This document shows positions 1-64,000 of a DNA stretch of 64,000 bases, one piece after another. Both the position numbers and the translations under genes were made by a program. Source of the stretch: Methanoculleus formosensis (GTDB lineage Archaea; Halobacteriota; Methanomicrobia; Methanomicrobiales; Methanoculleaceae); contig NZ_VHLL01000001.1 of assembly GCF_025384765.1 (NCBI RefSeq), forward strand, positions 186,001-250,000. The letters are read 5' to 3'. The notes under the pieces are model-generated. The model made no database searches. It saw only the letters and a program-made list of their open reading frames with translations, and was not told the DNA's origin. The stretch's first letter is position 1. Each line of letters starts with the position of its first letter.

Positions 1-1763
1 CGGATGAGTTTCTCTCCGATCTGGTTCATCTCTCCCGGGTCGGCCCAGAGCACCGAGACGTGCTGCCCGATGATCTCCTCCTCCTCCCACCCGTGTATGG
101 CGAGGGAGGCGCGGTTGGCGTAGATGATCCTTCCGTCGTAGTCGGAGAGAGAGATGCCTTCGAGCGCCGACGCTATTGCCATATCCTTGATCCGGAGTTC
201 GAGTTCGGCCTGCCGCTGCCCGGTAACGTCGCGGAGGGAGTGGAGCGTCCCGGTAACCCGTCCGGAATCGTCGGTTAAGGTGCTGAGCGTCTCGTCGACG
301 GATATTACCTCTCCATCTCTCTTCCGGTGACCGACGACACCGCGCCAGGTTCCGGATGAGCGGAGGGCATTCTTCGCCGCCTCTTCGTCGCCCGGGCGGA
401 GCCACCCGATGGTGAAGAGTTCTGAGGTGGATCTCCCGAGAGCCTCGCCGGAAGGAACGCCGTAGAGCCGCTCCGCTGCCCGGTTCATGTAGGTGATCCT
501 CTCATCCGTGTCGGCCGCGATCACGGCATCCTCCACCTGCGAGAGCACCTGGGCCTGGAACCGGAGTTGCTCTTCCGCCCGTTTCCGGCCGGTGACGTCG
601 CGGCTGATCCCGAGCAGCCGCCGGACGGCACCGTCGCGTTCTGCCATCGGGAAGAGATGCGTCTCAAGCCAGATGCCTCCGCCGTCCCCCGGGAGATGGG
701 TCTCTTCGGTGAGGGTCTCCCCGGGAGACGCCGCTATCGTCCGGATCATCGAGAGCCATCTCTTCGTGACATCGGGCGGGAAGACCTCCCTGTGGTTCTT
801 ACTCCGCAGTCCCTCCGGGTCCACGCCGAGCAGGCGGCCGCCGGCACTGTTCACGTAGAGGGCGTTCCCCTCGGTATCGATGAGGAATATGACGTCCGGC
901 GCCAGTTCCGTAAGCGTCCGGTAGCGCTCTTCGCTCTCCCGGAGCGCCCGGGCCATCTGCATCTCCTTGCTGATATCGACGGCGGTGGCCATGATGCAGA
1001 TCGGGTTTCCTGAGTCGTCCCTGAGGAGAGCCGCGGTGATATGAGCGGTAAATTCCGTCCCGTCAGCCTTTCTGCCGACCAGTTTCCCGTTGCACCTGCC
1101 GCGCTCCGCAAACTTCGCAAGCACCCTCTCGACCCTGGCCGGGTCCACCCAGAACTCCGTGATATGCCGCCCGATTACCTCTCCCGGGTCGGTCAGCCCG
1201 CCCAGCGCGAGCAGCGCCGGGTTGACGTGCGTGATGTAGCCGTCGAGGTCGGCGATGGCGATGGCGGCAAACGACGACTCCACCGCCATCCTCCCGATCA
1301 GGAGTTCTCGCTCCGCCTTCTTCCATTCCGTGATCTCGGTACGCGCCTCCGTGATCTGGAGCGCCTGCTCCCCGCGGTTCTGCCCGGTAACGTCGCTGAG
1401 CACGATCACCGAACGGGCTGTCCCGGGGATCAGGCCGATGGCGATCTCGACGATGTGGACGTTGCCGGAACGATCGAGAAACGAGATGGAGTAGTTCTCC
1501 GGCGTTGCAAGTGGATCCTCTCGCCGGAGAGCGTTGTATTCCTGCAGCCGCCGGCGTTCGTCTTCGGATGGTATAAGATCGAAGAACCGCTCTGTCCCGG
1601 CTATCTCGGTGGATGTGTACCCCGAGAGCCGCGCGAACCCCGCATTCGCCCAGATTACGCGGCCGTCCTCATCGAGAACCAGGACCGCGTCCTGTATACC
1701 CTCCAGTATCCGGTAGTCCGGCTGCGCGCCGTAGAGACACTCCGACGGCTCGGCGGGGGTCAT
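1..1763 (-). CDS. Multi-PAS sensor protein, probably a histidine kinase (3' end beyond window)
   Basis: Reading leftward from ATG at 1763 the frame stays open for 587 codons to the window edge, so the C-terminus is missing. At least five PAS folds follow one another. The first four end near residues 125, 260, 390 and 512 with the usual PAC signatures DVTGQ, DISKE, DVTGR and DVTGQ; the fifth (DYDGRIIYANRAS) runs off the edge. No membrane segment is seen, so a cytoplasmic sensor is likely. Methanomicrobial proteins of this layout normally end in HisKA/HATPase domains, but that part is not visible and the kinase call is inference. The upstream gap (1764-1946) is AT-rich near 1800-1840 and probably holds the promoter. 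Confidence 0.85.
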   Translation of the reverse strand, partial: MTPAEPSECLYGAQPDYRILEGIQDAVLVLDEDGRVIWANAGFARLSGYTSTEIAGTERFFDLIPSEDERRRLQEYNALRREDPLATPENYSISFLDRSGNVHIVEIAIGLIPGTARSVIVLSDVTGQNRGEQALQITEARTEITEWKKAERELLIGRMAVESSFAAIAIADLDGYITHVNPALLALGGLTDPGEVIGRHITEFWVDPARVERVLAKFAERGRCNGKLVGRKADGTEFTAHITAALLRDDSGNPICIMATAVDISKEMQMARALRESEERYRTLTELAPDVIFLIDTEGNALYVNSAGGRLLGVDPEGLRSKNHREVFPPDVTKRWLSMIRTIAASPGETLTEETHLPGDGGGIWLETHLFPMAERDGAVRRLLGISRDVTGRKRAEEQLRFQAQVLSQVEDAVIAADTDERITYMNRAAERLYGVPSGEALGRSTSELFTIGWLRPGDEEAAKNALRSSGTWRGVVGHRKRDGEVISVDETLSTLTDDSGRVTGTLHSLRDVTGQRQAELELRIKDMAIASALEGISLSDYDGRIIYANRASLAIHGWEEEEIIGQHVSVLWADPGEMNQIGEKLI

Positions 1764-1946
1764 ACGTGTATCCTCCTGCTACCCTGAGGTATAGGTTGAT
1801 ACAGGATGGAATTATACGGGAGTATTAATCTGTTACGGTTGCAGAGCGGCGGGAAAGAATTGTTGCTCTGTGCGCCCGGCGGCGGTGGGCGTCATCGCAT
1901 GCGTACGGTGCCGTGGAAATGATATTCACCCTGGCATACCGGGGTA

Positions 1947-2567
1947 TCAGGGTCTTGCGTCCTCCGCACACTCCCGTCCACCGAGAAGGTCGACCACGTC
2001 CCCCCCCTTCTTCCGTGCCTCCGCGAGTGCTGTCGGATGCCCCGCGATCCCCCCGTAGCGGTCGAGGTCGTTTGCGATGACGTTGTCCCAGTACTCGAAC
2101 CCGGTGGTGTTGAAGAAGGCGGTGACGGCGGGAAACGCCGCATCAAAGACATTCTCCCACCCGAGTCCCGCGGTCGAGACGAATATCCCCTTGTGGCGGC
2201 GGGCGTGGTCGGGTGCGTAGTAGAGGTTCTTCAGGATGAACTTGCGCGCCCAGAGGTACTGCGCGCGGTCGATCAGCCCCTTCGTCTCCGCCGTGATCCC
2301 CATCGAGTAGATGGGCGACGCGAGGACCAGGGCGTCGGCATCGCCGATCTTCTCAAAAACCACTGTGAGGTCGTCTTTTATGATGCAGACACCTGTCTTG
2401 TGACAGGCGTTGCACCCCCGGCACGAGGTGTAGTCGAGCGACCGGAGGACGACCTTCTCGACCTCTCCCCCCGCCTCCCGGGCACCCTCGAGGACGGCAT
2501 CGAGCAGCGTCTCGGTGTTCCCGTGCCGCCGGGGGCTCCCGGAGATCCCGAGGACTTTTACCGTCAT
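1947..2567 (-). CDS. Iron-sulfur flavoprotein (Isf family), second of a tandem pair
   Basis: 206 residues with a flavodoxin-like fold: N-terminal FMN phosphate loop GISGSPRRHGNTETLL, then the compact cluster motif CRGCNACHKTGVC (C-x2-C-x2-C-x5-C, about residues 49-61) typical of Isf, then the flavin segment LASPIYSMGITAETKGLIDR. Isf proteins of methanogens carry FMN and a 4Fe-4S cluster and can reduce O2 or H2O2 with electrons from ferredoxin. The ATG at 2567 overlaps the stop of the upstream paralogue as ATGA, indicating coupling. Longer upstream starts in this frame would lie inside that paralogue and were rejected. The physiological substrate is not known. Confidence 0.9.
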   Translation of the reverse strand: MTVKVLGISGSPRRHGNTETLLDAVLEGAREAGGEVEKVVLRSLDYTSCRGCNACHKTGVCIIKDDLTVVFEKIGDADALVLASPIYSMGITAETKGLIDRAQYLWARKFILKNLYYAPDHARRHKGIFVSTAGLGWENVFDAAFPAVTAFFNTTGFEYWDNVIANDLDRYGGIAGHPTALAEARKKGGDVVDLLGGRECAEDARP

Positions 2568-3175
2568 GCCACCCCGACCTCCCGCAGGTGCACGACAACC
2601 TCCCGGGCGAGAGCCTCTGCGTCGGCCTTCGCGGTCGGGTGGCGCTCGATCGCGCCCTTCTCGTCGACGCCGTTCACCATCAGGTAGCGGAGGTCCTTGT
2701 TTCGGACGTCGGCAACGTGAAAGAAGCACTTCACCGAGGGGATCGCCGCGTCGAAGACGTAGTCCCAGTTCTGCCCGGCGGTCGAGAGGAAGATCCCGAC
2801 CCGCTTCCCCTTCCGCTCGGGCGGGACGACCGGGAGATGGAGGACGTACTTCCGGGAGCGGAAGACCTGTGCCCGGTCGACCAGCGCCTTTGCCTGTGCC
2901 GGGAGCCCCATGCAGTAGATCGGAGCCGCGAGGATGATGCAGTCGGCCGCAACGATCCGGTCGTAGACGTAGTCCATGTAGTCCCGCTGGACGCAGCGGT
3001 CGAGTTTCTCGCAGAGGTTGCACCCCTTACACGGCCGGATATCGGCCTCGGTGACGGCGATCTTCTCGGTCGCAGCCCCCTCCTCCGCCATCGCCGCGAG
3101 CACCCAGTCGAGCAGGGTCTCGGAGTTGCCGTGGCGGCGGGGGGAGGTCGCGAACGCGAGGACGTCGATGGTCAT
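2564..3175 (-). CDS. Iron-sulfur flavoprotein (Isf family), first of a tandem pair
   Basis: 203 residues. It starts MTIDVLAFATSPRRHGNSETLLD (loop given in part: TSPRRHGNSET) and carries the cluster motif CKGCNLCEKLDRC (C-x2-C-x2-C-x5-C), followed by LAAPIYCMGLPAQAKALVDR for flavin binding. It is clearly a paralogue of the gene that follows it (1947-2567) and the two reading frames overlap by four bases. The pair may work as a heteromer or may have diverged for different electron acceptors; that is inference. The gene starts about 50 bases downstream of the end of the betaine transporter gene on the same strand, so it could belong to the same transcript or have its own promoter. Confidence 0.9.
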   Translation of the reverse strand: MTIDVLAFATSPRRHGNSETLLDWVLAAMAEEGAATEKIAVTEADIRPCKGCNLCEKLDRCVQRDYMDYVYDRIVAADCIILAAPIYCMGLPAQAKALVDRAQVFRSRKYVLHLPVVPPERKGKRVGIFLSTAGQNWDYVFDAAIPSVKCFFHVADVRNKDLRYLMVNGVDEKGAIERHPTAKADAEALAREVVVHLREVGVA

Positions 3176-3228
3176 ATAGGAAGTATTGTCCGGCTGAAGT
3201 GTAAAAACGTGCCGGGACTCCCCCTCCG

Positions 3229-4719
3229 CTACACATTCTCCTGTGACAACCCGATCGCGAGCGTGTAGCAGAGTGCGATCATCACGAGCATGAACGGGAA
3301 TGCCGAGAGGATCGCCATCGCCTGGAGAGACGAGAGCCCGCCGGTGATGAGGAGAACGATCGCGACTGTGGAGAGGGAGAGCCCCCAGACGACCTTCTTG
3401 TAGACCGGGACGGCCAGACCCCCGCCTGATGTGAGCGAGCCGAGGACGACCGTCGCGGAATCCGCGGATGTGACAAAGAAGACGAGCAGGATGAAGATCG
3501 CGGCGATCGAGAGGAGCCCTGCGAACGGATAGTATTCAAGGAACGCGAAGAGGGCAAGCGAGACGTCCTCTCCTGCGACGGCGGCGAGGTTCGCACCCCG
3601 GTCGAGTTCGAGGTGCAGCGCCGACCCCCCGAAGATCGCGAACCAGACGAGCGTAAAGAGGGTCGGGATGGTGAGAACGGTCAAAACAAACTCCCGGATG
3701 GTCCGCCCCCGGGAGATGCGGGCGATGAAGAGCCCCACGAACGGCGACCACGAGATCCACCACGCCCAGTAAAAGACCGTCCAGTCCCTGCTCCACTCGA
3801 ACCCCGCAAACGGGTAAGACTGGAGGCTCAGGTCGATGATGTTGTTGACGTAGCCACCGAGGGCGGAGGTGAAGACATTAAGGATGTAGGGCGCCGGGCC
3901 GAGGGTCAGGATGGCGAGGAGGAGCGCTACCGCAAGGACGATGTTGAACTTCGAGAGGACCTGGACACCTTTCTCCACCCCGAGGATCGCGGATGCCATG
4001 AAGAGTGCCGTTGCGATGACGACGATCCCGATGGTGACGGAGATGGCGGACGAGATCCCGTAGAGATGGGTGAGCCCGCTGTGGATCTGGAGGGCGCCGA
4101 ACCCGAGCGACGTCGCGGTCCCGAAGACCGTCGCAAAGACCGCGAGCACGTCAACCATCTTCCCGGCGGGCCCATAGATCCCCTCGCCGAGGATCGGGTA
4201 GAAGCAGGAGCTGATGAGGCCGGGCATTCCGCGCCGGAACGAGAAGTAGGCGACGGCGAGGCCGACGATCGAGTAGATCGCCCACGGATGGATCCCCCAG
4301 TGGAAGAACGCGTAGCGCATGGCGAACGCGGCGGCGTCGGGCGATGCGGCTTCTATGAATGGGGGCGGCTGGAGAAAGTGGACGAGTGGTTCAGAGACAC
4401 CCCAGAAGAGGAGTCCGATCCCCATCCCGGTGGCAAAGAGCATCGCGACCCAGCCAAAGAACCCGTACTGCGGCTTATCGGTGTCGCGGCCGAGTTTTAT
4501 CGTCCCGTAGCGCGAGAATGCGAGGGCCAGCACGAAGACGAGGAAGAAGAAGGCCGATATGAGGTAGAGCCAGCTGAAGTTGTCGAGGATCGCGGCGTGA
4601 ACCGCGGATGAGGCCGAATCAAGGAGGTTGGGCCGCGCGATCCCGAACCCTATGAAGAGGAGGATGATCCCGGCGGAGAGGAGGAAGACCGCCTCCCTCC
4701 TGAGGTACTCACGAAGCAT
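3229..4719 (-). CDS. BCCT family transporter (glycine betaine/choline/carnitine type)
   Basis: 496 residues, the usual length of the family, with about twelve hydrophobic segments. The family region WTVFYWAWWISWSPFVG (around residues 320-340) contains the tryptophan-rich substrate site, and a second conserved block HWGIHPWAIYS lies near residue 140. BCCT carriers import betaine-type compounds with Na+ or H+; in methanogens the cargo is usually glycine betaine as an osmolyte. Its start overlaps the end of the upstream universal stress protein gene by 11 bases, so the two form one operon, and an osmotic-stress role is a reasonable inference. The long extra C-terminal osmosensory tail of BetP is absent, as the protein ends soon after the last helix. 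Confidence 0.93.
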   Translation of the reverse strand: MLREYLRREAVFLLSAGIILLFIGFGIARPNLLDSASSAVHAAILDNFSWLYLISAFFFLVFVLALAFSRYGTIKLGRDTDKPQYGFFGWVAMLFATGMGIGLLFWGVSEPLVHFLQPPPFIEAASPDAAAFAMRYAFFHWGIHPWAIYSIVGLAVAYFSFRRGMPGLISSCFYPILGEGIYGPAGKMVDVLAVFATVFGTATSLGFGALQIHSGLTHLYGISSAISVTIGIVVIATALFMASAILGVEKGVQVLSKFNIVLAVALLLAILTLGPAPYILNVFTSALGGYVNNIIDLSLQSYPFAGFEWSRDWTVFYWAWWISWSPFVGLFIARISRGRTIREFVLTVLTIPTLFTLVWFAIFGGSALHLELDRGANLAAVAGEDVSLALFAFLEYYPFAGLLSIAAIFILLVFFVTSADSATVVLGSLTSGGGLAVPVYKKVVWGLSLSTVAIVLLITGGLSSLQAMAILSAFPFMLVMIALCYTLAIGLSQENV

Positions 4720-5539
4720 TGCGCCCCCCCGGTTGCGGCACGAGGAATATCGAAGCCCTCGATCCGATCACGATCCGCTCCGCTATGGCCCCCATCGGGG
4801 CGGAGAGAAACGCCGGGCTCTTCCTCCCGAGGGCGACAATGTCAGCCTCGATCTGGTTGGAGACGTGGAGCACCTCTGAGGCAGGATTTCCTATCCGTGC
4901 CTCAATGGTGACACGCTCATAGTACGGGCGGAGTTCTTCTGCCACCGCCTGCAGTTCTCCATCAACGGCCTCGCGCCTCGCCCGTTCTGTGATCGGATCG
5001 GCCATCCTTCCTCTGATGTGGAGGACGTGGCACCAGGCTCCCTGGAACTCCATCACGTAGGGAAGCAGGCGGGCGGACGCCTCATCGAGGTCGGTCGCGT
5101 AGAGGATCCTGAGGTCGCTCGAGTCCGGTTCCGTCCCATCGTCTGAGAGACGGGGTCGGGCTTTGTGGACGAATACGGGAACGTCGGCAAGCCGGAGGAG
5201 ATCCTGCGAGATGCTCCCGAGGAGCATCGTCTCGATATGCCACCGCCGCTTTGCTTTCAGGTAGATGCCGTCGACACCCTCGAGGAGCGCCGTCTCCGCG
5301 ATCGTCGAGGCGATGTGGCCTTCTCCCGTCTTAATCTCCACAACAAGCCCCGTTTCCTCGAGCTCTTCTGATAGAAGCGTGAGCCACGAGAGGTCGGCTC
5401 CGCTGAAGAACGAACCTGGTTCGTTCACGTGGTAGAGGCAGACCGATCTCGCCCCGAGACTTTTGAGGAGCCTTCCGGCCTTCTTCACCTCTTCAGGCCT
5501 CTCTCCGTAGGCGACCGGAATCAGTGTCTTCTCAAACAT
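4709..5539 (-). CDS. Tandem-domain universal stress protein (UspA type)
   Basis: 276 residues in two UspA-like halves (about 1-140 and 148-275). Each half begins with a buried beta strand (KTLIPVAYGERPEEV; DLRILYATDLDEAS) and ends with a nucleotide-loop-like segment, LGSISQDLLRLADVPVFV and MGAIAERIVIGSRASIFLVP. The G-x2-G-x9-G(S/T) ATP signature is only partly kept, so nucleotide binding is uncertain. The gene is first in an operon with the BCCT transporter. A link between Usp proteins and osmolyte carriers is known in other prokaryotes, where the Usp may modulate the carrier; here that is inference. A TATA-like stretch (CTATATTC on the minus strand) lies near 5590. Confidence 0.85.
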   Translation of the reverse strand: MFEKTLIPVAYGERPEEVKKAGRLLKSLGARSVCLYHVNEPGSFFSGADLSWLTLLSEELEETGLVVEIKTGEGHIASTIAETALLEGVDGIYLKAKRRWHIETMLLGSISQDLLRLADVPVFVHKARPRLSDDGTEPDSSDLRILYATDLDEASARLLPYVMEFQGAWCHVLHIRGRMADPITERARREAVDGELQAVAEELRPYYERVTIEARIGNPASEVLHVSNQIEADIVALGRKSPAFLSAPMGAIAERIVIGSRASIFLVPQPGGRNAS

Positions 5540-5718
5540 CCACAGGACTCCTCGCAGGGAAAACGCCGGGCGTCTGCCCGGAAAACCCCGAATATAGGTA
5601 GTTTTGGGGTTCCGGCATCATTAATGTACCGAAGTCGACCCCTGGTCTGTCCGGCGGTCTCTGGCCTTCTCGGTTCCACTGCACCGGTTAGGCGACGGTT
5701 CGAGAAAAAAGAGAGATT

Positions 5719-6363
5719 TCAGAGGTTCTTGAAGCAGAGGTACCAGTCTTTGCACTCGTAGCCTTCCTTCATCCGCTTCTCGATCCCCTCGGGGGTCGAC
5801 GGCGCCGGGACGATCACCTTCTCGCCGGGCTGCCAGTTTGCCGGCGTCGCGACGCCGTGCTTGTCGGCGGTCTGGAGGGCCTTTATGAGCCTGATGATCT
5901 CGGGCATCGAACGGCCGCTCGACATCGGGTAGTAGAGCATGGCGCGCATGATCCCCTTGTCGTCGATGAAGAAGACCGTCCTGATGGTGGATGTGCTGCT
6001 CTGGGCGGGGTGGAGCATCCCGTAGGTTTTGGCGACCTTCATGTCGAGGTCGGCGATGATCGGGAACGGGATCTCGACGCCCATCTTCTCCTTGATGTTC
6101 CGAACCCAGGCAAGGTGTGAGTGGACGCTGTCGATCGAGAGGCCGATGAGCTGGACGTTCAGTTCCTTGAGCTCATTGGCGATCGCGGCGAACGCCATGA
6201 ACTCCGTCGTGCAGACCGGCGTGAAATCGGCCGGATGGGAGAAGAGGATGACCCACTTCCCCTTGAGGTCCGAGAGTTTCAGGCGCCCGTGGGTGGTCAG
6301 CGCGTCAAACTCCGGTGCTTTCTCGCCGATGACCGGCATCTGGATAACTTCTTCAGGTTCCAT
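5719..6363 (-). CDS. Peroxiredoxin, Prx6/AhpC-like archaeal type
   Basis: 214 residues with start ATG at 6363 (an inner ATG at 6339, MPVIGEKAPEF, is also possible). The peroxidatic cysteine lies in DFTPVCTTEF, with the conserved Arg in TIRTVFFID. The C-terminal tail ends ECKDWYLCFKNL, with two cysteines as in the archaeal two-cysteine Prx6-like enzymes such as the Aeropyrum type, where one acts as resolving cysteine. It reduces H2O2 and organic peroxides in the cytoplasm. It is the last gene of an operon of redox proteins (zinc ribbon, desulforedoxin, AhpD-like), separated by 4 bases from the AhpD-like gene. Electrons probably come from a thioredoxin system or rubredoxin-like partners; the partner is not shown by the sequence. 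Confidence 0.95.
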   Translation of the reverse strand: MEPEEVIQMPVIGEKAPEFDALTTHGRLKLSDLKGKWVILFSHPADFTPVCTTEFMAFAAIANELKELNVQLIGLSIDSVHSHLAWVRNIKEKMGVEIPFPIIADLDMKVAKTYGMLHPAQSSTSTIRTVFFIDDKGIMRAMLYYPMSSGRSMPEIIRLIKALQTADKHGVATPANWQPGEKVIVPAPSTPEGIEKRMKEGYECKDWYLCFKNL

Positions 6364-6367
6364 GGTA

Positions 6368-6730
6368 TCACTTCTTCGGGCGGTTGCCCATGTACTCTTC
6401 GAGGGCGGTCTTGCCGTGGACGTAGGCCGGCATCCCCGAGAGCAGGAACGCGACCCTGAGCCCTTCCTCGATCTCCTCCTTCGATACGCCAAGGTTCTTG
6501 GCACCGGCCATCTGCGCCCGGACGGCGTGCCCGTCCCGGAGCGCGGCCGCGATCGCGATCGCGATGACCTTCTTCGTCTGTCTCGAGAGGGCGCCGTCGG
6601 CCCAGATCACCTGATCGAGCCCCATGACACTGCCATAGAGGTCAGGGTCGGTATGTTTCAGCTCCTTGAAGATCTCGGGCACTTTCCCGATCTTTCCCTC
6701 CAGACTCTTCTGGTTCTCGTCCACGCTCAT
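6368..6730 (-). CDS. Carboxymuconolactone decarboxylase/AhpD-like protein without the CxxC
   Basis: 120 residues, all-helical, matching the AhpD/CMD fold: the core GHAVRAQMAGAKNLGVSKEE aligns with the family segment where AhpD enzymes carry E-x-C-x2-C-x3-H. Here no cysteine is present anywhere in the protein, so AhpD-style peroxidase or disulfide reductase chemistry is not possible as usually described. The start ATG at 6730 overlaps the desulforedoxin stop as TGATG, showing tight coupling. Operon position between desulforedoxin and peroxiredoxin argues for a role in peroxide response, perhaps as a scaffold or a different enzyme. Function is unknown. Confidence 0.8.
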   Translation of the reverse strand: MSVDENQKSLEGKIGKVPEIFKELKHTDPDLYGSVMGLDQVIWADGALSRQTKKVIAIAIAAALRDGHAVRAQMAGAKNLGVSKEEIEEGLRVAFLLSGMPAYVHGKTALEEYMGNRPKK

Positions 6731-6855
6731 CACTCCTGAAGCACCATCGGTTCGCCGCAGCAGACCAGTTCGCCGCCGCCGGCCTCCAGCACCTGGACCA
6801 CATTTCCGCAGATCTCGCAGTGGTAGATCTCGCCTTTTGCTGATACATTCACCAT
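6730..6855 (-). CDS. Desulforedoxin (desulfoferrodoxin N-terminal domain-like), 41 residues
   Basis: A short gene from ATG at 6855 to TGA at 6730-6732. The product reads [20 protein letters not shown], then [21 protein letters not shown]. The cysteine pattern C-x2-C ... C-C with GEPM after it is the desulforedoxin iron centre, a rubredoxin-like Fe(SCys)4 site with adjacent cysteines on one side. In desulfoferrodoxins this domain precedes the superoxide reductase domain; here it stands alone, about the size of Desulfovibrio desulforedoxin. It is expected to be a small cytoplasmic electron carrier for the peroxide/superoxide defence enzymes of this operon. The stop overlaps the next start (TGATG). 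Confidence 0.88.
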
Positions 6856-6881
6856 TCCGTCTCACCTTCCTATGATCCCGA

Positions 6882-7109
6882 TCACTTCCTCTTCGGGGGG
6901 TTCATGACGTCTTCCGGGGTCTTGATATCCGGCCGGATGTGAGTCATCGGGAAGCAGTTATACATCTCGCAGGCGCAGGTCGGGCACTTGACGAGGTCTG
7001 CGTCGGTGCTGTCGATGCGGAGTTCCTGGCCGCAGTCGATACAGATGTAGCGACCCGGGCCCGGTTTCTCTCCTGCCTTTGCCGTTTTACTGGTTCCTGG
7101 TTCGACCAC
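6882..7109 (-). CDS. Small zinc-ribbon protein, first gene of the redox operon
   Basis: 75 residues, GTG start at 7109 preceded by GGTGA about six bases upstream. It has two CxxC knuckles, CIDCGQEL and CPTCACEM, spaced about 20 residues apart, with a further cysteine (NCFP) close after the second, so one zinc or iron site is expected. The N-terminus is lysine- and glycine-rich and looks disordered, and the tail DIKTPEDVMNPPKRK is basic. Proteins of this type often sit beside rubredoxin, desulfoferrodoxin and rubrerythrin genes in anaerobes. Exact role unknown; metal binding is inferred from the cysteines. Confidence 0.7.
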   Translation of the reverse strand: MVEPGTSKTAKAGEKPGPGRYICIDCGQELRIDSTDADLVKCPTCACEMYNCFPMTHIRPDIKTPEDVMNPPKRK

Positions 7110-7248
7110 AGTAAATCACCAGATCGATACTATCATTCCAAGGTATTTAGCAGTTGCCACCCGGGCAAGGGGCCGGTCCGGCCGGTTATCCGGGCCCGTG
7201 CCGGAGGGGCCCGAACCCTATTAATAGGGTCGTGGACAACCCTGCATC

Positions 7249-7839
7249 ATGCCGAAGACTGTTATCGCGCTGCTCGGGAGCCCGATCCTCGAAGGGAACA
7301 CCGCCCGCCTCCTCGACGAGGCCATCCGGGGCGTGGAGGAGGAGGGTGTCCGGGTTGAGAAGATCGAGGTCGCGCAGATGGACGTCCTGCCCTGCATGGA
7401 GTTCTTCCAGTGCAAAGAGAGCGATACCTGCCTGATCGAGGACGAGATGACGGAGGTCTTCCGGAAGTTCCGGAAGATGGACGGCCTGATCGTGGCGACC
7501 CCGGTGATGACGATGGGCGTCCCGGGAAGGCTCAAGTCGTTCATCGACCGGTTCCAGGTATTTTACATGGCAAAATATCACCGGGGAAAGTCGTTCATTT
7601 CGCCGGAGCGGCGAAAAGAGCGCAGGATGCTCTTTATATCGATCGCAGGGATGAGTATCCCGAACGTCTTTGACGGGGTCAGGACGACCATGCAGGCGTT
7701 CGGGGAGATCATCGACTGCCCCCTCTGGGCCGAGGTGCTCCAGAACGACATGGACACCGTCCAGGATATCACGACGCGGCCGGAGGTGATGGAAGCGGCG
7801 TATCAGAAGGGCCGCGAACTCGGGCGGCTCCTACGGTGA
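7249..7839 (+). CDS. NADPH-dependent FMN reductase-like flavoprotein (Isf relative with altered cysteines)
   Basis: 196 residues. The N-terminus VIALLGSPILEGNTARLLDE gives the FMN phosphate loop, and TPVMTMGVPGRLKSFIDRF gives the flavin ring segment. Where Isf proteins have C-x2-C-x2-C-x4-5-C this protein has PCMEFFQCKESDTC, that is C-x5-C-x5-C, so a canonical 4Fe-4S site is doubtful. It stands divergent to the peroxide operon and convergent with the CDF exporter, with which it shares nine bases at the 3' ends. The start ATG at 7249 follows a TATA-like CTATTAATAG at about 7218-7227. A redox role related to the neighbours is plausible but unproven. Confidence 0.8.
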   Translation: MPKTVIALLGSPILEGNTARLLDEAIRGVEEEGVRVEKIEVAQMDVLPCMEFFQCKESDTCLIEDEMTEVFRKFRKMDGLIVATPVMTMGVPGRLKSFIDRFQVFYMAKYHRGKSFISPERRKERRMLFISIAGMSIPNVFDGVRTTMQAFGEIIDCPLWAEVLQNDMDTVQDITTRPEVMEAAYQKGRELGRLLR

Positions 7840-8757
7840 TTCGTCGGGCTCGATATGGACGACGACCTCCACGAGCCCCGGCACCGCCTCTTTGAGCCGC
7901 CGCTCCACCTCGTCGGAGATCGCATGGGCCCCGGCGACGGGGAGGGCCGGGTCGACGGCGATGTGGATGTCGGCGAGAATCTCATCCGGTTTTCCCCGGC
8001 ACCGAAAGTCATGGTATCCTGTCACCCCCGGGACGTCCATCACCACCACATCGATGAGCGCCGGGTCGCAGGGGAGGTCCATCATGTCGGTGAGAACCTG
8101 TGCGGCGTCGTAAAGGATCGAGAGTCCCATCCTCGCGATGAGGAGGCCGATGGCGAAGGCGATGAGCGGGTCGGCCGCCGGGAACCCGAGCCTGACGGCA
8201 AGAAACCCGCCGAGGACGGCGATCGAGACGAAGACGTCGCTTCTCGTGTGCTGGGAGTCGGCGATGAGGATCTGGCTCTGGTACTCCTCTCCCTTCCGCC
8301 GTTCATAGGTGGATACGGCGATGTTGATGACGAGCGTCGCGAGCATGACCCCGACGGTGACGGAGGTGATATCGGGGGCGACGGGTTCGATGAGCCGCTC
8401 ATATCCTTCATAAAGGATCCCGGCGGCGGTCAGGAGGAGCATCGCCCCGATGACCAGGGTCCCGAGCGTCTCTATCTTGCCGTGACCATAGGGGTGTTCG
8501 GGGTCGGGAGGTCTCCCTGCGAAGTGGAGGGCGACTAACCCGACGACGTTCGAGAAGGAATCGAACCCCGAGTGGACGGCGTCGGCCACCATGCTCACCG
8601 ACCCGGCGAGGAGGCCGAAGACCGCTTTGGCGAGTGCGACAGCGAGGTTCAGGGCGAGGACGATGAGAAATATCCGCCGCACCTTCCGGCCGGTCGCACC
8701 CGTATCCTTCCGGTCTTCTCGTTCTCCAGGCGTTCCGCCCAGCCCGACCTGCATCAA
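7831..8757 (-). CDS. Cation diffusion facilitator (CDF) family metal exporter
   Basis: 308 residues with six membrane segments followed by a cytoplasmic domain. The transport-site pairs HxxxD are seen in VADAVHSGFDSFSNV (helix 2) and IADSQHTRSDVFVSI (helix 5). The conserved HPYGHGKIETLG block lies in the loop after helix 2. CDF proteins export Zn2+, Mn2+, Fe2+ or Co2+ in exchange for protons. An Asp instead of His in the second position of each pair suggests Mn or Fe rather than Zn preference, but this is inference. The cytoplasmic tail (from about residue 215) has HIAVD and the VVHIEPDE ending typical of the dimerising domain. Start may be the first or second Met (MMQVG). Confidence 0.93.
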   Translation of the reverse strand: MMQVGLGGTPGEREDRKDTGATGRKVRRIFLIVLALNLAVALAKAVFGLLAGSVSMVADAVHSGFDSFSNVVGLVALHFAGRPPDPEHPYGHGKIETLGTLVIGAMLLLTAAGILYEGYERLIEPVAPDITSVTVGVMLATLVINIAVSTYERRKGEEYQSQILIADSQHTRSDVFVSIAVLGGFLAVRLGFPAADPLIAFAIGLLIARMGLSILYDAAQVLTDMMDLPCDPALIDVVVMDVPGVTGYHDFRCRGKPDEILADIHIAVDPALPVAGAHAISDEVERRLKEAVPGLVEVVVHIEPDESP

Positions 8758-8840
8758 CCCGGGGTGGGTGCTCCGGCGAGATAGGGTTTCCGGAGGAAGA
8801 GCTGAAAGGTTTAATACGCGCGTCCCACAATGATCTTTTT

Positions 8841-9341
8841 ATGCCGACAGATGAGAACGCTCAGAATGCGTACGCCGGGGAATCCCAGGCGAACAGAAAG
8901 TACTCGGTCTTTGCAGAGAAAGCAGCCGCCGAGGGATATCCCGCGGTGGCGAAACTCTTCCGTGCGGCAAGCGAAGCGGAAGCCGTCCACGCGAAACGCC
9001 TTCTCTTCATCCTGAACGCCGTCGGGAGCACCGAAGAGAACCTGAAAGGTGCGATGGAGGGGGAGAATTATGAGTTCATGGAGATGTACCCTCCGTACGT
9101 CGCCGAGGCGAAGACCGAGCGGAAGAACGAGGCCGCAATCGTCTTCACCCACGCCATGAAGGCCGAAGAGGTGCACGCGAACCTCTACCTCCAGGCGCTC
9201 GAGTCCGTCCGGGAAGGAAAAGACCTCGACGTAGAGAAGATCTTCCTCTGCCCGGTCTGCGGCAACGTCGAACTCGGGGCAGCGCCGGAGAAGTGCCCGA
9301 TCTGCGGGGTTCCGGCACGGATGTTCCGCGAAGTCCAATAA
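8841..9341 (+). CDS. Rubrerythrin
   Basis: 166 residues. The N-terminal four-helix bundle contains the diiron ligands in YAGESQANRKY, EAEAVHAKR, KTERKNEA and KAEEVHANLY, and the C-terminus has the rubredoxin-like site CPVCGNVELGAAPEKCPICG. Rubrerythrins are cytoplasmic peroxidases that reduce H2O2 in anaerobes with electrons passed through the C-terminal FeS4 centre. The gene is monocistronic, divergent from the CDF exporter, with start ATG at 8841. A T-rich run after the stop (about 9349-9355) may end transcription. It belongs functionally with the peroxiredoxin operon at 5719-7109 and the rubredoxins at 46979-47529. Confidence 0.96.
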   Translation: MPTDENAQNAYAGESQANRKYSVFAEKAAAEGYPAVAKLFRAASEAEAVHAKRLLFILNAVGSTEENLKGAMEGENYEFMEMYPPYVAEAKTERKNEAAIVFTHAMKAEEVHANLYLQALESVREGKDLDVEKIFLCPVCGNVELGAAPEKCPICGVPARMFREVQ

Positions 9342-9432
9342 TACCCCTTCTTTTCGATCCGGTCTCGCCGTGGCCGGGGTCGCTGCACCGCACCCCCGTA
9401 AGTTAAATACTCTTCCCGAGATATCTCCTCTC

Positions 9433-10617
9433 ATGGCAGGCGTTAAGGTCTACACGACGGAGAACTGCCCTTACTGCCGGATGGTTCAGGCGTTCCTCCG
9501 AAAACACGACGTCGAGTTCGAGCTCGTCGACGTCGGGAAGGACCGCGAGGCGGCCCGGGAGATGATCGAGATCTCGGGGCAGCGGGGGGTTCCGGTCACG
9601 ATCTCCGGCGATGAGGTGGTCGTCGGGTTTGATGCAAAGCGGCTCCGCGAGCTCTTCGGGAAACCGCCTGAGGAGCTGGTCCACGACGCGGTCATCGTGG
9701 GCGCCGGTCCGGCAGGGTTGACGGCAGCGGTCTATTGTGCCCGCAAACTCATGAGAACCGTCGTCGTAGCGGAGAACGTCGGCGGCCAGGCGGCCTGGAG
9801 CTGGACGATCGAGAACTATATGGGTTTTTCAACGATATCGGGCGAGGAACTGATCAAGAAGTTCGAGGAGCAGGTCCGGGGGTTCCAGGTTCGTCTCGAA
9901 CTCGAGAGTGTCGAGGAGGTCCGCAAAGAGGGTGAGGTATTCCTCACCCGGACGCCCTCGGGAACTGTCTACCGTTCCCGGACGCTCATCCTCGCCCCGG
10001 GAAAGGAGCCCAAGAAACTGGGGCTTTTGGGTGAGGATCAGCTGATGGGGAAGGGGGTCTCGATCTGCGCCATCTGCGACGCTCCGCTCTATCGCGGTAA
10101 ACCGGTAGCCGTCGTCGGCGGTGGAAACGCAGCGTTCCAGACCGCGCTCGAGATGAAGAAGTTCACGGACTCGGTGACCCTGATCGTCCGGAGATCCCTC
10201 CGTTGCGACGAGGTCTACATCGAGCGTGCAAAAGAAGCGGGGATACGGATCCTCCCCCACCACGAGGTGACGGCGCTGCACGGGGACGCGGGCCTGACCG
10301 GGATCACGATCCGCGACCGCGAGACCGGGGAGGAGACGGGCCTCGACGTTGACGGTCTCTTCCTCGCGATCGGGCTTGCGCCGAACACCGGGTTCCTCAA
10401 AGGCCTGGTGGCGCTGAACGAGCAGAACGAGATCCTCATCGACGAGAACGGCCATACGAGCGTTCCCGGGGTCTTCGCGGCCGGGGACGCGACCTGCGTC
10501 AAGGCCAAACAGATCATCGTCGCGGCCGGTGATGGGGCGAAGGCGGCGCTCGAGGCGCACGAGTACTTTGAGGAACTCACGGGCAGGCCGACCGAGGAGC
10601 AGACCGTCTGTAGGTGA
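9433..10617 (+). CDS. Glutaredoxin-thioredoxin reductase fusion protein
   Basis: 394 residues. Residues 1-80 are a glutaredoxin/NrdH-like domain with active site CPYC (12-15) and the cis-proline loop GVPVT. Residues 85-394 are a thioredoxin reductase-like FAD enzyme: GAGPAGLTAAVYCARK binds FAD, CAIC (212-215) is the redox-active pair, VVGGGNAAFQTA binds the nicotinamide nucleotide and GVFAAGDAT is the C-terminal FAD motif. The two arginines in VRRSLR fit NADPH binding. The fusion likely moves electrons from NAD(P)H through FAD and CAIC to its own CPYC. ATG at 9433 follows an AT-rich AGTTAAATAC at about 9401. Bacterial and archaeal fusions of this sort are known but uncommon. Confidence 0.93.
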   Translation: MAGVKVYTTENCPYCRMVQAFLRKHDVEFELVDVGKDREAAREMIEISGQRGVPVTISGDEVVVGFDAKRLRELFGKPPEELVHDAVIVGAGPAGLTAAVYCARKLMRTVVVAENVGGQAAWSWTIENYMGFSTISGEELIKKFEEQVRGFQVRLELESVEEVRKEGEVFLTRTPSGTVYRSRTLILAPGKEPKKLGLLGEDQLMGKGVSICAICDAPLYRGKPVAVVGGGNAAFQTALEMKKFTDSVTLIVRRSLRCDEVYIERAKEAGIRILPHHEVTALHGDAGLTGITIRDRETGEETGLDVDGLFLAIGLAPNTGFLKGLVALNEQNEILIDENGHTSVPGVFAAGDATCVKAKQIIVAAGDGAKAALEAHEYFEELTGRPTEEQTVCR

Positions 10618-10730
10618 GGACCTGCACCCGGGTGCCTTCGGCCGACGCGGTCGGCGAACTCTTCGCCGGTGTAGCGGAGCGGTTCGTAGACCGGATGCGC
10701 CGGGAGACCGTGCCTCCCCTGAGCGTGCAG

Positions 10731-10762
10731 AATTTTCTGAATTTTCAGAACTTTCGAAAATT
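10731..10762 (+). terminator. AT-rich hairpin after the trx reductase fusion gene
   Basis: AATTTTC occurs at 10731-10737 and 10740-10746, and its complement GAAAATT at 10756-10762. Either copy can pair with GAAAATT to form a stem. Position about 115 bases after the stop suits a transcript end, but no long T run follows, so the call is tentative. Confidence 0.4.
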
Positions 10763-10833
10763 GGGCCCTGTTGAAATGCTTTCCATAACCTCTGGATAAC
10801 GCTCAGTCGCCGATAGGGATGGACGATGCGGGT

Positions 10834-10912
10834 CTCACGCGAAGCCGCGAAGTCGCGAAGGGAGACAGGTAATATCCATCCAAATTTCGCGTTCTTCGCG
10901 TCTTCGCGTGAG
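10834..10912. repeat. Dispersed palindromic repeat, copy A
   Basis: The left arm begins CTCACGCGAAGCCGCGAAG at 10834 and the right arm ends CTTCGCGTCTTCGCGTGAG at 10912. The arms are about 27 bases, each built of three CGCGAAG-like units, and pair almost fully around a 24-base AT-richer loop. The same units occur at 21825, 23121 and 27094, always between genes. Confidence 0.8.
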
Positions 10913-11016
10913 TCGGGAGATATGAAGTATCTGGAGATTATTCACCCTCCGGGAGAGGGTTTCAACAAGGCCGAAAATTGATATGCTGCCGCCGACAACC
11001 CTATCCGGTGAGCCGT

Positions 11017-11298
11017 ATGGTACCCACGCAGAGCGCTGAGCGGGGCCCCTCCTGCACGATCGAGGCGGTCGTGAGCGTCGACGCACGGGGGCAGGTGGTG
11101 CTCCCGAAGGATATCCGCGAGCGTGCGGGGATCACTCCCGGCGACCGGCTTGCGGTCGTCTTCTGGGGAAAGGAGGACGATGTCTGCTGCATCACGCTGA
11201 TCAAGGCGAGCTGTCTCAACGGTATGGTGACGGCACTCCTCTCTCCCATGGCGGCGGAGATCGCAGACAGGGAACTCGATCAGGAGTCATCGCGATGA
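11017..11298 (+). CDS. AbrB/SpoVT-like small protein of the HgcAB-associated type
   Basis: 93 residues from ATG at 11017. The swapped-hairpin AbrB core reads [20 protein letters not shown], followed by [13 protein letters not shown] conserved double cysteine ([12 protein letters not shown]) and a short C-terminal helix follow. This matches the small proteins annotated near mercury-methylation or arsenic genes in anaerobes; that family link is from memory and should be verified. AbrB-like cores bind DNA, so it may be a metal-responsive regulator, with the Cys pair as sensor. Its stop overlaps the arsenite methyltransferase start as ATGA, so the two are co-translated and probably act together. 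Confidence 0.75.
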
Positions 11299-12146
11299 AG
11301 GAAGATATTCGCAAACAGGTGCGAAGCACCTACGGGGAGATTGCCCGGCAGGGAGGGTGCGGGTGCGGTATCGGGTGCTGTAATACCGGGAGGACTGTCG
11401 AGTCGGTCAGCCTCGACCTCGGCTACTCGGAGGAAGACCTCGAACAGGTGCCGGAGGGGGCAAACCTGGGGCTCGGGTGCGGCAACCCGGTGGCGCTCGC
11501 CTCTCTCCGGGAAGGCGAGGTCGTCCTCGACCTGGGGTCGGGGGCGGGGTTCGATTCTTTCCTTGCGGCGGAGCGGGTCGGCCCGACGGGCCGCGTCATC
11601 GGGGTCGACATGACGCCCGATATGCTTGATAAAGCGCGGGAGAACGCGAAGAAGAGCGGCCGCACGAACGTGGAGTTCCGCCTCGGCGAGATCGAGCACC
11701 TGCCGGTGGCGGACAGTTCGGTCGATGTGATCATCTCGAACTGCGTCATCAACCTCTCGCCCGACAAACCGCAGGTGTTCAGGGAGGCGCTTCGGGTCCT
11801 CCGCCCCGGCGGGAGGCTCATGGTCTCCGATATCGTGCTCGCGGCACCGCTCCCGGCACCCCTTCGCGAATCGGCGCTCCTCTACAACAGCTGCGTTGCA
11901 GGAGCGCTGCCGAAGGAAGAGTATCTCGGCCATATCGCCGATGCAGGCTTTACGGAGGTCACGGTCCAGGGGGAGGCGGTCTTCCCGCTCGAGCATATCG
12001 TGAGCGAGCCGGATCTTGCGAGGACCCTCGAAGGTGCCGCCCTCAGTGAGTCCGAGAGAGCGTCTCTTCGCGAGAGCATCCTGAGTATAAAGGTCGCCGC
12101 CCGCAAGCCGGGGGGCTGTACCTGCGGCTGCGGTGAGACGTGTTAG
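11295..12146 (+). CDS. arsM: Arsenite S-adenosylmethionine methyltransferase (ArsM-like)
   Basis: 283 residues. The SAM-binding Rossmann core has [20 protein letters not shown] (motif I) and [15 protein letters not shown]. Cysteine clusters flank it: [11 protein letters not shown] near the N-terminus, the conserved ISNCVINL, the [10 protein letters not shown] loop, and CTCGCGETC at the C-terminus. In ArsM the three conserved cysteines bind As(III); here ISNC and NSCV match two of them and the N-terminal cluster supplies candidates for the third. The enzyme methylates arsenite to methyl- and dimethylarsenicals in the cytoplasm. It is coupled to the preceding AbrB-like gene. The extra Cys-rich ends are unusual and may bind additional metal. 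Confidence 0.92.
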
Positions 12147-12174
12147 ACACATTCTCTTTTTGCGGTCAGGTGAG

Positions 12175-13578
12175 TTACGCTCCTTCCTTTTGCCCCTCCT
12201 TCCCGATCCCGAGGTCGTCGAGGTCCATAACGTAGAATCCTCCGGCCCTGAGCACTTCTTTCCCCTCGACAGTGCGGGCGGCGATACCGATGATCGCAGG
12301 CCTCGTGAGGCCTTTTATAAGCGGCAACTTCTCCTCCAGGGCGGTGAGGATACCACGCGCCTCGGCGAGGGAGAGGTCGCGGTTCTTGATCTCAACGGCG
12401 AGGCTTCCTTCCGGGCCGAGGGCGAGGAGGTCGATCTCGTCCCCCCGGCGGTTCCACCAGGAGCCGATCTCATCGTATCGCTCCGTGAGGTTACGGGCGA
12501 GGAGGGTTCGGATCATCTCTTCGAAGGCCTGGCCGGAGAACCCCTTCCACTCCCTGAGGATCCGGTCTTTTAAGAGGTCGAAACGGCCGCTCTCGTAGAG
12601 GCTCATGTTCCGGTATATGTAGCGGGCGTAAAACCGGAAGAAGTTGTCAGCAAAGGTGTATCTGCCCATCTTCGAACGCTTCCCTCTTTCGGTGACCGGG
12701 AGGCGGTACTCGATGACCCCGAGGAGGTCGACAAGGTCACGCAGGTACGGCGGGAGCGAGGTCGAGGGAAGGCGGACAACGTCGGCGATCTCCTTCTGGG
12801 TCTCTTTTCCTTCAGCGATGGCGGCGAGGATCTCGTAGTAGGTGGCGTGCTCCCGTCCGAACTCTTCGATCACGACATCGCTCATCTCCCGGCGGAGTGG
12901 AGCGAGGTCGTCGAGGACAAGTCGGTCGAGAGCGGTCTCGAGGTCGGTGCACTCGTACTTCTCGATAAAGGTGTAATAGTAGATCGTCCCACCGAAGAGG
13001 AGGTAGAGGTCGAGCCGCTCTGCTGGGTCCCGCACCCCCAGGTCTTCGAGGATGGCGAGGCATTCTCTGGGTTTGAACGGGCGAAGTGTCAGGATGTTGT
13101 CGGCGCGCCGGAAGAGGGGAGCGTCTCCTCCGAGGAAGATCTCCCGGATCATGCCGACCGACGAGCCGGAGACGATGACGAAGAGGTGCGAATCTCGCCC
13201 CTTTTGATCCCAGAACCGTTGCATCTGGGAGATGAACGAGGGGTGGACCTTCAGGAATCGCTGAAACTCGTCGAAGACGACGACCAGGGGCTGGTCACAA
13301 GCGAAGAGGAACTCAAGGAATGTCTCCGGGGTGTCGATCTTGATGTAGCCGGGGAGGTTGAGTCTCTCTGCCGTCAGCCTCCCGAACTCCTCCATGAGAG
13401 CTTCGATGCTCTTGTTTCCATCGACGTAGAAGTAGAGGGTCGGTTTTCCTTTGCAGAACTCCTTGATGAGCTCGGTCTTTCCGACCCTTCGTCTGCCGGT
13501 GACGACAAGAAAGGAGGGAGTCCGGGTGTAGAGGTGCTCCATTAACTGGAGCTCGCGCTCCCTGCCGTAAAACCTCAT
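12175..13578 (-). CDS. Archaeal AAA ATPase with C-terminal DUF234 nuclease-like domain
   Basis: 467 residues from ATG at 13578 (MRFYGRERELQ). The upstream stretch in the same frame is AT-only promoter-like sequence and is not coding. Walker A is TGRRRVGKTELI, Walker B LVVVFDEFQRF, and sensor region FVIVSGSSVGMI. A winged-helix region follows, and the C-terminal DUF234 domain contains EIDLLALGPEGSLAVEIKNR, a PD-(D/E)xK-like pattern. Members of this large archaeal family (often called MJ-type ATPases) are found in many copies and have no settled function. The gene converges on arsM with a 28-base gap. No mobile-element signs are seen around it. Confidence 0.88.
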   Translation of the reverse strand: MRFYGRERELQLMEHLYTRTPSFLVVTGRRRVGKTELIKEFCKGKPTLYFYVDGNKSIEALMEEFGRLTAERLNLPGYIKIDTPETFLEFLFACDQPLVVVFDEFQRFLKVHPSFISQMQRFWDQKGRDSHLFVIVSGSSVGMIREIFLGGDAPLFRRADNILTLRPFKPRECLAILEDLGVRDPAERLDLYLLFGGTIYYYTFIEKYECTDLETALDRLVLDDLAPLRREMSDVVIEEFGREHATYYEILAAIAEGKETQKEIADVVRLPSTSLPPYLRDLVDLLGVIEYRLPVTERGKRSKMGRYTFADNFFRFYARYIYRNMSLYESGRFDLLKDRILREWKGFSGQAFEEMIRTLLARNLTERYDEIGSWWNRRGDEIDLLALGPEGSLAVEIKNRDLSLAEARGILTALEEKLPLIKGLTRPAIIGIAARTVEGKEVLRAGGFYVMDLDDLGIGKEGQKEGA

Positions 13579-13579
13579 A

Positions 13580-13612
13580 GTGATTATAGATATAATTATT
13601 ATAACTATAATC
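13580..13612 (-). promoter_or_regulatory. AT-rich promoter of the AAA ATPase gene
   Basis: A run of about 33 bases is almost pure A/T in a GC-rich genome (TTATAATAATTATATC on the minus strand) and lies immediately upstream of the ATG at 13578. It can serve as a TATA box; being so close to the ATG, transcripts could be nearly leaderless. Confidence 0.55.
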
Positions 13613-13718
13613 ATTGTGGTGCCGCCGGGAGCGCCACCATTATCTTCCGGGAGGAACGATCCCCTGCCATGGTATGGTCGGGGACGGTCGCGGGTGCTCT
13701 CTTCGGGGTGACGGGCCG

Positions 13719-14321
13719 GTGATCGAGGAGCACCTCCGGGGACGGTTGAACGGGGCGCTCACGCGGATCGCGGCCCTCATCGCCCGGACGGGGGCGACCC
13801 CGAACACCCTCACCCTGCTCGGGTTTCTCGGGATGGCGGCCGCGGGAGTCCTCTGTGCCTCGGGATCGTTCTTCTTCGCCGGGCTCGTCGTCGCCGCATC
13901 CTGCGTCTTTGACGCCCTCGACGGGGCGCTTGCCCGGGCGACCGGCGCCGCTTCTCCATTCGGGGCGTTCTTCGACTCGTTCCTGGACCGCTACGCCGAG
14001 GCGGCGGTCTACGGGGGGCTCGTCGTGTATTACGCGACCACGGGGACGATCTCGGGCGTCGGAGCCGCGTTCTTCGCCGCAATCGGGTCGCTGATGGTCA
14101 GTTACGCCCGGGCCCGGGCCGAGGGGCTCGGGGTCGAGTGCCGGGCCGGGCTTTTCGCCCGGCCGGAGCGGATCGCGGTCATCATCATCGGGCTGGTGAC
14201 GGGTCTCGCCTTCCCGGCGCTCGTCCTCCTCGCGGTCGCGACGAACATTACTGCGGCGCGAAGACTCCTCGCCGTCCGGGGGGCTACGCTCTCCGCGTCA
14301 CGGCCTCCTCGGTCACCGTGA
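13719..14321 (+). CDS. CDP-alcohol phosphatidyltransferase (archaetidyl-lipid synthase)
   Basis: 200 residues if GTG at 13719 is used; GGGGTGA lies about eight bases before it. The full catalytic motif D-x2-D-G-x2-A-R-x8-G-x3-D-x3-D is present as DALDGALARATG, then GAFFDSFLD. About five to six membrane helices surround it. These enzymes attach an alcohol such as inositol phosphate, glycerol phosphate or serine to CDP-archaeol at the membrane. Among archaeal families the length and helix pattern best fit archaetidylinositol phosphate synthase, but the substrate cannot be fixed from sequence here. An alternative start is the ATG near 13674. Confidence 0.85.
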   Translation: MIEEHLRGRLNGALTRIAALIARTGATPNTLTLLGFLGMAAAGVLCASGSFFFAGLVVAASCVFDALDGALARATGAASPFGAFFDSFLDRYAEAAVYGGLVVYYATTGTISGVGAAFFAAIGSLMVSYARARAEGLGVECRAGLFARPERIAVIIIGLVTGLAFPALVLLAVATNITAARRLLAVRGATLSASRPPRSP

Positions 14322-14474
14322 TCTCTTTGTTCCCGATCCGGTAGCCTCCGGATGACCCGCACAGGATCGGGCACCGCGTATGCATCTTGGAGGATTACGT
14401 ATCACCGATCTCTGCCGGCAGCGATGAACAAGCCGGGGTTCTGTCAAGCGTATCCAAAAAGAGTAATTGGCGGC

Positions 14475-15938
14475 TTACGCGGAGCCTTCCCGCTCCGCGT
14501 CCTTCTTCCGGTAGCCTTCGAGCAGCACCGTCACCAGGTTCTTCACCGGCACGTCCGTGCAGTCCGCGATATGGAACTCGCAGAACGGGCAGACCGTCAC
14601 CACCACGTCCGCGCCGGTCGCCTTCACCGCCTCGTCGCGCTTCGCCCCGAGGGCCTTCGCCTCCTCCGGCACCCCCGAGCGGACGCCGCCGCCGGCGCCG
14701 CAGCACTGCGACGGCATCTCGACGAACTCCCGGACGCCCTCGCAGAGAAGCGCCCGCGGCTGATCGCGGATCCCCTGGCCGCGGAGGAGGTGGCAGGGGT
14801 CGTGGTAGGTCGCCCGGACGTCGAGCTTCGCCGGGGGTTCGATCCCGTATTCGGTGAGGATCTCGGTGACGTCTTTGACCGCAAACGGCGTATCGTAATC
14901 ATTCTTCAGCGTCGCCCCGCACCCGGCGCAGATCGTCATCACGGTCGTGATTCCCCGGCGGGTGAAGGCCTCGATGTTCTTTTGCTTCAGGTCGGGGACA
15001 CCCGCTGTCTGCCCCGTCCGGATCAGCGGCGAACCGCAACAGACCTGGTCGTGGGGGACGATCACCCGGATCCCGTTGCGCTTCATGACCTCCATCGCGT
15101 CGAGCGCCGTCTGCGGCACCCGGCCGTTGAACATGCACCCGACGAAGAACCCCACCTCGCCGCGGACGGGGCCGTCGGGCTCGATCACCTCAGGCACCTG
15201 CTCTAAGAACGTCGGCTGTGTCCGCTCGACGCTCCGCCCCGTCTCCTCGATCAGCCGCGCCACTTCCTGGTGGCGGGGGAGGGTCAGCCCGCGGCGGTTC
15301 GCCAGTTCCCGGAGTCTCTCGATCGCCTTCCCCGGGATATCGATATTTTTCGGGCAGACTTCCGTGCAGCGCTTGCAGGTCGTGCAGTAGAAGAGCCCTT
15401 TCTCGATCGCGTCGGTTATCCTGTCCCCGGAGTCGCGGGGATCGAGGGCGAGGCGCATCTCCTGCCGGATCACCGTCGGCCCCGCGAACTCCGTCACCTG
15501 GAGCGCCGGGCAGGCCGAGACGCAGCAGAAACATTCGATGCAGTCCCGGAGCGGCTTGATCGCCTCGATCTCCTCCTGCTCCGGGAGCGCTGCGTCCGGT
15601 GCCGGGCAGATCCGGGCGATCTTCGCGATCACCGGCTCGAGGTCGACCATCAGGTCTTTCAAGACCGGGAGTTCCAGCGGCTCGACCGTCATCCCGTCGC
15701 GGGCCTCCTCCATGCAGGCGAGGACGGGCTCCCCGTCCACCCGGACGGCGCAGCTCCCGCACTGCCCCGACCCGCAGCAGTAGCGGTAGGCGAGCGCCGG
15801 GTCGTGCCCGTCGCGGATCGCGTGGAGGGCGTGGAGCACCCGGGCGCCTTCGTTGACCCGGACGGCATACTCCTCGATGTGCGGCTCCGTATCCATTGCC
15901 GGGTCGAACCGCGAGACCCGGAGCGTTATCGTCTTCAT
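14475..15938 (-). CDS. tfrB: Thiol:fumarate reductase subunit B (iron-sulfur/CCG subunit)
   Basis: 487 residues. The N-terminal half is a fumarate reductase iron-sulfur protein: CCGSGQCGSCAVRVDG and VLAC for the 2Fe-2S site, then CIECFCCVSACP and CTTCKRCTEVCP for further clusters. The C-terminal half has two CCG domains as in heterodisulfide reductase subunit HdrB: GCMFNG, CCGSPLI, DPCHLLRG and CCGAGGGV. This combination is diagnostic of TfrB of methanogens, which couples oxidation of CoM-SH and CoB-SH to fumarate reduction. Its start overlaps the stop of tfrA by four bases (ATGA type). It supplies succinate for the incomplete reductive citric acid path. Length matches the known enzyme. Confidence 0.95.
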   Translation of the reverse strand: MKTITLRVSRFDPAMDTEPHIEEYAVRVNEGARVLHALHAIRDGHDPALAYRYCCGSGQCGSCAVRVDGEPVLACMEEARDGMTVEPLELPVLKDLMVDLEPVIAKIARICPAPDAALPEQEEIEAIKPLRDCIECFCCVSACPALQVTEFAGPTVIRQEMRLALDPRDSGDRITDAIEKGLFYCTTCKRCTEVCPKNIDIPGKAIERLRELANRRGLTLPRHQEVARLIEETGRSVERTQPTFLEQVPEVIEPDGPVRGEVGFFVGCMFNGRVPQTALDAMEVMKRNGIRVIVPHDQVCCGSPLIRTGQTAGVPDLKQKNIEAFTRRGITTVMTICAGCGATLKNDYDTPFAVKDVTEILTEYGIEPPAKLDVRATYHDPCHLLRGQGIRDQPRALLCEGVREFVEMPSQCCGAGGGVRSGVPEEAKALGAKRDEAVKATGADVVVTVCPFCEFHIADCTDVPVKNLVTVLLEGYRKKDAEREGSA

Positions 15939-17566
15939 GCCGGGACCTCCCGCCGTTCGATCCCCTCACGGGCGAGCGAGACGTGGGTGTGGCCGAAGGG
16001 TGACGTCGCCGGTTCGGTCGCGACCTCCGCGTCCAGCCGGACGTGCGCACCCCGGTTCTCCGGCCGGAGAAGGGCGCACCGGACGATCAGGGACGCCGTG
16101 GTGCACATGTTCCGGACGGTGCAGCATTCGAGCAGGTTCGCGGTCGAGGCGGCGCAGAGCCGCTGGTCCGCCAGCCGCCGGACGTGGCCGAGCGCCGTCC
16201 GGAGGTCGGGGGCGTTCCGGAAGATCCCGGCCTGGCCCCACATCGTGAGTTTCAGGTCCTTTCGGACGTCCGCAGGATTCGCCGCCCCCTCGAAGAAACC
16301 TTCGAGCATCCGGAGCCTCTCGTCGATTGTCCCCTCGTCGAGCCGGCCGCTCCGGGCGGGGGCCTTCCCGGCGAACTCCCCGGCGCGCTTCCCGAAGACC
16401 TGGGTCTCCGCGAGAGCGTTCCCGCCGAGACGGTTTGCGCCGTGCACCCCGCCGGCAACCTCCCCGCAGGCGAAGAGCCCCGGGAGGGTCGTCCGGCACT
16501 CCGGGGTGATCCGCAGCCCGCCCATGATGTGGTGGGCGGTGGGGGCGACCTCCATCGGCTCCCGCCGGATGTCGACGCCGAACGCGAGGAACTGTTCGAG
16601 CATCACCGGGAGCCGGCTCTCGATCGTCTCCGCGGAGAGGTGGGTCACGTCCAGGTAGACGCCGCCCCGGCTCGTCCCGCGGCCCTCCAGCACCTCGGTC
16701 GCGATCGCCCGCGCCACCACGTCCCGGGTGGAGAGTTCCATCCGGTCGGGGTCGTAGCGCTTCATGAACCGCTCCCGCCGCGCGTTCACGAGGATACCGC
16801 CCTCGCCCCGGACGGCCTCCGTCACCAGGCGGCCGCGGGCGTCGTAGGGGTAGACCGCCCCGGTCGGGTGGAACTGGACCATCTCCATATCGATCAGTTC
16901 CGCCCCCGCCCGGTACCCCATAGCGAACCCGTCGCCGGTTCCGGCTGCGGAGTTCGTCGATATATCGTAGACCTGCGTCCCCCCGCCGGTCGCGAGCACC
17001 GTCGCGTCCGCGCGGAAGAGCACGATCTCCCCGTCCCGGTCAAGAGCGATCGCACCGGCGACCGCGCCGTTCTCGTCTTTCACGAGGTCGATGACCGAGA
17101 CCTCCTGGTAGAGGTGCGTATCGGTCGCGTCCAGCCGGTCGAGGAGGGTCATGATCATCTCGTGGCCGGTCCGATCGCCGGCGTAGCAGGTCCGGGGGAA
17201 CCGCTGCCCGCCGAACGGCCGCTGCGCGACCTGGCACTCGTCCGTGACGTCGAAGACCGCGCCCCACCGGACGAGGTCGGCCATCCGCTCCGGCGCTTCG
17301 GTGACCAGCGCGTCCACGAGGGCCGGGTCATTGAGGTATGCCCCGCCTTTCAGCGTATCCTCGCGGTGAACGTCGACCGAGTCCCTGTCGCGCAGTACGG
17401 CGTTGTAACCGCCTTCCGCCATCGTCGTGCACCCGCCTTTGCCGGCGATGGTCTTGGAGACCATGACCACGCCGCCGTACCGGGAAGCCTCGATGGCGGC
17501 CCGCACTCCGGCGCCGCCGCTCCCGACAACCAGCACGTGCGCGTCCACAATCTCGTCTACATGCAT
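15935..17566 (-). CDS. tfrA: Thiol:fumarate reductase subunit A (flavoprotein)
   Basis: 543 residues from ATG at 17566 (MHVDEIVDAHVLVVG). A longer frame begins ten codons upstream but runs into the promoter. The FAD loop is VVGSGGAGVRAAIEASRYG. The covalent-flavin/substrate region includes GGCTTMAEGGYN, the active-site segment QFHPTGAVYP, GRGGVYLDVTH, the conserved HHIMGGL, and GEVAGGVHGANRLGGNAL. It is the fumarate-reducing catalytic subunit that receives electrons from TfrB. The gene is divergent from the aspartate kinase gene, sharing a short AT-rich promoter zone (17567-17626). It acts in the cytoplasm, with no membrane anchor gene alongside. Confidence 0.95.
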   Translation of the reverse strand: MHVDEIVDAHVLVVGSGGAGVRAAIEASRYGGVVMVSKTIAGKGGCTTMAEGGYNAVLRDRDSVDVHREDTLKGGAYLNDPALVDALVTEAPERMADLVRWGAVFDVTDECQVAQRPFGGQRFPRTCYAGDRTGHEMIMTLLDRLDATDTHLYQEVSVIDLVKDENGAVAGAIALDRDGEIVLFRADATVLATGGGTQVYDISTNSAAGTGDGFAMGYRAGAELIDMEMVQFHPTGAVYPYDARGRLVTEAVRGEGGILVNARRERFMKRYDPDRMELSTRDVVARAIATEVLEGRGTSRGGVYLDVTHLSAETIESRLPVMLEQFLAFGVDIRREPMEVAPTAHHIMGGLRITPECRTTLPGLFACGEVAGGVHGANRLGGNALAETQVFGKRAGEFAGKAPARSGRLDEGTIDERLRMLEGFFEGAANPADVRKDLKLTMWGQAGIFRNAPDLRTALGHVRRLADQRLCAASTANLLECCTVRNMCTTASLIVRCALLRPENRGAHVRLDAEVATEPATSPFGHTHVSLAREGIERREVPA

Positions 17567-17626
17567 CTTATTAGTCGGTGCGTTGTATAATACCATAAAG
17601 TAATTGCAGGGGACAAGTGAGCCAGA

Positions 17627-20029
17627 ATGAGGCTTTTAATGAAATTTGGCGGCACTTCCGTCGGGGAGACGGACTGTATCGGGAGGGTCGCGAAGATCGT
17701 AGAATCGCATCGTGCGGCAGGCGACGAGGTTGCGTTAGTGGTATCGGCATGCTCGGGGGTCACCGACCAGATCATCGCGGTGACCGACGAGGTCATAGCA
17801 AGCAAGGAGCAGCCCCGGATCGAGACGTCTCTCGCGCCGATACGGGAGCGGCACATCCGGCTCCTCGAGAGGGCGGCTCCCGACCACGCCCGCGAGGTGA
17901 CCGCGATCATCGATGACCGGCTCACCCGGCTGCAGAACATCCTCACCGCGGTGCACACCCTGAAGGAGCTGACGCCCCGGTCCCGCGACTACATCATCTC
18001 CTTCGGGGAACGGCTCTCCGCCCCGATCATCTCGGCCGCCCTCCGGCAGCGCGGGATCCCTTCGGTCGTCCTCGACGGCGCCGAGGCCGGGATCGTCACG
18101 ACGGGAAATCACGGGGACGCCCGCGCCCTCCCGGTCAGCGCTGAGAACATTCGTGCCCGGGTCGCCCCGCTGCTCGCCGATACCGTCCCGGTGATCATGG
18201 GTTTCATGGGAGCGACCGAGCAGGGCGTCGTCACCACCCTCGGGCGGAGCGGCTCCGACTACTCGGCCTCCGTCGTCGGCGCCGGGATCGATGCCGACGA
18301 GATCTGGATCTGGACGGATGTCGACGGGGTGATGACCTCTGATCCCCGGATCATCAAAGACGCCCGGGTGCTCGACGACATCTCCTACCTGGAGGTGATG
18401 GAGCTCTCCTTCTTCGGCGCGAAAGTCCTCCACCCGCGCTCGATCGAGCCTGCGATGCAGAAGGACATCCCGATCCGGGTCAAGAACTCGTTTAATCCCG
18501 AGGTCCCCGGGACCCTCGTCCTCCGGGACGAGCACCGGGAGTTGCGGGTGGTCAAGGCCCTCGCCCTGATCGAGAAGGTGGCGCTCGTCAACATCAACGG
18601 CGCCCAGATGGTCGGCCGCCCCGGCGTGGCGAAGACGATCTTCTCGGCGCTCGCCGAGCGGGAGGTGAACGTCATGATGATCTCGCAGGGCTCAAGCGAA
18701 GCAAACATCTCCCTCATCATCGACGAGTCGCACCTCGAGGCCGCGATCGCCGCCCTCAACCTGATCGTGAAGCAGGGTGTCGTACGCGAGGTCACCTACG
18801 ACCGGGACGTCGCCGCGCTCGCGGTCGTCGGTGCGGGGATGGCCGGCACACCGGGAACGGGAGGCCGGATCTTCTCGGCGCTCGGCCGGGCCGGTATCAA
18901 CATGATGATGATCTCGCAGGGTTCAAGCGAGGTGAATGTCTCCTTCGTCGTGAAGGGCGGAGACGGGAAACGCGCTCTGCAGGTGCTGCACGACGAGTTC
19001 CGGCTCTCGGAGAACTCGGACGAAGATGCCTGCCGTGCCGGAGAGCATACCTACCGTGAGGCCGGGGTCGATATCGACCTCGAGGCACAGGCGGTCCGGG
19101 CGCTGATCGACTCCCTTGCCTACCAGAGATCCGGCGCGTTCCCGATGCTCGGGAAGGTCGGGCACTTCGCCGGCCTCATCGACTTCGACCCCTATGTCCT
19201 TGCGCTCGCCGTCGACGGTGTCGGCACGAAGATGCTCGTCGCCGACGAGCTCCGCGACTGGAGCACCGTCGGGATCGACTGCATCGCGATGAACGTCAAC
19301 GACCTCTACGTGATGAACCTCGAGCCCGTGGCGTTCGTCGACTACATCGCGACCGACGCCCTCTCGCCCGAGAAGATGGCCCAGATCGGCAAAGGACTGA
19401 ACGAGGGGGCACGCCTCGCGAACATGAACATCGTCGGCGGCGAGACCGCGACCCTCAAGGGGCTCGTGAACGGCCTCGACCTCGCGGGGACGTGTCTCGG
19501 CGCCCAGGAGAAGGGGAAGGTCGTCACCGGCGAGGGGATCGTTCCTGGGGACGTGATCGTCGGCGTCCCCTCGAGCGGCATCCATAGCAACGGCTTAACC
19601 CTTGCCCGCAAGGTCGTCGAGGACTGCGGGTCCTACGAGACCCGTCTCTCGAACGGAAAGACCCTCGGCGAAGAACTCCTGACGCCGACCCGGATCTATG
19701 CCGAGGTGCTCCGGGTGACGGCGGCCTGCGAGATCCACGGGATGTGCCACGTCACCGGCGGCGGCCTCCTGAACTTCAAGAGGCTCAGCGAGTACGGGTT
19801 CTCCATCACCGATCCCCTGGAAGTCCCCGAGATCTTCTCCTGGCTGCAGGAGGCCGGGAAGATCAGCGATGCGGAGATGTACCGGACGTTCAACATGGGC
19901 ATGGGCTACGCCTTCGTCGCCCCGGAGAAGAGCGTCGCCGCGATCCGGGCGATCGTCCCCGACGCCCGGGTGGTCGGCACGGTGACGGAGGAGCCCGGCG
20001 TGCGGTTGAAGGGCGTGGATATCCGGTGA
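17627..20029 (+). CDS. Aspartate kinase-PurM (AIR synthetase) fusion
   Basis: An unbroken 800-residue frame holding two complete enzymes. Residues 1-463 are aspartate kinase: MKFGGTSVGE at the start, TTLGRSGSDYSA, WTDVDGVMTSDPR, and two ACT domains with the repeated MMISQGSSE. From about residue 470 the sequence is PurM, phosphoribosylformylglycinamidine cyclo-ligase: TYREAGVDIDLEA, AVDGVGTKMLVA, NIVGGETATL, GVPSSGIHSNGLTL and CHVTGGGLLNFKR. Between them (19010-19045) there is neither a stop nor any in-frame ATG, GTG or TTG. The parts have normal full lengths. They serve lysine/threonine/methionine supply and purine synthesis, so no shared pathway is evident. A one-base indel joining two adjacent genes remains possible. 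Confidence 0.9.
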   Translation: MRLLMKFGGTSVGETDCIGRVAKIVESHRAAGDEVALVVSACSGVTDQIIAVTDEVIASKEQPRIETSLAPIRERHIRLLERAAPDHAREVTAIIDDRLTRLQNILTAVHTLKELTPRSRDYIISFGERLSAPIISAALRQRGIPSVVLDGAEAGIVTTGNHGDARALPVSAENIRARVAPLLADTVPVIMGFMGATEQGVVTTLGRSGSDYSASVVGAGIDADEIWIWTDVDGVMTSDPRIIKDARVLDDISYLEVMELSFFGAKVLHPRSIEPAMQKDIPIRVKNSFNPEVPGTLVLRDEHRELRVVKALALIEKVALVNINGAQMVGRPGVAKTIFSALAEREVNVMMISQGSSEANISLIIDESHLEAAIAALNLIVKQGVVREVTYDRDVAALAVVGAGMAGTPGTGGRIFSALGRAGINMMMISQGSSEVNVSFVVKGGDGKRALQVLHDEFRLSENSDEDACRAGEHTYREAGVDIDLEAQAVRALIDSLAYQRSGAFPMLGKVGHFAGLIDFDPYVLALAVDGVGTKMLVADELRDWSTVGIDCIAMNVNDLYVMNLEPVAFVDYIATDALSPEKMAQIGKGLNEGARLANMNIVGGETATLKGLVNGLDLAGTCLGAQEKGKVVTGEGIVPGDVIVGVPSSGIHSNGLTLARKVVEDCGSYETRLSNGKTLGEELLTPTRIYAEVLRVTAACEIHGMCHVTGGGLLNFKRLSEYGFSITDPLEVPEIFSWLQEAGKISDAEMYRTFNMGMGYAFVAPEKSVAAIRAIVPDARVVGTVTEEPGVRLKGVDIR

Positions 20030-20131
20030 GGATTCCCCCACCTCTTTTTTGAACCTTCACCGCACCGGCGAGACCCGGCGCAATTCTTATCCTCCGCCAG
20101 CCAGAGAGTACCCGTAAGGGAGCATCGATCG

Positions 20132-21235
20132 ATGGCAGACGTCTATTTCGCCGCCTTAAGGGCACGGGGTCCGCACGAGAGCAAAGCCGCAAAGATCCGC
20201 CGCCTCTTCGATGCGGCCGGGTTCGGCGAGGCGATCCGGCCGGATGACCTCACGGCCGTCAAACTGCACTTCGGGGAGCGCGGGTGCGACACCTACCTCA
20301 ACCCGCTCTTTGCCCGGCAGGTGGTCGATAAGGTGAAAGAACGGGGGGCGCACCCGTTCCTCACCGACACCGCCACCCTCTACGCCGGGAGCCGGGCCGA
20401 CGCCGTCCGGCACACCGTCACCGCGATCGAGCATGGGTTCGCCTACGCGGTCTCGGGAGCCCCGGTCATCATCGCCGACGGTCTTGCGGGCGGCTACTGG
20501 CGGGAGGTCGCGGTCGACGGGCAGCACTTCCAGAAGGTCAGGATCGCGGGGAGCATCCTCGACGCCGACAGCATGCTCGTCCTCTCGCATGTCAAAGGAC
20601 ACGACACTGCCGGGATCGGCGGCGCGATCAAGAACCTGGCGATGGGCTGCGCCCCGCCCGCCGGGAAGGCGGAGCAGCATGCTGCCCGGCCGTGCCTGGA
20701 GAGCGGGAGCTGCATCGGGTGCGGCATGTGCACCCTGGTCTGCCCGCAGGCGGCGATAATGGTCGTCGACGGGCGGGCGAAGTTCAACCCGGAGCACTGC
20801 GTCGGGTGCGGCGACTGCGTGCGCTCCTGCCCCGAAGGGGCGATCGACTTCGACTGGACGACGGAGATCCGACCGTTCCTGGAACGGCTCTGCGAGTACG
20901 CCCTCGGCGCTGTTCGGAGTAAGCTCGGGCGGGTCGGCTACATCAACTTCCTCCTCGACATCACCCCGGACTGCGACTGCGTCTCCTGGAGCGATGCGGC
21001 GATCGTCCCGGACATCGGGATCCTTGCCTCCACCGACCCGGTCGCGATCGACCGCGCGAGTTTCGACCTCGTCAACAGCGAGCAGGGGCTCGCCCGGACG
21101 CACCTTGCGGCGAACCACGCCCCCGGGGAAGACAAGTTCAAGGGGGTCTGGGACTACACGGACGCCGGGTACCAGATTGAGTACGCCGCCCGGATCGGCC
21201 TCGGGGAAGAGGCCTACCGGCTTATCGAGGTGTGA
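20132..21235 (+). CDS. DUF362 protein with two 4Fe-4S ferredoxin motifs
   Basis: 367 residues. The DUF362 core (AVKLHFGERGCDTYLNP, VLSHVKGHDTAGIGGAIKNL) surrounds an inserted ferredoxin domain at about 185-240 with CIGCGMCTLVCP and CVGCGDCVRSCP, enough for two 4Fe-4S clusters. The C-terminal part (DCDCVSWSDAAIVPDIGILA, STDPVAIDRASFDL) is the rest of DUF362. Such proteins are common in anaerobes; no reaction is established. The gene is followed after one base by an iron-sulfur flavoprotein, so the two may pass electrons to each other. That is inference from the operon. Confidence 0.88.
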   Translation: MADVYFAALRARGPHESKAAKIRRLFDAAGFGEAIRPDDLTAVKLHFGERGCDTYLNPLFARQVVDKVKERGAHPFLTDTATLYAGSRADAVRHTVTAIEHGFAYAVSGAPVIIADGLAGGYWREVAVDGQHFQKVRIAGSILDADSMLVLSHVKGHDTAGIGGAIKNLAMGCAPPAGKAEQHAARPCLESGSCIGCGMCTLVCPQAAIMVVDGRAKFNPEHCVGCGDCVRSCPEGAIDFDWTTEIRPFLERLCEYALGAVRSKLGRVGYINFLLDITPDCDCVSWSDAAIVPDIGILASTDPVAIDRASFDLVNSEQGLARTHLAANHAPGEDKFKGVWDYTDAGYQIEYAARIGLGEEAYRLIEV

Positions 21236-21236
21236 G

Positions 21237-21803
21237 ATGGCAGGAAAAGTTGTGCTGCTCTGCGGGAGCCCCCGGCCCCGGGGGAACACCGCACAGGTGC
21301 TCGGGGTGTGCGCAGAAGTCCTCGAGCGCGAGGGTATCGAGACCGAGACCATCACGCTCGCGGGGAAGCATATCCTCTCCTGCACCGCCTGCGGGCTCTG
21401 CAGCAGCGGGGAATGTGCCCTCGACGACGACCTGGGCGAGATCATCCAAAAGATCCGGGAGGCCGGGGGGTTCATCGTAGGAACCCCGGTCTACTTCGGC
21501 ACCGCCCGCGGCGATGTCACGGCGGCCCTGCAGCGGATCGGGATGGTCTCGACGGCGTCCGACTCCTTCCTCTCGCGGAAGGTGGGCGGCCCGATCGCCG
21601 TGGCACGGCGGGGCGGGCATACCGCCACGCTCCAGGAATTGCTGATGTTCTACCTGATGAACGACATGATCGTCCCGGGCTCGACCTACTGGAACATGGT
21701 CTTCGGGCTGGCGCCGGGCGAGGCCGTAAACGACGAAGAAGGGATGAAGACGGTCCGGCGGTTTGCCGAGAACGTCGCGTTCCTGATCAAGAAGTTGCGT
21801 TAG
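21237..21803 (+). CDS. Iron-sulfur flavoprotein (Isf family), third canonical copy
   Basis: 188 residues from ATG at 21237. It has the FMN loop LCGSPRPRGNTAQVL, the cluster motif CTACGLCSSGEC (C-x2-C-x2-C-x4-C) and the flavin segment GTPVYFGTARGDVTAALQRI. It also contains a His-rich turn RRGGHTATLQELLMF, usual in the shorter NADPH-dependent FMN reductase branch. It starts one base after the stop of the DUF362 ferredoxin gene, so the two are an operon. Fold and cofactor are well supported; the substrate is not known. The palindromic repeat copy B lies just after its stop. Confidence 0.9.
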   Translation: MAGKVVLLCGSPRPRGNTAQVLGVCAEVLEREGIETETITLAGKHILSCTACGLCSSGECALDDDLGEIIQKIREAGGFIVGTPVYFGTARGDVTAALQRIGMVSTASDSFLSRKVGGPIAVARRGGHTATLQELLMFYLMNDMIVPGSTYWNMVFGLAPGEAVNDEEGMKTVRRFAENVAFLIKKLR

Positions 21804-21824
21804 TGTGCAGCCCACTGAGATCAA

Positions 21825-21891
21825 CTTACGCGAAGAGCGCGAAGCCGCGAAGGGGGCTTCTTCTCGGATAACCGATCTTCGCGTTCTTCGC
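21825..21891. repeat. Dispersed palindromic repeat, copy B
   Basis: Left arm starts CTTACGCGAAGAGCGCGAAG at 21825; right arm is TCTTCGCGTTCTTCGC ending at 21891. The orientation is the same as in copy A (arms point inward), but the outer GTGAG is degraded. It lies between the flavoprotein and the PCD-like gene, where it could also serve as a transcript end. Confidence 0.7.
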
Positions 21892-21979
21892 ACCTGACGG
21901 AGTTCAAACAACCTGAAAGTCTTCAGGCGTCGGTGCTCCGGGGAATAACCTTTTTCTTCCTCTCCGATGAGGGATCACC

Positions 21980-22327
21980 ATGGATCTTTCGTCTGAGGCG
22001 ATCGTCCCCGATGTCGCGGATACGGCACCGCTGAACCGACGGGAGATCGCCGACCTCCTGCCGGGAGTCCCGGACTGGTCGCTCGAAGACGGGCGGCTTA
22101 CCGCCCGGTTCGCCTGCAAAGGGTTCGATGAAGCGGTGGCGTTCCTCAACGAGATCGCCGCGTTTGCCGCGCGGGAGGACCATCCCCCGGATCTCGGGAT
22201 CCACGCCGCGAGGTTCGTGGACGTCGCCTGGTACACCTACGCCATCGGCGGCCTCTCCAGAAACGACTTCGTCATGGCCGCACGGCTCTCCGAATGGCTC
22301 CGGTACCGGCAGGGCGCGCTCCTCTAG
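21980..22327 (+). CDS. Pterin-4a-carbinolamine dehydratase-like protein with altered active site
   Basis: 115 residues with the PCD fold signature: LPGVPDWSLEDGRLTARFAC, then AFLNEIAAFAAREDHPPDL and AIGGLSRNDFVMAARLSEW. Against ordinary PCDs, where the catalytic histidines sit in HHP and TH, this protein has DHP and TY; by eye only one of three histidines remains. Dehydratase activity on biopterins is therefore doubtful, and methanogens have no biopterin pathway of that type. A role with another pterin such as molybdopterin or methanopterin is speculative. Its stop overlaps that of the thioredoxin gene by four bases (convergent). Confidence 0.78.
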   Translation: MDLSSEAIVPDVADTAPLNRREIADLLPGVPDWSLEDGRLTARFACKGFDEAVAFLNEIAAFAAREDHPPDLGIHAARFVDVAWYTYAIGGLSRNDFVMAARLSEWLRYRQGALL

Positions 22328-22740
22328 TCGGTGCCGAACGCCCGCATGACCCGTGCCTTGATCGCCTCTTTCGGGAGCGCGCCGACCACCCGGTCGACCA
22401 GCATGCCGTTCGCGAAGAACAGGAGCGTGGGTATCGCCGTTACGCTGAAGCTCGCCGCCATGGCGGGGTTCTGATCGACGTTGCACTTGCCGAAGGTCAC
22501 GCTGCCGGCGAACTCACGCGCAAGGTCCTCGATGACCGGGGCCACCATCCGGCAGGGGCCGCACCATTCCGCCCAGACGTCGACGACCAGGGCCGGATGC
22601 TCCCCGAGGATCTTCTGGAGCGCCCCATCGGCGATCTCGATGACGCCGCCCGACGTACCTATGATCCGTTCTTCGAGTTTCCGGAGACGTTCTTCCCGGA
22701 GACGCTGCAGTTCGTCGTCAAGCGGCCTCTCTCCATCCAT
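22324..22740 (-). CDS. Thioredoxin with N-terminal helical extension
   Basis: 138 residues. A charged helical leader (DDELQRLREERLRKLEERI, about residues 8-26) precedes a standard thioredoxin domain with VVDVWAEWCGPCRMVAPVIE (active site WCGPC), KCNVDQNPAMAASF and the cis-proline IPTLLFF. Thioredoxins reduce disulfides in cytoplasmic proteins; the partner reductase could be a plain thioredoxin reductase elsewhere or the fusion at 9433-10617. A leader of this kind is seen in some archaeal thioredoxins and may help dimerise. It converges on the PCD-like gene. Confidence 0.93.
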   Translation of the reverse strand: MDGERPLDDELQRLREERLRKLEERIIGTSGGVIEIADGALQKILGEHPALVVDVWAEWCGPCRMVAPVIEDLAREFAGSVTFGKCNVDQNPAMAASFSVTAIPTLLFFANGMLVDRVVGALPKEAIKARVMRAFGTD

Positions 22741-22830
22741 ATGACGAAGTATGCCGCTCGCTCATATTAAATGATTAGCCCTCTGCCGGGCGCAGGCACC
22801 CGGAGCCGCGCCGGTTCGGGTCGCACAAAG

Positions 22831-22838
22831 GTATATAT
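22831..22838 (+). promoter_or_regulatory. TATA box upstream of tRNA-Met
   Basis: GTATATAT in a GC-rich context lies 37-44 bases before the mature tRNA 5' end, a suitable place for a tRNA promoter with a short 5' leader. A second AT-rich stretch (ATGCATATA, 22852-22860) is closer and could be the actual box. Confidence 0.5.
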
Positions 22839-22874
22839 CCCTCAAAATACAATGCATATACCTCACAGGCCGGA

Positions 22875-22949
22875 AGCGAGGTGGGGTAGTCAGGATATCC
22901 CGGCGGGCTCATAACCCGTAGATCGATGGTTCAAATCCATCCCTCGCTA
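22875..22949 (+). tRNA. tRNA-Met (CAT), initiator type
   Basis: Cloverleaf checks by hand: acceptor AGCGAGG pairs with CCTCGCT, discriminator A at 22949, T stem GATGG/CCATC with loop TTCAAAT, anticodon stem GCGGG/CCCGT with loop CTCATAA, anticodon CAT. The A1:U72 pair and three consecutive G:C pairs (GGG/CCC) at the base of the anticodon loop are the identity marks of archaeal initiator tRNA. CCA is not encoded. A T-rich run at about 22965-22980 follows as a probable terminator. Confidence 0.95.
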
Positions 22950-23325
22950 TGAGAGGCGCTCCCGCGTTTTTGTAATCTTTTGTTCTCCTCCACCGGAGGG
23001 TCTGTTCGGTCGGGATGCCCGGGGTTGCGGTCAGAGATCGGGCAGAAGGCTACGAACTCTCCCGCCTCAGTATTTCGCTAAAACGGTTGAGGTAATCTTT
23101 GAGAGGTCAACTCATCGACCTCTCTTCGTGTTCTCCCGCGTGAGTTAATGAGCGAAGATAACAATATGCTCTCACGCGAAGCCGCGAAGTCCGGGTGCTG
23201 CCGATCCCGTTGTAGGTCGCTATGCGAGGCTGCATAGGTCGATTGCAGGGGCTGAAATTCCCGAAGTACCGGGTCGGGGCAAAAAATTCGTCGCGCCGAA
23301 AAAAGAGTGATTCCGGAACGGCCGC
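22950..23325. other. Non-coding gap after tRNA-Met
   Basis: The 376-base gap contains the tRNA terminator (TTTTTG near 22966), the inverted-topology palindromic repeat copy C at 23121-23187, and an AAAAAA stretch near 23280-23305. That stretch reads as a T tract for the leftward purF transcript, whose stop is at 23326. No open frame with gene-like features was found. Confidence 0.6.
23121..23187. repeat. Dispersed palindromic repeat, copy C (inverted arm order)
   Basis: Here the arm TCTTCGTGTTCTCCCGCGTG followed by AG (to 23142) comes first, and CTCACGCGAAGCCGCGAAG (23169-23187) second. GTGAG and CTCAC thus face the 26-base AT-rich spacer, the opposite of copies A and B. The spacer shares GTGAGTTA and GATAAC with copy D. 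Confidence 0.75.
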
Positions 23326-24762
23326 CTATGTCCGCCCCTTCCCGGCCTTGAAGGTCGAGAGGTCGGACTGGTGGGTGCCAGACACGTAATCCACAATCGA
23401 GTGGCAGCTCTTCTCTCCGTTGATCTCCACCGGGTAGCATCCTGTCAGGCATCCGGTGCAGAGGTTCTGTTCGCCGCACCCGATCGCCTCCACCAGGTCT
23501 TCGAGCGGGATGTAGGTGAGCGACGTCGCGCCGATGCTTTTACGCACCGCCTCGACATCCCGGCCATTCGCGATAAGCTCCGTGCGGGTGGGCACATCCA
23601 CCCCGAGATAGCAGGGGGCGATGATCGGCGGAGAACCGACCCGGAGATGAACCTCGTCGGCCCCCGCATCCCGGATCATGTTCACGATCCGGCGGGAGGT
23701 CGTCCCCCGGACGACGCTGTCGTCGATGAGCACCACCCGTTTGTCCTTCAGGTTTCCCCGAACGGTGTTGAGTTTGATCCGGATCGCCCGCTCGCGCTGC
23801 TGCTGGGTCGGCATGATGAACGTCCTGCCCATGTAACGGTTCTTCATCAGCCCCTCGAGGAACGGGATCCCGGACTCTTTGGCGTAGCCTGCGGCGTACG
23901 CGATCCCGGAGTCGGGAACGGGGCAGACCGAGTCTCCCTCGGTGGGTCTTACATCGTAGAGTTTCTGCCCGATCCGTCGCCGGACGTCGTAGACCAGCGT
24001 CCCGTCCATCACCGAGTCGGCGCGGGCGAAGTAGATGTACTCGAAGATGCAGTACGCCTTCCGGTTCGCGGTCGCGATCTGGGTGGAGGTGAGCCCGGAC
24101 TCATCGATCCGGACGAGTTCACCGGGACGGACGTCGCGGACGAACGTGCCGCCCAGTGCATCGATCGCCACGCTCTCCGACGCGACGATGTAGCCGTTGT
24201 CCAGTTTCCCGATGCAGAGCGGTTTGATGCCGAGCGGGTCACGGAAGGCGTATACGGTATCGTTCAGGAGGGCCACGGTGGCGTAAGAACCGCGCAGCCG
24301 CCGCATGCAGAGCAGAACGGCATCCTCCATACTCTTCGAGGTCCGGAGTGCCTCGGCGATGATGCTCCCCATGATCTCGGTATCGGTCGTGGTGCAGAAG
24401 ATCTGTCCCCGGCGCTCGTACTCCTCACGGAGTTCAGCGGTATTGACCAGGTTGCCGTTATGGGCGATCGAGAGATCGAGCCCCCGATACCGGAAATTGA
24501 ACGGTTGAATGTTCTCCGGGACCTTCGACCCCGTTGTCGGGTAGCGGACGTGTCCGATTCCGGCGTTCCCCGGCAGATCCTGCAGGGTCTGGCTGTTGAA
24601 TACCTCAGCCACGAGCCCCTGGGCTTTGTGCGTGTACAGGGTCGTGCCTTCAAAAGTGGAGATCCCTGCACTCTCCTGCCCCCGGTGCTGGAGAGCGTAC
24701 AGGGCGTAGTACAGCGGAAACGAGACACCGCCAGCATCGACGATGCCAACGATACCACACAT
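23326..24762 (-). CDS. purF: Amidophosphoribosyltransferase
   Basis: 478 residues. Starts MCGIVGIVDAGG, so Cys2 is the N-terminal glutaminase nucleophile and no propeptide is present. The PRPP site is VVLIDDSVVRGTTSRRIVNM, and the C-terminal CTGCLTGCYP with an upstream PCYLGVD gives cysteines like those that bind the 4Fe-4S cluster of the Bacillus-type enzyme. It makes phosphoribosylamine from PRPP and glutamine, the first step of purine synthesis. It follows LSm and L37e on the same strand with nine bases between L37e and purF, a common archaeal arrangement. The PurM domain of the same pathway is at 17627-20029. Confidence 0.97.
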   Translation of the reverse strand: MCGIVGIVDAGGVSFPLYYALYALQHRGQESAGISTFEGTTLYTHKAQGLVAEVFNSQTLQDLPGNAGIGHVRYPTTGSKVPENIQPFNFRYRGLDLSIAHNGNLVNTAELREEYERRGQIFCTTTDTEIMGSIIAEALRTSKSMEDAVLLCMRRLRGSYATVALLNDTVYAFRDPLGIKPLCIGKLDNGYIVASESVAIDALGGTFVRDVRPGELVRIDESGLTSTQIATANRKAYCIFEYIYFARADSVMDGTLVYDVRRRIGQKLYDVRPTEGDSVCPVPDSGIAYAAGYAKESGIPFLEGLMKNRYMGRTFIMPTQQQRERAIRIKLNTVRGNLKDKRVVLIDDSVVRGTTSRRIVNMIRDAGADEVHLRVGSPPIIAPCYLGVDVPTRTELIANGRDVEAVRKSIGATSLTYIPLEDLVEAIGCGEQNLCTGCLTGCYPVEINGEKSCHSIVDYVSGTHQSDLSTFKAGKGRT

Positions 24763-24771
24763 GATGCAACT

Positions 24772-24954
24772 CTAATGCGTCGGTACCTTTGCCTTCTTCT
24801 CCGCCCAGCGGTAACTGCGGATTCTCTGGCTTCTGCCGAATCCACAGGCCGCACAGACTTTGTGCTGTGCATGGAACGAGATCTTGCCGCATCGCCTGCA
24901 GGCGATGTGAGTGCGCTTCTGGCGTTTGCCCATCGATGGTGTGCCTTTTGACAT
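24772..24954 (-). CDS. rpl37e: Ribosomal protein L37e (eL37)
   Basis: 60 residues, basic, with the zinc-finger pairs [22 protein letters not shown] typical of eL37 (shown here in pieces: CRRCG and CAACG). N-terminus [17 protein letters not shown] is the family start. It binds 23S rRNA in the large subunit. It lies between the LSm and purF genes in one operon; linkage of LSm and L37e is widespread in Euryarchaeota. Confidence 0.97.
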
Positions 24955-24970
24955 GCTCTCTCACCTTGTG

Positions 24971-25198
24971 TTATTCGACTGAAGGGGTAATGTAGATCAC
25001 ATTGTCACCGCGGACGATCAACGTGCCGAGTTTCTGCGCCGTGCCGTCCACTTCTTCTTCAGCCCTGTCCAATACCAGATTCATGTGAACGTCGTATCCC
25101 TGGAGGATCCCCCGGATCTCCCTCCCACCTTTCAGGCTGATGATGACGGGCTGACGATTCAGTACCTGATCTAAAATATCCAACGGTCTTGGCGTCAT
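24971..25198 (-). CDS. Sm-like RNA-binding protein (LSm/SmAP1)
   Basis: 75 residues with Sm1 ([26 protein letters not shown]) and Sm2 ([14 protein letters not shown]) motifs; the segment positions are about residues 16-41 and 57-70. Archaeal LSm forms seven-membered rings that bind U-rich RNA and takes part in RNA processing. It is the first gene of the LSm-L37e-purF operon and is divergent from the PUA protein gene. A TATA-like AATATATT at 25229-25238 is correctly placed for leftward transcription. Confidence 0.97.
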
Positions 25199-25228
25199 GT
25201 GATTACCCTTTGCCGTCCTTTCTGGAGT

Positions 25229-25238
25229 AATATATTTG
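25229..25238 (-). promoter_or_regulatory. TATA box of the LSm-L37e-purF operon
   Basis: Minus strand CAAATATATT, about 30-40 bases before the LSm start at 25198, in an otherwise GC-rich region. It is one half of a divergent promoter pair with 25251-25262. Confidence 0.6.
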
Positions 25239-25250
25239 AGTGAGTAAGCT

Positions 25251-25262
25251 ACTTAAATATAA
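25251..25262 (+). promoter_or_regulatory. TATA box of the PUA protein gene
   Basis: ACTTAAATATAA fits the archaeal consensus TTTAWATA and lies 45 bases before the ATG at 25307, leaving a short leader of roughly 20 bases. Confidence 0.65.
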
Positions 25263-25306
25263 CCGCGTTGCTGCGCGAACGTCAGCGCACCCCGAGGTTT
25301 CGAGAC

Positions 25307-25804
25307 ATGCCAAAGATTACCGTTAAAAAGCGTCATGTTATCCGGAAATCGCAGATAAGCGAGCTTCTTGAGCGGCTCACGGGCGAGATCGGGGCATCCG
25401 CAGACCGCTTCCGGTCGGACAGGATCGAGCGGGTGGAGACGGATGCCCCCGTCGGAATCTACCTCGTCGACAAAAAACCCCTCCTGATGGGAACCGAAGA
25501 CTGGGCGTTCCCGACCCTGCGGGGTCTCGTCGAGCACCCGATCCCCGAGCGGCGGGTGGTGGTCGATTCCGGCGCGGTCAGGTTCGTTGCAAACGGCGCG
25601 GATGCCATGCGCCCCGGGATCGTATCGATCTCGCCGGACATCCGTGCGGGGCACCCGGTGCAGGTCGTCGAGGAACGGCACGGAAAACCGCTTGCCGTGG
25701 GGATTGCGCTCCTGGATGCGGCCGATATGGAGCGGCAGGAGAAGGGTAAGTCCGTCAAAAGCGTCCACTACGTCGGGGACGATCTCTGGAACCTGGAGAT
25801 CTGA
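25307..25804 (+). CDS. PUA-domain RNA-binding protein (archaeal DUF1947 type)
   Basis: 165 residues from ATG at 25307 (MPKITVKKRHVIRKSQIS). The N-terminal half (about 1-78) is the basic DUF1947-like domain, and the C-terminal half is a PUA domain: RRVVVDSGAVRFVANGADAM, RPGIVSISPDIRAG, and HGKPLAVGIALLDA. Homologues in eukaryotes include the MCT-1/translation machinery-associated proteins; archaeal members are thought to bind tRNA or rRNA. It is divergent from the LSm operon and precedes sepF, possibly with its own terminator in the AT-rich 25805-25854 region, which also looks like the sepF promoter. Confidence 0.9.
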   Translation: MPKITVKKRHVIRKSQISELLERLTGEIGASADRFRSDRIERVETDAPVGIYLVDKKPLLMGTEDWAFPTLRGLVEHPIPERRVVVDSGAVRFVANGADAMRPGIVSISPDIRAGHPVQVVEERHGKPLAVGIALLDAADMERQEKGKSVKSVHYVGDDLWNLEI

Positions 25805-25854
25805 CGGTGAAAATAATAGATACTATTAAATAAAATTCATTCCTCAATTTTTCT

Positions 25855-26232
25855 ATGGTTAAAAAACTCTTTGACAGCATCCTCGGCAAAAGTCCCGCCC
25901 GGAACGAAGAGGACTACATGGAGCTCGATCTCGCCTCCTATGAGGGATCGGGCAACGAAGAGCCGGCATCCATGTACATCAAGATCGCCACCATCGCCGA
26001 TCTCAAAGATACTCCCCGCGTCAAAGACGAAGTTTACAACGGTAATATCGTCATCGTCGACATCGGGCGGCTGAAGATGGACAAGGTGACGTTCGAGCGG
26101 GTCTTAAAGGATCTCCGCGACGTGGCAAAGGACGTGAACGGCGACATCGTCGGCCTCGGCGAGCAGAAGTACGTCGTCATCACGCCGATGTCCGTCAAGG
26201 TCTCCCGCGAGAAGATCGGTGGGGGCCTCTAG
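25855..26232 (+). CDS. sepF: Cell division protein SepF (archaeal)
   Basis: 125 residues. N-terminal amphipathic helix MVKKLFDSILGKS is the membrane-targeting sequence, followed by an acidic linker and the SepF core YIKIATIADLKDTPRVKDEV, GNIVIVDIGRLKMD and GLGEQKYVVITPMS. Archaeal SepF anchors FtsZ to the membrane at the division site. Length fits archaeal forms. An AT-rich zone (AAATAATAGATACTATTAAAT, read in 25808-25830) just upstream is the likely promoter. The stop TAG shares its G with the GTG start of the ZPR1-type gene, a pairing common in Euryarchaeota. ftsZ is not in this window. Confidence 0.96.
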   Translation: MVKKLFDSILGKSPARNEEDYMELDLASYEGSGNEEPASMYIKIATIADLKDTPRVKDEVYNGNIVIVDIGRLKMDKVTFERVLKDLRDVAKDVNGDIVGLGEQKYVVITPMSVKVSREKIGGGL

Positions 26233-26759
26233 TGCAGGAGTCCCATCCGGGAACCTGCCCCGCCTGCGGGAACGAGATCCGGATCGTCCATCACCGTCTT
26301 GAGATCCCCCACTTCCCGGACCTCCTGCTCGTGGCAATCGCCTGCGAAGCCTGCGGCTACCGGCACACCGACACCATCATCCTCGGGGAGGGCGACCCCG
26401 TCCGGTGGACGGTGCGGGTGGAGGAACCCGGCGACCTTGCCATCCGGGTTGCGCGGAGCACGACGGGGAAGATCGAGATCCCGGAACTCGGTCTTCTGGT
26501 CGAACCCGGCACCGCCTGCGAGGGATTCGTGACCAACATCGAAGGGGTCCTCGCCCGCTTCGAACAGGCATTGGGGGCGGTCCTTGCGAACCCCGAGAGC
26601 GAAGACGAGCGGTCGGCCGCACTCAGGATGATGGAGACGATCGCCGCCGCACGGGAGGTGGCCTTCCCGTTCACGGTCATCCTCGATGACCCCGCCGGGA
26701 ACAGCGCGCTCGTCAGCAAGAAAGCCGAGAAGATGCCCCTCGATCAGGGAGAAACCTGA
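26232..26759 (+). CDS. ZPR1-type zinc finger protein
   Basis: 175 residues, GTG start at 26232. The four-cysteine zinc ribbon CPACGNEIRI ... CEACGYRHTD spans residues 9-44, followed by the ZPR1 beta domain (STTGKIEIPELGLLVEPGTA, FVTNIEGVLARFE). It corresponds to a single ZPR1 module; eukaryotic ZPR1 has two and acts as a chaperone of elongation factor eEF1A. The archaeal protein may serve EF1A similarly, but that is inference. It is translationally coupled to sepF. Confidence 0.93.
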   Translation: MQESHPGTCPACGNEIRIVHHRLEIPHFPDLLLVAIACEACGYRHTDTIILGEGDPVRWTVRVEEPGDLAIRVARSTTGKIEIPELGLLVEPGTACEGFVTNIEGVLARFEQALGAVLANPESEDERSAALRMMETIAAAREVAFPFTVILDDPAGNSALVSKKAEKMPLDQGET

Positions 26760-26837
26760 CCCTTTTTTCCAATCCGGCGAGGGTTAACCTGAAATAGAAC
26801 CTCTCCCCATACGGGCAGCGCCGTGAGGTGAAGAGCA

Positions 26838-27074
26838 ATGGCACGAACGATATCGGTACTGAAGTGGGAGACTGAAGAGGAGGTCGATAACGCCGTCCAC
26901 GAGATCAAGGCGGAGATAGACCGGGAGGGAGGCCTCACCAGCGAGACCGAACGGGCGATGCAGCACTCGTTCCTGGTGGCCGATCCGGACCTCACGAACT
27001 ACTTCCTGCGGACGATCAGGGAGCAGGTTCCCGAGGCGCTACGTTACTTCGAGGAGCGCGGCGGCGGGGCGTGA
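26838..27074 (+). CDS. Small acidic protein of unknown function
   Basis: 78 residues starting at ATG 26838 with GAGGTGA placed ideally upstream (26825-26831), which supports a real gene. It is rich in Glu, almost all helix by eye (EEEVDNAVHEIKAEIDREGG, then ERAMQHSFLVADPDLTNYFL, then a C-terminal helix), with no cysteine, no membrane segment and no motif I recognise. It follows the ZPR1-type gene by 78 bases and is followed by palindromic repeat copy D. Confidence 0.7.
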   Translation: MARTISVLKWETEEEVDNAVHEIKAEIDREGGLTSETERAMQHSFLVADPDLTNYFLRTIREQVPEALRYFEERGGGA

Positions 27075-27093
27075 GTGCCCGATCTCTACTGAA

Positions 27094-27169
27094 CTTCGCG
27101 TGCTTCCGCGTGAGTTACTTGCTGGGGGATAACGATACAGTCTCGCGCGAAGTGCGCGAAGCCGTGAAG
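27094..27169. repeat. Dispersed palindromic repeat, copy D (inverted arm order)
   Basis: First arm CTTCGCGTGCTTCCGCGTG then AG (27094-27112), second arm CTCGCGCGAAGTGCGCGAAG then CCGTGAAG (to 27169). Arm order matches copy C, and the spacer shares TTA and GATAAC with it. It lies between convergent genes, 26838-27074 and the GNAT gene. Confidence 0.75.
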
Positions 27170-27239
27170 AACGACTTTCCCCAAGGGAAAGGAGTTCGAG
27201 CACGGAGGTGCGAGTGCAAAAGAAGCCCGTGAGGCCGGA

Positions 27240-27719
27240 CTACAGCCCGGCTCTCCTGAGCATCGGCCGGACCTCGGCGCCTTCCATGTTTCCCGCCGCC
27301 CAGGTGTAGCGCTCCCGGATACCGGGCGGGAGGTCGCGTTCCGGTATCGAGATGAACCCGAACCCCGCGTAGAACCCGGCGAGGCTCTCGACCGCGTACA
27401 TGTAGAGGTCGTCGTTGTGGCAGGCCACAACAAGAGCGTTCATCGCCATGCGGGCATACCCCTGCTTCCGGCAGGCATCGGGCGTGAAGACGCCGTCGAC
27501 CTCCAGGCCGTCGGGATGCCTCCTGCACCGGGCGAGAGAGACGATCTGCCCTGCAAGGAAAGTCGCGAAGATCCGGTCCCGTGCGGGATCGCCGGTTGTG
27601 CCGTGGTAATCGCGCCAGACCTCGTCCGCGGCGGGGAACTCCGCGCTCGTCAGTTCACGAACCTCCGGCCGGACTCCTGATGTCGCCGTCCCGTTTCCTG
27701 TAATTACAGCCGTTGTCAT
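27240..27719 (-). CDS. GNAT family N-acetyltransferase
   Basis: 159 residues from ATG at 27719; GAGGTGA sits five bases before it, preferred over an earlier GTG. The acetyl-CoA binding region is VDGVFTPDACRKQGYARMAM (Q/R-x2-G-x-G/A loop as RKQGYA), preceded by RDRIFATFLAGQIVSLARCR and followed by AVESLAGFYAGFGFISIPER, the usual C-terminal beta bulge. Substrate unknown. It is the last gene of the leftward chemosensory block, ten bases after the PAS kinase stop, so it may be cotranscribed with the sensors; whether it modifies one of them is speculation. Confidence 0.85.
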   Translation of the reverse strand: MTTAVITGNGTATSGVRPEVRELTSAEFPAADEVWRDYHGTTGDPARDRIFATFLAGQIVSLARCRRHPDGLEVDGVFTPDACRKQGYARMAMNALVVACHNDDLYMYAVESLAGFYAGFGFISIPERDLPPGIRERYTWAAGNMEGAEVRPMLRRAGL

Positions 27720-27729
27720 CCCGATCACC

Positions 27730-29136
27730 TCACACCACCCGGTATCCCTCGGACGGCACCAGGATCTCGAACCTCGCTCCCGTCCCGAACGTTCCGGTCT
27801 CGCGGATCGCGATCCCGGTGATGGCCAGTATCTCGTGGGCGAGGAAGAGCCCGTGCCCGTAACTCTCCGCCTTCTGCACGAAAAGACCTTCTTTCTCCGT
27901 CTCGGGGATACCGGTCCCGTCGTCTTCGACGATGATGGCGCACCCCTCCGGGCGCAGGTGGTAGGTGACGACGATCCTCTCCGCCTTCGTCGCCGGAGCG
28001 AGCGAGTTCTCGAAGAGGTGGGTGAAGACCGTCGCGAGATGGGGGTCGGCGAAGATCTCGAGGCGCTCCGTCCACGCCTCGAGGGAGACGCCCCCGAAGG
28101 AGAGGTTGGCGGCTCCCTTCCTGACGGCCTGCTGCACCGGGATCCACGCCGGCGGCGACGTCCCGATGTCGCGGAACTCGCGGGAGATCTCGATCTGCCG
28201 CCGGATCCCGTTCGCGGCGTTGTTCAGGTCGTCGATGAAGGAGAGGACCGCGGGGTCGTCGAACTTCATCACGCCCAGCGAGAGATGCCCGTACAGGACC
28301 GCGAGCCGGTTCGCGAGGTCGGTGCGCAGGATCCCCGTGAGGGTGCTCAACTGGCGGCTGGCGTTCTGCAGTGCGGCCTCCGTCATCACCTCGTCGCTGA
28401 CGTCCCGGATGGACTCGATGGCCCCCGTGACCTTTCCCTGCCGGTCGAGGAGCGCGGTCGCCGCGAACCTGATGTGCGCCCCCCGCCTGCTCCTGAGAAG
28501 GGGGGTGTAGACCTCCGCGACGAGGACGTCGCCGTCCCTCCTGACCGACGGGTACCCGTTCTCGGGATCGCCGTGGAGGATAAGGTCTGCAAGCACCGGC
28601 CGTGCCTCACCGTAGAAGGGCACGGCGTACTCGTAGTCCCCCCGGCCGAGCATGGCCTCTTTCTTCACCCCGGTCATCTCCTCGATCGCGCGGTTCCAGG
28701 CGATGACTCTTCCCTCGCGGTCGATGGCGAAGGTCGCGTCGGGCAGGAACTCGATGATCTGGTTCATCTGCTGCTCCGACTCACGGAGTTTCGCTGCGAG
28801 GAACGCGACCACGCCGCCGATGAGAACGAGGAGGATCGCGCGCAAGAGGATGGTGTACGCGAGCAGCGGGCCCGGCGGAGAGAGGAGGTAGGTCGTGACG
28901 GCGTAGACCGCTCCGAAGCAGACGGAGAAGAGGATGCCCCGCCGCGGGTACCAGTAGCTCGCGAGGATGATCGGGATGGTGAGCGGGAGGGTGGGGAGGG
29001 GAAGGAGGCTCTCCGGTGTGCCGATGACCATGGCGAGCAGGTTCCCGCCGAGGGTCAGTGCGGCCAGCCCGGCGATAAGCGCGGTGCGGTTGCGCGCATC
29101 AGCGACGAACGTGGTCAGGATGTCGGTGATCTTCAT
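27730..29136 (-). CDS. Membrane PAS histidine kinase-like protein without phosphoacceptor His
   Basis: 468 residues. Four or five membrane helices (about 18-113), then a PAS domain (125-250), a dimerisation region and an HATPase domain (about 330-465). The HATPase boxes are intact: FTHLFENSLA (N box), IIVEDDGTGIPETE (G1) and ESYGHGLFLAHEIL (G2). In the dimerisation helix the sequence is LRTDLANRLAVLYGH; the neighbouring kinase has TRHDLLNQLAALWGY. The position of the phosphoacceptor His is Thr272 (codon ACC, 28321-28323). It may bind ATP without autophosphorylating, or act as a partner of the adjacent kinases. It follows the receiver-kinase gene by 28 bases. Confidence 0.88.
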   Translation of the reverse strand: MKITDILTTFVADARNRTALIAGLAALTLGGNLLAMVIGTPESLLPLPTLPLTIPIILASYWYPRRGILFSVCFGAVYAVTTYLLSPPGPLLAYTILLRAILLVLIGGVVAFLAAKLRESEQQMNQIIEFLPDATFAIDREGRVIAWNRAIEEMTGVKKEAMLGRGDYEYAVPFYGEARPVLADLILHGDPENGYPSVRRDGDVLVAEVYTPLLRSRRGAHIRFAATALLDRQGKVTGAIESIRDVSDEVMTEAALQNASRQLSTLTGILRTDLANRLAVLYGHLSLGVMKFDDPAVLSFIDDLNNAANGIRRQIEISREFRDIGTSPPAWIPVQQAVRKGAANLSFGGVSLEAWTERLEIFADPHLATVFTHLFENSLAPATKAERIVVTYHLRPEGCAIIVEDDGTGIPETEKEGLFVQKAESYGHGLFLAHEILAITGIAIRETGTFGTGARFEILVPSEGYRVV

Positions 29137-29164
29137 GAGGGGAACCTGCGGTTATCGTCCTCGG

Positions 29165-30487
29165 TCATTCGGTCTGCCGGTCGGGAGCGCGGATCGTCGT
29201 TGCCGGACAGAGGATCTCGAACCGCGCTCCGCTCCCCGGGGTCCCCGTCTCCCGGATGGTGATCCCGGTTATGGCCAGGATCTCCCGCGCGAGGAAGAGG
29301 CCGAGCCCGGTGTTCATGCCGTGCGCGTAGGTGAAGATCTTCTCCTTCTCGTCGGCAGGAATCCCTACCCCGTCGTCCTCACAGAGGAGGGTGTACGCCT
29401 CCCCATCCTGTTTGAGGCTGAAGGTGATGGTGGTGGCCGTCTCCCCGTAACGCAGCGCGTTCTCGATAAGGTTCGAGAAGACCTTCTCGATGAGCGGGTC
29501 GGCGAAGATCTCCACCCCCGCCGGAACGGCGTTCTCAAGGGTGATCTTGCCCGTCGAGATGTAGTTCTTCGACCGCTCCACAAGCGTCCTGATCTCCTGC
29601 CAGGTCGGAGCCGTCGACCCCACCTTCTGGTACTCGGCTGTAAACCGGACGGTGTTGTTGATCCGGTTCACCATCTCGGCAGCGCTATCGACATGGCGCC
29701 ACGCGTTTGCCGGTTCCCGCTCGCGCAGTATCTGGGCGAGATCCAGATACCCCCAGAGCGCCGCGAGCTGGTTTAGGAGGTCATGGCGGGTGATGCTCGC
29801 CATGAGCTGGAGTTTTCGGTTGGCGTCCGCGAGCGCTTTCTCCACGCGCCGCCGTTCCTGGTTCTCGGCGGCAAGGCTCTCGTTGCTGCGCGAGAGATCC
29901 GCTACGGCGTCCTGGAGTTGTTCGTTCACGGAGTGCAGCTGCTCCTGAGCCTCCTGGAGTTCGGTGTTCTTCGTCACCGCGATAGTATACGTCGAGAGGA
30001 GGGTGTTCAGGATCTTGAGTCGTCCTGCGGCGATGGTATAGGTGCTGCCGGCGAAGGGGATCTCCAGTTCAGCGGGAGAGTCTTCGGGCTCAGGGATCTC
30101 CCGCACCCGCATGACGGCCTCGATCTGGGAGCGGACGTGCTCCGGGTCGACGGGTTTCACGATGAAGTTGTCCGCTCCCGATGCAAGCCCTTTCAGCACG
30201 TCGGCGGGATCGAAGAGGCTGGTGACCATGATGACGGGTGTATCCGGGTTCTGCTGCTTGATCCGGCGGCAGAGTTCGTACCCGTCCATCCCGGGCATCA
30301 TGATGTCGGTCAGGACGATATCGGGCATATCGACTTCCATCCGTCGTATCGCCTCAGTGCCGTCGGCTGCCAGGGTGACGTCATACCCTTCCGTCTCGAG
30401 GACGTAACGGATGAACTCGGCCTGCGTCCTGCTATCCTCTACCACCAGAACGCTCATCTTCGTTCTTCCTTTCTGTTTCTCTTCCAT
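29165..30487 (-). CDS. Receiver-histidine kinase hybrid protein
   Basis: 440 residues. Receiver domain at about 11-128 with the acidic pair in VVEDSR, phosphoacceptor Asp61 in VLTDIMMPGMDGY, the Thr in IMVTS and Lys in FIVKPVDP. A coiled coil (about 170-230) leads into the dimerisation helix MASITRHDLLNQLAALWGY with His235, then the HATPase domain with FSNLIENALRYG, LLCEDDGVGIPADE and NTGLGLFLAREIL. Such REC-HK proteins can be fed phosphate by another kinase through the receiver. It starts one base after the cheA stop, so they are cotranslated; CheA is the obvious input, by inference. No output DNA-binding domain. Confidence 0.92.
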   Translation of the reverse strand: MEEKQKGRTKMSVLVVEDSRTQAEFIRYVLETEGYDVTLAADGTEAIRRMEVDMPDIVLTDIMMPGMDGYELCRRIKQQNPDTPVIMVTSLFDPADVLKGLASGADNFIVKPVDPEHVRSQIEAVMRVREIPEPEDSPAELEIPFAGSTYTIAAGRLKILNTLLSTYTIAVTKNTELQEAQEQLHSVNEQLQDAVADLSRSNESLAAENQERRRVEKALADANRKLQLMASITRHDLLNQLAALWGYLDLAQILREREPANAWRHVDSAAEMVNRINNTVRFTAEYQKVGSTAPTWQEIRTLVERSKNYISTGKITLENAVPAGVEIFADPLIEKVFSNLIENALRYGETATTITFSLKQDGEAYTLLCEDDGVGIPADEKEKIFTYAHGMNTGLGLFLAREILAITGITIRETGTPGSGARFEILCPATTIRAPDRQTE

Positions 30488-30488
30488 G

Positions 30489-32798
30489 TCATCGCTCCTC
30501 TCTCTCGTTCTCGCGGCGGCGCAGCAGGCGCTGGACTATCCGGAGAAACTCTTCCGCTTCGAAGTTCTTCTTGACGATATATGCATCCGCCCCGACCGCC
30601 TTTCCCCGCTCCCGGTCTTCCGGTGAACCGAGCGACGTGACCAGCATCACCAGGGTAGCGGCGACCTGTCCTTCATTGGCCCGTATCTTCTCGGTGAGCG
30701 TAAAACCGTTCATCCGGGGCATATCCACATCTGAAACGACCATATCGAACTCATGCTGCTTAAGCCTTGCGAATGCGTCGATCCCGTCGACAGCGGTCTC
30801 CACCTGATATCCGGCCCCTTCAAGTATCGCCTGCAGGAGGGCGCGTGACGTGACCGAGTCGTCGACGACCAGGATCCGCTGCAGCGCCGCCTGCGGGAGT
30901 GTGGGTTCAGGCACCGGCCGTTCCGCCTGCATCGCGTCCTGGATCAGTTCGAGAGGGTCGAGGACGAGCGCCAGGCGTCCGTCTCCGAGGGTCACGGCCC
31001 CGTCGATCCTCCGGACAGAGATGAGCTGGCTGCCGAGCGGCCGGACGACGATCTCCTGCACCCGGATCACCTCGTCGACCAGGCACGCGATCTGCCCGGC
31101 CCCGTATGCGATGATGACGAGGGGTTTTGGCCGGTTCTCCTCCTTGGCGGGGCCGGACGGGGAGATGCCCAGGGCCTCGGTGAGCCGGATGACCTCGATC
31201 GTCTCCCCTGCGAGGTAGATCGTCGGTCGCCCCTTCGATATGGGCAGGGAGTCCGGGCGAACCCGGAGAACCTGTTTCACCTGCTGCATCGGGAGGACGT
31301 AGGCCTGCCGATCAGAGCGAACGAGCAGCCCGCGGAGGGTGGCCATCCTCACCGGGACGGTCAGGGTGATCGCCGTTCCCCTGCCGACGGTCGAGGATAT
31401 CGTCACCGTTCCCCCGAGACGGGAGACGGTGTCCTCCACGATCGCGAGCCCGAGCCCCCTCCCCGAGAGATCGGTGACGACCCGGCTCGTGGTCATCCCC
31501 GAGCGGAAGATGAGCCAGATCGCCTCGCTGTCCGTGAGGGCTCTATCCTCCTCCTCCGTGATCACGGCGTTCTCGACGGCGGTCCTCCGGATCGAGCTGC
31601 TGTCGATCCCGGCGCCGTCGTCGGCCACCTCGATGCCGACCCTGCTCCCCGACCGGTGGAAGACCCGGATCCGCACGGTGCCCATGACCGGTTTCTGCTG
31701 CTCTCTCCTGGCTTCAGGGCTCTCGATGCCGTGATCGATGCTGTTGCGTATCAGGTGCATGATGGGATCCTTCAACGCATCAAGGATACGCCGGTCGACC
31801 TCGATCTCGCCCCCCTCGATCGCGAGATCGACGGATTTTCCCGAGGTGCGGGAGAACTCTCTCACGAAGACGGAGAAGGGGGCGAGCATGATTGACGTCG
31901 GGAGCAGCGCGGCATCGTGGATGAGGTCGGAGATCTCGGATGTGCTCGTCTCGAGTGTCGATCTGTTGATCTCCATGGAACGCAGGTGCATGGAGATGTC
32001 GTGCTGGAGGCCGGCTACGAACTCGCGGTTGTACTCCTGGAACTCGACCGCCCGCTGGAGCGGCAGGACAAGGTCGTGAGGGATCGCTGCCCTTCCCTCC
32101 CCGAAGGCTCTCCTGCTGATCATCTGCAGGTCGTTGAACGCCTGGGAGTAGTTCCATTGCCAGAGGGAGAAACTGGTCAGCATCTCCTCGAGCTCGCGTA
32201 TCCTCTGCGTGATGAAGAGCCGGGTCGTGAGGAGGCTGTCGGCCCCGGCGGTGAGTCGGTCGAGTTTGTGGGCGGCGATCCGCACCATGCCCCGGTCTGC
32301 TCCCTGCTCGCCGCCGTTGTAGGGCCACGGCGTCTCGGGCGCGTGACTCCTCTCCGGGGCCGGACCCGGGCCGGCGGTCTTCTCCTTCTGAAGGATGCCC
32401 CATGCCGTCTCCTTTCCTCCAGGGATGGCCCGGAGCGCCGCGTTGATCTCCGCCGGCGAGGTCTCGGGCCGCTCTCCCCGGAGGAGGCTCTTTATGACCG
32501 CGATTGCCCGATGGAAGAGGTCGAAGTCGTCCGCTCCCGGGAAGTACTCGCTCCGCTTCACAAGTGAGAAGACGGTCTCGATGTTCTGGCAGATGGACTC
32601 GATCTCCCGGAGGTTGACCGCGCGCGACGCCCCTTTCAGGCTGTGAACCGTCCGGTAGATCTGCTCGACCAGTCCGGGCGTCGGCCCGGCCTTCTCGAGC
32701 GCAATCAATCCCTCGGTGATCTCTTCAAGGTGCCCGTCCGCCTCCTCGCGAAACGTCTCGAGGAGACGGACACGAAATACGTCGTCCGGTCCGGTCAT
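30489..32798 (-). CDS. CheA histidine kinase fused to a C-terminal receiver (CheA-REC hybrid)
   Basis: 769 residues. HPt domain with His52 in TVHSLKGASRAV; a long middle region with a dimerisation segment (about 170-300); HATPase with LIRNSIDHGIESPEARR, GIEVADDGAGID and SGRGLGLAIVEDTV; a CheW-like domain (about 490-630); and a receiver (about 645-765) with VVDDS, phosphoacceptor Asp in MVVSDVDMPRMNG and KK in YIVKKNFEAEEF. The layout resembles FrzE/CheAY of alternative chemosensory systems rather than the separate CheA and CheY of archaellar taxis. It follows the MCP gene by 11 bases and is followed by the receiver-kinase gene. Confidence 0.94.
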   Translation of the reverse strand: MTGPDDVFRVRLLETFREEADGHLEEITEGLIALEKAGPTPGLVEQIYRTVHSLKGASRAVNLREIESICQNIETVFSLVKRSEYFPGADDFDLFHRAIAVIKSLLRGERPETSPAEINAALRAIPGGKETAWGILQKEKTAGPGPAPERSHAPETPWPYNGGEQGADRGMVRIAAHKLDRLTAGADSLLTTRLFITQRIRELEEMLTSFSLWQWNYSQAFNDLQMISRRAFGEGRAAIPHDLVLPLQRAVEFQEYNREFVAGLQHDISMHLRSMEINRSTLETSTSEISDLIHDAALLPTSIMLAPFSVFVREFSRTSGKSVDLAIEGGEIEVDRRILDALKDPIMHLIRNSIDHGIESPEARREQQKPVMGTVRIRVFHRSGSRVGIEVADDGAGIDSSSIRRTAVENAVITEEEDRALTDSEAIWLIFRSGMTTSRVVTDLSGRGLGLAIVEDTVSRLGGTVTISSTVGRGTAITLTVPVRMATLRGLLVRSDRQAYVLPMQQVKQVLRVRPDSLPISKGRPTIYLAGETIEVIRLTEALGISPSGPAKEENRPKPLVIIAYGAGQIACLVDEVIRVQEIVVRPLGSQLISVRRIDGAVTLGDGRLALVLDPLELIQDAMQAERPVPEPTLPQAALQRILVVDDSVTSRALLQAILEGAGYQVETAVDGIDAFARLKQHEFDMVVSDVDMPRMNGFTLTEKIRANEGQVAATLVMLVTSLGSPEDRERGKAVGADAYIVKKNFEAEEFLRIVQRLLRRRENEREER

Positions 32799-32809
32799 GG
32801 CAGGTTGTG

Positions 32810-35242
32810 CTAGACCCGGTACTGCTGGGTGATCCTCTTCAAGCGGGCACCGAGCTCGTGCAGGTCCTCGGCGGTCTTCTCCGCCTTACGGGTAGTTTCG
32901 AGATTCTTCTGCGCCGCATCCCGGATGTTCTCCATCGCGCGCGAGATCTGGTCGACCCCGGAGGCCTGGGTCTGGATCGAGGAGGCGATCTCGATGACCT
33001 CCTGCGAGGAGTCTGCTATCGACCGGGCGAGCACCTCTATCGCCTCCTGGGCATTATTCGTCAGCCGGACCGCATCCGAGACGGACCGTATCCCCTGCTC
33101 GGTCGAGACCGCGGTCGAGGAGATTCCCTGCTGGATATCGGTGAGGATGGCCCGGATGTTCGACGTCGCTTTCTTCGACTGTTCGGCGAGGTTATGGATC
33201 TCGTTCGCGACGACGGCAAACCCTTTCCCGAACTCTCCGGCCTTTGCAGCCTCGATGGAGGCGTTCACCGCGAGCAGGTTCGACTGTTCGGAGATGTCGG
33301 TCACGGTCGCGATGATCTCGCCGACGGCCTGGCTCTGCTCGGAGAGCCGGATGACGTTCATCCGGACGATGTCCATCTCCCGCTGGATCTGGTTCATCCC
33401 CTCCAGGATCTCACGCACGGACTTCTGGCCGTCCTTGGAGACGTCGAGCGCCCGTATCGCCTTCTCCGAGACGCCTTTCGTCTTCTGGTTCACCAGTTCG
33501 GTCTTCTTCCTGACGCTCTCGACCGAGTCCGATGTCTCGTTCACCGTTGCAGCGGTCTGGGAACTGGCGGTGGAGAGCTGGGTCGTGACCGCCAGGATCT
33601 CGTTCGATGCGAGCGAGAGGACCGAGACGCCCTCGTAGAGTTCCTCGCTGATCAGTTTCATCAGCCGCGAGAGTTCGATGCCGATGGTGTTGAGGGCATC
33701 GCGGTAGGCGACGAACTCGCCGGCGACCGGGATCTTCTCGTCGAACCGGGCGGTAAAGTCGCCGGAAGCGTAGAATCGCGCAAGCCGCATCGCTTCGTTC
33801 ACCGGTTCGGTGATCGACTCAAGGGTCTTGTTGAACCCGGCGATGATCATCCGGTAGCCGCCGCGGAACGCCTTCTCATCGCCGCGGATGGAGAGGTCGC
33901 CCGCCCGGGCGGCATCGGTGAGTTTGAGCGTCTCCTTGTGGAGATGGTCGAGCGACTGGACCATCATCGCGAGCGCGGGGCGGATCTCGTCGCCCTCGTC
34001 GGCGACCGGGAACTCCCGGACGTACTCGCCGAGAGCGATACTCTTCAACTTCCCGACGACGTTCGTCTGGAGGTCGCCGGCAAACTCGTCCATCATCGCG
34101 GCCATGACCCCGATCTCGTCCTGTCGCTTGATGTTGAGCCGGGCGGAGAGGTGCCCGCTCCGGAGCTCATTGAGCATCAGCACGACCTGCTGCAGGGGTT
34201 CGGAGATCGAGCGGCCGAAGAGGATGGCGATGGCGACGCCGAGGGCGATGGATGCGAGGACGACGAAGACGATGGTGTTTCTGATCGTGTCTATCGGCCC
34301 GGTGAAGTCGGAGAGCTCGGCACGCGAGACGATGTGCCAGTCGAGCGGTTCGAAGTAGGTGTAGGCGTCGATAATATCCGTTCCGTCGACCTGGTGGCGG
34401 ATGATGCCGACCTTATTCGCGATCATCTCCTGGACATAATCCTCGGCGGCTATGTTCTCCCCTTCCTGGGACGGGTGCACGAGCAGCTGGCCGTTGCTGT
34501 CGACGACGAACATATAGCCGTTCTGGCCGATGACCGTCTCCTTGAGGCTCGTTTTGACGACGTCGAGCGTCTCCTGCTCCTCAGTCCCGACGAAGAGAAC
34601 GCCGACGATATTCCCGCGGCTGTCCTTTATCGGCTCGTATGCCGTGACGTAACGCTTGCCGAAGAGATCCCTGCTCCCGTAGTAGGTCTCCCCCTGGTTC
34701 ACCACGACGTCGTAGACGTTCTGGGTCAACTCCGTCCCGACAGCCCGGCTGCCGTCGGTCCCGATGACGTTTGTGGAGACCTTGATGGCGTTGTGGTCAT
34801 AGACCTGGAATACCGTCGCCGCCCCACCGACCAGGGACTGCACCTGGTCGACGATCTCGAAGTTATCGTTGATGATGTACGGCTCGCCGGTGCCGTCCAC
34901 CAGGGTCAGTTTCCCGTCGATGACCTCGGGGGTGCCCCGCGCGTAGAAGTTCTCCCGGAGGACGTTGAGGTCGCTGTTCACCTTATTGCGCGTCAGTTTA
35001 TAGACGTCGTTCGTCCATCCCCGCGCGTCGTGCACCTGCGTCTCGAGCAGCGTCTCGATCTGATCGTTGATCACACCGCTCGAACTGCTATATGCTACTA
35101 TGCCGAGCACAAGCGTCGGGATGATCGCCAGAAATAAGCAGATGACGAGGATCTTCGTCCCGACCTTCATGTCTGAAAAAAATGCGAACACGTTACTCCC
35201 GTTCCACTCGCTCTTGTACGACGACTTAATAGAGTGATGCAC
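32810..35242 (-). CDS. Methyl-accepting chemotaxis protein (Cache sensor, HAMP, signalling domain)
   Basis: 810 residues as drawn, but the start is uncertain. A TATA-like TTAAATAAT (minus strand) at about 35257 would put transcription below 35242, and a GTG at 35191 ([14 protein letters not shown]) or the ATG at 35170 is likelier. First membrane helix [20 protein letters not shown], then a large outside Cache domain (about 50-320: [31 protein letters not shown]), second helix [23 protein letters not shown] regions, and the cytoplasmic hairpin whose tip reads [20 protein letters not shown]. It senses an external small ligand and signals through CheW to CheA. Confidence 0.93.
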
Positions 35243-35321
35243 ATCCGGGGTTAAATAATGTTCCGTTCCGTTAATGACGCTCCAGGGCTTCCGTTACCCA
35301 TAATGAGCGTATATCTCCGGT

Positions 35322-36299
35322 TTATTTCCGCGTCTGGTCGATCACCATCCCCGGGTCGGCGAGGATCGCGGCCGCGTCGAGGACGATCACCGTTCCATCT
35401 ATGACGCCCAGGAGGTAACGCTGCTCGATAGGCGTTGTGCCGGGCTCTACGGGGGTGAACGGGTCGGTCGGCCGGATGTAGATGTCCGTGATGTAGTCTG
35501 CAAGGATTCCGAACGTCACCGTCCCGTCGGTGAGAACGATGACCCGGTTGAGGTCGGTCAGGCCCTGCTTTGGGATCGAGAAGAGTGCGCGGAGATCGAC
35601 GATGGAGATGATCTCGCCCCTGACGGCAGAGATCCCGACGATGAAGTCGGGAACCCCGGGAACCGGGGTGACCTCCTGCATGATAAAGACCTCGCGGATG
35701 TACTGCGTCTTGATGGCGTACTCCTGGTCGGCGAGTCTGAATGTGAGAAGTTCCGAGAACGGAGTCTCACGTCCTCCCTCCCCTGCCCGTGCAACCGCCC
35801 GCGCCCGGTCTGCGAGGATCGCATCGGCCCTTTTGGCGTCGTGAGACGATATCGGCCGCCCGGTCTCGGCCATGCCGGGCGGGAGGGGGTACTGCGCGGT
35901 CTCTTCCGCTGCAAGGAACGCGCCGAGATCGTAGATGATGATCACCCCTTCTTCGGTCAGCAGTGCGCCGGGAGGGGTGGCGGCGCCGGGAGGAAGTTCG
36001 ACCGGACTCTCCTGCACTCCGCGCACTCCGTCCGCCCAGAGAGCCACGCACTCGCCGGGGGGGTAAGCGATGATGAGGACGTCGGAGGGGAGAGGAGGGC
36101 GGTCGGCGAGCCCGAGAAGGCTCCTGAGCGAGTAGACCGGGACGGTTCTGCCGTGCAGGTTCATCGTTCCCGCTCCCCCGCGGCGTTTACCGGTCTCCGG
36201 CCGGAGTTCCACCATGCCGACAACCTGCCGGATATTGGCAAGCGGGAGAGCGCAGGGTATCCCCTCGACGGTAAAATACAGGAGGTGCGGGCGGTCCAT
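35322..36299 (-). CDS. Double CheW-domain coupling protein
   Basis: 325 residues from ATG at 36299. A TATA-like TTTTATCC (minus strand, about 36325-36334) lies upstream and would exclude a GTG start at 36320. Two CheW domains: the first (about 3-140) with YFTVEGIPCALPLANIRQVV and GTMNLHGRTVPVYSLRSLLG, the second (about 180-322) with LTFRLADQEYAIKTQYIREV and GISAVRGEIISIVDLRALF. Tandem CheW proteins link MCPs and CheA into arrays. It heads the chemosensory block, 80 bases before the MCP gene. Confidence 0.92.
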   Translation of the reverse strand: MDRPHLLYFTVEGIPCALPLANIRQVVGMVELRPETGKRRGGAGTMNLHGRTVPVYSLRSLLGLADRPPLPSDVLIIAYPPGECVALWADGVRGVQESPVELPPGAATPPGALLTEEGVIIIYDLGAFLAAEETAQYPLPPGMAETGRPISSHDAKRADAILADRARAVARAGEGGRETPFSELLTFRLADQEYAIKTQYIREVFIMQEVTPVPGVPDFIVGISAVRGEIISIVDLRALFSIPKQGLTDLNRVIVLTDGTVTFGILADYITDIYIRPTDPFTPVEPGTTPIEQRYLLGVIDGTVIVLDAAAILADPGMVIDQTRK

Positions 36300-36334
36300 G
36301 GATGTTCGATGGTTGGTCACGTGCGGATAAAAGG

Positions 36335-37216
36335 TTACGGGGATCGGAGCCCCTCGAGGTCGATATTCCCGTTCGAGGTGGTGACGGCGATCGTCGGCCC
36401 CCCGCTGCCGAGCGTGCCCGCCATCCGGGTCCCGGACGACTCAGTGAGCAGGAGCGGGAGATCGTCTGCCGTAACCCTGCCGTTTGAGGTGGTGGCGACC
36501 ACCCGGATGTCGAGGTCCCTCGCGAACCGGAGCGTTATCCGGCTGTTTGAGGTGGTGATCGCTGCGTCGCCCCGGACGGCAGGGATATCGGCCGAGATCG
36601 GGCCGTTCGAGGTCTGCAACCCGAGAACCCCCCCGGAGTCCTCCACTGTGATCCCGCCGTTGCTGGTCATTGCGGTGACGTAGCCTTCGAGACCCCGGAC
36701 CTCGATCGGCCCGTTCGAGGTGGCTGCCGTGATATCCCCGCCGGGAGCGCCGCCGACCCGTATGGGGCCGTTCGATGTCCGGATTTCTGTTCCGTTCACC
36801 CGCACCCCCGAGAGACCAATCCTGCCGTTCGAACTCTCGGCTCTCTGCAGGAGAACGGTGGGGGGCACCTCTATCGTATAGTCGACGCTCACCCGCGGGT
36901 TCACCCCGGTCTGCACCGTCTCTATCCTGAGGGGATCGCCCTCCGTCACCTCGATCCGGACCTGATCGAGTTCCCCCTGGCCGTAGATGGACCGTTTGAC
37001 CGCACGGACGGCGACGGTCTCCCCCTCCCGGACACTCACGTCCACGTTCCCGTCCCGGTTGATCACGGCGATGCCGCTCTCCGGCGCCACCGTGACCGTC
37101 CGGTTGAACTCCTCTGTTGTCTCGGGGCCCGGCACCCCGACACACCCGGAGAGGACGACGGCGAGGGCCAGCACCGCGTAGGCGGTTCGCTGCATGGTCA
37201 TCCACTCTGCCTTCAT
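36335..37216 (-). CDS. DUF4097-type beta-repeat lipoprotein
   Basis: 293 residues. Signal sequence with lipobox-like VVLSGC (about residue 25), so probably lipid-anchored outside. The rest is a parallel beta repeat: the tetrad TSNG (or SSNG/TSNS) appears eight times with spacing 18-21 residues and one double-length gap, each followed by short beta strands (GPIRV, GPIEV, GGITV, GPISA). This is the DUF4097/adhesin-like fold. It follows the ABC exporter genes by 12 bases. Bacterial members often sit with ABC-2 exporters or anti-sigma systems of the cell envelope; function is unknown. Start could be Met1, Met6 or Met8. Confidence 0.85.
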   Translation of the reverse strand: MKAEWMTMQRTAYAVLALAVVLSGCVGVPGPETTEEFNRTVTVAPESGIAVINRDGNVDVSVREGETVAVRAVKRSIYGQGELDQVRIEVTEGDPLRIETVQTGVNPRVSVDYTIEVPPTVLLQRAESSNGRIGLSGVRVNGTEIRTSNGPIRVGGAPGGDITAATSNGPIEVRGLEGYVTAMTSNGGITVEDSGGVLGLQTSNGPISADIPAVRGDAAITTSNSRITLRFARDLDIRVVATTSNGRVTADDLPLLLTESSGTRMAGTLGSGGPTIAVTTSNGNIDLEGLRSP

Positions 37217-37228
37217 GGGAGATTACCC

Positions 37229-38065
37229 TTACGTCACGACCGCCTTCTCAAACGTCCACCGGGCAAGGAGATACATCACCGCTGCAAAGACTGCCAGGTA
37301 CGCGAACGATCCGAGGACGTCGGCCGTGGTGGAGGTGTAGTGGGCGCCGACGGCGAAGAAATCACTTCCGAGGGCGAAGTAGCGGATCCCGTTGACCAGG
37401 TGGGTCAGGGGGTTATAGACCGAGAGCGCCTGCAGGAGCGGCGGGAACGCCTGGATCGGGTAGAGGGCGTTCGAGACGAAGAAGAGCGGCAGGGTGAGGA
37501 GCGTCATGATCCCCTGCAGCCCTTCGGGGCTCTCGAGGCGCATCGAGATGGCGGAGGAGAAGAGGAGGAACCCGAGCGAGAAGGCGGCGACGAAGGCGAA
37601 TATGCCGAGGATCGAGAGGGCGATCCGGGTGGCCGAGTACCCCGGGAAGAACTGCACCCCGAGGAGGAGGCCGAAGGCCATGATGATGGAGACCTGGATG
37701 AACGACTTCGTCATCCCCGAGAGGCTGACCCCGAACATAATGTGCGTCCGGGGCATGGGGCTCGCGAGCATCTCTCGCATCAGCCCCCAGTTCTTATCGA
37801 AGAGGAGGCTCATTCCTCCGAAGAGGCTCGTGAAGAGGGTCGTCATCGCGATCACCCCTGCGGCCATGAAGGTGAGGTAGTCGAGGGGGATGACGCCGGC
37901 CGGGGCCGGGATGGCGGAGGCGAACCGGTCGAGGTTCGAGGACATCGCGACGCCGAAGAACGCCATCCAGAGCGCCGGCTGCAGGAGCGACGAGAAGAGC
38001 TGCGCCCTGAACCTGACGAACCGGATCATCTCCCGCCAGTAGACGGTAAGGAACTCCCATGCCAC
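37229..38065 (-). CDS. ABC-2 type transporter permease
   Basis: 278 residues with six membrane segments, beginning with the cytoplasmic stub FLTVYWREMIRFVRFRAQLF and ending in a short basic tail. The central region GGMSLLFDKNWGLMREMLASPMPRTHIMFG is the usual ABC-2 cytoplasmic loop (positions about 83-112), and SSAISMRLESPEGLQGIM is the second conserved segment. Permeases of this class export drugs, lipids or polysaccharides. It starts four bases after the ATPase stop and forms one transporter with it. Substrate unknown; the accompanying lipoprotein hints at an envelope role. Confidence 0.93.
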   Translation of the reverse strand: MAWEFLTVYWREMIRFVRFRAQLFSSLLQPALWMAFFGVAMSSNLDRFASAIPAPAGVIPLDYLTFMAAGVIAMTTLFTSLFGGMSLLFDKNWGLMREMLASPMPRTHIMFGVSLSGMTKSFIQVSIIMAFGLLLGVQFFPGYSATRIALSILGIFAFVAAFSLGFLLFSSAISMRLESPEGLQGIMTLLTLPLFFVSNALYPIQAFPPLLQALSVYNPLTHLVNGIRYFALGSDFFAVGAHYTSTTADVLGSFAYLAVFAAVMYLLARWTFEKAVVT

Positions 38066-38069
38066 CCGT

Positions 38070-39020
38070 TCACGCCCCCGTATCGCGCAGTTCCCTTCCG
38101 GTATAGTGGACGAAGACGTCGTCCATCGTCGGTTTCTTCAGGTTCACGCTCGATATCCCGATCCCTGCACTGCGCACCGCATCAATGATCTTCGGGATGC
38201 ACTGGCTCCCGTCGGCCGAGATCGCGATCGAGAGGCCGCGGGTCGAGTCCGTGACCGACCGGATCTCCTCGATCCCCGAGAGGGCATCCCTGACCCTTCT
38301 GTCGTCCTCGGTCTCCAGGTAGACGACGTCCTCGCCGAGAGCGTTCTTCAGTTCGGCCGGGGTCCCGGTGACGACGATCCTGCCGTGATCGATGATGCCG
38401 ATCCGGTCGGAGAGGATGTCGGCCTCCTCCATGTAGTGCGTCGTCAAGAATATCGTCGTCCCGGCCCCGTTCACCTGCCGGATATACTCCCAGATCCGCA
38501 TCCGCGTCTGGGGATCGAGCCCCTGCGTCGGCTCGTCCAGGAAGAGCACCTCGGGCCGGGTCATCAGGCCGCGAGCGATCTGGAGCCGCCGTTTCATGCC
38601 GCCGGAGAGGTTCTTCGTCCGCTCGTCCCGTTTGGACTCAAGTTCGACGACCCGGAGCAGGTCGTCGATCTGGGCCCGCCGTTCTTCCCGGGGGATGCTG
38701 TAGAGCCGGCCGTGAAACTCCATCGTCTCCTGGACGGTGAGATCCCGGTCGAGCACGTCGTCCTGGAAGACAATGCCGATCGCCTTCCTGACCTCCCCGG
38801 CCTCCCGTGCGACGTCGTATCCGGCCACGTGCACCCTGCCTTTCTGGAGAGGGAGGAGGGTCGTCAGGACATTGATGGTGGTGCTCTTCCCCGCACCGTT
38901 CGGGCCGAGGAAGGAGAAGATCTCGCCTCTCCTGACCGTGAAACTGATGCCGCGAACCGCCGCGAAGTCGCCGAACAGGTGTTCGAGGTCTCGCACCTCG
39001 ATGATATCGTCCCCTTCCAT
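38070..39020 (-). CDS. ABC transporter ATP-binding protein (DrrA/NodI type)
   Basis: 316 residues. Walker A LGPNGAGKSTTINVL, Q loop IVFQDDVLDRDLTVQE, signature LSGGMKRRLQIARGL, Walker B VLFLDEPTQGLDPQTR and switch His in IFLTTHYMEEAD. A C-terminal DUF4162-like domain (about 230-305) fits the DrrA subfamily, which pairs with ABC-2 permeases for export. First gene of the operon ATPase-permease-DUF4097 lipoprotein. The 345-base gap upstream probably holds the promoter. Confidence 0.95.
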   Translation of the reverse strand: MEGDDIIEVRDLEHLFGDFAAVRGISFTVRRGEIFSFLGPNGAGKSTTINVLTTLLPLQKGRVHVAGYDVAREAGEVRKAIGIVFQDDVLDRDLTVQETMEFHGRLYSIPREERRAQIDDLLRVVELESKRDERTKNLSGGMKRRLQIARGLMTRPEVLFLDEPTQGLDPQTRMRIWEYIRQVNGAGTTIFLTTHYMEEADILSDRIGIIDHGRIVVTGTPAELKNALGEDVVYLETEDDRRVRDALSGIEEIRSVTDSTRGLSIAISADGSQCIPKIIDAVRSAGIGISSVNLKKPTMDDVFVHYTGRELRDTGA

Positions 39021-39365
39021 CGGTTGCCGTCCGCCTCCGCGAATCTATGCCTCATGCACGGTGCCGTCATATCTCCTTTTCCCTCCCCGATGCGGCAGCC
39101 CGCGCGTGAACCCCGGGCCCCTGCCCCCCCTTCCCCCGCCGCGTCTTCGGGGCATCGGTCGGGGCGGCAAATACACCCGGGCATCCTCTCAGAAGCCGGA
39201 CCGTATGGATATTCTGAAATACCTGAACCGGCCATCCCTTCTCGGAGACGGCATGTTCGGCAGCAGTTTGCTGACCCGGAGAAGCGGTGAGCGGGCTTTC
39301 TCGATGCAGAGCATCGCTCCCGGGGGCGGCGCACCGGAGCGCGGAGAGCGGGCGGAGGGATCTCG
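39021..39365. other. Gap between the ABC exporter operon and a secreted protein gene
   Basis: 345 bases with no firm gene. It must hold the leftward promoter of the ABC operon. A rightward 54-codon frame from ATG 39205 ends in TGA at 39369, overlapping the next gene's GTG start as GTGA. Its composition is not clearly protein-like and it has only a weak ribosome site, so it is left uncalled. Confidence 0.5.
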
Positions 39366-39860
39366 GTGACCCCACGCCCCCGGGTGTTCTTCGTCCTCCT
39401 CCTCGCGGCGCTGGCTCTCACCGTGCCGGCGGGGGCACTCGTGGTCGAGAACGCCGACCTGACCCCGGCGGAGGTGAAGCTCCTCTTTGCGATGCGGGAG
39501 TATACTCTGACCTACAACGCGTACGCCGACCGGCTACCGGGATGGGCGACCGGGCCGTTTGCGAACGAGGAGATCAACCTCTACGTCACGTCCCCCGACG
39601 GCGTGCTGGTCATCGGGATCACGTTTCACGACAGAAAGATCGTCCAGTTCGACGCGAAGGGCTGCCCGGACCCGATCGTCACGGTGACCGCCGACGCCGC
39701 GACGGTGGAGGAGGTCATGGTCTCTGAGAGGCCGCTCGACACCTTCCGTGCGGCGATGCGACACGGCACGGCCACGATCGAGGGAGAAAATCTCATCGGC
39801 ACGTTGCGGACGGGGCTGGTCCGGTTCGGGTTCGGGGTGATGGACCTCCTCCGGCTGTGA
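39366..39860 (+). CDS. Secreted or membrane-anchored protein of unknown function
   Basis: 164 residues, GTG start at 39366 with GGAGGGA five bases upstream. The N-terminus is a clear signal peptide (RVFFVLLLAALALTVPAGALV). The mature part has mixed beta structure (EINLYVTSPDGVLVIGITFH, KIVQFDAKGCPDPIVTVTAD) and ends in a hydrophobic helix-like stretch LVRFGFGVMDLLRL. One cysteine only. I recognise no family. The gene is alone, convergent with the small gene at 39894-40094. Confidence 0.7.
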   Translation: MTPRPRVFFVLLLAALALTVPAGALVVENADLTPAEVKLLFAMREYTLTYNAYADRLPGWATGPFANEEINLYVTSPDGVLVIGITFHDRKIVQFDAKGCPDPIVTVTADAATVEEVMVSERPLDTFRAAMRHGTATIEGENLIGTLRTGLVRFGFGVMDLLRL

Positions 39861-39893
39861 TGGGCTCTACAAAAATGTGTTGGCGGTGAGTTC

Positions 39894-40094
39894 TCACAAC
39901 CCCATGAGACGCATGCAGGCCCCGAGGGTCAGCCCCGACATGGAGGACGTTGCCGAGAGGGCCGCGAGGACGACGGCGTTCATCACCGGGCCGATCCTGA
40001 ACGGGGTGTAGGTCGGATTGCGCTGCAGTCGCCGCACTACCCGAAACGGTTTCGCGGTCGTCGAGATGGGGGGTTTATACGGTCTGATCCTCAT
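39894..40094 (-). CDS. Small basic protein with C-terminal hydrophobic segment
   Basis: 66 residues from ATG at 40094, five bases after a strong ribosome site GGAGGTG, the main reason to accept it. The N-terminal half is basic (RIRPYKPP, FRVVRRLQRNPTYTPFR) and the C-terminal half is a probable membrane segment (VMNAVVLAALSATSSMSGLT). No family is recognised. It is single and leftward, with 206 bases of non-coding sequence to the next rightward gene. Confidence 0.6.
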   Translation of the reverse strand: MRIRPYKPPISTTAKPFRVVRRLQRNPTYTPFRIGPVMNAVVLAALSATSSMSGLTLGACMRLMGL

Positions 40095-40203
40095 GGAGAC
40101 ACCTCCGTGCGCTGGATAAAGCACTGGTTCAAGTGTGGGATCGTTTCACCGAATGATAATTTTTTTGGTTTGATTCTCCTGCCGGCTGGATACAGGCACA
40201 CCC

Positions 40204-40236
40204 GGGGCCAATAAGCCCCGTTTTCTGTTCCGTTTT
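40204..40236 (+). terminator. GC hairpin followed by T-rich tract
   Basis: GGGGC-CAATAA-GCCCC forms a perfect short stem at about 40204-40219 and is followed by GTTTTCTGTTCCGTTTTCC. It resembles an intrinsic terminator, but no rightward gene lies upstream within 300 bases. It may close a short non-coding transcript or sit in the leader of the gene at 40301. Confidence 0.4.
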
Positions 40237-40300
40237 CCGGATCCGGGATTCAACGGCTTACGACAGGTTTATCCATTCTCCGGGAGAAAATTTTCCTCTA

Positions 40301-40465
40301 ATGCAACGATACGTAAAACTCCTTCTCTATGGCATGTTAGCGTTCATCGTCTTTGCGGGCATCAGTTTCATCCTTGGCGGCCGGGTGAACTGGGTGCTCG
40401 CGGTGGCGACGGCGGTCGGGGTGATGATCGCGTATTACTTCGCCGCTCCCCGGAACGGGGGGTGA
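40301..40465 (+). CDS. Small two-helix membrane protein preceding arginine deiminase
   Basis: 54 residues: MQRYVKLLLYGMLAFIVFAG begins it and the protein ends YYFAAPRNGG. Two hydrophobic helices (about 5-24 and 29-47) with a GGR turn between them. The stop TGA overlaps the GTG start of the arginine deiminase gene (GTGA), so translation is coupled. It is too short to be the usual arginine/ornithine antiporter of arginine-fermenting bacteria. Function unknown; the coupling suggests a link to the pathway or to membrane placement of the enzyme. Confidence 0.7.
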   Translation: MQRYVKLLLYGMLAFIVFAGISFILGGRVNWVLAVATAVGVMIAYYFAAPRNGG

Positions 40466-41769
40466 ACCGGATGGCGGCGGGGGTTCGGGCGGAATGGGAC
40501 CGCCTCCGGACGGTGGCCGTTCACCGCCCGGGGATCGAGATGTTTTTCGGGCTGCTTGAGCCGTACGCGGCGCTCTACGAGCGGGCGTTCAGCCGCTACG
40601 AGGCGCGGTGCGAGCACGACCTGCTCCAGCGCGCGCTCGGGGAGGAGTTCGGGGTTCGGGTGCTGCGCCTTAAGGAGACGGTTCTCGATACCGCCGATCG
40701 CGATCCCGCGGTGCGCCGGCGGCTCGTCGATCAGGCGCACGAGATCGTCACTCTCCGGGGCAACGGAAGGGAGGTGGCGGAGGCCCGGCGGAGTATGGAG
40801 CAGAACGCCGATTCCCTGGACTCGCTGCACTTCTTCACCCTCCTGCTCTTAAATCCGATCATCGACGTGGGCGGGAGGGGTGCCGGCGGCGGGGTTGACG
40901 TCCATATCCTCGGACAGAGTCCGCTTGCAAACCTCTACTTCATGCGCGACCAGCAGGCGGCGACCGCCCGCGGCCTTGTCCTCGGGCGGCCGGCAAAAGA
41001 GCAGCGGGCCCGGGAGCCCGGGATCACCCGGTTCCTCTGGGATATCCTCGGCATCCCGATCATCGGGACGATAGAGGCGCCGGGGACGTTCGAGGGCGGC
41101 GATTTCATGCCGATGGGGGAGTTCGCCCTCATCGGCACAGGGGACCGGACGAACCGTGAGGGGGTATCGCAGTTTCTCGGGTTCGATCCGGGGTTCGACG
41201 AGATCGGGATCGTTCACCAGCCGGGTCACCCGCTCATCCCGGGCGACCGCCCCGACCCGATGGTCGACATGCACCTTGACACCTACTTCAACGTCGCGGG
41301 AAGCGGGGTGGTGCTCGGCTCGGCTCTCCTCCTCCAGCGGGCGCGTCTCGAGGTCTACTGCCGGTCGGACGAGGGCTACGAGCCGTCCGGCGAGACGACG
41401 ACCCTCTACGACTACATCCTATCGAAGGGGTTCTCCGTGATCGATCTCTCGATCCTGGAGCAGCTCTCCTACGCCGCAAACGTCCTCTGCGTCCGGGACG
41501 GGACCATTCTCGCGGTGGAGGGGGAAGAGGTGATGCGGATGGTGCTTCTGAACCTGGAGCGGAAGGCTGCCCGCGACCCGGAGCGCTACGGGCGACTGTT
41601 ACACCATGCAGAGGAGGATTACCGCCGGATACAAAGCGAAGGGTGCATCTTCCCGAAGAAGCCGGAATTCTCCCGGCATGGCATCGAGGTCTGCCCGTTG
41701 CACCTCGAGAACCTGACGGGGGGCTACGGTGGCCCCCACTGTATGACCTGCACACTGGAGCGGGGGTGA
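40462..41769 (+). CDS. Arginine deiminase-like amidinohydrolase
   Basis: 435 residues, GTG start at 40462 or ATG at 40471. Guanidino-modifying enzyme fold with FMRDQQ (YFMRD), GTFEGGDFMP, the catalytic HLDTYF and, near the end, GGPHCMTCTLERG, where the Cys is the expected nucleophile. These match arginine deiminase, which makes citrulline and ammonia, although the canonical GG-x-RCM has His for Arg here. Next gene (four bases on) is carbamate kinase, which supports the assignment: arginine to citrulline, then carbamoyl phosphate by an ornithine carbamoyltransferase not in this window, then ATP. Substrate specificity should be tested because related enzymes act on other guanidines. Confidence 0.85.
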   Translation: MNRMAAGVRAEWDRLRTVAVHRPGIEMFFGLLEPYAALYERAFSRYEARCEHDLLQRALGEEFGVRVLRLKETVLDTADRDPAVRRRLVDQAHEIVTLRGNGREVAEARRSMEQNADSLDSLHFFTLLLLNPIIDVGGRGAGGGVDVHILGQSPLANLYFMRDQQAATARGLVLGRPAKEQRAREPGITRFLWDILGIPIIGTIEAPGTFEGGDFMPMGEFALIGTGDRTNREGVSQFLGFDPGFDEIGIVHQPGHPLIPGDRPDPMVDMHLDTYFNVAGSGVVLGSALLLQRARLEVYCRSDEGYEPSGETTTLYDYILSKGFSVIDLSILEQLSYAANVLCVRDGTILAVEGEEVMRMVLLNLERKAARDPERYGRLLHHAEEDYRRIQSEGCIFPKKPEFSRHGIEVCPLHLENLTGGYGGPHCMTCTLERG

Positions 41770-41773
41770 TGCA

Positions 41774-42712
41774 ATGAAGGCAGTGGTGATCGCGCTCGGC
41801 GGCAATGCCATCCTGCAGCACCGGGAGACGGGGACGGCAAAAGAGCAGCTTGCGAACGTGCAAAAGGCAGCGCGGCAGATCGCAATGATCGCAGGCGAAG
41901 GCTGTGCCGTCGCCGTCACCCATGGGAACGGGCCGCAGGTGGGCGATATCCTCCTCAAGAACGAACTCGCAAAAGAGACCCTCCCACCGATGCCGCTCGA
42001 TATCTGTGGGGCGGAGAGCCAGGGGATGATCGGCTACATGCTCCAGCAGTCGCTCGGGGAGGCGCTCCGGAAGGCGGGGATCGACCGCCCGGTCGCGACG
42101 GTGCTCACCCAGACCCTGGTCGACGGCGACGATCCGGCATTTACGAACCCTGAAAAACCCATCGGCCCGTTCTACACCCAGGTGCAGGCGAGGAGGCTCC
42201 GGGAGGAGAAGGGCTGGCGGATGGTCGAGATCCCGGGTCGGGGTTACCGGAGGGTTGTCCCCTCCCCACGCCCGGTCGCCCTCGTGGAGGAGCGGGCGAT
42301 CGCCCGTCTCTTCTCCACCGGGACGATCGTGATCGCCGCGGGCGGCGGAGGCGTTCCGGTGGTCGCGGACAGCAAAGGCGCCCTCAGGGGTGTCGAGGGG
42401 GTCGTGGACAAGGATCTCACCGCAGCCCTCCTTGCCCGGCTCGTCGGTGCCGACGACCTCCTGATCCTGACCGACGTCGAGCGTGTCGCCCTGAACTACG
42501 GTCGGCCGGACCAGCAGGAGATCGCTGAGATGACGGCCAGCGAAGCGCGGGCCCACCTCGCGGCGAGGCATTTCCCTCCCGGGACGATGGGGCCGAAGAT
42601 CAGGGCGGCTCTCAATTTCCTCGAAGCCGGAGGGGAGCGGGCGACCATCGCGCCCCTCGAGGGTGCTTACCGGGCGCTTTCCGGACGAGCGGGAACCCGG
42701 ATCCGCCCGTGA
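41774..42712 (+). CDS. arcC: Carbamate kinase
   Basis: 312 residues, standard length. Start KAVVIALGGNAIL, the conserved VTHGNGPQVGD, substrate loop ESQGMIGYMLQQ, CAGGGG-equivalent IAAGGGGVPVV, VDKDLTAALLA, and ILTDVERV near the end with FPPGTMGPKI. The enzyme transfers phosphate from carbamoyl phosphate to ADP. Coupled to the arginine deiminase-like gene, it suggests ATP gain or nitrogen release from arginine, unusual for a hydrogenotrophic methanogen; alternatively it works in carbamoyl phosphate supply. Confidence 0.95.
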   Translation: MKAVVIALGGNAILQHRETGTAKEQLANVQKAARQIAMIAGEGCAVAVTHGNGPQVGDILLKNELAKETLPPMPLDICGAESQGMIGYMLQQSLGEALRKAGIDRPVATVLTQTLVDGDDPAFTNPEKPIGPFYTQVQARRLREEKGWRMVEIPGRGYRRVVPSPRPVALVEERAIARLFSTGTIVIAAGGGGVPVVADSKGALRGVEGVVDKDLTAALLARLVGADDLLILTDVERVALNYGRPDQQEIAEMTASEARAHLAARHFPPGTMGPKIRAALNFLEAGGERATIAPLEGAYRALSGRAGTRIRP

Positions 42713-42730
42713 CCTGTCCCTCGCCCCAAC

Positions 42731-42740
42731 GTATATATAT
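42731..42740 (+). promoter_or_regulatory. TATA box upstream of the glycine-rich membrane protein gene
   Basis: GTATATATAT stands 35-44 bases before the ATG at 42775; a GGTGATGG ribosome site at 42761-42768 follows. Distances fit a standard archaeal promoter with a short leader. Confidence 0.65.
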
Positions 42741-42774
42741 CACGTCTCCGAATCCCCGGCGGTGATGGATTAAT

Positions 42775-43113
42775 ATGGCGGATAACTTCTGGGCCGGCGT
42801 CATCGTCGGGTGGCTCGTGGGACTTGTTCTCGGCTTCCTGCTGCCGGTCATCGGGCCGCTCGTCGGCGGGTTCGTCGCCGGGTGGATGGTCAGGGGCGGG
42901 ATAGGGAACGGTGCGAAGGCCGGGCTGTTTGCCGGCATCCTCGGTGCTATCGTCATCGCGGTGCTGCTCATCATCGGCGGCACGGTTCTCCTCGGGGCGT
43001 TCGGGTTCATCGCGGGCCTTGGAACGTCGCTCGTCATCATCGTGGCGGCGTTCGTCTACCAGGGCCTTCTCTCCCTGATCGGCGGCGTCATCGCCGGGGC
43101 GATACGGCGGTAA
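42775..43113 (+). CDS. Glycine-rich membrane protein (DUF5518-like), copy 1
   Basis: 112 residues, three to four membrane helices with glycine-zipper repeats (GVIVGWLVGLVLGFLLPVIG, GPLVGGFVAGWMVRGGIGNG, AGLFAGILGAIVIAVLLIIG, LLSLIGGVIAGAIRR). Proteins of this sort are common in haloarchaea and methanogens and have no assigned function. It is followed by a second protein of like composition, so the two are probably ancient duplicates. Confidence 0.8.
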   Translation: MADNFWAGVIVGWLVGLVLGFLLPVIGPLVGGFVAGWMVRGGIGNGAKAGLFAGILGAIVIAVLLIIGGTVLLGAFGFIAGLGTSLVIIVAAFVYQGLLSLIGGVIAGAIRR

Positions 43114-43169
43114 CTGGAGGTCGAACGCCGAGGGCCTTCTCCCCGGCCCTTCTCGTTTCGGAGGCGAGG

Positions 43170-43544
43170 TTGGCGAAACAGGACGCTCCCTACTGGCTTT
43201 CTCCGCTTGTAGGCATCATATTCATGCTCTTCATCAGCCCGTTCTTTCCGGTAGGGGGACCGATCGTCGGAGGGGCCATCGGCGGCTATCTAGGGCCTCC
43301 GGGGGCGGTCCGGGGCGCGCTCGGCGGACTTATCGGCGGGCTCGTCGTCGCCGCGATCTTCTCGGTCGTCGCCGTCGTCGGCGGGACAGCGGTCCTCGGC
43401 CCTCTCGGCACTCTCCTCGGCCTCGGGGTAGCCGTCCTCCTCTTCGCCCTCGCCCTCTATTTCGGCCTTCTCGGCGCCGTCGGCGGCGCGATCGGCGGGG
43501 CGCTGAAAGCGTGGACGGTCTCGAACCGCAGGGCTGCGTGGTGA
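43170..43544 (+). CDS. Glycine-rich membrane protein, copy 2
   Basis: 124 residues if TTG at 43170 is the start; GGAGG lies six bases upstream at 43160. It begins AKQDAPYWLSPLVGIIFMLF. Helices: SPLVGIIFMLFISPFFPVGG, then GPIVGGAIGGYLGPPGAVRG, and GGLIGGLVVAAIFSVVAVVG. The GP-(L/I)-VGG-x2-(A/G)GW/Y core recalls the preceding gene, indicating duplication. No charged transport residues are seen. Function unknown. Confidence 0.7.
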   Translation: MAKQDAPYWLSPLVGIIFMLFISPFFPVGGPIVGGAIGGYLGPPGAVRGALGGLIGGLVVAAIFSVVAVVGGTAVLGPLGTLLGLGVAVLLFALALYFGLLGAVGGAIGGALKAWTVSNRRAAW

Positions 43545-43753
43545 TCTCTCCGGCCCCTCCCGGGGCCTCACCGCGATCCGGGAGCGGCACGTCCTGAGGT
43601 GGGGGGACCGGAAAGCCGGCAGACCCGCCCCTCCCGAAGAATATAATCGCGGCATACGGCACGATCCGGGCGAGGGTCTGGCGTATCCTCTCCGGTGCCG
43701 TTCGGAGTAAAGGAGTCGCGGGTAGCGACAGTGTTCTTATCTGCGCTCACAGC

Positions 43754-43769
43754 GTATATCCTTATAACG
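43754..43769 (+). promoter_or_regulatory. Promoter of the MFS exporter gene
   Basis: GTATATCCTTATAACG is the AT-richest stretch between 43545 and 43791. Its centre is about 30 bases upstream of ATG 43792, with AAGGAATCGGGG between as the ribosome site. Confidence 0.5.
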
Positions 43770-43791
43770 CATACCCGGGAAGGAATCGGGG

Positions 43792-45189
43792 ATGTTTCAG
43801 GGGCACGATACCGTGGAGCAGGAAGAAAACAAGCCGTATTCAAGAAGATTTATCCTGATCCTCATCACCGCCGTCACGTTCCTCAACCCGTTCACGGGCT
43901 CCGCGATCAACCTCGCCCTGCCCGCCATCGGGGCTGAGTTCACTGCCGACGCCGCCATGCTCGCCTGGGTCGCCAGTGCCTACCTCCTCTCGTCGGTCAT
44001 CTTCCTCCTCCCGGCGGGGAGGCTCGGCGACACCCGGGGGAGAGTCACCGTCTTCCTGCTCGGGGTCGTCGTCTTCACCGCCGGCTCCATCCTCACCATC
44101 TTCACGCCCACGTTCGAGCTGCTCCTCGCCTTCCGGTTCCTGCAGGGGATCGGCGGCGCCATGATCTACGCAAACAGCGTGGCCCTGATCACCCAGCTCT
44201 TTCCTCCCGGCGAACGCGGCACCGCCATCGGGCTGAATGTCACCGCCACCTACGCCGGGCTCTCGCTCGGGCCGTTTCTCGGGGGCGCCCTGACTCAGTT
44301 CTTCGGCTGGCGGAGCATCTTCGTCCTGACCATGCTCATCGCCATCCCGTCCCTCCTCTACGCCGGGAAGTACCCGGCGTTCCTGAACGAGCGGCGCGAC
44401 GAGCGCTTCGACATCCCCGGGACGGTCATCTCCTCCGTCCTGATCCTCTGTCTCTTCCTGGGCCTGGCCCGGGCGACCACCCCGGCCGGCGTGGTGCTCC
44501 TCGTGGCGGTCGTCCTGCTCGGGGTGATCCTGATCCGGGTGGAGCAGCAGCAGCCCTGCCCCATCCTCCCGGTCCCGCTGCTTGTGTCGAACCGGGTCTT
44601 TGCCGCCTCGAACGGTGCAGCCCTGATCAACTACAGCGCCACGTATGCGGTCGGATTCCTCCTCTCCCTCTACCTCCAGTACGTCCGGGGCTACGAACCC
44701 GTCGCCGCGGGCACCCTGCTCCTGGTCCAGCCGGTGATCATGGCCTTCGTCGCCCCGATCTCCGGCCGCCTCGCCGACCGGATACAGCCCGGGCACGTCG
44801 CCTCGGTGGGGATGGCGCTCTCGGGCGCGGCACTCTTCGGCTTCTTCTTCCTCTCCCCGACGACGCCGGTCGCCGCGATCGTCGCCCTCCTGGTCCTGCT
44901 GGGCGTGGGGGTCGGGCTCTTCTCGTCCCCGAACACCACCGCCATCATGGGCTCCGTTACGAGGCGGGATTACGGGTGCGCATCTGCGATGACGGCGATG
45001 ATGCGGTCGCTCGGGATGATGCTCAGCATGGGAGCGGTCCTGGTGGTCTTTGCGGTCGTCATGGGGTCGACCGTCGTCACGCCGACGACATTCCCGGACT
45101 TTCTGTTGAGCCTGCGGCTGATCTTCCTCGCACTCGCGGTCCTCTCGGTCTTCGGGGTCGTTCTCTCGCTCCGCAGGAACAAATCGTGA
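43792..45189 (+). CDS. MFS transporter of the DHA2/EmrB-QacA drug:H+ antiporter type
   Basis: 465 residues, about 14 membrane segments. Motif A GRLGDTRGRVTVFLLG follows helix 2, and motif C-like GLNVTATYAGLSLGPFLGG lies in helix 5, the mark of antiporters. FLNPFTGSAINLALPAIGAE at the N-terminus is the family D1 motif with Asn in the place of the usual Asp (NVALP/DxxIVNVALP type). These proteins export hydrophobic compounds. It is alone with its own promoter; no adjacent TetR- or MarR-type regulator is seen. Confidence 0.92.
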   Translation: MFQGHDTVEQEENKPYSRRFILILITAVTFLNPFTGSAINLALPAIGAEFTADAAMLAWVASAYLLSSVIFLLPAGRLGDTRGRVTVFLLGVVVFTAGSILTIFTPTFELLLAFRFLQGIGGAMIYANSVALITQLFPPGERGTAIGLNVTATYAGLSLGPFLGGALTQFFGWRSIFVLTMLIAIPSLLYAGKYPAFLNERRDERFDIPGTVISSVLILCLFLGLARATTPAGVVLLVAVVLLGVILIRVEQQQPCPILPVPLLVSNRVFAASNGAALINYSATYAVGFLLSLYLQYVRGYEPVAAGTLLLVQPVIMAFVAPISGRLADRIQPGHVASVGMALSGAALFGFFFLSPTTPVAAIVALLVLLGVGVGLFSSPNTTAIMGSVTRRDYGCASAMTAMMRSLGMMLSMGAVLVVFAVVMGSTVVTPTTFPDFLLSLRLIFLALAVLSVFGVVLSLRRNKS

Positions 45190-45276
45190 TGAGGGGCTCT
45201 GAGGCCCCCGAACAAACCCTCCTGAATCGAAAAGGAAGCGTTAAACCTCTCGCCGTCCTGTCTTCTTCTTGAAGAG

Positions 45277-46896
45277 ATGGAGATCGTCATCGGGAAGGAC
45301 GGCGACCGCGACGTCGCCGTCGACGCCCAGGAACTGGTCACGGGAAGGACCTGCATCATCGCGCAGTCCGGTGCCGGAAAGAGCTGGAGCATCGCGGTCA
45401 TCTGCGAGCAGCTCCTGCAGGCGCGGGTGGGGTTCTGTCTCATCGATACGGAGGGGGAGTACTCCTCGCTCAGGGACAGGTTCCACCTCCTCTGGATCGG
45501 TTCCGGCGACGACTGCGACATCGATATCGAGCGGGCGAACCTCCGGGAGCTGATGCATAACGCGATCTGCTCCCGGACGGCGGTGATCTTCGACGTCTCG
45601 GAGACCGATATGCGGGAGAAGGTGACTCTCCTCGCCGATCTCCTCTACGATCTGGAGAGCGGGCTCAAGAAACCCTTCCTGCTGATCGTGGAGGAGGCGG
45701 ACAAGTTCATCCCCCAGTCCGGCGAGTCCATCAAGAAGATCGAGGAGATATCCCGCCGGGGGCGCAAACGCGGGCTCGGGATGCTGGTCGCGACCCAGCG
45801 CCCGTCGCTCGTGACGAAGAACGTCCTCTCGCAGTGCAACAACCAGATCATCGGGAAACTCTCGATAGAAAATGACTTGAAAGCGGTCGGCCTCTTCTTT
45901 TCGTCCCGTAAAGAGGTCGCGGAACTCGCCGAACTCGAACCCGGGGAGTTCTTCGTGATGGGCAGCCTCTCCCGCGAGAAGGTGAAGATGCGGTTCCGCG
46001 ACCGGCTCTGCGAGCACCGGGGGCTGACGCCGAAACTCGTCCCGGCGCGGCCGGTCCGGCCGGCCGAGGCACCCCGTGCGGAACCGGCCCACACCGAGCC
46101 GGCCCGCGCGAAGCCGTGCGACCCCGAGGAGAGCCGCCGGGAAAGCACGGATTCGCCGCAGGCCGCCGCGAATGCGGTCATCCCGGTGCTGCTCCGCGAA
46201 GAAGCGCTCGATATCGCGAAAGGGAAACGGAAGCGCCGGTTCCTGATCCTTGAGCCGGAAGAGCGGATCGTCTCCGGGGAGCGGGTTTACCGCCCGCTCC
46301 ACCGGATCGATATCCGTTACATCGGTGGAATTCTCCGGAGAGCGACGAAGACGGCGTCGTTTCTCATCGACGGGCCTACCGGCTGCATCGTCGAGATGGA
46401 TCGCGGCTTAAAGGTCCGGCCGGGGTTCTCGGAACTCCTGGGGCTCGACGAGGCCGCGGTGAGGGTTGTTTCCGGGCTTGCGAACGGCGGCTCGACCCTG
46501 ACCGAGATCGAGGCCGATACCCACCTTCCTCCGGCCGCGGTGAAGAAGGCGATAAAGAGCCTTGCCGGTGCGAAACTCATCACGGAGATGAAGACGGTGG
46601 GCGACACGACGGTTTACGTCCCCCTGCTCGCGGAAGACGTCCCCGCGTTCTCCTCTCTCCGCCCGGGGTCGGTCGACCTCTCGATGGAGCCCCTCCGCGA
46701 AGAGCCTCTCGAGGCGAAGGCCACGGAGTCGTCCCTCCGGACGGTCATCAAAGGGCTCGAACCCACGGCGGAGATCGTGGGGTTCGATACGATTTACTAC
46801 CCGGTCTACCTGATCCGGTTCGCCTCAGAGCGGGGAGAGCGCTCGCTCGTCCTCGATGGGTGTACGGGGAGAGAACTGCTCTTCCCCGGGTCGTGA
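45277..46896 (+). CDS. HerA/VirB4-like ATPase with C-terminal winged-helix region
   Basis: 539 residues. Walker A IIAQSGAGKSWSIAV, Walker B PFLLIVEEADKF and arginine-finger region SRRGRKRGLGMLVATQRPS, a HerA-type signature with GMLVATQRP as sensor. A proline-, alanine- and glutamate-rich linker (about 252-300) separates the ATPase from a C-terminal part that includes a winged helix (LTEIEADTHLPPAAVKKAIK). HerA forms hexameric DNA-translocating rings with NurA in end resection, but no nurA, mre11 or rad50 lies near and the C-terminus is atypical. DNA or protein substrate is unknown. The gene precedes the rubredoxins by 82 bases. Confidence 0.85.
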   Translation: MEIVIGKDGDRDVAVDAQELVTGRTCIIAQSGAGKSWSIAVICEQLLQARVGFCLIDTEGEYSSLRDRFHLLWIGSGDDCDIDIERANLRELMHNAICSRTAVIFDVSETDMREKVTLLADLLYDLESGLKKPFLLIVEEADKFIPQSGESIKKIEEISRRGRKRGLGMLVATQRPSLVTKNVLSQCNNQIIGKLSIENDLKAVGLFFSSRKEVAELAELEPGEFFVMGSLSREKVKMRFRDRLCEHRGLTPKLVPARPVRPAEAPRAEPAHTEPARAKPCDPEESRRESTDSPQAAANAVIPVLLREEALDIAKGKRKRRFLILEPEERIVSGERVYRPLHRIDIRYIGGILRRATKTASFLIDGPTGCIVEMDRGLKVRPGFSELLGLDEAAVRVVSGLANGGSTLTEIEADTHLPPAAVKKAIKSLAGAKLITEMKTVGDTTVYVPLLAEDVPAFSSLRPGSVDLSMEPLREEPLEAKATESSLRTVIKGLEPTAEIVGFDTIYYPVYLIRFASERGERSLVLDGCTGRELLFPGS

Positions 46897-46910
46897 CCGG
46901 AGCGCTTATC
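46895..46910. repeat. Duplicated upstream element of rubredoxin 1
   Basis: GACCGGAGCGCTTATC occurs here and again at 47285-47300, followed each time by a CTC-G-GGG segment, in the same relation to each rubredoxin gene. It is evidence that the duplication included the upstream region. AGCGCT within it is a palindrome and could be a regulator site, but a TATA box is not evident. Confidence 0.7.
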
Positions 46911-46978
46911 GCTCTGCGGGTGAGATGATCGTATGCCCTGCCGCCCTCGCGGCCGGTGGGCGATGAGGTGAAGAAGCA

Positions 46979-47137
46979 ATGGATTCATACCGCTGCATGC
47001 TGTGCAGCTACGTCTACAACCCCGCTCTCGGGGATACCGCCCATGGTGTTGAGGCCGGGACGGCGTTTGAAGACCTGCCCGAGACCTGGAAATGCCCCCG
47101 GTGCGGTGCGCCGAAGAGCCGTTTCAAGAAGGTCTAG
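46979..47137 (+). CDS. Rubredoxin 1
   Basis: 52 residues with the two iron knuckles CMLCSYVYNPALGD and CPRCGAPKSRF, separated by the conserved FEDLPETWKCP. Rubredoxins are small cytoplasmic one-electron carriers with an Fe(SCys)4 centre that feed rubrerythrin, peroxiredoxin-type and flavodiiron enzymes. ATG at 46979 follows GAGGTG by eight bases. The next gene is a near copy, including the upstream sequence. It probably serves the redox genes at 5719-10617. Confidence 0.97.
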   Translation: MDSYRCMLCSYVYNPALGDTAHGVEAGTAFEDLPETWKCPRCGAPKSRFKKV

Positions 47138-47284
47138 GGGAGAGCCGTTCCCTGGCCGGACCTCGTTCTTTTCTTCCGGTGATCACCATCGGTCAGCGTA
47201 TGCTCCCCCCTCGCCTGAACCGGGAACCCCCGTCTCGAAGGGCGATTCGCCTTCGGCGGGCTTAACGGTATCCCGAGGCCCCTC

Positions 47285-47300
47285 GACCGGAGCGCTTATC
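47285..47300. repeat. Duplicated upstream element of rubredoxin 2
   Basis: Second copy of GACCGGAGCGCTTATC, identical over 16 bases to 46895-46910 and set about 80 bases before the second rubredoxin start. Confidence 0.7.
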
Positions 47301-47367
47301 ACTCGGGGGGCACATGGGTGCCGTGCCCCGATCGACGCTCTGGTCGGGCGGTGAGGTGAAGGAAGAG

Positions 47368-47529
47368 ATGATGGATTCATACCGGTGCGGACTCTGCGGC
47401 TACGTCTACAATCCGCGGGCGGGCGAGCCCGGCAGTAATGTCGCGCCCCGCACAGAGTTTGGGGACCTGCCCGAGACCTGGGCATGCTCCCGGTGCGGTG
47501 CGGAGAAGAACCTGTTTCGGAAGGTGTAA
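47368..47529 (+). CDS. Rubredoxin 2
   Basis: 53 residues from ATG at 47368 (or 52 from ATG at 47371). Starts MMDSYRCGLCGYVYNPRAGE and has CSRCGAEKNLFRKV at the end, so both iron knuckles are kept, and GDLPETWACS matches rubredoxin 1. The acidic loop between knuckles differs (PGSNVAPRTEF versus AHGVEAGTAF), suggesting different partners. Ribosome site GAGGTG is nine bases upstream. Tandem rubredoxin genes are known in other anaerobes. Confidence 0.97.
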   Translation: MMDSYRCGLCGYVYNPRAGEPGSNVAPRTEFGDLPETWACSRCGAEKNLFRKV

Positions 47530-47570
47530 GGGCAGGTTCGGGGCTCTGAACCTCTCTTACACCCTTTTGC

Positions 47571-48620
47571 CTATCGCATAAAGACGTGAACCGCAGAGGC
47601 CTTGAAAGTGACGTAAGCCTCTTTTCCCTCGGCGAGATCCAGGCGGGCGATGCTCTGCCGGGTCAGGACGGCGACGAAGGGCACCCCGGTCTCCACCACG
47701 ACCCGTGAGAAGATACCGTTCTGCCGCACCTCCGTCACCGTGCCCGGGAAGGCGTTTATGGCGCTCGATTCAAAAGGCTCGCGGGAGACGATCACCTCCT
47801 CGGGCCGGATGCCGAGACAGACGTCTCCCTCGACATCGGTTGCGGTCCGGATACTGATGCCGCCGAGATCGATGACCGTCTCCCCGTTCTGGATCCTTGA
47901 GACCCCGTAGAAGACGTTCTCCATGCCGGTGAAGGCGGCGACGAACTCGGTGGCCGGTCTCCGGAAGACCTCGTCGGGCGTACCTACCTGGACGACCTTC
48001 CCGTCCTGCATCACCGCGACCCGGTCGGCGAGGGCGAAGACGTCCTCGAAGTGGTGGGTGATGTGGACGACCGTCGTCCCGGTTGCCCGGTGGACGGCTT
48101 TCAGCTCCTTTCGGAACCGGTCGCGGGTACCGGTGTCGAGCGCCGAGAGCGGTTCGTCGAGGAGCAGGATCCGGGGCCGGAGAACGAGGGCTCGGGAGAT
48201 CGCCGCCCGCTGCTGTTCGCCGCCGGAGAGCGTCCCCGGCGTGCGCCCGAGGAGGTGGTCGATCCCGAGGAGGCCTGCGATCTCCTGGACGCTCTCCTGG
48301 ATCCGGGCGGGTTCGACCCCCCGCTGGAGGAGGCCGAACCCGATGTTCTCCTCGATCGTGAGGTGGGGGAAGAGCATGTAGTCCTGATAGACCATGCCGA
48401 CCCCCCGGTCCTTCGGGTCGGTGGCGGTCACATCGCGTCCGTCGAGGGTGATTGTTCCCGCATCGGGCGCGTAGATCCCCGCGATCGTCTCAAGGAGGAT
48501 CGTCTTCCCGGCGCCGGTCGGCCCGAGGATGATGAAGTACTCCCTCTCCGCGACGGTCAGGTTCACGTCGGTGAGCGTGAAATCTCCAAGGTGTTTGGAG
48601 AGCCCGGCGATCCTGAGCAT
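47571..48620 (-). CDS. Molybdate/tungstate ABC transporter ATP-binding protein
   Basis: 349 residues. Walker A LGPTGAGKTILLETI, Q loop MVYQDYMLFPHLTIEEN, signature LSGGEQQRAAISRALV, Walker B ILLLDEPLSALDTGTR, switch VVHITHHFEDVFALAD. The C-terminal third (about 290-349) is a TOBE/MOP-type domain (INAFPGTVTEVRQNGIFSRV), typical of ModC/WtpC. With the permease and binding protein upstream it forms a complete oxyanion importer. Tungstate or molybdate feeds formylmethanofuran dehydrogenase and formate dehydrogenase. It starts one base after the permease stop. Confidence 0.92.
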   Translation of the reverse strand: MLRIAGLSKHLGDFTLTDVNLTVAEREYFIILGPTGAGKTILLETIAGIYAPDAGTITLDGRDVTATDPKDRGVGMVYQDYMLFPHLTIEENIGFGLLQRGVEPARIQESVQEIAGLLGIDHLLGRTPGTLSGGEQQRAAISRALVLRPRILLLDEPLSALDTGTRDRFRKELKAVHRATGTTVVHITHHFEDVFALADRVAVMQDGKVVQVGTPDEVFRRPATEFVAAFTGMENVFYGVSRIQNGETVIDLGGISIRTATDVEGDVCLGIRPEEVIVSREPFESSAINAFPGTVTEVRQNGIFSRVVVETGVPFVAVLTRQSIARLDLAEGKEAYVTFKASAVHVFMR

Positions 48621-48621
48621 A

Positions 48622-49455
48622 TCAGAAGACCTCCCGTGTCCCGGAGTAGTGTTCGAAGACCGAGAGCGAGACCACCGATATGACGATGAGGATGACGGCG
48701 GCGGCGATGGCGAGGTCGAGGTCTCCGGTCGACATATTCAGGAAGAGCGCGATGGGCAGGGTCTCGGTCTTCATCTGGGTGGCTCCCGCGAGCATGAGGA
48801 CCGCACCGAACTCGCCGATGGACTTCGACCAGGTGATGACCAGACCCGCGATGAGGCCGTTTTTAGCGAGCGGGAGGGTGACCTGGCGGAACGCGCCCCA
48901 CTCGGTGCACCCGAGTGTCCGGGCGACATGTTCGTAGCGGGGGTTGATCGCCTCGAAGGCCGACCGGGTGATCCTGACCATGTAGGGGAGGTTGACGAAG
49001 AACTGGGCGACGATTATGCCGAGCGGGGTGTAGACGACGTCGAGCCCCCACCGGGAGAGCATCTGCCCAAAGGCTGAAGGGCCGTAGAAGATGAGCAGCG
49101 CCACGCCCGCGACGAGGGGCGGGAGGGCGAGCGGGATGTTGAAGATGGTGTTCGCTATTCTTTTGCCCGGAAACGAGAACCGGACGAGCGCGTAGGCGAC
49201 CGGCACGGCGGCGGTTACACAGAGGGTGGTGGAGATCGCGGAGGTGATGAGCGAGAGTTCGACGGCGAAGAGGATCTCGGGGGAGGTGAGACTCTCGATC
49301 AGGGCCGGGAGCGGCGGGTAGGCTACGAGACCGACGATGACGACGGCCATGTAGGCGATCACGCCGAAGAGGACGGCGAGAAAGAGCACCCTGAACGGTG
49401 TGGGGTGGGGGAGGGCATCCCGATTCGGGGGCATGGCCGACTTAAAAGGATGCAC
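48622..49455 (-). CDS. Molybdate/tungstate ABC transporter permease
   Basis: 277 residues, six membrane segments. The permease EAA loop is EAINPRYEHVARTLGCTEWG (about 176-195), close to the ModB/WtpB form. The first ATG (49455) overlaps the TrmO-like gene by 14 bases; an inner ATG at 49434 would give 270 residues and no overlap, and neither has a clear ribosome site. It is placed in the membrane to pass the anion from the binding protein at 49921-50745. Confidence 0.92.
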   Translation of the reverse strand: MHPFKSAMPPNRDALPHPTPFRVLFLAVLFGVIAYMAVVIVGLVAYPPLPALIESLTSPEILFAVELSLITSAISTTLCVTAAVPVAYALVRFSFPGKRIANTIFNIPLALPPLVAGVALLIFYGPSAFGQMLSRWGLDVVYTPLGIIVAQFFVNLPYMVRITRSAFEAINPRYEHVARTLGCTEWGAFRQVTLPLAKNGLIAGLVITWSKSIGEFGAVLMLAGATQMKTETLPIALFLNMSTGDLDLAIAAAVILIVISVVSLSVFEHYSGTREVF

Positions 49456-49924
49456 TCTGGTCTCTGATCCGTCCCACGTGCTGCGGCGTCACCCACCCGG
49501 AGGTCGCGCCCGGGATGCAGTCGAACGCCGGTATGTAGGGCTTGATGTCGAGGACTGGTGTCCCGTCCAGGAGGTCGAGCCCCTCGACGGTGAGCGTCGC
49601 ACCCTCGATCCCGGTCAACCGGACGACCGATATCCCGAGCCGGTTCGGGCGGTTGAAGTGCCGGGTGGCGAAGATGCCGTGCGGCTCCGCACCGTCGATG
49701 AGCGCCCGCTCGCTGAGTTCTTCGCCGGCGGCCCGGTGGAACCGATAGATGAGGATGATGTGGGAGAACTCCGCGAGGGCCGCAAGACCGTCCCGGAACT
49801 CAGGGTAGACCTCCACCGTCCCGCGGGCGGTGGAGAAGGCCGCCTGGATCGGGGTGGCGGCCGGATCGGAGAACGGCGTCCGGGCGATCCCGATGGCCCT
49901 GCAGGGGCACTCTGCACCGCTCAT
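49442..49924 (-). CDS. TrmO/TsaA-like (VirR-type) protein, copy embedded in the molybdate operon
   Basis: 160 residues with the TsaA beta-barrel motifs: ECPCRAIGIARTPFSDP, FSHIILIYRFHRA, HGIFATRHFNRPNRLGISVV, LDLLDGTPVLDIKPYIPAFD. In bacteria TrmO methylates N6-threonylcarbamoyladenosine in tRNA using SAM; archaeal copies are mostly unstudied. Start ATG at 49924 overlaps the binding-protein stop (ATGA), and the end overlaps or abuts the permease gene, so it is truly inside the ABC operon. The link between this protein and molybdate transport is unexplained. A paralogue lies at 50858-51340. Confidence 0.88.
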   Translation of the reverse strand: MSGAECPCRAIGIARTPFSDPAATPIQAAFSTARGTVEVYPEFRDGLAALAEFSHIILIYRFHRAAGEELSERALIDGAEPHGIFATRHFNRPNRLGISVVRLTGIEGATLTVEGLDLLDGTPVLDIKPYIPAFDCIPGATSGWVTPQHVGRIRDQSASF

Positions 49925-50745
49925 GGTTCGATCCCTGCGTACGCCGGGTCGGGGTAGGCGGGGAACCCGTGTTTTACAAAGATCGCCTTCCCTTCTTCGG
50001 AGGCGACGAACTCGACGAACATCTGAGCGGCTTCGGGCTGCGTGGTGAAGGTGGTCGCTCCTATCGGGACGATGAGGGCGAGGCTGTCCTCGGGCGGGAG
50101 GCCGATCATATCCATCTTCTCGGGGTTGATCTGGTCCATCGTGAGGAGCGCGGCATCTGCCGTGCCCATGTTCATCGCGACCACCACTTCGTTGATCGTC
50201 GGCGCCCGGAGGACGACGTTTGCTTCAACGGCGTCGTGGATACCGTGCGCCCGGAAGAGTTTGTCGCCGGCCCTGCCGATCGCGGTCGAGTTCACGCCGC
50301 CGAGCGCGATCTTCAGCCCCGGCCGGGCAAAGTCGTCGACCGACGTGATGTTGTGCGGGTTGCCCTTGCCGACGGCGATCACTGGGACGTGGTAGGCGAC
50401 GTACCCCGGCTCTCCGACCAGGCCTTTCTCCCGGGCGATGCGGTAGTCCGGCGTTCCGCCGGGGATGAAGGCGTCACCCTTCCGGGAGAGTTCCATCTGG
50501 GTGATGAGCGTGCCCGAACCGGCGAAGGTGTACTCGATATTGATGCCGTACTTATCGGTGAATGCCTCTCCGATCTCACTCATCGGCTTCTTGAGGCCTG
50601 CGCCGGAGTAGACGAGGAGCGAGATGTCCGCTACGGTTGGGGTGGCGTTCTCCCCGGTGACCGACGGCTGGGTGGTGCAGCCGGCCATGAAGAGGAGGGC
50701 GGCGAGGAGAACGATGGCGATCAGTGGAATTGCTCGTTTTGTCAT
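49921..50745 (-). CDS. Molybdate/tungstate ABC transporter substrate-binding protein
   Basis: 274 residues from ATG 50745 (MTKRAIPL); an ATG three codons upstream is also possible. Signal peptide with lipobox-like LLFMAGCTT, so probably a lipid-anchored binding protein outside the cell. ModA-like core: VYSGAGLKKPMSEIGEAFTD, YTFAGSGTLITQMELSRKGD, IALGGVNSTAIGRAGDKLF and AADAALLTMDQINPEKMD. First gene of the operon binding protein-TrmO-like-permease-ATPase. An AT-rich promoter region spans 50765-50820. Confidence 0.92.
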   Translation of the reverse strand: MTKRAIPLIAIVLLAALLFMAGCTTQPSVTGENATPTVADISLLVYSGAGLKKPMSEIGEAFTDKYGINIEYTFAGSGTLITQMELSRKGDAFIPGGTPDYRIAREKGLVGEPGYVAYHVPVIAVGKGNPHNITSVDDFARPGLKIALGGVNSTAIGRAGDKLFRAHGIHDAVEANVVLRAPTINEVVVAMNMGTADAALLTMDQINPEKMDMIGLPPEDSLALIVPIGATTFTTQPEAAQMFVEFVASEEGKAIFVKHGFPAYPDPAYAGIEP

Positions 50746-50769
50746 GGATACCATACCGTATCCACCCCT

Positions 50770-50779
50770 TGTTATTAAA
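50770..50779 (-). promoter_or_regulatory. Likely TATA box of the molybdate/tungstate operon
   Basis: Minus strand TTTAATAACA lies about 25-34 bases before the start at 50745, within an AT-rich 55-base stretch (50765-50820) that could also carry a regulator site. Confidence 0.45.
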
Positions 50780-50857
50780 GTGATTTCATTTACTTTTATG
50801 TTATGTTAAATTGTTTTACCTTAAACGGCCTGTATTGAATCTTGCTCCCCGCCCCGG

Positions 50858-51340
50858 TCAGCAGAACCGGCCGTCCGAGCGCCTGGTGCGGGCGGCCTCC
50901 GAGGTTGAGGCCAGCCACCCGGCCCGCTCGTCGGGGTAGGCGTCGAATGCCGGGACGTAGGGTTTGATGTCGATGACCGGGGTGCCGTCCAGGATATCCA
51001 CGTCCTCTACGGTGAGCGTCGCGCCCTCGACCGTGACCAGCCTGAGCACGGAGAGCCCGATCGCGTTCGGGCGGCGGGGCGCCCGGGTTGCAAAGACGCC
51101 GTGCGGTGTCGTATCGAGGAACGGCACCACCTCGAGCGCGTAGCCCTCCGTGCGGTGGAGGTGGTAGAGGAGGATGATCCGGGAGAATCCCGTGAGGTCT
51201 TTCAAGCCCGCCGCATAGGCGGGGTCGAGCTCGATCGTGCCCCGGACGCCCCGGGCGCCGACGGGCTGGATAGGCATGTCGCGGGGGTCGCGAAACGGGG
51301 AGTGGACGGTGCCGATGGGAGTGAAGGTTATCCCGGTCAT
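50858..51340 (-). CDS. TrmO/TsaA-like protein, second copy
   Basis: 160 residues from ATG at 51340, with GGAGAGG about eight bases upstream. Motifs match the copy at 49442-49924: FTPIGTVHSPFRDPRDMPIQ, FSRIILLYHLHRTEG, HGVFATRAPRRPNAIGLSVL, VDILDGTPVIDIKPYVPAFD. It lies just upstream of the molybdate operon on the same strand. The pair differs mainly in the region around residues 20-45. Which copy, if either, modifies tRNA is unknown. Confidence 0.88.
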   Translation of the reverse strand: MTGITFTPIGTVHSPFRDPRDMPIQPVGARGVRGTIELDPAYAAGLKDLTGFSRIILLYHLHRTEGYALEVVPFLDTTPHGVFATRAPRRPNAIGLSVLRLVTVEGATLTVEDVDILDGTPVIDIKPYVPAFDAYPDERAGWLASTSEAARTRRSDGRFC

Positions 51341-51433
51341 AGATATCCCTCTCCGGGAGAAATGAAGAGGGTTTGCGTCCGGGCAGAGCGCGGGGAAATG
51401 GTTATTATCGTCCCATGCGTTCACACGCTCTCT

Positions 51434-51802
51434 ATGGAAGATCTGTTAACAGCTCTCTTTGATATCGAGAGAAGGGCCTGGAGAGCTGCGGATACCCGGG
51501 ACGCAGAGTTCTACCGGGAGTACCTCGCACCGGAAGCCCTCGTCGTCAGCCCCCGGGGCATCCTGGACAGGGAAGGGATCCTCCGCGATCTCGTGGAGAA
51601 CCCCAACGAATTCCCGGAGTACGCCATCATGGACGAAAAGGTCGTGCCCCTCGGGGAGGAGGGCGCCGTCCTTGCCTATACCGTCTCCTTCGGTGGGCAG
51701 ATATTCTACGTATCGACGGCGTATACCCGGAAGGGCGATCGTTGGCGGGCGGCCTTCCACCAGAGGACGCCTGCGATCCAAAAGCCCGGGTCAGAGAGTT
51801 AA
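51434..51802 (+). CDS. SnoaL/DUF4440-like (NTF2 fold) protein
   Basis: 122 residues from ATG 51434. Pattern helix-helix-beta sheet: LTALFDIERRAWRAADTRDA, FYREYLAPEALVVSPRGILD, GAVLAYTVSFGGQIFYVSTA and YTRKGDRWRAAFHQRTP, typical of NTF2-like SnoaL/DUF4440 proteins. These are small ligand-binding or enzyme domains with varied roles. It is divergent from the second TrmO-like gene and overlaps the thiE 3' end by four bases (convergent). Confidence 0.8.
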   Translation: MEDLLTALFDIERRAWRAADTRDAEFYREYLAPEALVVSPRGILDREGILRDLVENPNEFPEYAIMDEKVVPLGEEGAVLAYTVSFGGQIFYVSTAYTRKGDRWRAAFHQRTPAIQKPGSES

Positions 51803-52434
51803 CGCCCTTTCGCCTTCGCGGCAGCGATCCTGTTCCGGAGTTCCCGTGCGGCGGCGGTGACGTCGTCCTCTCCGACGACCGCCGATATCACCGCAACCCC
51901 GTCCGCTCCCGCGGCGATGACGTCGGCGACGTTTTCCGCGGTGATCCCGCCTATCGCGACGAGGGGGAGGGCGACCGCGGTCCGGATCTCCGCGAGCGTC
52001 GCGAGCCCGTGCCCCGGCCCGGCGTCGTCCTTCGATCCGGTCGCAAACGTCGGGCTGAGGGCGACGTAGTCGGCCCCCTCCGCCGCGGCGCGGATCGCCG
52101 TCGCCACTGACCCGACCGAGGCCCCGATGATGAACCCCGGCGGGGCAAGCCGTCGCGCCTCTCCGATGGGGAGATCGCTCTCGCCGAGGTGAACCCCGTC
52201 GGCACCCGCCGCGAGGGCCACGTCCAGGCGGTCGTTCACGATGAAGAGCGCCCCGGCATCATGGGTGACCTCTCGTATGGCAAAGGCCGCATCGAAGAGC
52301 GCCCGCCCCGAGAGGGTCTTGTCGCGGAGCTGGATCGCGTCCGCGCCGCCGGCGACGGCGCGGGCGGCAAGCTCCGCGTGGGATCGCCCACGGCCGATCT
52401 CCTCGTCGGTGACCACATAGAGGTCGTAGGCCAT
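51799..52434 (-). CDS. thiE: Thiamine-phosphate synthase
   Basis: 211 residues, TIM barrel. DAIQLRDKTLSGRALFDAAF binds the thiazole phosphate, FIVNDRLDVALAAGADGVHL is the magnesium/pyrophosphate site, YVALSPTFATGSKDDAGPGH and IGGITAENVADVIAAGADGV complete the family pattern. It couples hydroxymethylpyrimidine diphosphate and thiazole phosphate to thiamine phosphate. Its ATG shares one base with the thiM stop (TAATG), so they form a salvage pair. Confidence 0.96.
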   Translation of the reverse strand: MAYDLYVVTDEEIGRGRSHAELAARAVAGGADAIQLRDKTLSGRALFDAAFAIREVTHDAGALFIVNDRLDVALAAGADGVHLGESDLPIGEARRLAPPGFIIGASVGSVATAIRAAAEGADYVALSPTFATGSKDDAGPGHGLATLAEIRTAVALPLVAIGGITAENVADVIAAGADGVAVISAVVGEDDVTAAARELRNRIAAAKAKGR

Positions 52435-53261
52435 TACCGTTCCTCGATCCGGGCGTGCCCGGTAAGGTCGTCGGGGGTGAGGCCGGCAAGTTCGTCGAAG
52501 AGCGCCGTCCTGAACGAGTAGGGGCCGCGTGCCTCAAGTGCGGCCCGTTCCCCCGCCCGGCCGAGTGCCGCGAGCGCCGCGGCCGATGCGACCGCGTAGT
52601 CGTCCGCGACCGCGACGAACGCCGCGGTGACCGAAGAGGCCATGCATCCCGTCCCCGAGAGGCGGTCCATCGCCGGGTTGCCGTTCCCGACGAGGAAGAC
52701 CCTTCTATCGTCGGTAACGACGTCAACCGCTCCCGTCATCGATACGACCGTCCCCGTGAGGCGGGCGCACTCCCGCGCCGTCTCGACGGGGTCGCCGGCG
52801 ATCCCGCCGGAGTCGACTCCCCGGACGCTCCCGCCCGTCCCGGCAAGGACACCGATCTCCCCGGCGTTGCCCTTCAGGACGGCGACATCGAGGGTGTCGA
52901 GGATTCTTTGGGCGGTCTCGGTGCGGAACCGGGTTGCCCCGACGCCGACCGGGTCGAGGACGACCGGGATGCCGAGTTCGTTTGCCCGGCGGCCGGCGGC
53001 GAGCATCGCCTCGACCTGCGTAGCGGAGAGCGTCCCGATGTTCAGGACGAGGGCGCCTGCGGCGGCGACCATCTCGGCGACCTCCTCAGGCGCCTCGGCC
53101 ATCACCGGGGCGGCCCCGGTGCAGATCGTTATGTTTGCGCAGTCGTTGATGGTGACGCCGTTCGTGATGTGGTGGATGAGCGGCCGCTTCGACCGCACCG
53201 TGGCGAGGAGCCCAGCGGGGATTGCCCCGTCCATGAAGTTTGCCGGGGAGTCTCTTGTCAT
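52434..53261 (-). CDS. thiM: Hydroxyethylthiazole kinase
   Basis: 275 residues from ATG at 53261 (an inner ATG is at 53234). RPLIHHITNGVTINDCANIT, GALVLNIGTLSATQVEAMLA, PVVLDPVGVGATRFRTETAQ, VLKGNAGEIGVLAGTGG and RLSGTGCMASSVTAAFVAVA with the catalytic Cys are all present. It phosphorylates the thiazole moiety for ThiE. No TPP riboswitch was recognised upstream; a 9-base T run (minus strand) at 53372-53380 separates the gene from the tRNA-Ser upstream. Confidence 0.96.
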   Translation of the reverse strand: MTRDSPANFMDGAIPAGLLATVRSKRPLIHHITNGVTINDCANITICTGAAPVMAEAPEEVAEMVAAAGALVLNIGTLSATQVEAMLAAGRRANELGIPVVLDPVGVGATRFRTETAQRILDTLDVAVLKGNAGEIGVLAGTGGSVRGVDSGGIAGDPVETARECARLTGTVVSMTGAVDVVTDDRRVFLVGNGNPAMDRLSGTGCMASSVTAAFVAVADDYAVASAAALAALGRAGERAALEARGPYSFRTALFDELAGLTPDDLTGHARIEER

Positions 53262-53564
53262 AACTATCGTTATGAGGTTTGATTGTACTACGGTAAAAGC
53301 AGTCGTTGCCCGGTGCCCCGCTACGTATACCGCCGGCACCGATCTTCGGGGTCGTGGGCCGACCCCCGACGAAAAAAAAAGAGGATGCGGCACAGCCCAT
53401 GATCCCGGGGAACAACCCGCTGACGAGCGCCGTGTTCTCGCCCAGGATCCGTGCTGCATCCATCGTCGCGATGAGGTAGGGGAAGTTTATCGGCATCAGG
53501 AAGAAGAGCACACCGCTTACGAACAGGGATAAGAGGCTGCTTGAACGTTGAACACTCAAAAGGA
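53262..53564. other. Gap between thiM and tRNA-Ser
   Basis: 303 bases. The minus strand carries an open frame with a hydrophobic stretch (LLSLFVSGVLFFLMPINF, then YLIATMDAARILGEN and LVSGLFPGIMGC) read from about 53530 to 53385, then a T9 run. It lacks a ribosome site and a clean end and may be a remnant of a small membrane gene. The thiM promoter should lie near 53270-53300. Confidence 0.4.
53372..53380 (-). terminator. T9 tract on the minus strand
   Basis: Nine consecutive A on the plus strand read as T9 for leftward transcription. Oligo-T is the main archaeal termination signal. It lies about 185 bases beyond the tRNA-Ser 3' end and 110 bases before thiM, so it can insulate thiM from upstream transcription. 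Confidence 0.5.
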
Positions 53565-53649
53565 CGCCGAGGGGGAGATTTGAACTCCCGAGGTGCCAGG
53601 CACCAGTGGCTTTCGAGGCCACCGCCTTCCCGGACTAGACTACCTCGGC
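53565..53649 (-). tRNA. tRNA-Ser (CGA)
   Basis: 85 bases, long variable arm. Acceptor GCCGAGG pairs with CCTCGGC, discriminator G at 53565, anticodon stem GTGGC/GCCAC with loop CTCGAAA (anticodon CGA), variable stem TGCC/GGCA, T stem GGGAG with CTCCC and loop TTCAAAT. No intron and no encoded CCA. Confidence 0.95.
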
Positions 53650-53700
53650 ACAGAATCAGCCTAGAGTATTTAGGCTCTACGACTATAATAGTATCGAGAT

Positions 53701-53904
53701 ATGCTCTGTCGACTCACCCTCATCCCGGACGGTACCGTGCTTGTCTACCGCGGGCGGCCGGGCGACACGTATGAGGCCGCCCTCCTCTCCTTTGGGTTCA
53801 ACCCGGATACGGCGCTGATATTCTCCGGCGGCAGGAGCCTGCCGCAGGACAAAAAGATCGAGGAAGAGGAGGCCCGGATATTCCTCGCCTCCTCACGCGG
53901 ATAA
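53701..53904 (+). CDS. Small beta-grasp (ThiS/MoaD-like) protein ending in Ser-Arg-Gly
   Basis: 67 residues. Pattern beta-beta-alpha-beta-beta with VLVYRGRPGDTYEAALLSFG, ALIFSGGRSLPQDKKIEEEE and the C-terminus IFLASSRG. It resembles ThiS/MoaD/small archaeal modifier proteins, in which a Gly-Gly end is adenylylated and thiolated or conjugated; here the end is Arg-Gly, so such chemistry is uncertain. An AT-rich stretch around 53680-53695 (TATAATAGTATC) is immediately upstream. It converges on the thermosome gene. The nearby thiE/thiM do not need ThiS directly. Confidence 0.65.
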   Translation: MLCRLTLIPDGTVLVYRGRPGDTYEAALLSFGFNPDTALIFSGGRSLPQDKKIEEEEARIFLASSRG

Positions 53905-53917
53905 CGTATTATTCGGC

Positions 53918-55495
53918 CTACTTCCCGGTCTGGGTGATCATCATGTCGTCGACGCGGACGAGGAGCATGGCCGTCTCGGTCGCGCTCTTGATCGCCTGGG
54001 TCTTCACGCGCTCGGGCTCGATGACCCCGGCCTCGTGCATGTCGACGATCTCGCCGGTGTAGACGTTGAGCCCGGCGTACTTCGCGCCGTCGGCGTGGGC
54101 CTTCCGGAGAGCGACGACCTTGTCGATGGTGTCGAACCCGGAGTTCTCCGCGAGGGTTCTCGGGATGACCTCGAACGCGTTCGCGAACGCTTCTATGGCA
54201 AGCTGGGCCCGGCCGCCGACGGTTGCGGCGTAGTCGCGGAGCCGGAGCTGGAGTTCGATCTCGACCGACCCGCCGCCGACGACGAACTTACCGTCCTCAA
54301 TGGCGTCCTGGATGACCCGGGCCGCGTCGTAGACCGCCCGCTCGAGTTCGTCGAGCAGGAGCTGGGAGGTGCCGCGCAGGAGGATCGTGACGGCCTTCGG
54401 GTTCTCGCACCCGGAGATGATCGTCAGGTCGGCGTCGGGGATCTCCCTGGCCGCTTCGGCATGGCCGAGCGTCGCTTCGGTGAGTTCTTCGGGCTTGTTG
54501 ACGATGGTGCCGCAGAGCGCTTTTGCGGCGAACTTCATATCCTCTTCTTTCACGTCCTCGAGGGCGTAGATGCCGTGCTTCGCGAGGTAGAACTGCACCG
54601 CGTCGGCGATCCCCTTCTGGCAGAGGACGACGTTCGCGCCGGAGGCGACGATCAACTCGGCGAGCTTCCGGAGGGACTCGCGCTCCTGCTCGGAGAACGC
54701 CTTCATCTGGTCGGAGGTGGTGATCTTGATCTTCGACTTCACCTGGGTCTTCGTGATCTCGAGCGGCTGGGCGAGCAGGGCGACTTTAGCGTCCGTGACC
54801 GCATCAGGCATCTGCTCGAATACGCGCTTCTTGTCGATGACGACGCCCCGGATCAGTTCGGCGTCGTCCATCGAGTCGCCGACCTGCTTCTTGATCTTGA
54901 TGTCGTCCTCGTCCACGGTGTAGGTACCCTGGCCGGTCTCGGCCGCGACCTGCTGCACCGCGTCCACCACGATGCCGGAGATCTGGTCTTTGATCGCCTC
55001 GATGGACTTCCCGGTCATGGCGGTTCCGGCGAGCTTGATGAGGTTCTCCCGGTCGTCGGCACTGATGGCGATGGCCAGTTCCTCGAGGATCTCAAGAGCC
55101 TTCTCCATGCCGAGCTGGTAGCCGTGTGCGATGATGGTAGGGTGCACCTCCTGGGCGAGCAGTGTCTCTGCCTCTTCCATAAGGGACCCGACGAGCACGG
55201 TCGCGGTCGTGGTGCCGTCGCCGACCTCGTCGTCCTGGGTCTCCGCAACCTCAACGACCAGCTTGCCGCCGGGGTGCTGCACGGACATCTCGTGCAGGAT
55301 GGTTGCCCCATCGTTCGTGATCACCACGTCACCGCTGGAGCTGACCAGCATCTTGTCCATTCCCCGGGGACCGAGGGTCGTCCGAACGGCGGCCGCAATT
55401 GCCTTTGCAGCCATGATATTCGAGCGCTGCGCCTCGAATCCACGCGTACGCTCAACATTGTCCCGTAAAATAATGATGGGCTGTCCAGCAAGCAT
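53918..55495 (-). CDS. Thermosome subunit (group II chaperonin)
   Basis: 525 residues. Start [23 protein letters not shown] motifs [30 protein letters not shown] and [16 protein letters not shown]-terminal part [20 protein letters not shown]. It folds cytosolic proteins in eight- or nine-membered double rings. The usual Gly/Met-rich C-terminal tail of many thermosomes is missing; the protein ends [11 protein letters not shown]. Promoter and ribosome site are both clear (55536-55547 and 55504-55509). Confidence 0.97.
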
Positions 55496-55503
55496 TGTAT
55501 AAT

Positions 55504-55547
55504 CCTCCTTTGTTCGTTAGGTTTGTTCAGAGGTTCTATATATATTA
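55504..55547 (-). promoter_or_regulatory. Thermosome promoter and ribosome binding site
   Basis: On the minus strand, TAATATATATAG (55536-55547) is a strong TATA box and AGGAGG (55504-55509) lies eight bases before the ATG at 55495. Both fit high expression. Confidence 0.75.
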
Positions 55548-55711
55548 ACCGATGGGTGTCGCCCTCCCCCCGGTGCCCCGGCCGCTCAACGGGGATGGAT
55601 CGCCCGTCAGGTGATATTGCGCGCCTGGTACCCCTGACGGACACGCCGGTCGCACCCCCCGCTCCAGGAGGCGGACCCGGGGGTTATTTGAAAAAAGCGC
55701 GAGCCTGGTCT

Positions 55712-56326
55712 TTAGCCAAGTCTCGATATCACGAAGAGCGAGTGGACCGGAACCCCGTCAATCTCCCGGAGACCCCGCTTGTCGAAGAGCGACCAGACCG
55801 CCATCGGCACGGCCCCATGCTGCCGGAGGAACCCGATCGCCTCGGAGAGCGTCGTCCCGGTCGTGACGACGTCGTCGACGATGATGCACCGCTGTCCGGT
55901 GATCGCGGAGAAGGTGCCCGAGAGCGACCCGGTAGGGCTCTCGCCACGGCTGTGCTTCGCCGGGAGGTAGACCGCGAGTTTCAATCCCTCCTCTGCGGCG
56001 ATGAGGGTGGCGAGCGGGGCACCCGACGGCGCGATGCCGACGACTGTGTCGGGGAGGTCTTCGACGGCACGTACGACGCTTCCTTCCGCCAGGTAGAGGA
56101 AGCGTTTGAGCATCATCATCGCCATGTCGTTCAAGAGTACTCCGTGGCTCCCTACCGCCGCCCAGTCGATGTGGACGTCTTTCGGGGCCTCCATACCCTT
56201 CTGCTGGGTGAGCAGCCAGGTGACCGTCTCCATCGAGAGACCCAACTCGTCGGAGATCTGGCCGGGAGTGTGTCCTTCTGCCTGGAGCGCTTTTGCCTTC
56301 GTGATCAACTCTTCGAGCGCGGACAT
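55712..56326 (-). CDS. gfcR: GfcR-type regulator: orotate phosphoribosyltransferase-like protein with HTH
   Basis: 204 residues. N-terminal helix-turn-helix (AEGHTPGQISDELGLSMETV, about 16-36), then a phosphoribosyltransferase domain with PRPP loop CIIVDDVVTTGTTLSEAIGF and substrate loop VGIAPSGAPLATLIA. This matches GfcR, a haloarchaeal DNA-binding regulator of sugar genes built on a PyrE fold; the same family in methanogens is usually annotated as PyrE-like. It lies downstream of a nuclease, rtcA and prs on the same strand, and PRPP made by Prs is the likely signal. Confidence 0.88.
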   Translation of the reverse strand: MSALEELITKAKALQAEGHTPGQISDELGLSMETVTWLLTQQKGMEAPKDVHIDWAAVGSHGVLLNDMAMMMLKRFLYLAEGSVVRAVEDLPDTVVGIAPSGAPLATLIAAEEGLKLAVYLPAKHSRGESPTGSLSGTFSAITGQRCIIVDDVVTTGTTLSEAIGFLRQHGAVPMAVWSLFDKRGLREIDGVPVHSLFVISRLG

Positions 56327-56346
56327 GAAGAAAGGTATCCGGGTGA

Positions 56347-56802
56347 TTATTTAAGTTTTCTTTTGATTGATGCGCCGCAGACGGGGCAGTCCCCCGGCTC
56401 CTGCCAGTACCGCCCGCACCCGCTGCACCGGTAACGCCACCGGATCGGTCGGGCAGGCCGTTGCCGGATGCTCCGGGTCTCGATACCGAGGCGGTGGGCG
56501 ACGTTCTGGACGGCGAAGTCATCGGTGACGAGGACGGCCGAGAGTTCGAGTGCCAGCGCGAGGATCTCCCGGTCGGTTCCGGAGAGCACCCCGGCATCCC
56601 CGGTCCGCACCGCGGCCGCATCGACCCGCGCGAGGTCCTCGTCTCCAGGTTCCCGGACGGCAAGTCCTGTCGCCGCGAGCATCTCAAACCGGCATTTCGC
56701 GTGGAAGTCGGCGAGTTCCCCGACCACCGAGGGAGTGGTCGCCATTGGGCCATCGAGGGGGATCTCCGCGAAGAAGGCCGAAGCGTCGAGGACAAGTGTC
56801 AT
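56347..56802 (-). CDS. Nob1-like endoribonuclease (PIN domain plus zinc ribbon)
   Basis: 151 residues from ATG at 56802. PIN domain with the acidic residues in LVLDASAFF, VVGELADF and SGTDREILALALEL/VLVTDDFAVQN, followed by a zinc ribbon CSGCGRYWQEPGDCPVCG. Nob1 trims the 3' end of 16S rRNA in the small subunit precursor. The ATG overlaps the rtcA stop as ATGA, so two RNA-end enzymes are made together. The length fits archaeal Nob1. Confidence 0.92.
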   Translation of the reverse strand: MTLVLDASAFFAEIPLDGPMATTPSVVGELADFHAKCRFEMLAATGLAVREPGDEDLARVDAAAVRTGDAGVLSGTDREILALALELSAVLVTDDFAVQNVAHRLGIETRSIRQRPARPIRWRYRCSGCGRYWQEPGDCPVCGASIKRKLK

Positions 56803-57779
56803 GCGGCGAACCTCACGGTGCCGTTCTCCCGGCACTCGACCGGGCGGCCGAACTCTGCAAGGAGCGAGCAGGCGGTTCTGGCATGCGTCGAGAGGGTATG
56901 GGTGGCGTACTCCCCGCCGGAGAGGGCGAGGTAGACCAGGAGCTGGTCGGCGAGGTGGACGTCGACCGTGCCGGGGCTGCGGTACTCGTCGATGAAGGCC
57001 CGGGCGGCCGCCCGGCCCACCTCCTCGGCGGGAAGCCCTCTCCGCCCGAGGGCGACGGCGCCCTTCGCCCCGCTCCAGATGGTGATGGAACTCCCGGTGC
57101 TCGGCCCGCCCTCCCGGGGGTCGAGGGTCGCGGTGCAGGCGAGATCGAGTTCACTCCTGATGAGATCGCGGGCGGCGCCGGCCTGGCGTTCGGTGACGTG
57201 GCCGGGAAGCCCCGCCGAAGAGGAGATGAGGCTGCACGCCGACTCCTCCGGGACAGAGATCGGGCCGGGGAGGCCCGGCTCCACGCTTACGCGGACACGC
57301 CCTCCCCCCCGCGGGTAGTAGCCCCGCTCAAGCAGATCGATCTCGATCGAGGCCCCGGCCCGGCGGAGCACCGGGGCGAGGACGTGGTCGACGTAATCGA
57401 TCGTCGGGCTCTGCGCCACCTCGGTCCCGCCCACGACCGCGATGCTCCCGCCGCGAGCGAGCGCAGCCGGGAGCCATGCCTGGAGGACGAGAGGGATGCT
57501 CCCCGCGGTCCCGGTATCGATATGGAGATCGGCACGCCGGAGGTCACCAGGGATGAAGGTGATCTCGCGGCTTTCCGGCGTAAGCCCCGTACATTCGGCA
57601 CCGCAGGTCCCGGCGACCGCCCGGACTGCGGCGATGTGCTGGGGCGCGAGCCCCGGGCGCTCCCGGTTCTCCCGGATCCGGACGACGGTGATGGGTATGC
57701 CGGAGATCGCCGAGAGGGCGACCGCCAGGCGGAGGATCTGCCCGCCCCCTTCGAGGTGGGACCCGTCAACAGTGAGCAT
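56799..57779 (-). CDS. rtcA: RNA 3'-terminal phosphate cyclase
   Basis: 326 residues. MLTVDGSHLEGGGQILRLAV at the start, the conserved RENRERPGLAPQHIAAVRAV, GRAAARAFIDEYRSPGTVDV and the C-terminal active-site region ALSGGEYATHTLSTHARTAC with the catalytic His in THTLS. It converts RNA 3'-phosphates to 2',3'-cyclic phosphates using ATP. It overlaps the end of prs by 14 bases and the start of the nob1-like gene by four. Confidence 0.95.
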   Translation of the reverse strand: MLTVDGSHLEGGGQILRLAVALSAISGIPITVVRIRENRERPGLAPQHIAAVRAVAGTCGAECTGLTPESREITFIPGDLRRADLHIDTGTAGSIPLVLQAWLPAALARGGSIAVVGGTEVAQSPTIDYVDHVLAPVLRRAGASIEIDLLERGYYPRGGGRVRVSVEPGLPGPISVPEESACSLISSSAGLPGHVTERQAGAARDLIRSELDLACTATLDPREGGPSTGSSITIWSGAKGAVALGRRGLPAEEVGRAAARAFIDEYRSPGTVDVHLADQLLVYLALSGGEYATHTLSTHARTACSLLAEFGRPVECRENGTVRFAA

Positions 57780-58623
57780 CTTCCCTGATCGCGGTGGCGA
57801 TAGCGCTTGCGGAAGATATGAAACTTGAGGCGTTCTCGTAGGTGTCGCTGGAGACGACCGACGAGATTCCTGCCGCCCGCAGACGGGTGTAGGCGCCGCT
57901 CGTGAGCACCCCGTGGACGCAGGCCGCGTGGATGGACGCTGCCCCCTGCTCCCGGAGCATGCAGGCGGCGGTCGCGAGGGTTCCCCCGGTGGATATGATG
58001 TCGTCCACGATCACGGTGTCTCTCCCGGCGGCATCGATGGTCTTCGGGGCGATCCTGACTTCTTCGCCCGAGAGCCGGGTCTTTTCGAGGTGATCGCAGT
58101 CCCACCCGCCGACCGCGGCAACGTCGGTCGCGAACGCGATCGCCCCTTCGTCCGGCGCGAGGACCAGGGGGTTCTTCAGGTGCAGATCGCCGATGTAGCC
58201 ACCGATCGCCGGCGCGATGCTGACATTCTTTGCCGGAACGCCGAAGAAGTCCAGATCGACCGGGTCATGGACGTTGACCACGAACGCACGCTCGATGCCG
58301 GTCGAGAGCGCCCGCGCGATCGCCCGGGCGCTGATCGGCTCGCCCGGGAAGAAACGCCTGTCCTGCCGCGAATACCCGAGATACGGGACCACCAGGGTGT
58401 TTCTTGACCGGTCGGCGGCATCGATAGCGAGAAGGGTCTGCACAAACATATCATTATCTACGATGCTGCTGACGATCAGGGTCTCATCGTCCAGCTCACC
58501 GCACCGGAGGTACATCTCTCCGTCGGGAAACCGGGTGAATTTCGTCTCGACCAATGGGATCCCCAACTTTTCGGCAACGCGGGCTGCCAGGACCTGGGAC
58601 CGTTCTGTACTGATTATTCTCAT
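57766..58623 (-). CDS. prs: Ribose-phosphate pyrophosphokinase
   Basis: 285 residues, the usual short archaeal form. RIISTERSQVLAARVAEKLG at the start, TRFPDGEMYLRC, PYLGYSRQDRRFFPGEPISA, NVHDPVDLDFFGVP and the PRPP loop DTVIVDDIISTGGTLATAA. It makes PRPP from ribose 5-phosphate and ATP, the substrate of PurF (23326-24762) and the probable ligand of GfcR at the end of this operon. Divergent from lonB; the 81-base gap carries both promoters. Confidence 0.97.
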   Translation of the reverse strand: MRIISTERSQVLAARVAEKLGIPLVETKFTRFPDGEMYLRCGELDDETLIVSSIVDNDMFVQTLLAIDAADRSRNTLVVPYLGYSRQDRRFFPGEPISARAIARALSTGIERAFVVNVHDPVDLDFFGVPAKNVSIAPAIGGYIGDLHLKNPLVLAPDEGAIAFATDVAAVGGWDCDHLEKTRLSGEEVRIAPKTIDAAGRDTVIVDDIISTGGTLATAACMLREQGAASIHAACVHGVLTSGAYTRLRAAGISSVVSSDTYENASSFISSASAIATAIREDAHC

Positions 58624-58665
58624 GAAACACCTTTGCTAGAAAGTATTTGAACGAGGATGAATAAA

Positions 58666-58674
58666 TTATATAAG
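58666..58674 (+). promoter_or_regulatory. TATA box of lonB
   Basis: TTATATAAG lies 31-39 bases before ATG 58705 and would be untranslated. This rules out the in-frame ATG at 58657, which precedes it. GAGGT at 58690 is a weak ribosome site. Confidence 0.7.
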
Positions 58675-58704
58675 TACCAGTGCAGCAAAGAGGTAAACTC
58701 GACG

Positions 58705-60642
58705 ATGGATTCGACGCAAACAACAGAAATTCCCAACATTGAGCTCACGAACGACGAACTGGAGGAGACGGAGGTCTTTTCCGGCCTTGAGATGAGCGCA
58801 TCGTCAGATATCGACGTACCCCCGAATCTCATCGACCAGGTCATCGGCCAGGAGCACGCCGTCGAGGTGATCCGGAAGGCCGCCGTCCAGCGCAGGCACG
58901 TGATGATGATCGGCACCCCCGGAACCGGCAAATCGATGCTGGCGAAGGCGATGGCCGAGCTCCTCCCGAAAGAGGAACTGCAGGACATCCTGGTCTACCC
59001 GAATCCCGAGGACAACAACACCCCCATCATCCGGACCGTGCCGGCGAGCCGCGGCAAGCAGATCGTGAACGCCCACAAAGTGGAAGCGAGGAAGAAGATC
59101 CAGATGCGGAGTACCCTCATCATGCTCCTCATCATCGGTATCATCGGCTACGCGATCATCACCTACCAGTGGCTGATGGGGATCATCGCCGCCGCGTTCG
59201 TCTTCATGGCGCTGAAGTACTCGATGCCCCGCGAGGAAGCGATGGTTCCGAAGCTCCTGATATCCCACGACCAGAACGTCACGGCGCCCTTCATCGACGC
59301 CACCGGTTCGCACGCGGGCGCCCTGCTCGGCGATGTCCGGCACGACCCCTTCCAGAGCGGCGGGCTTGAGACGCCGTCTCACGACCGTGTCGAGGGAGGG
59401 GCGATCCACAAGGCGCACGGCGGGGTGCTCTTCATCGATGAGATCAACACCCTCACCCCCCACTCTCAGCAGAACCTGCTGACCGCGCTCCAGGAGGGCA
59501 CCTTCCCGATCACCGGCCAGAGCGAGCGCTCGAGCGGTGCGATGGTCCGGACGGAGCCGGTTCCCTGCCGGTTCGTGATGATCGCGGCAGGCAACCTCGA
59601 TGCCATCCAGGGGATGCACCCGGCGCTCCGGTCGCGTATCCGGGGCTACGGCTACGAGGTCTATATGCGCGAGACGATGGAGGACACCCCTGAGAACCGG
59701 AAGAAGTTCCTCCGGTTCATCGCGCAGGAGGTCAAGAACGACGGGAAGATCCCCCACTTCGACCGCGCGGCCATGCTCGAGGTGCTCCGCGAAGCCCGGC
59801 GCCGCTCGAACCGGAAGGGTCACCTGACCCTGAAACTCCGCGACATGGGCGGGCTGATCCGGGTGGCGGGAGACCTCGCCCGGCAGGAGGGTGCGGAGAT
59901 CACCTCGGCCAGGCACGTCCTTGCCGCGAAGTCGACCTCCCGCTCGATCGAGGACCAGATCTCCGACGAGTACATCCGGCGGACCCGCGACTACGACCTC
60001 GCCGTCGTGGAAGGAACCAAGGTCGGCCGGGTGAACGGGCTTGCGGTGATGGGCAGCGACTCGGGCTCGATCCTCCCGGTGATGGCCGAGGTGACCCCGA
60101 GCCAGGGGGCGACCGGCACGGTGATCGCGACCGGTATGCTCAAAGATATCGCCAAAGAATCGATCACGAACGTCAGCGCCCTGATCAAGAAGTTCACGGG
60201 GAAGGACATCCGGAACATGGACATCCACGTCCAGTTCATCGGCACCTACGGCGGTGTCGAGGGCGATTCGGCTTCCGTGACCGTGGCGACGGCGGTGATC
60301 AGCGCCATCGAGAACATCCCGGTGCGCCAGGACGTCGCGATGACGGGCTCGCTCTCGGTCAGGGGCGACGTCCTCCCCATCGGCGGGGTCACCTACAAGA
60401 TCGAGGCGGCGGCAAAGGCCGGGATCAGGAAGGTGATCATCCCGCGGTCGAACCTCGACGACGTCCTGATCGAGGAGCGCTACCGCGCGATGGTCGAGGT
60501 GGTGCCGGTCGATCACATCGAGGAGGTCCTCGAGAACGCGCTCGTTCCCGAGAACCGCGAAGGATTCATATCGAAACTGCGGAAACTGGCGGTCAACCCG
60601 ACCGCCGTCTTCGACCCGAACGCGGGGCGCTCTGTGGTCTGA
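58705..60642 (+). CDS. lonB: Membrane-bound Lon protease, archaeal LonB type
   Basis: 645 residues from ATG at 58705. AAA+ domain with Walker [16 protein letters not shown] and Walker [13 protein letters not shown]. Inserted after Walker A are two membrane helices ([19 protein letters not shown] and [15 protein letters not shown]), the mark of LonB. The C-terminal protease has the catalytic Ser in [13 protein letters not shown] and Lys in [14 protein letters not shown]. It degrades misfolded and regulatory proteins at the cytoplasmic face of the membrane. It starts the rightward cluster lonB-tldD-pmbA-BofA-like, with seven bases to tldD. Confidence 0.97.
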
Positions 60643-60648
60643 TGCCTT

Positions 60649-61977
60649 ATGGCTGAAGTGAGATACTACGATATCCGGTGCGTACGGGGCGAGATTACCC
60701 TGGTCGATATCGACAGCGGGGTGGTCGAGTCCGCGGGCACCTCATTTTTTGACAAAGCCGTGGTCCGGGTGCTCGGACCGAAAGGATGGGGCATCCTCAC
60801 CCGCGATCACGTCGATCTTGACTCGAGACGCGAGGTGGAGAGCCTCGTCGAGGCGGCATCGCGTCTCGCCGCGGTCACGGAGGATCATCTCGACCTTGCC
60901 GACGCACCGCGCGGCGTGCTCCCGGTCCCTCCGCTCGTGGAGGACCCCCGGGAGGTCGATCTCGAGGAGAAGACCCGGTTGCTTGCCGGGATCGAGGAGG
61001 CGGCACGCGTGCCGGGGGTGGGAAACACCCGGGCGCGCTACACCGAAGGGATCGACTCCGTCCGGTTCCTGGACTCGAGCGGGAACGAATACGCCTACGA
61101 GGCCGTCCGGTCCGGGTTCTCGGTCCTCGCGATCGCGTCCAGGAACGGCGTCATGCAGATGGGGAGCGAACGCGATCACATCACCACGGGGTTCAACCTC
61201 CGTGGTAAGCAGGATCTCGGCCGGAAGGCGGGCGAGGTCGCGGTCTCGCTCCTCGACGCGAAGATCCCGAAGGGGGGTGCGAAACGGGCGGTGCTCGACC
61301 CGGAGCTTGCGGGGGTCTTCACCCACGAGGCAGTCGGCCATGCGAGCGAGGGCGACCTCGTCCGCGAAGGCGCATCGGTTCTCGGGGGGAAGATCGGTGA
61401 AGCGATCGGCTGCGCGGGACTGGTCATCGTCGATGACCCCACGCTCCATGAGTTCGGTTTCATGCCTGTCGACGCCGAAGGCGTCGCGGTAGAGCGGACA
61501 GAGATCGTCCGCGACGGCATCCTTCGGTCGTACATCCACAACCGCGAGACTCTTGCGGCGATCGGAAACGGGGTTCCCGGCCACGCCCGGTCGGAGCACG
61601 GGGCGCCGCCGATCGTCCGGATGAGCAACACCTTCATCGAGAATGGCGACGCGACCTACGACGAGATCCTCGAGGAGTGCCGGGACGGCATCCTCCTGAT
61701 CGGATCAAGAGGCGGCCAGGTCGACCCCGGCCGCGGCGTCTTCCAGTTCAATGCGGAGTACGGCTACCTCGTCGAGGGCGGCGAGCTGGCCGGCATGGTC
61801 CGGGACGTCTCGCTCTCGGGCGAGATCCTCTCGACGCTCCACAACATCGCCCTGATAGGAAACGACCGAAAGATGAGCCCGGGGTACTGCGGCAAAGGCG
61901 GGCAGAGCGTCCCGGTCAGCGACGGCGCGCCGCATCTCCTGCTCGAGGGCGCAACCATCGGGGGGCGCGGCGAATGA
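60649..61977 (+). CDS. tldD: TldD-type metalloprotease subunit
   Basis: 442 residues. Zinc motif FTHEAVGHASEGD (HExxxH with a later Cys in YCGKGGQS) and GHARSEHGAPPIVRMSNTFI are the family marks. TldD forms a heterodimer with TldE/PmbA that cleaves unfolded peptides inside a closed chamber. Its stop overlaps the pmbA start as ATGA, so the two are made in equal amounts. Placement beside lonB suggests that TldDE trims peptides released by Lon; this is inference. Confidence 0.96.
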   Translation: MAEVRYYDIRCVRGEITLVDIDSGVVESAGTSFFDKAVVRVLGPKGWGILTRDHVDLDSRREVESLVEAASRLAAVTEDHLDLADAPRGVLPVPPLVEDPREVDLEEKTRLLAGIEEAARVPGVGNTRARYTEGIDSVRFLDSSGNEYAYEAVRSGFSVLAIASRNGVMQMGSERDHITTGFNLRGKQDLGRKAGEVAVSLLDAKIPKGGAKRAVLDPELAGVFTHEAVGHASEGDLVREGASVLGGKIGEAIGCAGLVIVDDPTLHEFGFMPVDAEGVAVERTEIVRDGILRSYIHNRETLAAIGNGVPGHARSEHGAPPIVRMSNTFIENGDATYDEILEECRDGILLIGSRGGQVDPGRGVFQFNAEYGYLVEGGELAGMVRDVSLSGEILSTLHNIALIGNDRKMSPGYCGKGGQSVPVSDGAPHLLLEGATIGGRGE

Positions 61978-63266
61978 ACGGCGATGATCTGATCGAGAGG
62001 ATTCTCCGGGAGGGAGAACGCCGGGCGGACGAGATCGAGGTCTTCTACGCCCGGGGGCTGAGCGTCGGGGCCGAGATCAAGAAGGGAGTCCTCGGGAACG
62101 CCGAGGAGTCGGAAGCCTGGAGCATGGCCGTCCGGACGGTCAGGGACGGGCGGATAGGGTTCTCGGCCACGAGCGATCCCGACCGCTGGCAGGAATGCCT
62201 GGATGCGGCGCTTGCGAGCGGCCGGCTCGCCACCCCGCAGCAGTGGGGCGGGTTCCCGAAACCGGCCGACCTCGCGGGAACTCCTTCTGCAAACGACGAG
62301 AATCTCGTCGTCGCGGTGGAGGACGCGGCAAGGATGGTCGACGATCTCCTCTCCGGTGCTGCGGAGCACCCGGTGGAGGTCGTCGGCGGGGGCGCGAATC
62401 TTGCCCGGTCGTACCTCGCGGTCGCAAACTCGAACGGCGTCTTCTACGGCATGGGCCGGACAGCGGCGTCGGTCTCCCTCGAGACGATCCGGGAGCAGTC
62501 CACGGGTTACGAGTTCGACGCCTCCCCGTTCCTCGCGGAGATCGATCCCCGGTCGGTCGGTGAACGGGCGGCCTGGCTTGCCGCCCGCTCCCTCGGCGGC
62601 CGGGAGATCGAGACCGGCCGCTACGATGTCGTTCTCTCCCCGATAGCGGCGGCAAGCCTCATCGGGCAGGTCCTCCTCCCGGCCCTCTCCGGGCGGAACG
62701 TGAAGGCCGGCCGGTCGTTCCTTGCAGACAAAGTCGGCGAGCAGGTCTTCGACGAGTGCCTCTCCGTCTACGACGACCCGTTTGCCCCCGGCCTCGGGAG
62801 TGCGGCCTTCGATGCGGAAGGCGTCCCGACCCGCCGCCTGGTCTTCGTGGAGCAGGGGGTGCTCCGGGGATTCGCCTACGACCTCAAGACCGGTTACCGC
62901 TATGGCGAGGGGAGCACGGGGAGTGCAGTTCGTTCAGGGGGCGAAGGGCCTGGAATCGGGTTCCACAATCTCTTCATCGACGGCCCGCGGGTGAAAGAGC
63001 CCGGCGACGAGCGGGCAATCTGGATCCACGACGTCGTCGGCGCCCATACCGCGAACCCGTTCTCCGGCGACTTCTCCGTCGAGATCTCGAACCCCTTCTG
63101 GATGGAGGGCGGGGAACCGGTCGAACCCATCCGGACAGCGATGCTCTCGGGGAACATCTTTGAGATGCTCGCGGATCTCGGGGGGCTTGGAAATGACACA
63201 AGACGCGTCGGACGGCTGACGATTCCATCAATACGGTTAAATAACCAGCAGATCATTGGTAAATAG
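61974..63266 (+). CDS. pmbA: TldE/PmbA family protein, partner of TldD
   Basis: 430 residues from ATG at 61974. ADEIEVFYARGLSVGAEIKK at the start, SLETIREQSTGYEFDASPFL in the middle and FSGDFSVEISNPFWMEGGEP and GLGNDTRRVGRLTIPSIRLN near the end are typical. It lacks the HExxxH of TldD and serves as the non-metal partner. The last codon is directly followed by the ATG of the BofA-like gene. Confidence 0.95.
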   Translation: MNGDDLIERILREGERRADEIEVFYARGLSVGAEIKKGVLGNAEESEAWSMAVRTVRDGRIGFSATSDPDRWQECLDAALASGRLATPQQWGGFPKPADLAGTPSANDENLVVAVEDAARMVDDLLSGAAEHPVEVVGGGANLARSYLAVANSNGVFYGMGRTAASVSLETIREQSTGYEFDASPFLAEIDPRSVGERAAWLAARSLGGREIETGRYDVVLSPIAAASLIGQVLLPALSGRNVKAGRSFLADKVGEQVFDECLSVYDDPFAPGLGSAAFDAEGVPTRRLVFVEQGVLRGFAYDLKTGYRYGEGSTGSAVRSGGEGPGIGFHNLFIDGPRVKEPGDERAIWIHDVVGAHTANPFSGDFSVEISNPFWMEGGEPVEPIRTAMLSGNIFEMLADLGGLGNDTRRVGRLTIPSIRLNNQQIIGK

Positions 63267-63530
63267 ATGATGGAAGAGATCCTTGCCATCCTTCTTGCCG
63301 TAGCGATAGCCGCGGCGATATACTACCTGATGAAGAAGGCGATGACGCTCGTCATCAACGCCATCGCCGGGCTCATCACGCTCTGGCTCCTGAACTATTT
63401 CAACGTCCTTGCGTGGTTCGGCGCTCCCGACATCCAGATCAACCTGGTGACGATCCTCATCTGCGCTCTTGCAGGACTCCCCGGCGCCCTGGTTCTGGTG
63501 CTGCTCCATCTGGTCGGGATCACGATCTGA
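63267..63530 (+). CDS. BofA-like small membrane protein
   Basis: 87 residues, three hydrophobic segments (ILAILLAVAIAAAIYYLMKK, AMTLVINAIAGLITLWLLNY, VTILICALAGLPGALVLVLL). The NAIAGL and ALAGLPGALVLVLLHLVGI pattern is that of the BofA family, which in Bacillus inhibits an intramembrane protease during sporulation. Archaeal members are widespread and unstudied. It follows pmbA without a gap, in an operon with two proteases including membrane LonB, so a role in protease control is an attractive guess only. Confidence 0.8.
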   Translation: MMEEILAILLAVAIAAAIYYLMKKAMTLVINAIAGLITLWLLNYFNVLAWFGAPDIQINLVTILICALAGLPGALVLVLLHLVGITI

Positions 63531-63799
63531 AGAGGGGCGGGGCCGGCTCTTCTCCGATCTCACCTTCCGTGGCGATACCTCCCCGGTTCGCTGCCCGTAT
63601 GACCGGGATAAGCCAGCATCAACACTATCCCTGAATACGGTCTTTCCATCGGGCAATCGCCTGGGCACCGCCCCGACCCCGGGGAGAGAGAAGTGGGGCA
63701 TGGGTCGCCGACGAGATGTATGGGTGCCGTTCTGCTACGGGTGAGGCGAGGCCACCGGCGTATGCGTAAAACCCTCCCCATCGGGAGGGCGCCGGCGCC
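63531..63799. other. Gap between the BofA-like gene and the KaiC-like gene
   Basis: 269 bases with no convincing gene. A GC palindrome GGGCGCCGGCGCCC (63787-63800) directly before the stop of the leftward gene, with CCTCCCCATCGGGAGG beside it, can form strong hairpins and probably ends transcription from one or both sides. Confidence 0.5.
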
Positions 63800-63800
63800 C
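63773..63800. terminator. GC-rich double palindrome between convergent genes
   Basis: CCTCCC-CATC-GGGAGG (63773-63788) and GGGCGCCGGCGCCC (63787-63800) are two adjoining self-complementary segments. They lie between the ends of two genes that point toward each other, so bidirectional termination is plausible; no long T run is present. Confidence 0.4.
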
Positions 63801-64000
63801 TAAAACAGGCTTGCCTCCGAGTAGACCATGATCCCATCCTCCTGGATCTCGAACGGCTTGATCTCGCGGGAATGGGGTGACCGGCGCATCTTCACGACCT
63901 CGAGGGCCAGGTGCACCTCGGTAAGCCCCGGGGAGCGGATGTAGCGCAGGAGGATCACCGTATCGGCCAGGTACTCCACAAGACCGTACTTGCTCCCATT
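63800..64000 (-). CDS. KaiC/RecA-superfamily ATPase, C-terminal end (5' part beyond window)
   Basis: Leftward frame open from the window edge to TAG at 63800-63802, 66 residues visible. The segment GLVEYLADTVILLRYIRSPG, then LEVVKMRRSPHSREIKPFEI and EDGIMVYSE, is the C-terminal end of KaiC-like archaeal ATPases (the ADGVI...VVKMRGSxH...FEI pattern). The N-terminal Walker motifs are outside the window. Such proteins in methanogens often accompany signal-transduction genes. Confidence 0.8.
   Translation of the reverse strand, partial: NGSKYGLVEYLADTVILLRYIRSPGLTEVHLALEVVKMRRSPHSREIKPFEIQEDGIMVYSEASLF

Follow-up and report, generated by a model that had tools for sequence, protein, structure and literature searches.

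A chemosensory gene block of Methanomicrobiales with a candidate kinase-like/GNAT output

What does a chemosensory gene block act on when it encodes neither adaptation enzymes nor an output regulator of its own? Six genes of Methanoculleus formosensis raise this question. They lie at 27240-36320 on the minus strand of the window, by which we mean the whole stretch of 64,000 nucleotides that was analysed, and were read from open reading frames (ORFs) and Pfam. All six leftward ORFs reported by an initial annotation are present with gaps of 1-79 bases (79, 11, 1, 28 and 1 in the order from CheW2 to GNAT). The features are as follows.

36335..39020, minus strand: upstream DUF4097-like protein, ABC-2 permease and ABC ATPase (names read from translations)
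35322..36320, minus strand: CheW2, two CheW coupling domains, 332 aa (Pfam CheW 4.2e-42, two stretches)
32810..35242, minus strand: MCP, Cache_3-Cache_2 sensor, HAMP, HAMP_2 and signalling hairpin, 810 aa (Pfam)
34277..35086, minus strand: Cache_3-Cache_2 ligand-binding region of the MCP, aa 53-322 (PF17201 8.3e-74)
34733..34783, minus strand: putative carboxylate-binding residues K154, T157 and T170 (spacing match to PacF R142, T145 and T158)
30489..32798, minus strand: CheA-REC, Hpt (H52), HATPase, CheW and receiver (D690), 769 aa (Pfam)
29165..30487, minus strand: REC-HK, N-terminal receiver (D61) and DHp/HATPase kinase (H235), 440 aa (Pfam REC 1.1e-31, HATPase 2.6e-16)
27730..29136, minus strand: PAS kinase-like protein, hydrophobic N-terminus, PAS, degenerate DHp and HATPase (N/G boxes), 468 aa (Pfam)
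27240..27728, minus strand: GNAT acetyltransferase, 162 aa, acetyl-CoA motif R87-x-x-G90-x-A (Pfam Acetyltransf_1 4e-6)

The Pfam series (CheW twice; Cache_3-Cache_2, HAMP, HAMP_2 and MCPsignal; Hpt, HATPase, CheW and REC; REC and HATPase; PAS and HATPase; GNAT) agrees with the identities first given to the genes, namely CheW2, MCP, CheA-REC, REC-HK, PAS kinase and acetyltransferase. As that annotation had also claimed, no cheB, cheR, cheC, cheD or free CheY is found among the six genes by ORFs and Pfam, and neither is any free receiver gene or stand-alone CheY-type output regulator. The longest ORF of CheW2 starts at GTG 36320, and an alternative ATG, taken as the block boundary by the initial annotation, lies seven codons inside it at 36299. 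The upstream DUF4097-like and ABC genes are codirectional, with gaps of 4, 12 and 14 bases. In most Methanoculleus loci they adjoin the block, which they do not do in other genera, and they possibly share its transcription unit while being outside its core.

As a system, the block is specific to a clade, the Methanomicrobiales. Its gene order, kept at CheA identities of 43-88%, is found again in genomes from five of the six families of the order that were sampled, and this recurrence is more than chance. Together with the domain content, it upholds the earlier view of a coherent, non-canonical unit that has neither adaptation enzymes of its own nor a DNA-binding output. CheW2 is present in almost every relative whose sequence extends far enough upstream. 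H52, the ATP boxes and the receiver Asp of CheA-REC are conserved in 26 of 26 aligned orthologs, and almost all orthologs of REC-HK keep its Asp and His. In two loci REC-HK is shortened and gives no HATPase match. In a CheA-REC tree, built only from relatives found in this analysis, the block falls in a 42-row clade with an SH-aLRT of 100. In the open-licence literature searched, we found no description of this operon.

The nearest comparison is a bacterial/ANME outgroup (L155-L197), whose CheA-REC is 35-40% identical and which shares the gene order around CheA and the length of the MCP post-tip arm. Its loci read cheR-cheW-mcp-cheA-cheB, and REC-HK occupies the position of its cheB. In contrast to the block, the outgroup has retained cheR and cheB: either gene is adjacent in 41 of 42 outgroup CheA-REC loci and in none of the 38 named clade loci. 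A GNAT gene was found in none of the 42 outgroup loci. CheA proteins with a REC domain fall mostly in the F3, F5, ACF and Tfp classes (PMC10782961). The CheA-REC here has the ACF-class architecture, with Hpt, kinase core, CheW and C-terminal REC, and no P2 (CheY-docking) domain was detected by Pfam; the CheR and CheB that ACF clusters carry are not encoded next to it in any of the 38 named clade loci. Our best reading is that the block derives from a cheR/cheB-bearing ACF-type (alternative cellular function) system and has lost its own CheR and CheB, where the ACF-type label rests on CheA domain architecture and the tree is limited to the relatives found here. The genomes that are candidates for having the block but no canonical cheR or cheA are fragmentary.

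The last two genes are the unusual part of the block. In the PAS kinase-like protein, Thr272 aligns with His235 of REC-HK, so that the phospho-acceptor His of a functional histidine kinase is missing from its DHp, and the ATP-binding boxes are retained. Because of these two features, it is a predicted pseudo-kinase in the window species, as it had been called; the label does not extend to several relatives, which keep His at a position where T, I, N or H is found. The kinase part is 41% identical to that of REC-HK. The GNAT motif R87-K-Q-G90-Y-A conforms to (R/Q)xxGx(G/A), and R87 and G90 are invariant in 22 sequences. Its AlphaFold model (pLDDT 83) was placed by Foldseek in the GNAT fold, nearest to RimI, GCN5 and ElaA. 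Sequence searches gave chance-level matches only against solved structures and no match in NCBIfam.

FrzE and Wsp also have a CheA-receiver fusion and an output beyond simple flagellar chemotaxis. Wsp acts through a diguanylate cyclase response regulator, and FrzE and Wsp each have adaptation enzymes; the regulator and the enzymes are absent from the block. The initial comparison with these systems is a looser analogy than Che3 of Rhodospirillum centenum (CheA3/CheS3/CheY3, cyst formation), in which one cluster encodes a CheA with a C-terminal REC and a separate kinase whose receiver is N-terminal (PMC3868531). There, CheA3-REC transfers phosphate to the receiver of the kinase CheS3, and the REC of CheA is a phosphate sink (PMC3868531). 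The block likewise encodes CheA-REC and a REC-kinase together. Che3 differs from the block in having CheB3 and an output of the CheY type (PMC3868531), and a stand-alone CheY-type regulator is what the block's cluster lacks; unlike Che3, the block has a His-less PAS kinase-like protein and a GNAT. The non-motility output of Che3 (PMC3868531) may be likened to the one we propose.

We suggest, with a confidence a little short of even, an ACF-derived pathway of Methanomicrobiales without its own adaptation enzymes that would run from MCP to CheA to REC-HK to the pseudo-kinase and GNAT. The membrane Cache_3-Cache_2 MCP would sense formate or another small carboxylate and govern CheA-REC via CheW2, in an array standing apart from the motility array. 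Phosphorylated CheA would pass phosphate to two receivers, its own REC, which would be a sink, and the one in REC-HK. REC-HK would then control the PAS kinase-like protein, possibly through a mixed dimer or a REC-gated contact, and the PAS kinase-like protein would position or gate GNAT, whose acetylation of some protein or metabolite would be the output. The pathway would have lost its own CheR and CheB. This suggests an output other than motility, without counterpart in the literature searched.

The first element to weigh is the ligand. The sensor region is homologous to 8py1 and 8py0, its nearest solved structures by sequence (phmmer, 1.8e-13 and 2.8e-11); Foldseek also returns these two sCache entries, which are described as complexes with formate. 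The formate residues of PacF are Arg142, Thr145 and Thr158 (PMC12501870). With the register inferred from spacing, the corresponding Arg/Lys-x2-Thr-x12-Thr pattern has both Thr in 58 of 58 sequences and Arg at the first position in 55; Lys at that position is found only in the Methanoculleus formosensis genome. The window sensor therefore keeps two of the three reported formate residues and has Lys in place of the third, which is Arg in relatives. PacF (Pectobacterium) and McpF (Pseudomonas syringae) share with it a Cache_3-Cache_2 or sCache sensor and, by spacing, the Thr residues and the key-Arg position (PMC12501870), but they feed flagellar chemotaxis, and for the window MCP, with Lys for Arg, formate is only a predicted ligand. 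In a control, most other archaeal Cache_3-Cache_2 proteins of the sample had the triad too, among them proteins from other families of the phylum. For this reason it does not point to formate in particular, and we dropped it as a formate-specific signature.

The operon lies near formate dehydrogenase genes in six relatives, against a rough chance expectation of 0.5-0.9. In four genomes fdhAB is upstream and codirectional, in one it is adjacent and convergent, and in one fdhA is about 4 kb away. In the window species no fdh gene is near the block, and the genome has three fdhA genes. The MCP most likely senses formate or another small carboxylate, and formate itself is plausible. The same pathway with acetate, another carboxylate or no small molecule as the input overlaps with our proposal rather than excluding it, and has close to an even chance. 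It draws on the breadth of the triad among archaeal sensors, the diversity of dCache ligands and the Lys of the window species; the formate complexes among the nearest solved sensors and fdhAB beside the operon in several relatives speak against it. The narrower version is rather doubtful: a formate-sensing array that acts through the pseudo-histidine-kinase and GNAT on lysine or N-terminal acetylation, with no dedicated methylation-based adaptation, and couples formate to metabolism or stress-protein control.

A second question is whether the PAS-HK/GNAT pair belongs to the pathway. In 16 of 19 clade loci of the first sample (16 of 20 with L065, which is outside the clade) and again at 16 of 19 further GNAT sites, GNAT either comes after the PAS kinase-like protein or is fused with it, and fusions occur in at least seven genomes. 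This order-wide linkage and the fusions support GNAT as a genuine member of the unit. It is not obligatory, because Methanospirillum and some other loci keep CheW2-MCP-CheA-REC-REC-HK without PAS-HK/GNAT. PAS-HK/GNAT is also a wider module of the order, since pairs and fusions are also found where no che genes lie nearby, often in the form of PAS-HK plus USP-USP-GNAT. Because the pair occurs without che genes, it may have its own input. The wider module, the descent from a cheR/cheB-bearing system and the small carboxylate or formate ligand class had been overlooked in the initial annotation. Potentially, these are two neighbouring modules, with the che part one pathway and PAS-HK/GNAT an independent sensor-effector pair that shares only the transcript. 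The pairs away from che genes, the che part standing alone and the predicted sensor domain of the PAS protein would fit. We consider this unlikely, as the PAS-HK/GNAT subgroup is linked to che genes across several families, mostly with short spacing and with fused forms at the same position. In addition, the PAS protein and REC-HK have homologous kinase parts, which suggests physical pairing.

Less probable still, the array could be an accessory taxis input, in which MCP and CheA-REC feed the canonical CheY and the archaellum, and canonical CheR and CheB adapt the receptor. Free CheY is diffusible, and attraction of a methanogen to formate or acetate would be sensible. The genome does have a complete cheY/B/A/C/D/F and cheR set with one other MCP: cheY/B/A/C/D and a CheF-like gene lie beside archaellum genes on one contig (C6), and MCP-cheW-cheR on another (C3). 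Such a set serving this MCP was what the initial annotation had said would count against its reading; the set exists, but as it sits with archaellum genes and an MCP of different hairpin length, it need not serve the block MCP. The post-tip arm of the block MCP is 150 aa, constant in 22 of 22 sequences and equal to that of the outgroup MCPs. That of the canonical MCP is 165 aa, and by arm length the two fit the 40H and 44H classes, respectively. Because of this 15-residue difference, the two MCPs likely form separate arrays. The undetected P2 domain of CheA-REC and the dedicated REC-HK conserved instead also argue against taxis. No canonical methylation motif is found in the expected regions of the block MCP, and several are found in the canonical MCP. 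This is weak evidence, since the cheR/cheB-bearing relatives also have few, and we rejected it as proof of non-adaptation. A QQ/EQ pair near tip+98, common in outgroup MCPs, is TQ in the window MCP. Crosstalk of the block with canonical CheR, CheB and CheY in the same cell may occur.

It is highly improbable that GNAT replaces methylation by acetylating MCP, CheW or CheA after the loss of CheR/CheB: the absence of cheR/cheB and the presence of GNAT coincide in one clade, but members of this GNAT family are also paired with PAS-HK or USP domains where no MCP lies nearby, and clade members without GNAT also have no cheR/cheB.

Other relatives of the proposed pathway are partial. The Methanosarcina che2 region is also a second archaeal che region without CheF (DUF439), but no REC-HK/PAS-HK/GNAT arrangement is described for it (PMC2666748). 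Actinobacterial GNATs with cNMP or ACT domains are under a linked sensory domain, and MsPatA may acetylate a universal stress protein (PMC6434083). Linked sensory control is shared, and USP-GNAT fusions exist in Methanomicrobiales; in the block, the partner is instead an ATPase that resembles histidine kinases and is downstream of a chemosensory array, and GNAT is from a distinct family. Among open-licence papers we found none that joins kinase, GNAT and USP in archaea, and acetyltransferases are unmentioned in an archaeal two-component census.

Chemosensory pathways usually end in a response regulator that acts on a motor, a cyclase or DNA. If our proposal is true, a kinase-like/GNAT effector would be a new type of output for them, and archaea would have, in the order-wide GNAT family, a signalling route to the control of acylation. 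Syntrophic bacteria and Methanomicrobiales use formate as a main electron currency between them. A dedicated formate sensor, if there is one, encoded in some relatives beside formate dehydrogenase genes, would explain how these methanogens are tuned to their syntrophic partners.

The six leftward genes of the block (27240-36320) were located as open reading frames, and Pfam matches confirmed the genes and domains named in the initial annotation. From CheW2 to GNAT, the gaps between them are 79, 11, 1, 28 and 1 bases.

Domains of the six block proteins (Pfam), in gene order, all leftward within 27240-36320
CheW2: two CheW domains
MCP: Cache_3-Cache_2, HAMP, HAMP_2 and MCPsignal
CheA-REC: Hpt, HATPase, CheW and REC
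REC-HK: REC and HATPase
PAS protein: PAS and HATPase
Last protein: GNAT domain

Beyond GNAT lie a SepF-like gene, named from reading its translation, and its neighbour, in convergent orientation (25855-26759). This position is kept in many Methanoculleus loci.

The components of the block are ordinary, and their assembly is unusual. The order CheW2, MCP, CheA-REC, REC-HK, then usually PAS kinase and GNAT, recurs in Methanoculleus, Methanoregula, Methanocalculus and other lineages. About 59 of 199 genomes of the order, counted by hand, have a clade-type CheA-REC homolog (cut-off about 43-45% identity or more). In a CheA-REC tree made by a quick method and drawn with midpoint rooting, the Methanomicrobiales block forms a 42-row clade (SH-aLRT 100), with the window genome grouping with Methanoculleus. 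Neither cheB nor cheR lies near CheA-REC in any of the 38 named clade loci, some on short contigs; one or both do so in 41 of 42 outgroup loci, typically as cheR-cheW-mcp-cheA-cheB. Many bacteria, ANME-2 and Methanoperedens belong to the outgroup, as do second copies in Methanospirillum. Since three archaeal outgroup loci (L160, L163 and L192) carry a REC-HK homolog beyond cheB, the simplest inference would be that cheR and cheB were lost and that REC-HK came to adjoin cheA. In one locus (L201, genome G006; 8057-9805) CheA-REC is absent, and the sensor and HAMP portion of the MCP runs in a single open frame into the kinase end of REC-HK; this could be a natural bypass, a product of decay or a misassembly.

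In total, a single cheR, two MCPs and two CheAs are encoded in the window genome, which spans 2.65 Mb in 19 contigs and is 99% complete. Outside the window, genes were named by reading translations and by family matches for CheR, CheW and MCPsignal. Close to archaellum genes on contig C6 are cheY-cheB-cheA-cheC-cheD and a CheF-like gene; a PAS-MCP lies together with cheW and cheR on contig C3. Thus, the proposed lack of adaptation enzymes holds for the block, which encodes none, but not for the cell, where cheB (C6) and cheR (C3) are present. Past the hairpin tip, the canonical MCP has 165 residues; this arm is exactly 150 residues long in the window MCP and in 21 orthologs, about two heptads shorter, and most outgroup CheA-REC systems have the shorter arm too. 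Because of this difference, we infer that the canonical MCP is of the 44H hairpin type, reported as dominant in archaea (PMC9680633), and the window MCP of the 40H type, in separate arrays. That the block is a taxis input through the canonical CheY is a live alternative.

The Hpt His, ATP boxes and REC Asp of CheA-REC are kept in 26 of 26 aligned orthologs, and the receiver Asp and DHp His of REC-HK in nearly all. At about 41% identity, the PAS protein resembles the kinase part of REC-HK, and it keeps the ATP boxes; the window protein has Thr at its His position, relatives vary there, and phosphorylation is possible in those that keep the His. In loci L144 and L154, the gene after CheA-REC is a REC-HK of just 286-289 residues with the HATPase part unmatched, which suggests that some species can do with just the receiver. 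Among worked examples, Che3 of R. centenum is the closest: the C-terminal receiver of CheA3 is a phosphate sink, and the CheS3 kinase is phosphorylated on its receiver by CheA3 (PMC3868531). By analogy, a ligand would act on the MCP, the MCP on CheA-REC and CheA-REC on REC-HK, which may then control the PAS kinase-like/GNAT effector, perhaps via a mixed dimer; every step past gene content is a prediction. Two independent modules sharing one transcript are likewise a live alternative.

GNAT is the best candidate output of the pathway. Of the 19 clade loci sampled first, 16 have it after the PAS protein. Among the 38 named loci it occurs in 22, and in five of these it is fused in frame to the PAS protein; counting genomes beyond these loci, the fusion occurs in at least seven. 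Elsewhere in the order, related GNATs come after a PAS kinase-like protein or are fused to it, or else they are joined to a pair of universal stress domains next to such a protein; at 16 of 19 further sites the GNAT is adjacent or fused. All 47 genomes with the family, among 295 sampled from the phylum, are Methanomicrobiales. The acetyl-CoA motif (defined in PMC6434083) is invariant in the aligned sequences. The AlphaFold model (pLDDT 83) has a clear GNAT fold in Foldseek, nearest RimI, GCN5 and ElaA, a predicted likeness that leaves the substrate unfixed. On contig C3 of the window genome (G000; L098:4809-7421), a second PAS kinase-like protein precedes a USP-USP-GNAT fusion; many Methanomicrobiales have this pair, which may form a stress-signalling module of its own. 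In G160, a TruA-type pseudouridine synthase takes the place of GNAT (L056/L129), and GNAT sits on another contig (L115) beside its usual flanking genes of other Methanoculleus. Several Methanoregula genomes have a further, more distant GNAT paralog (44-47%) no more than about 8 kb from the block (L099:16066, L101:135, L113:18272).

The solved sensors nearest the block's MCP by sequence, 8py1 (1.8e-13) and 8py0 (2.8e-11), both titled formate complexes, are also among the best fold matches of its Cache model (pLDDT 78). PacF, a Cache_3-Cache_2 receptor, binds formate, with binding influenced by R142, T145 and T158 (PMC12501870), whose putative counterparts, matched by spacing, are K154, T157 and T170. 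Both Thr are invariant in 58 sequences; the first position is Arg in 55 and Lys solely in window-genome entries. This Lys at a predicted ligand-binding position (codon 34781-34783) is unique to the window species. A control sample of other archaeal Cache_3-Cache_2 proteins also has the triad in most members, which rules it out as a formate-only signature; it therefore supports a carboxylate-binding family rather than formate specifically.

In four genomes (L269, L270, L278/L107 and L279/L113), formate dehydrogenase genes precede the block in the same direction. They are convergent and adjoin CheA-REC in L151/L114, and in L154 they lie about 4 kb from the block, against about 0.5-0.9 expected by chance from assumed numbers. 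In L269, a carbonic anhydrase lies between the formate dehydrogenase genes and the block. None of the 42 outgroup loci, mostly non-methanogens, has formate dehydrogenase near CheA-REC. Given the relatedness of the genomes, an outgroup made up mostly of non-methanogens and rough numbers, the linkage is suggestive only. The three fdhA genes of the window genome all lie elsewhere, none near the block.

We found no prior description of the block in the open-licence papers searched. It is an ACF-like chemosensory pathway in a conserved, clade-specific variant that lacks adaptation enzymes of its own and likely senses a small carboxylate.
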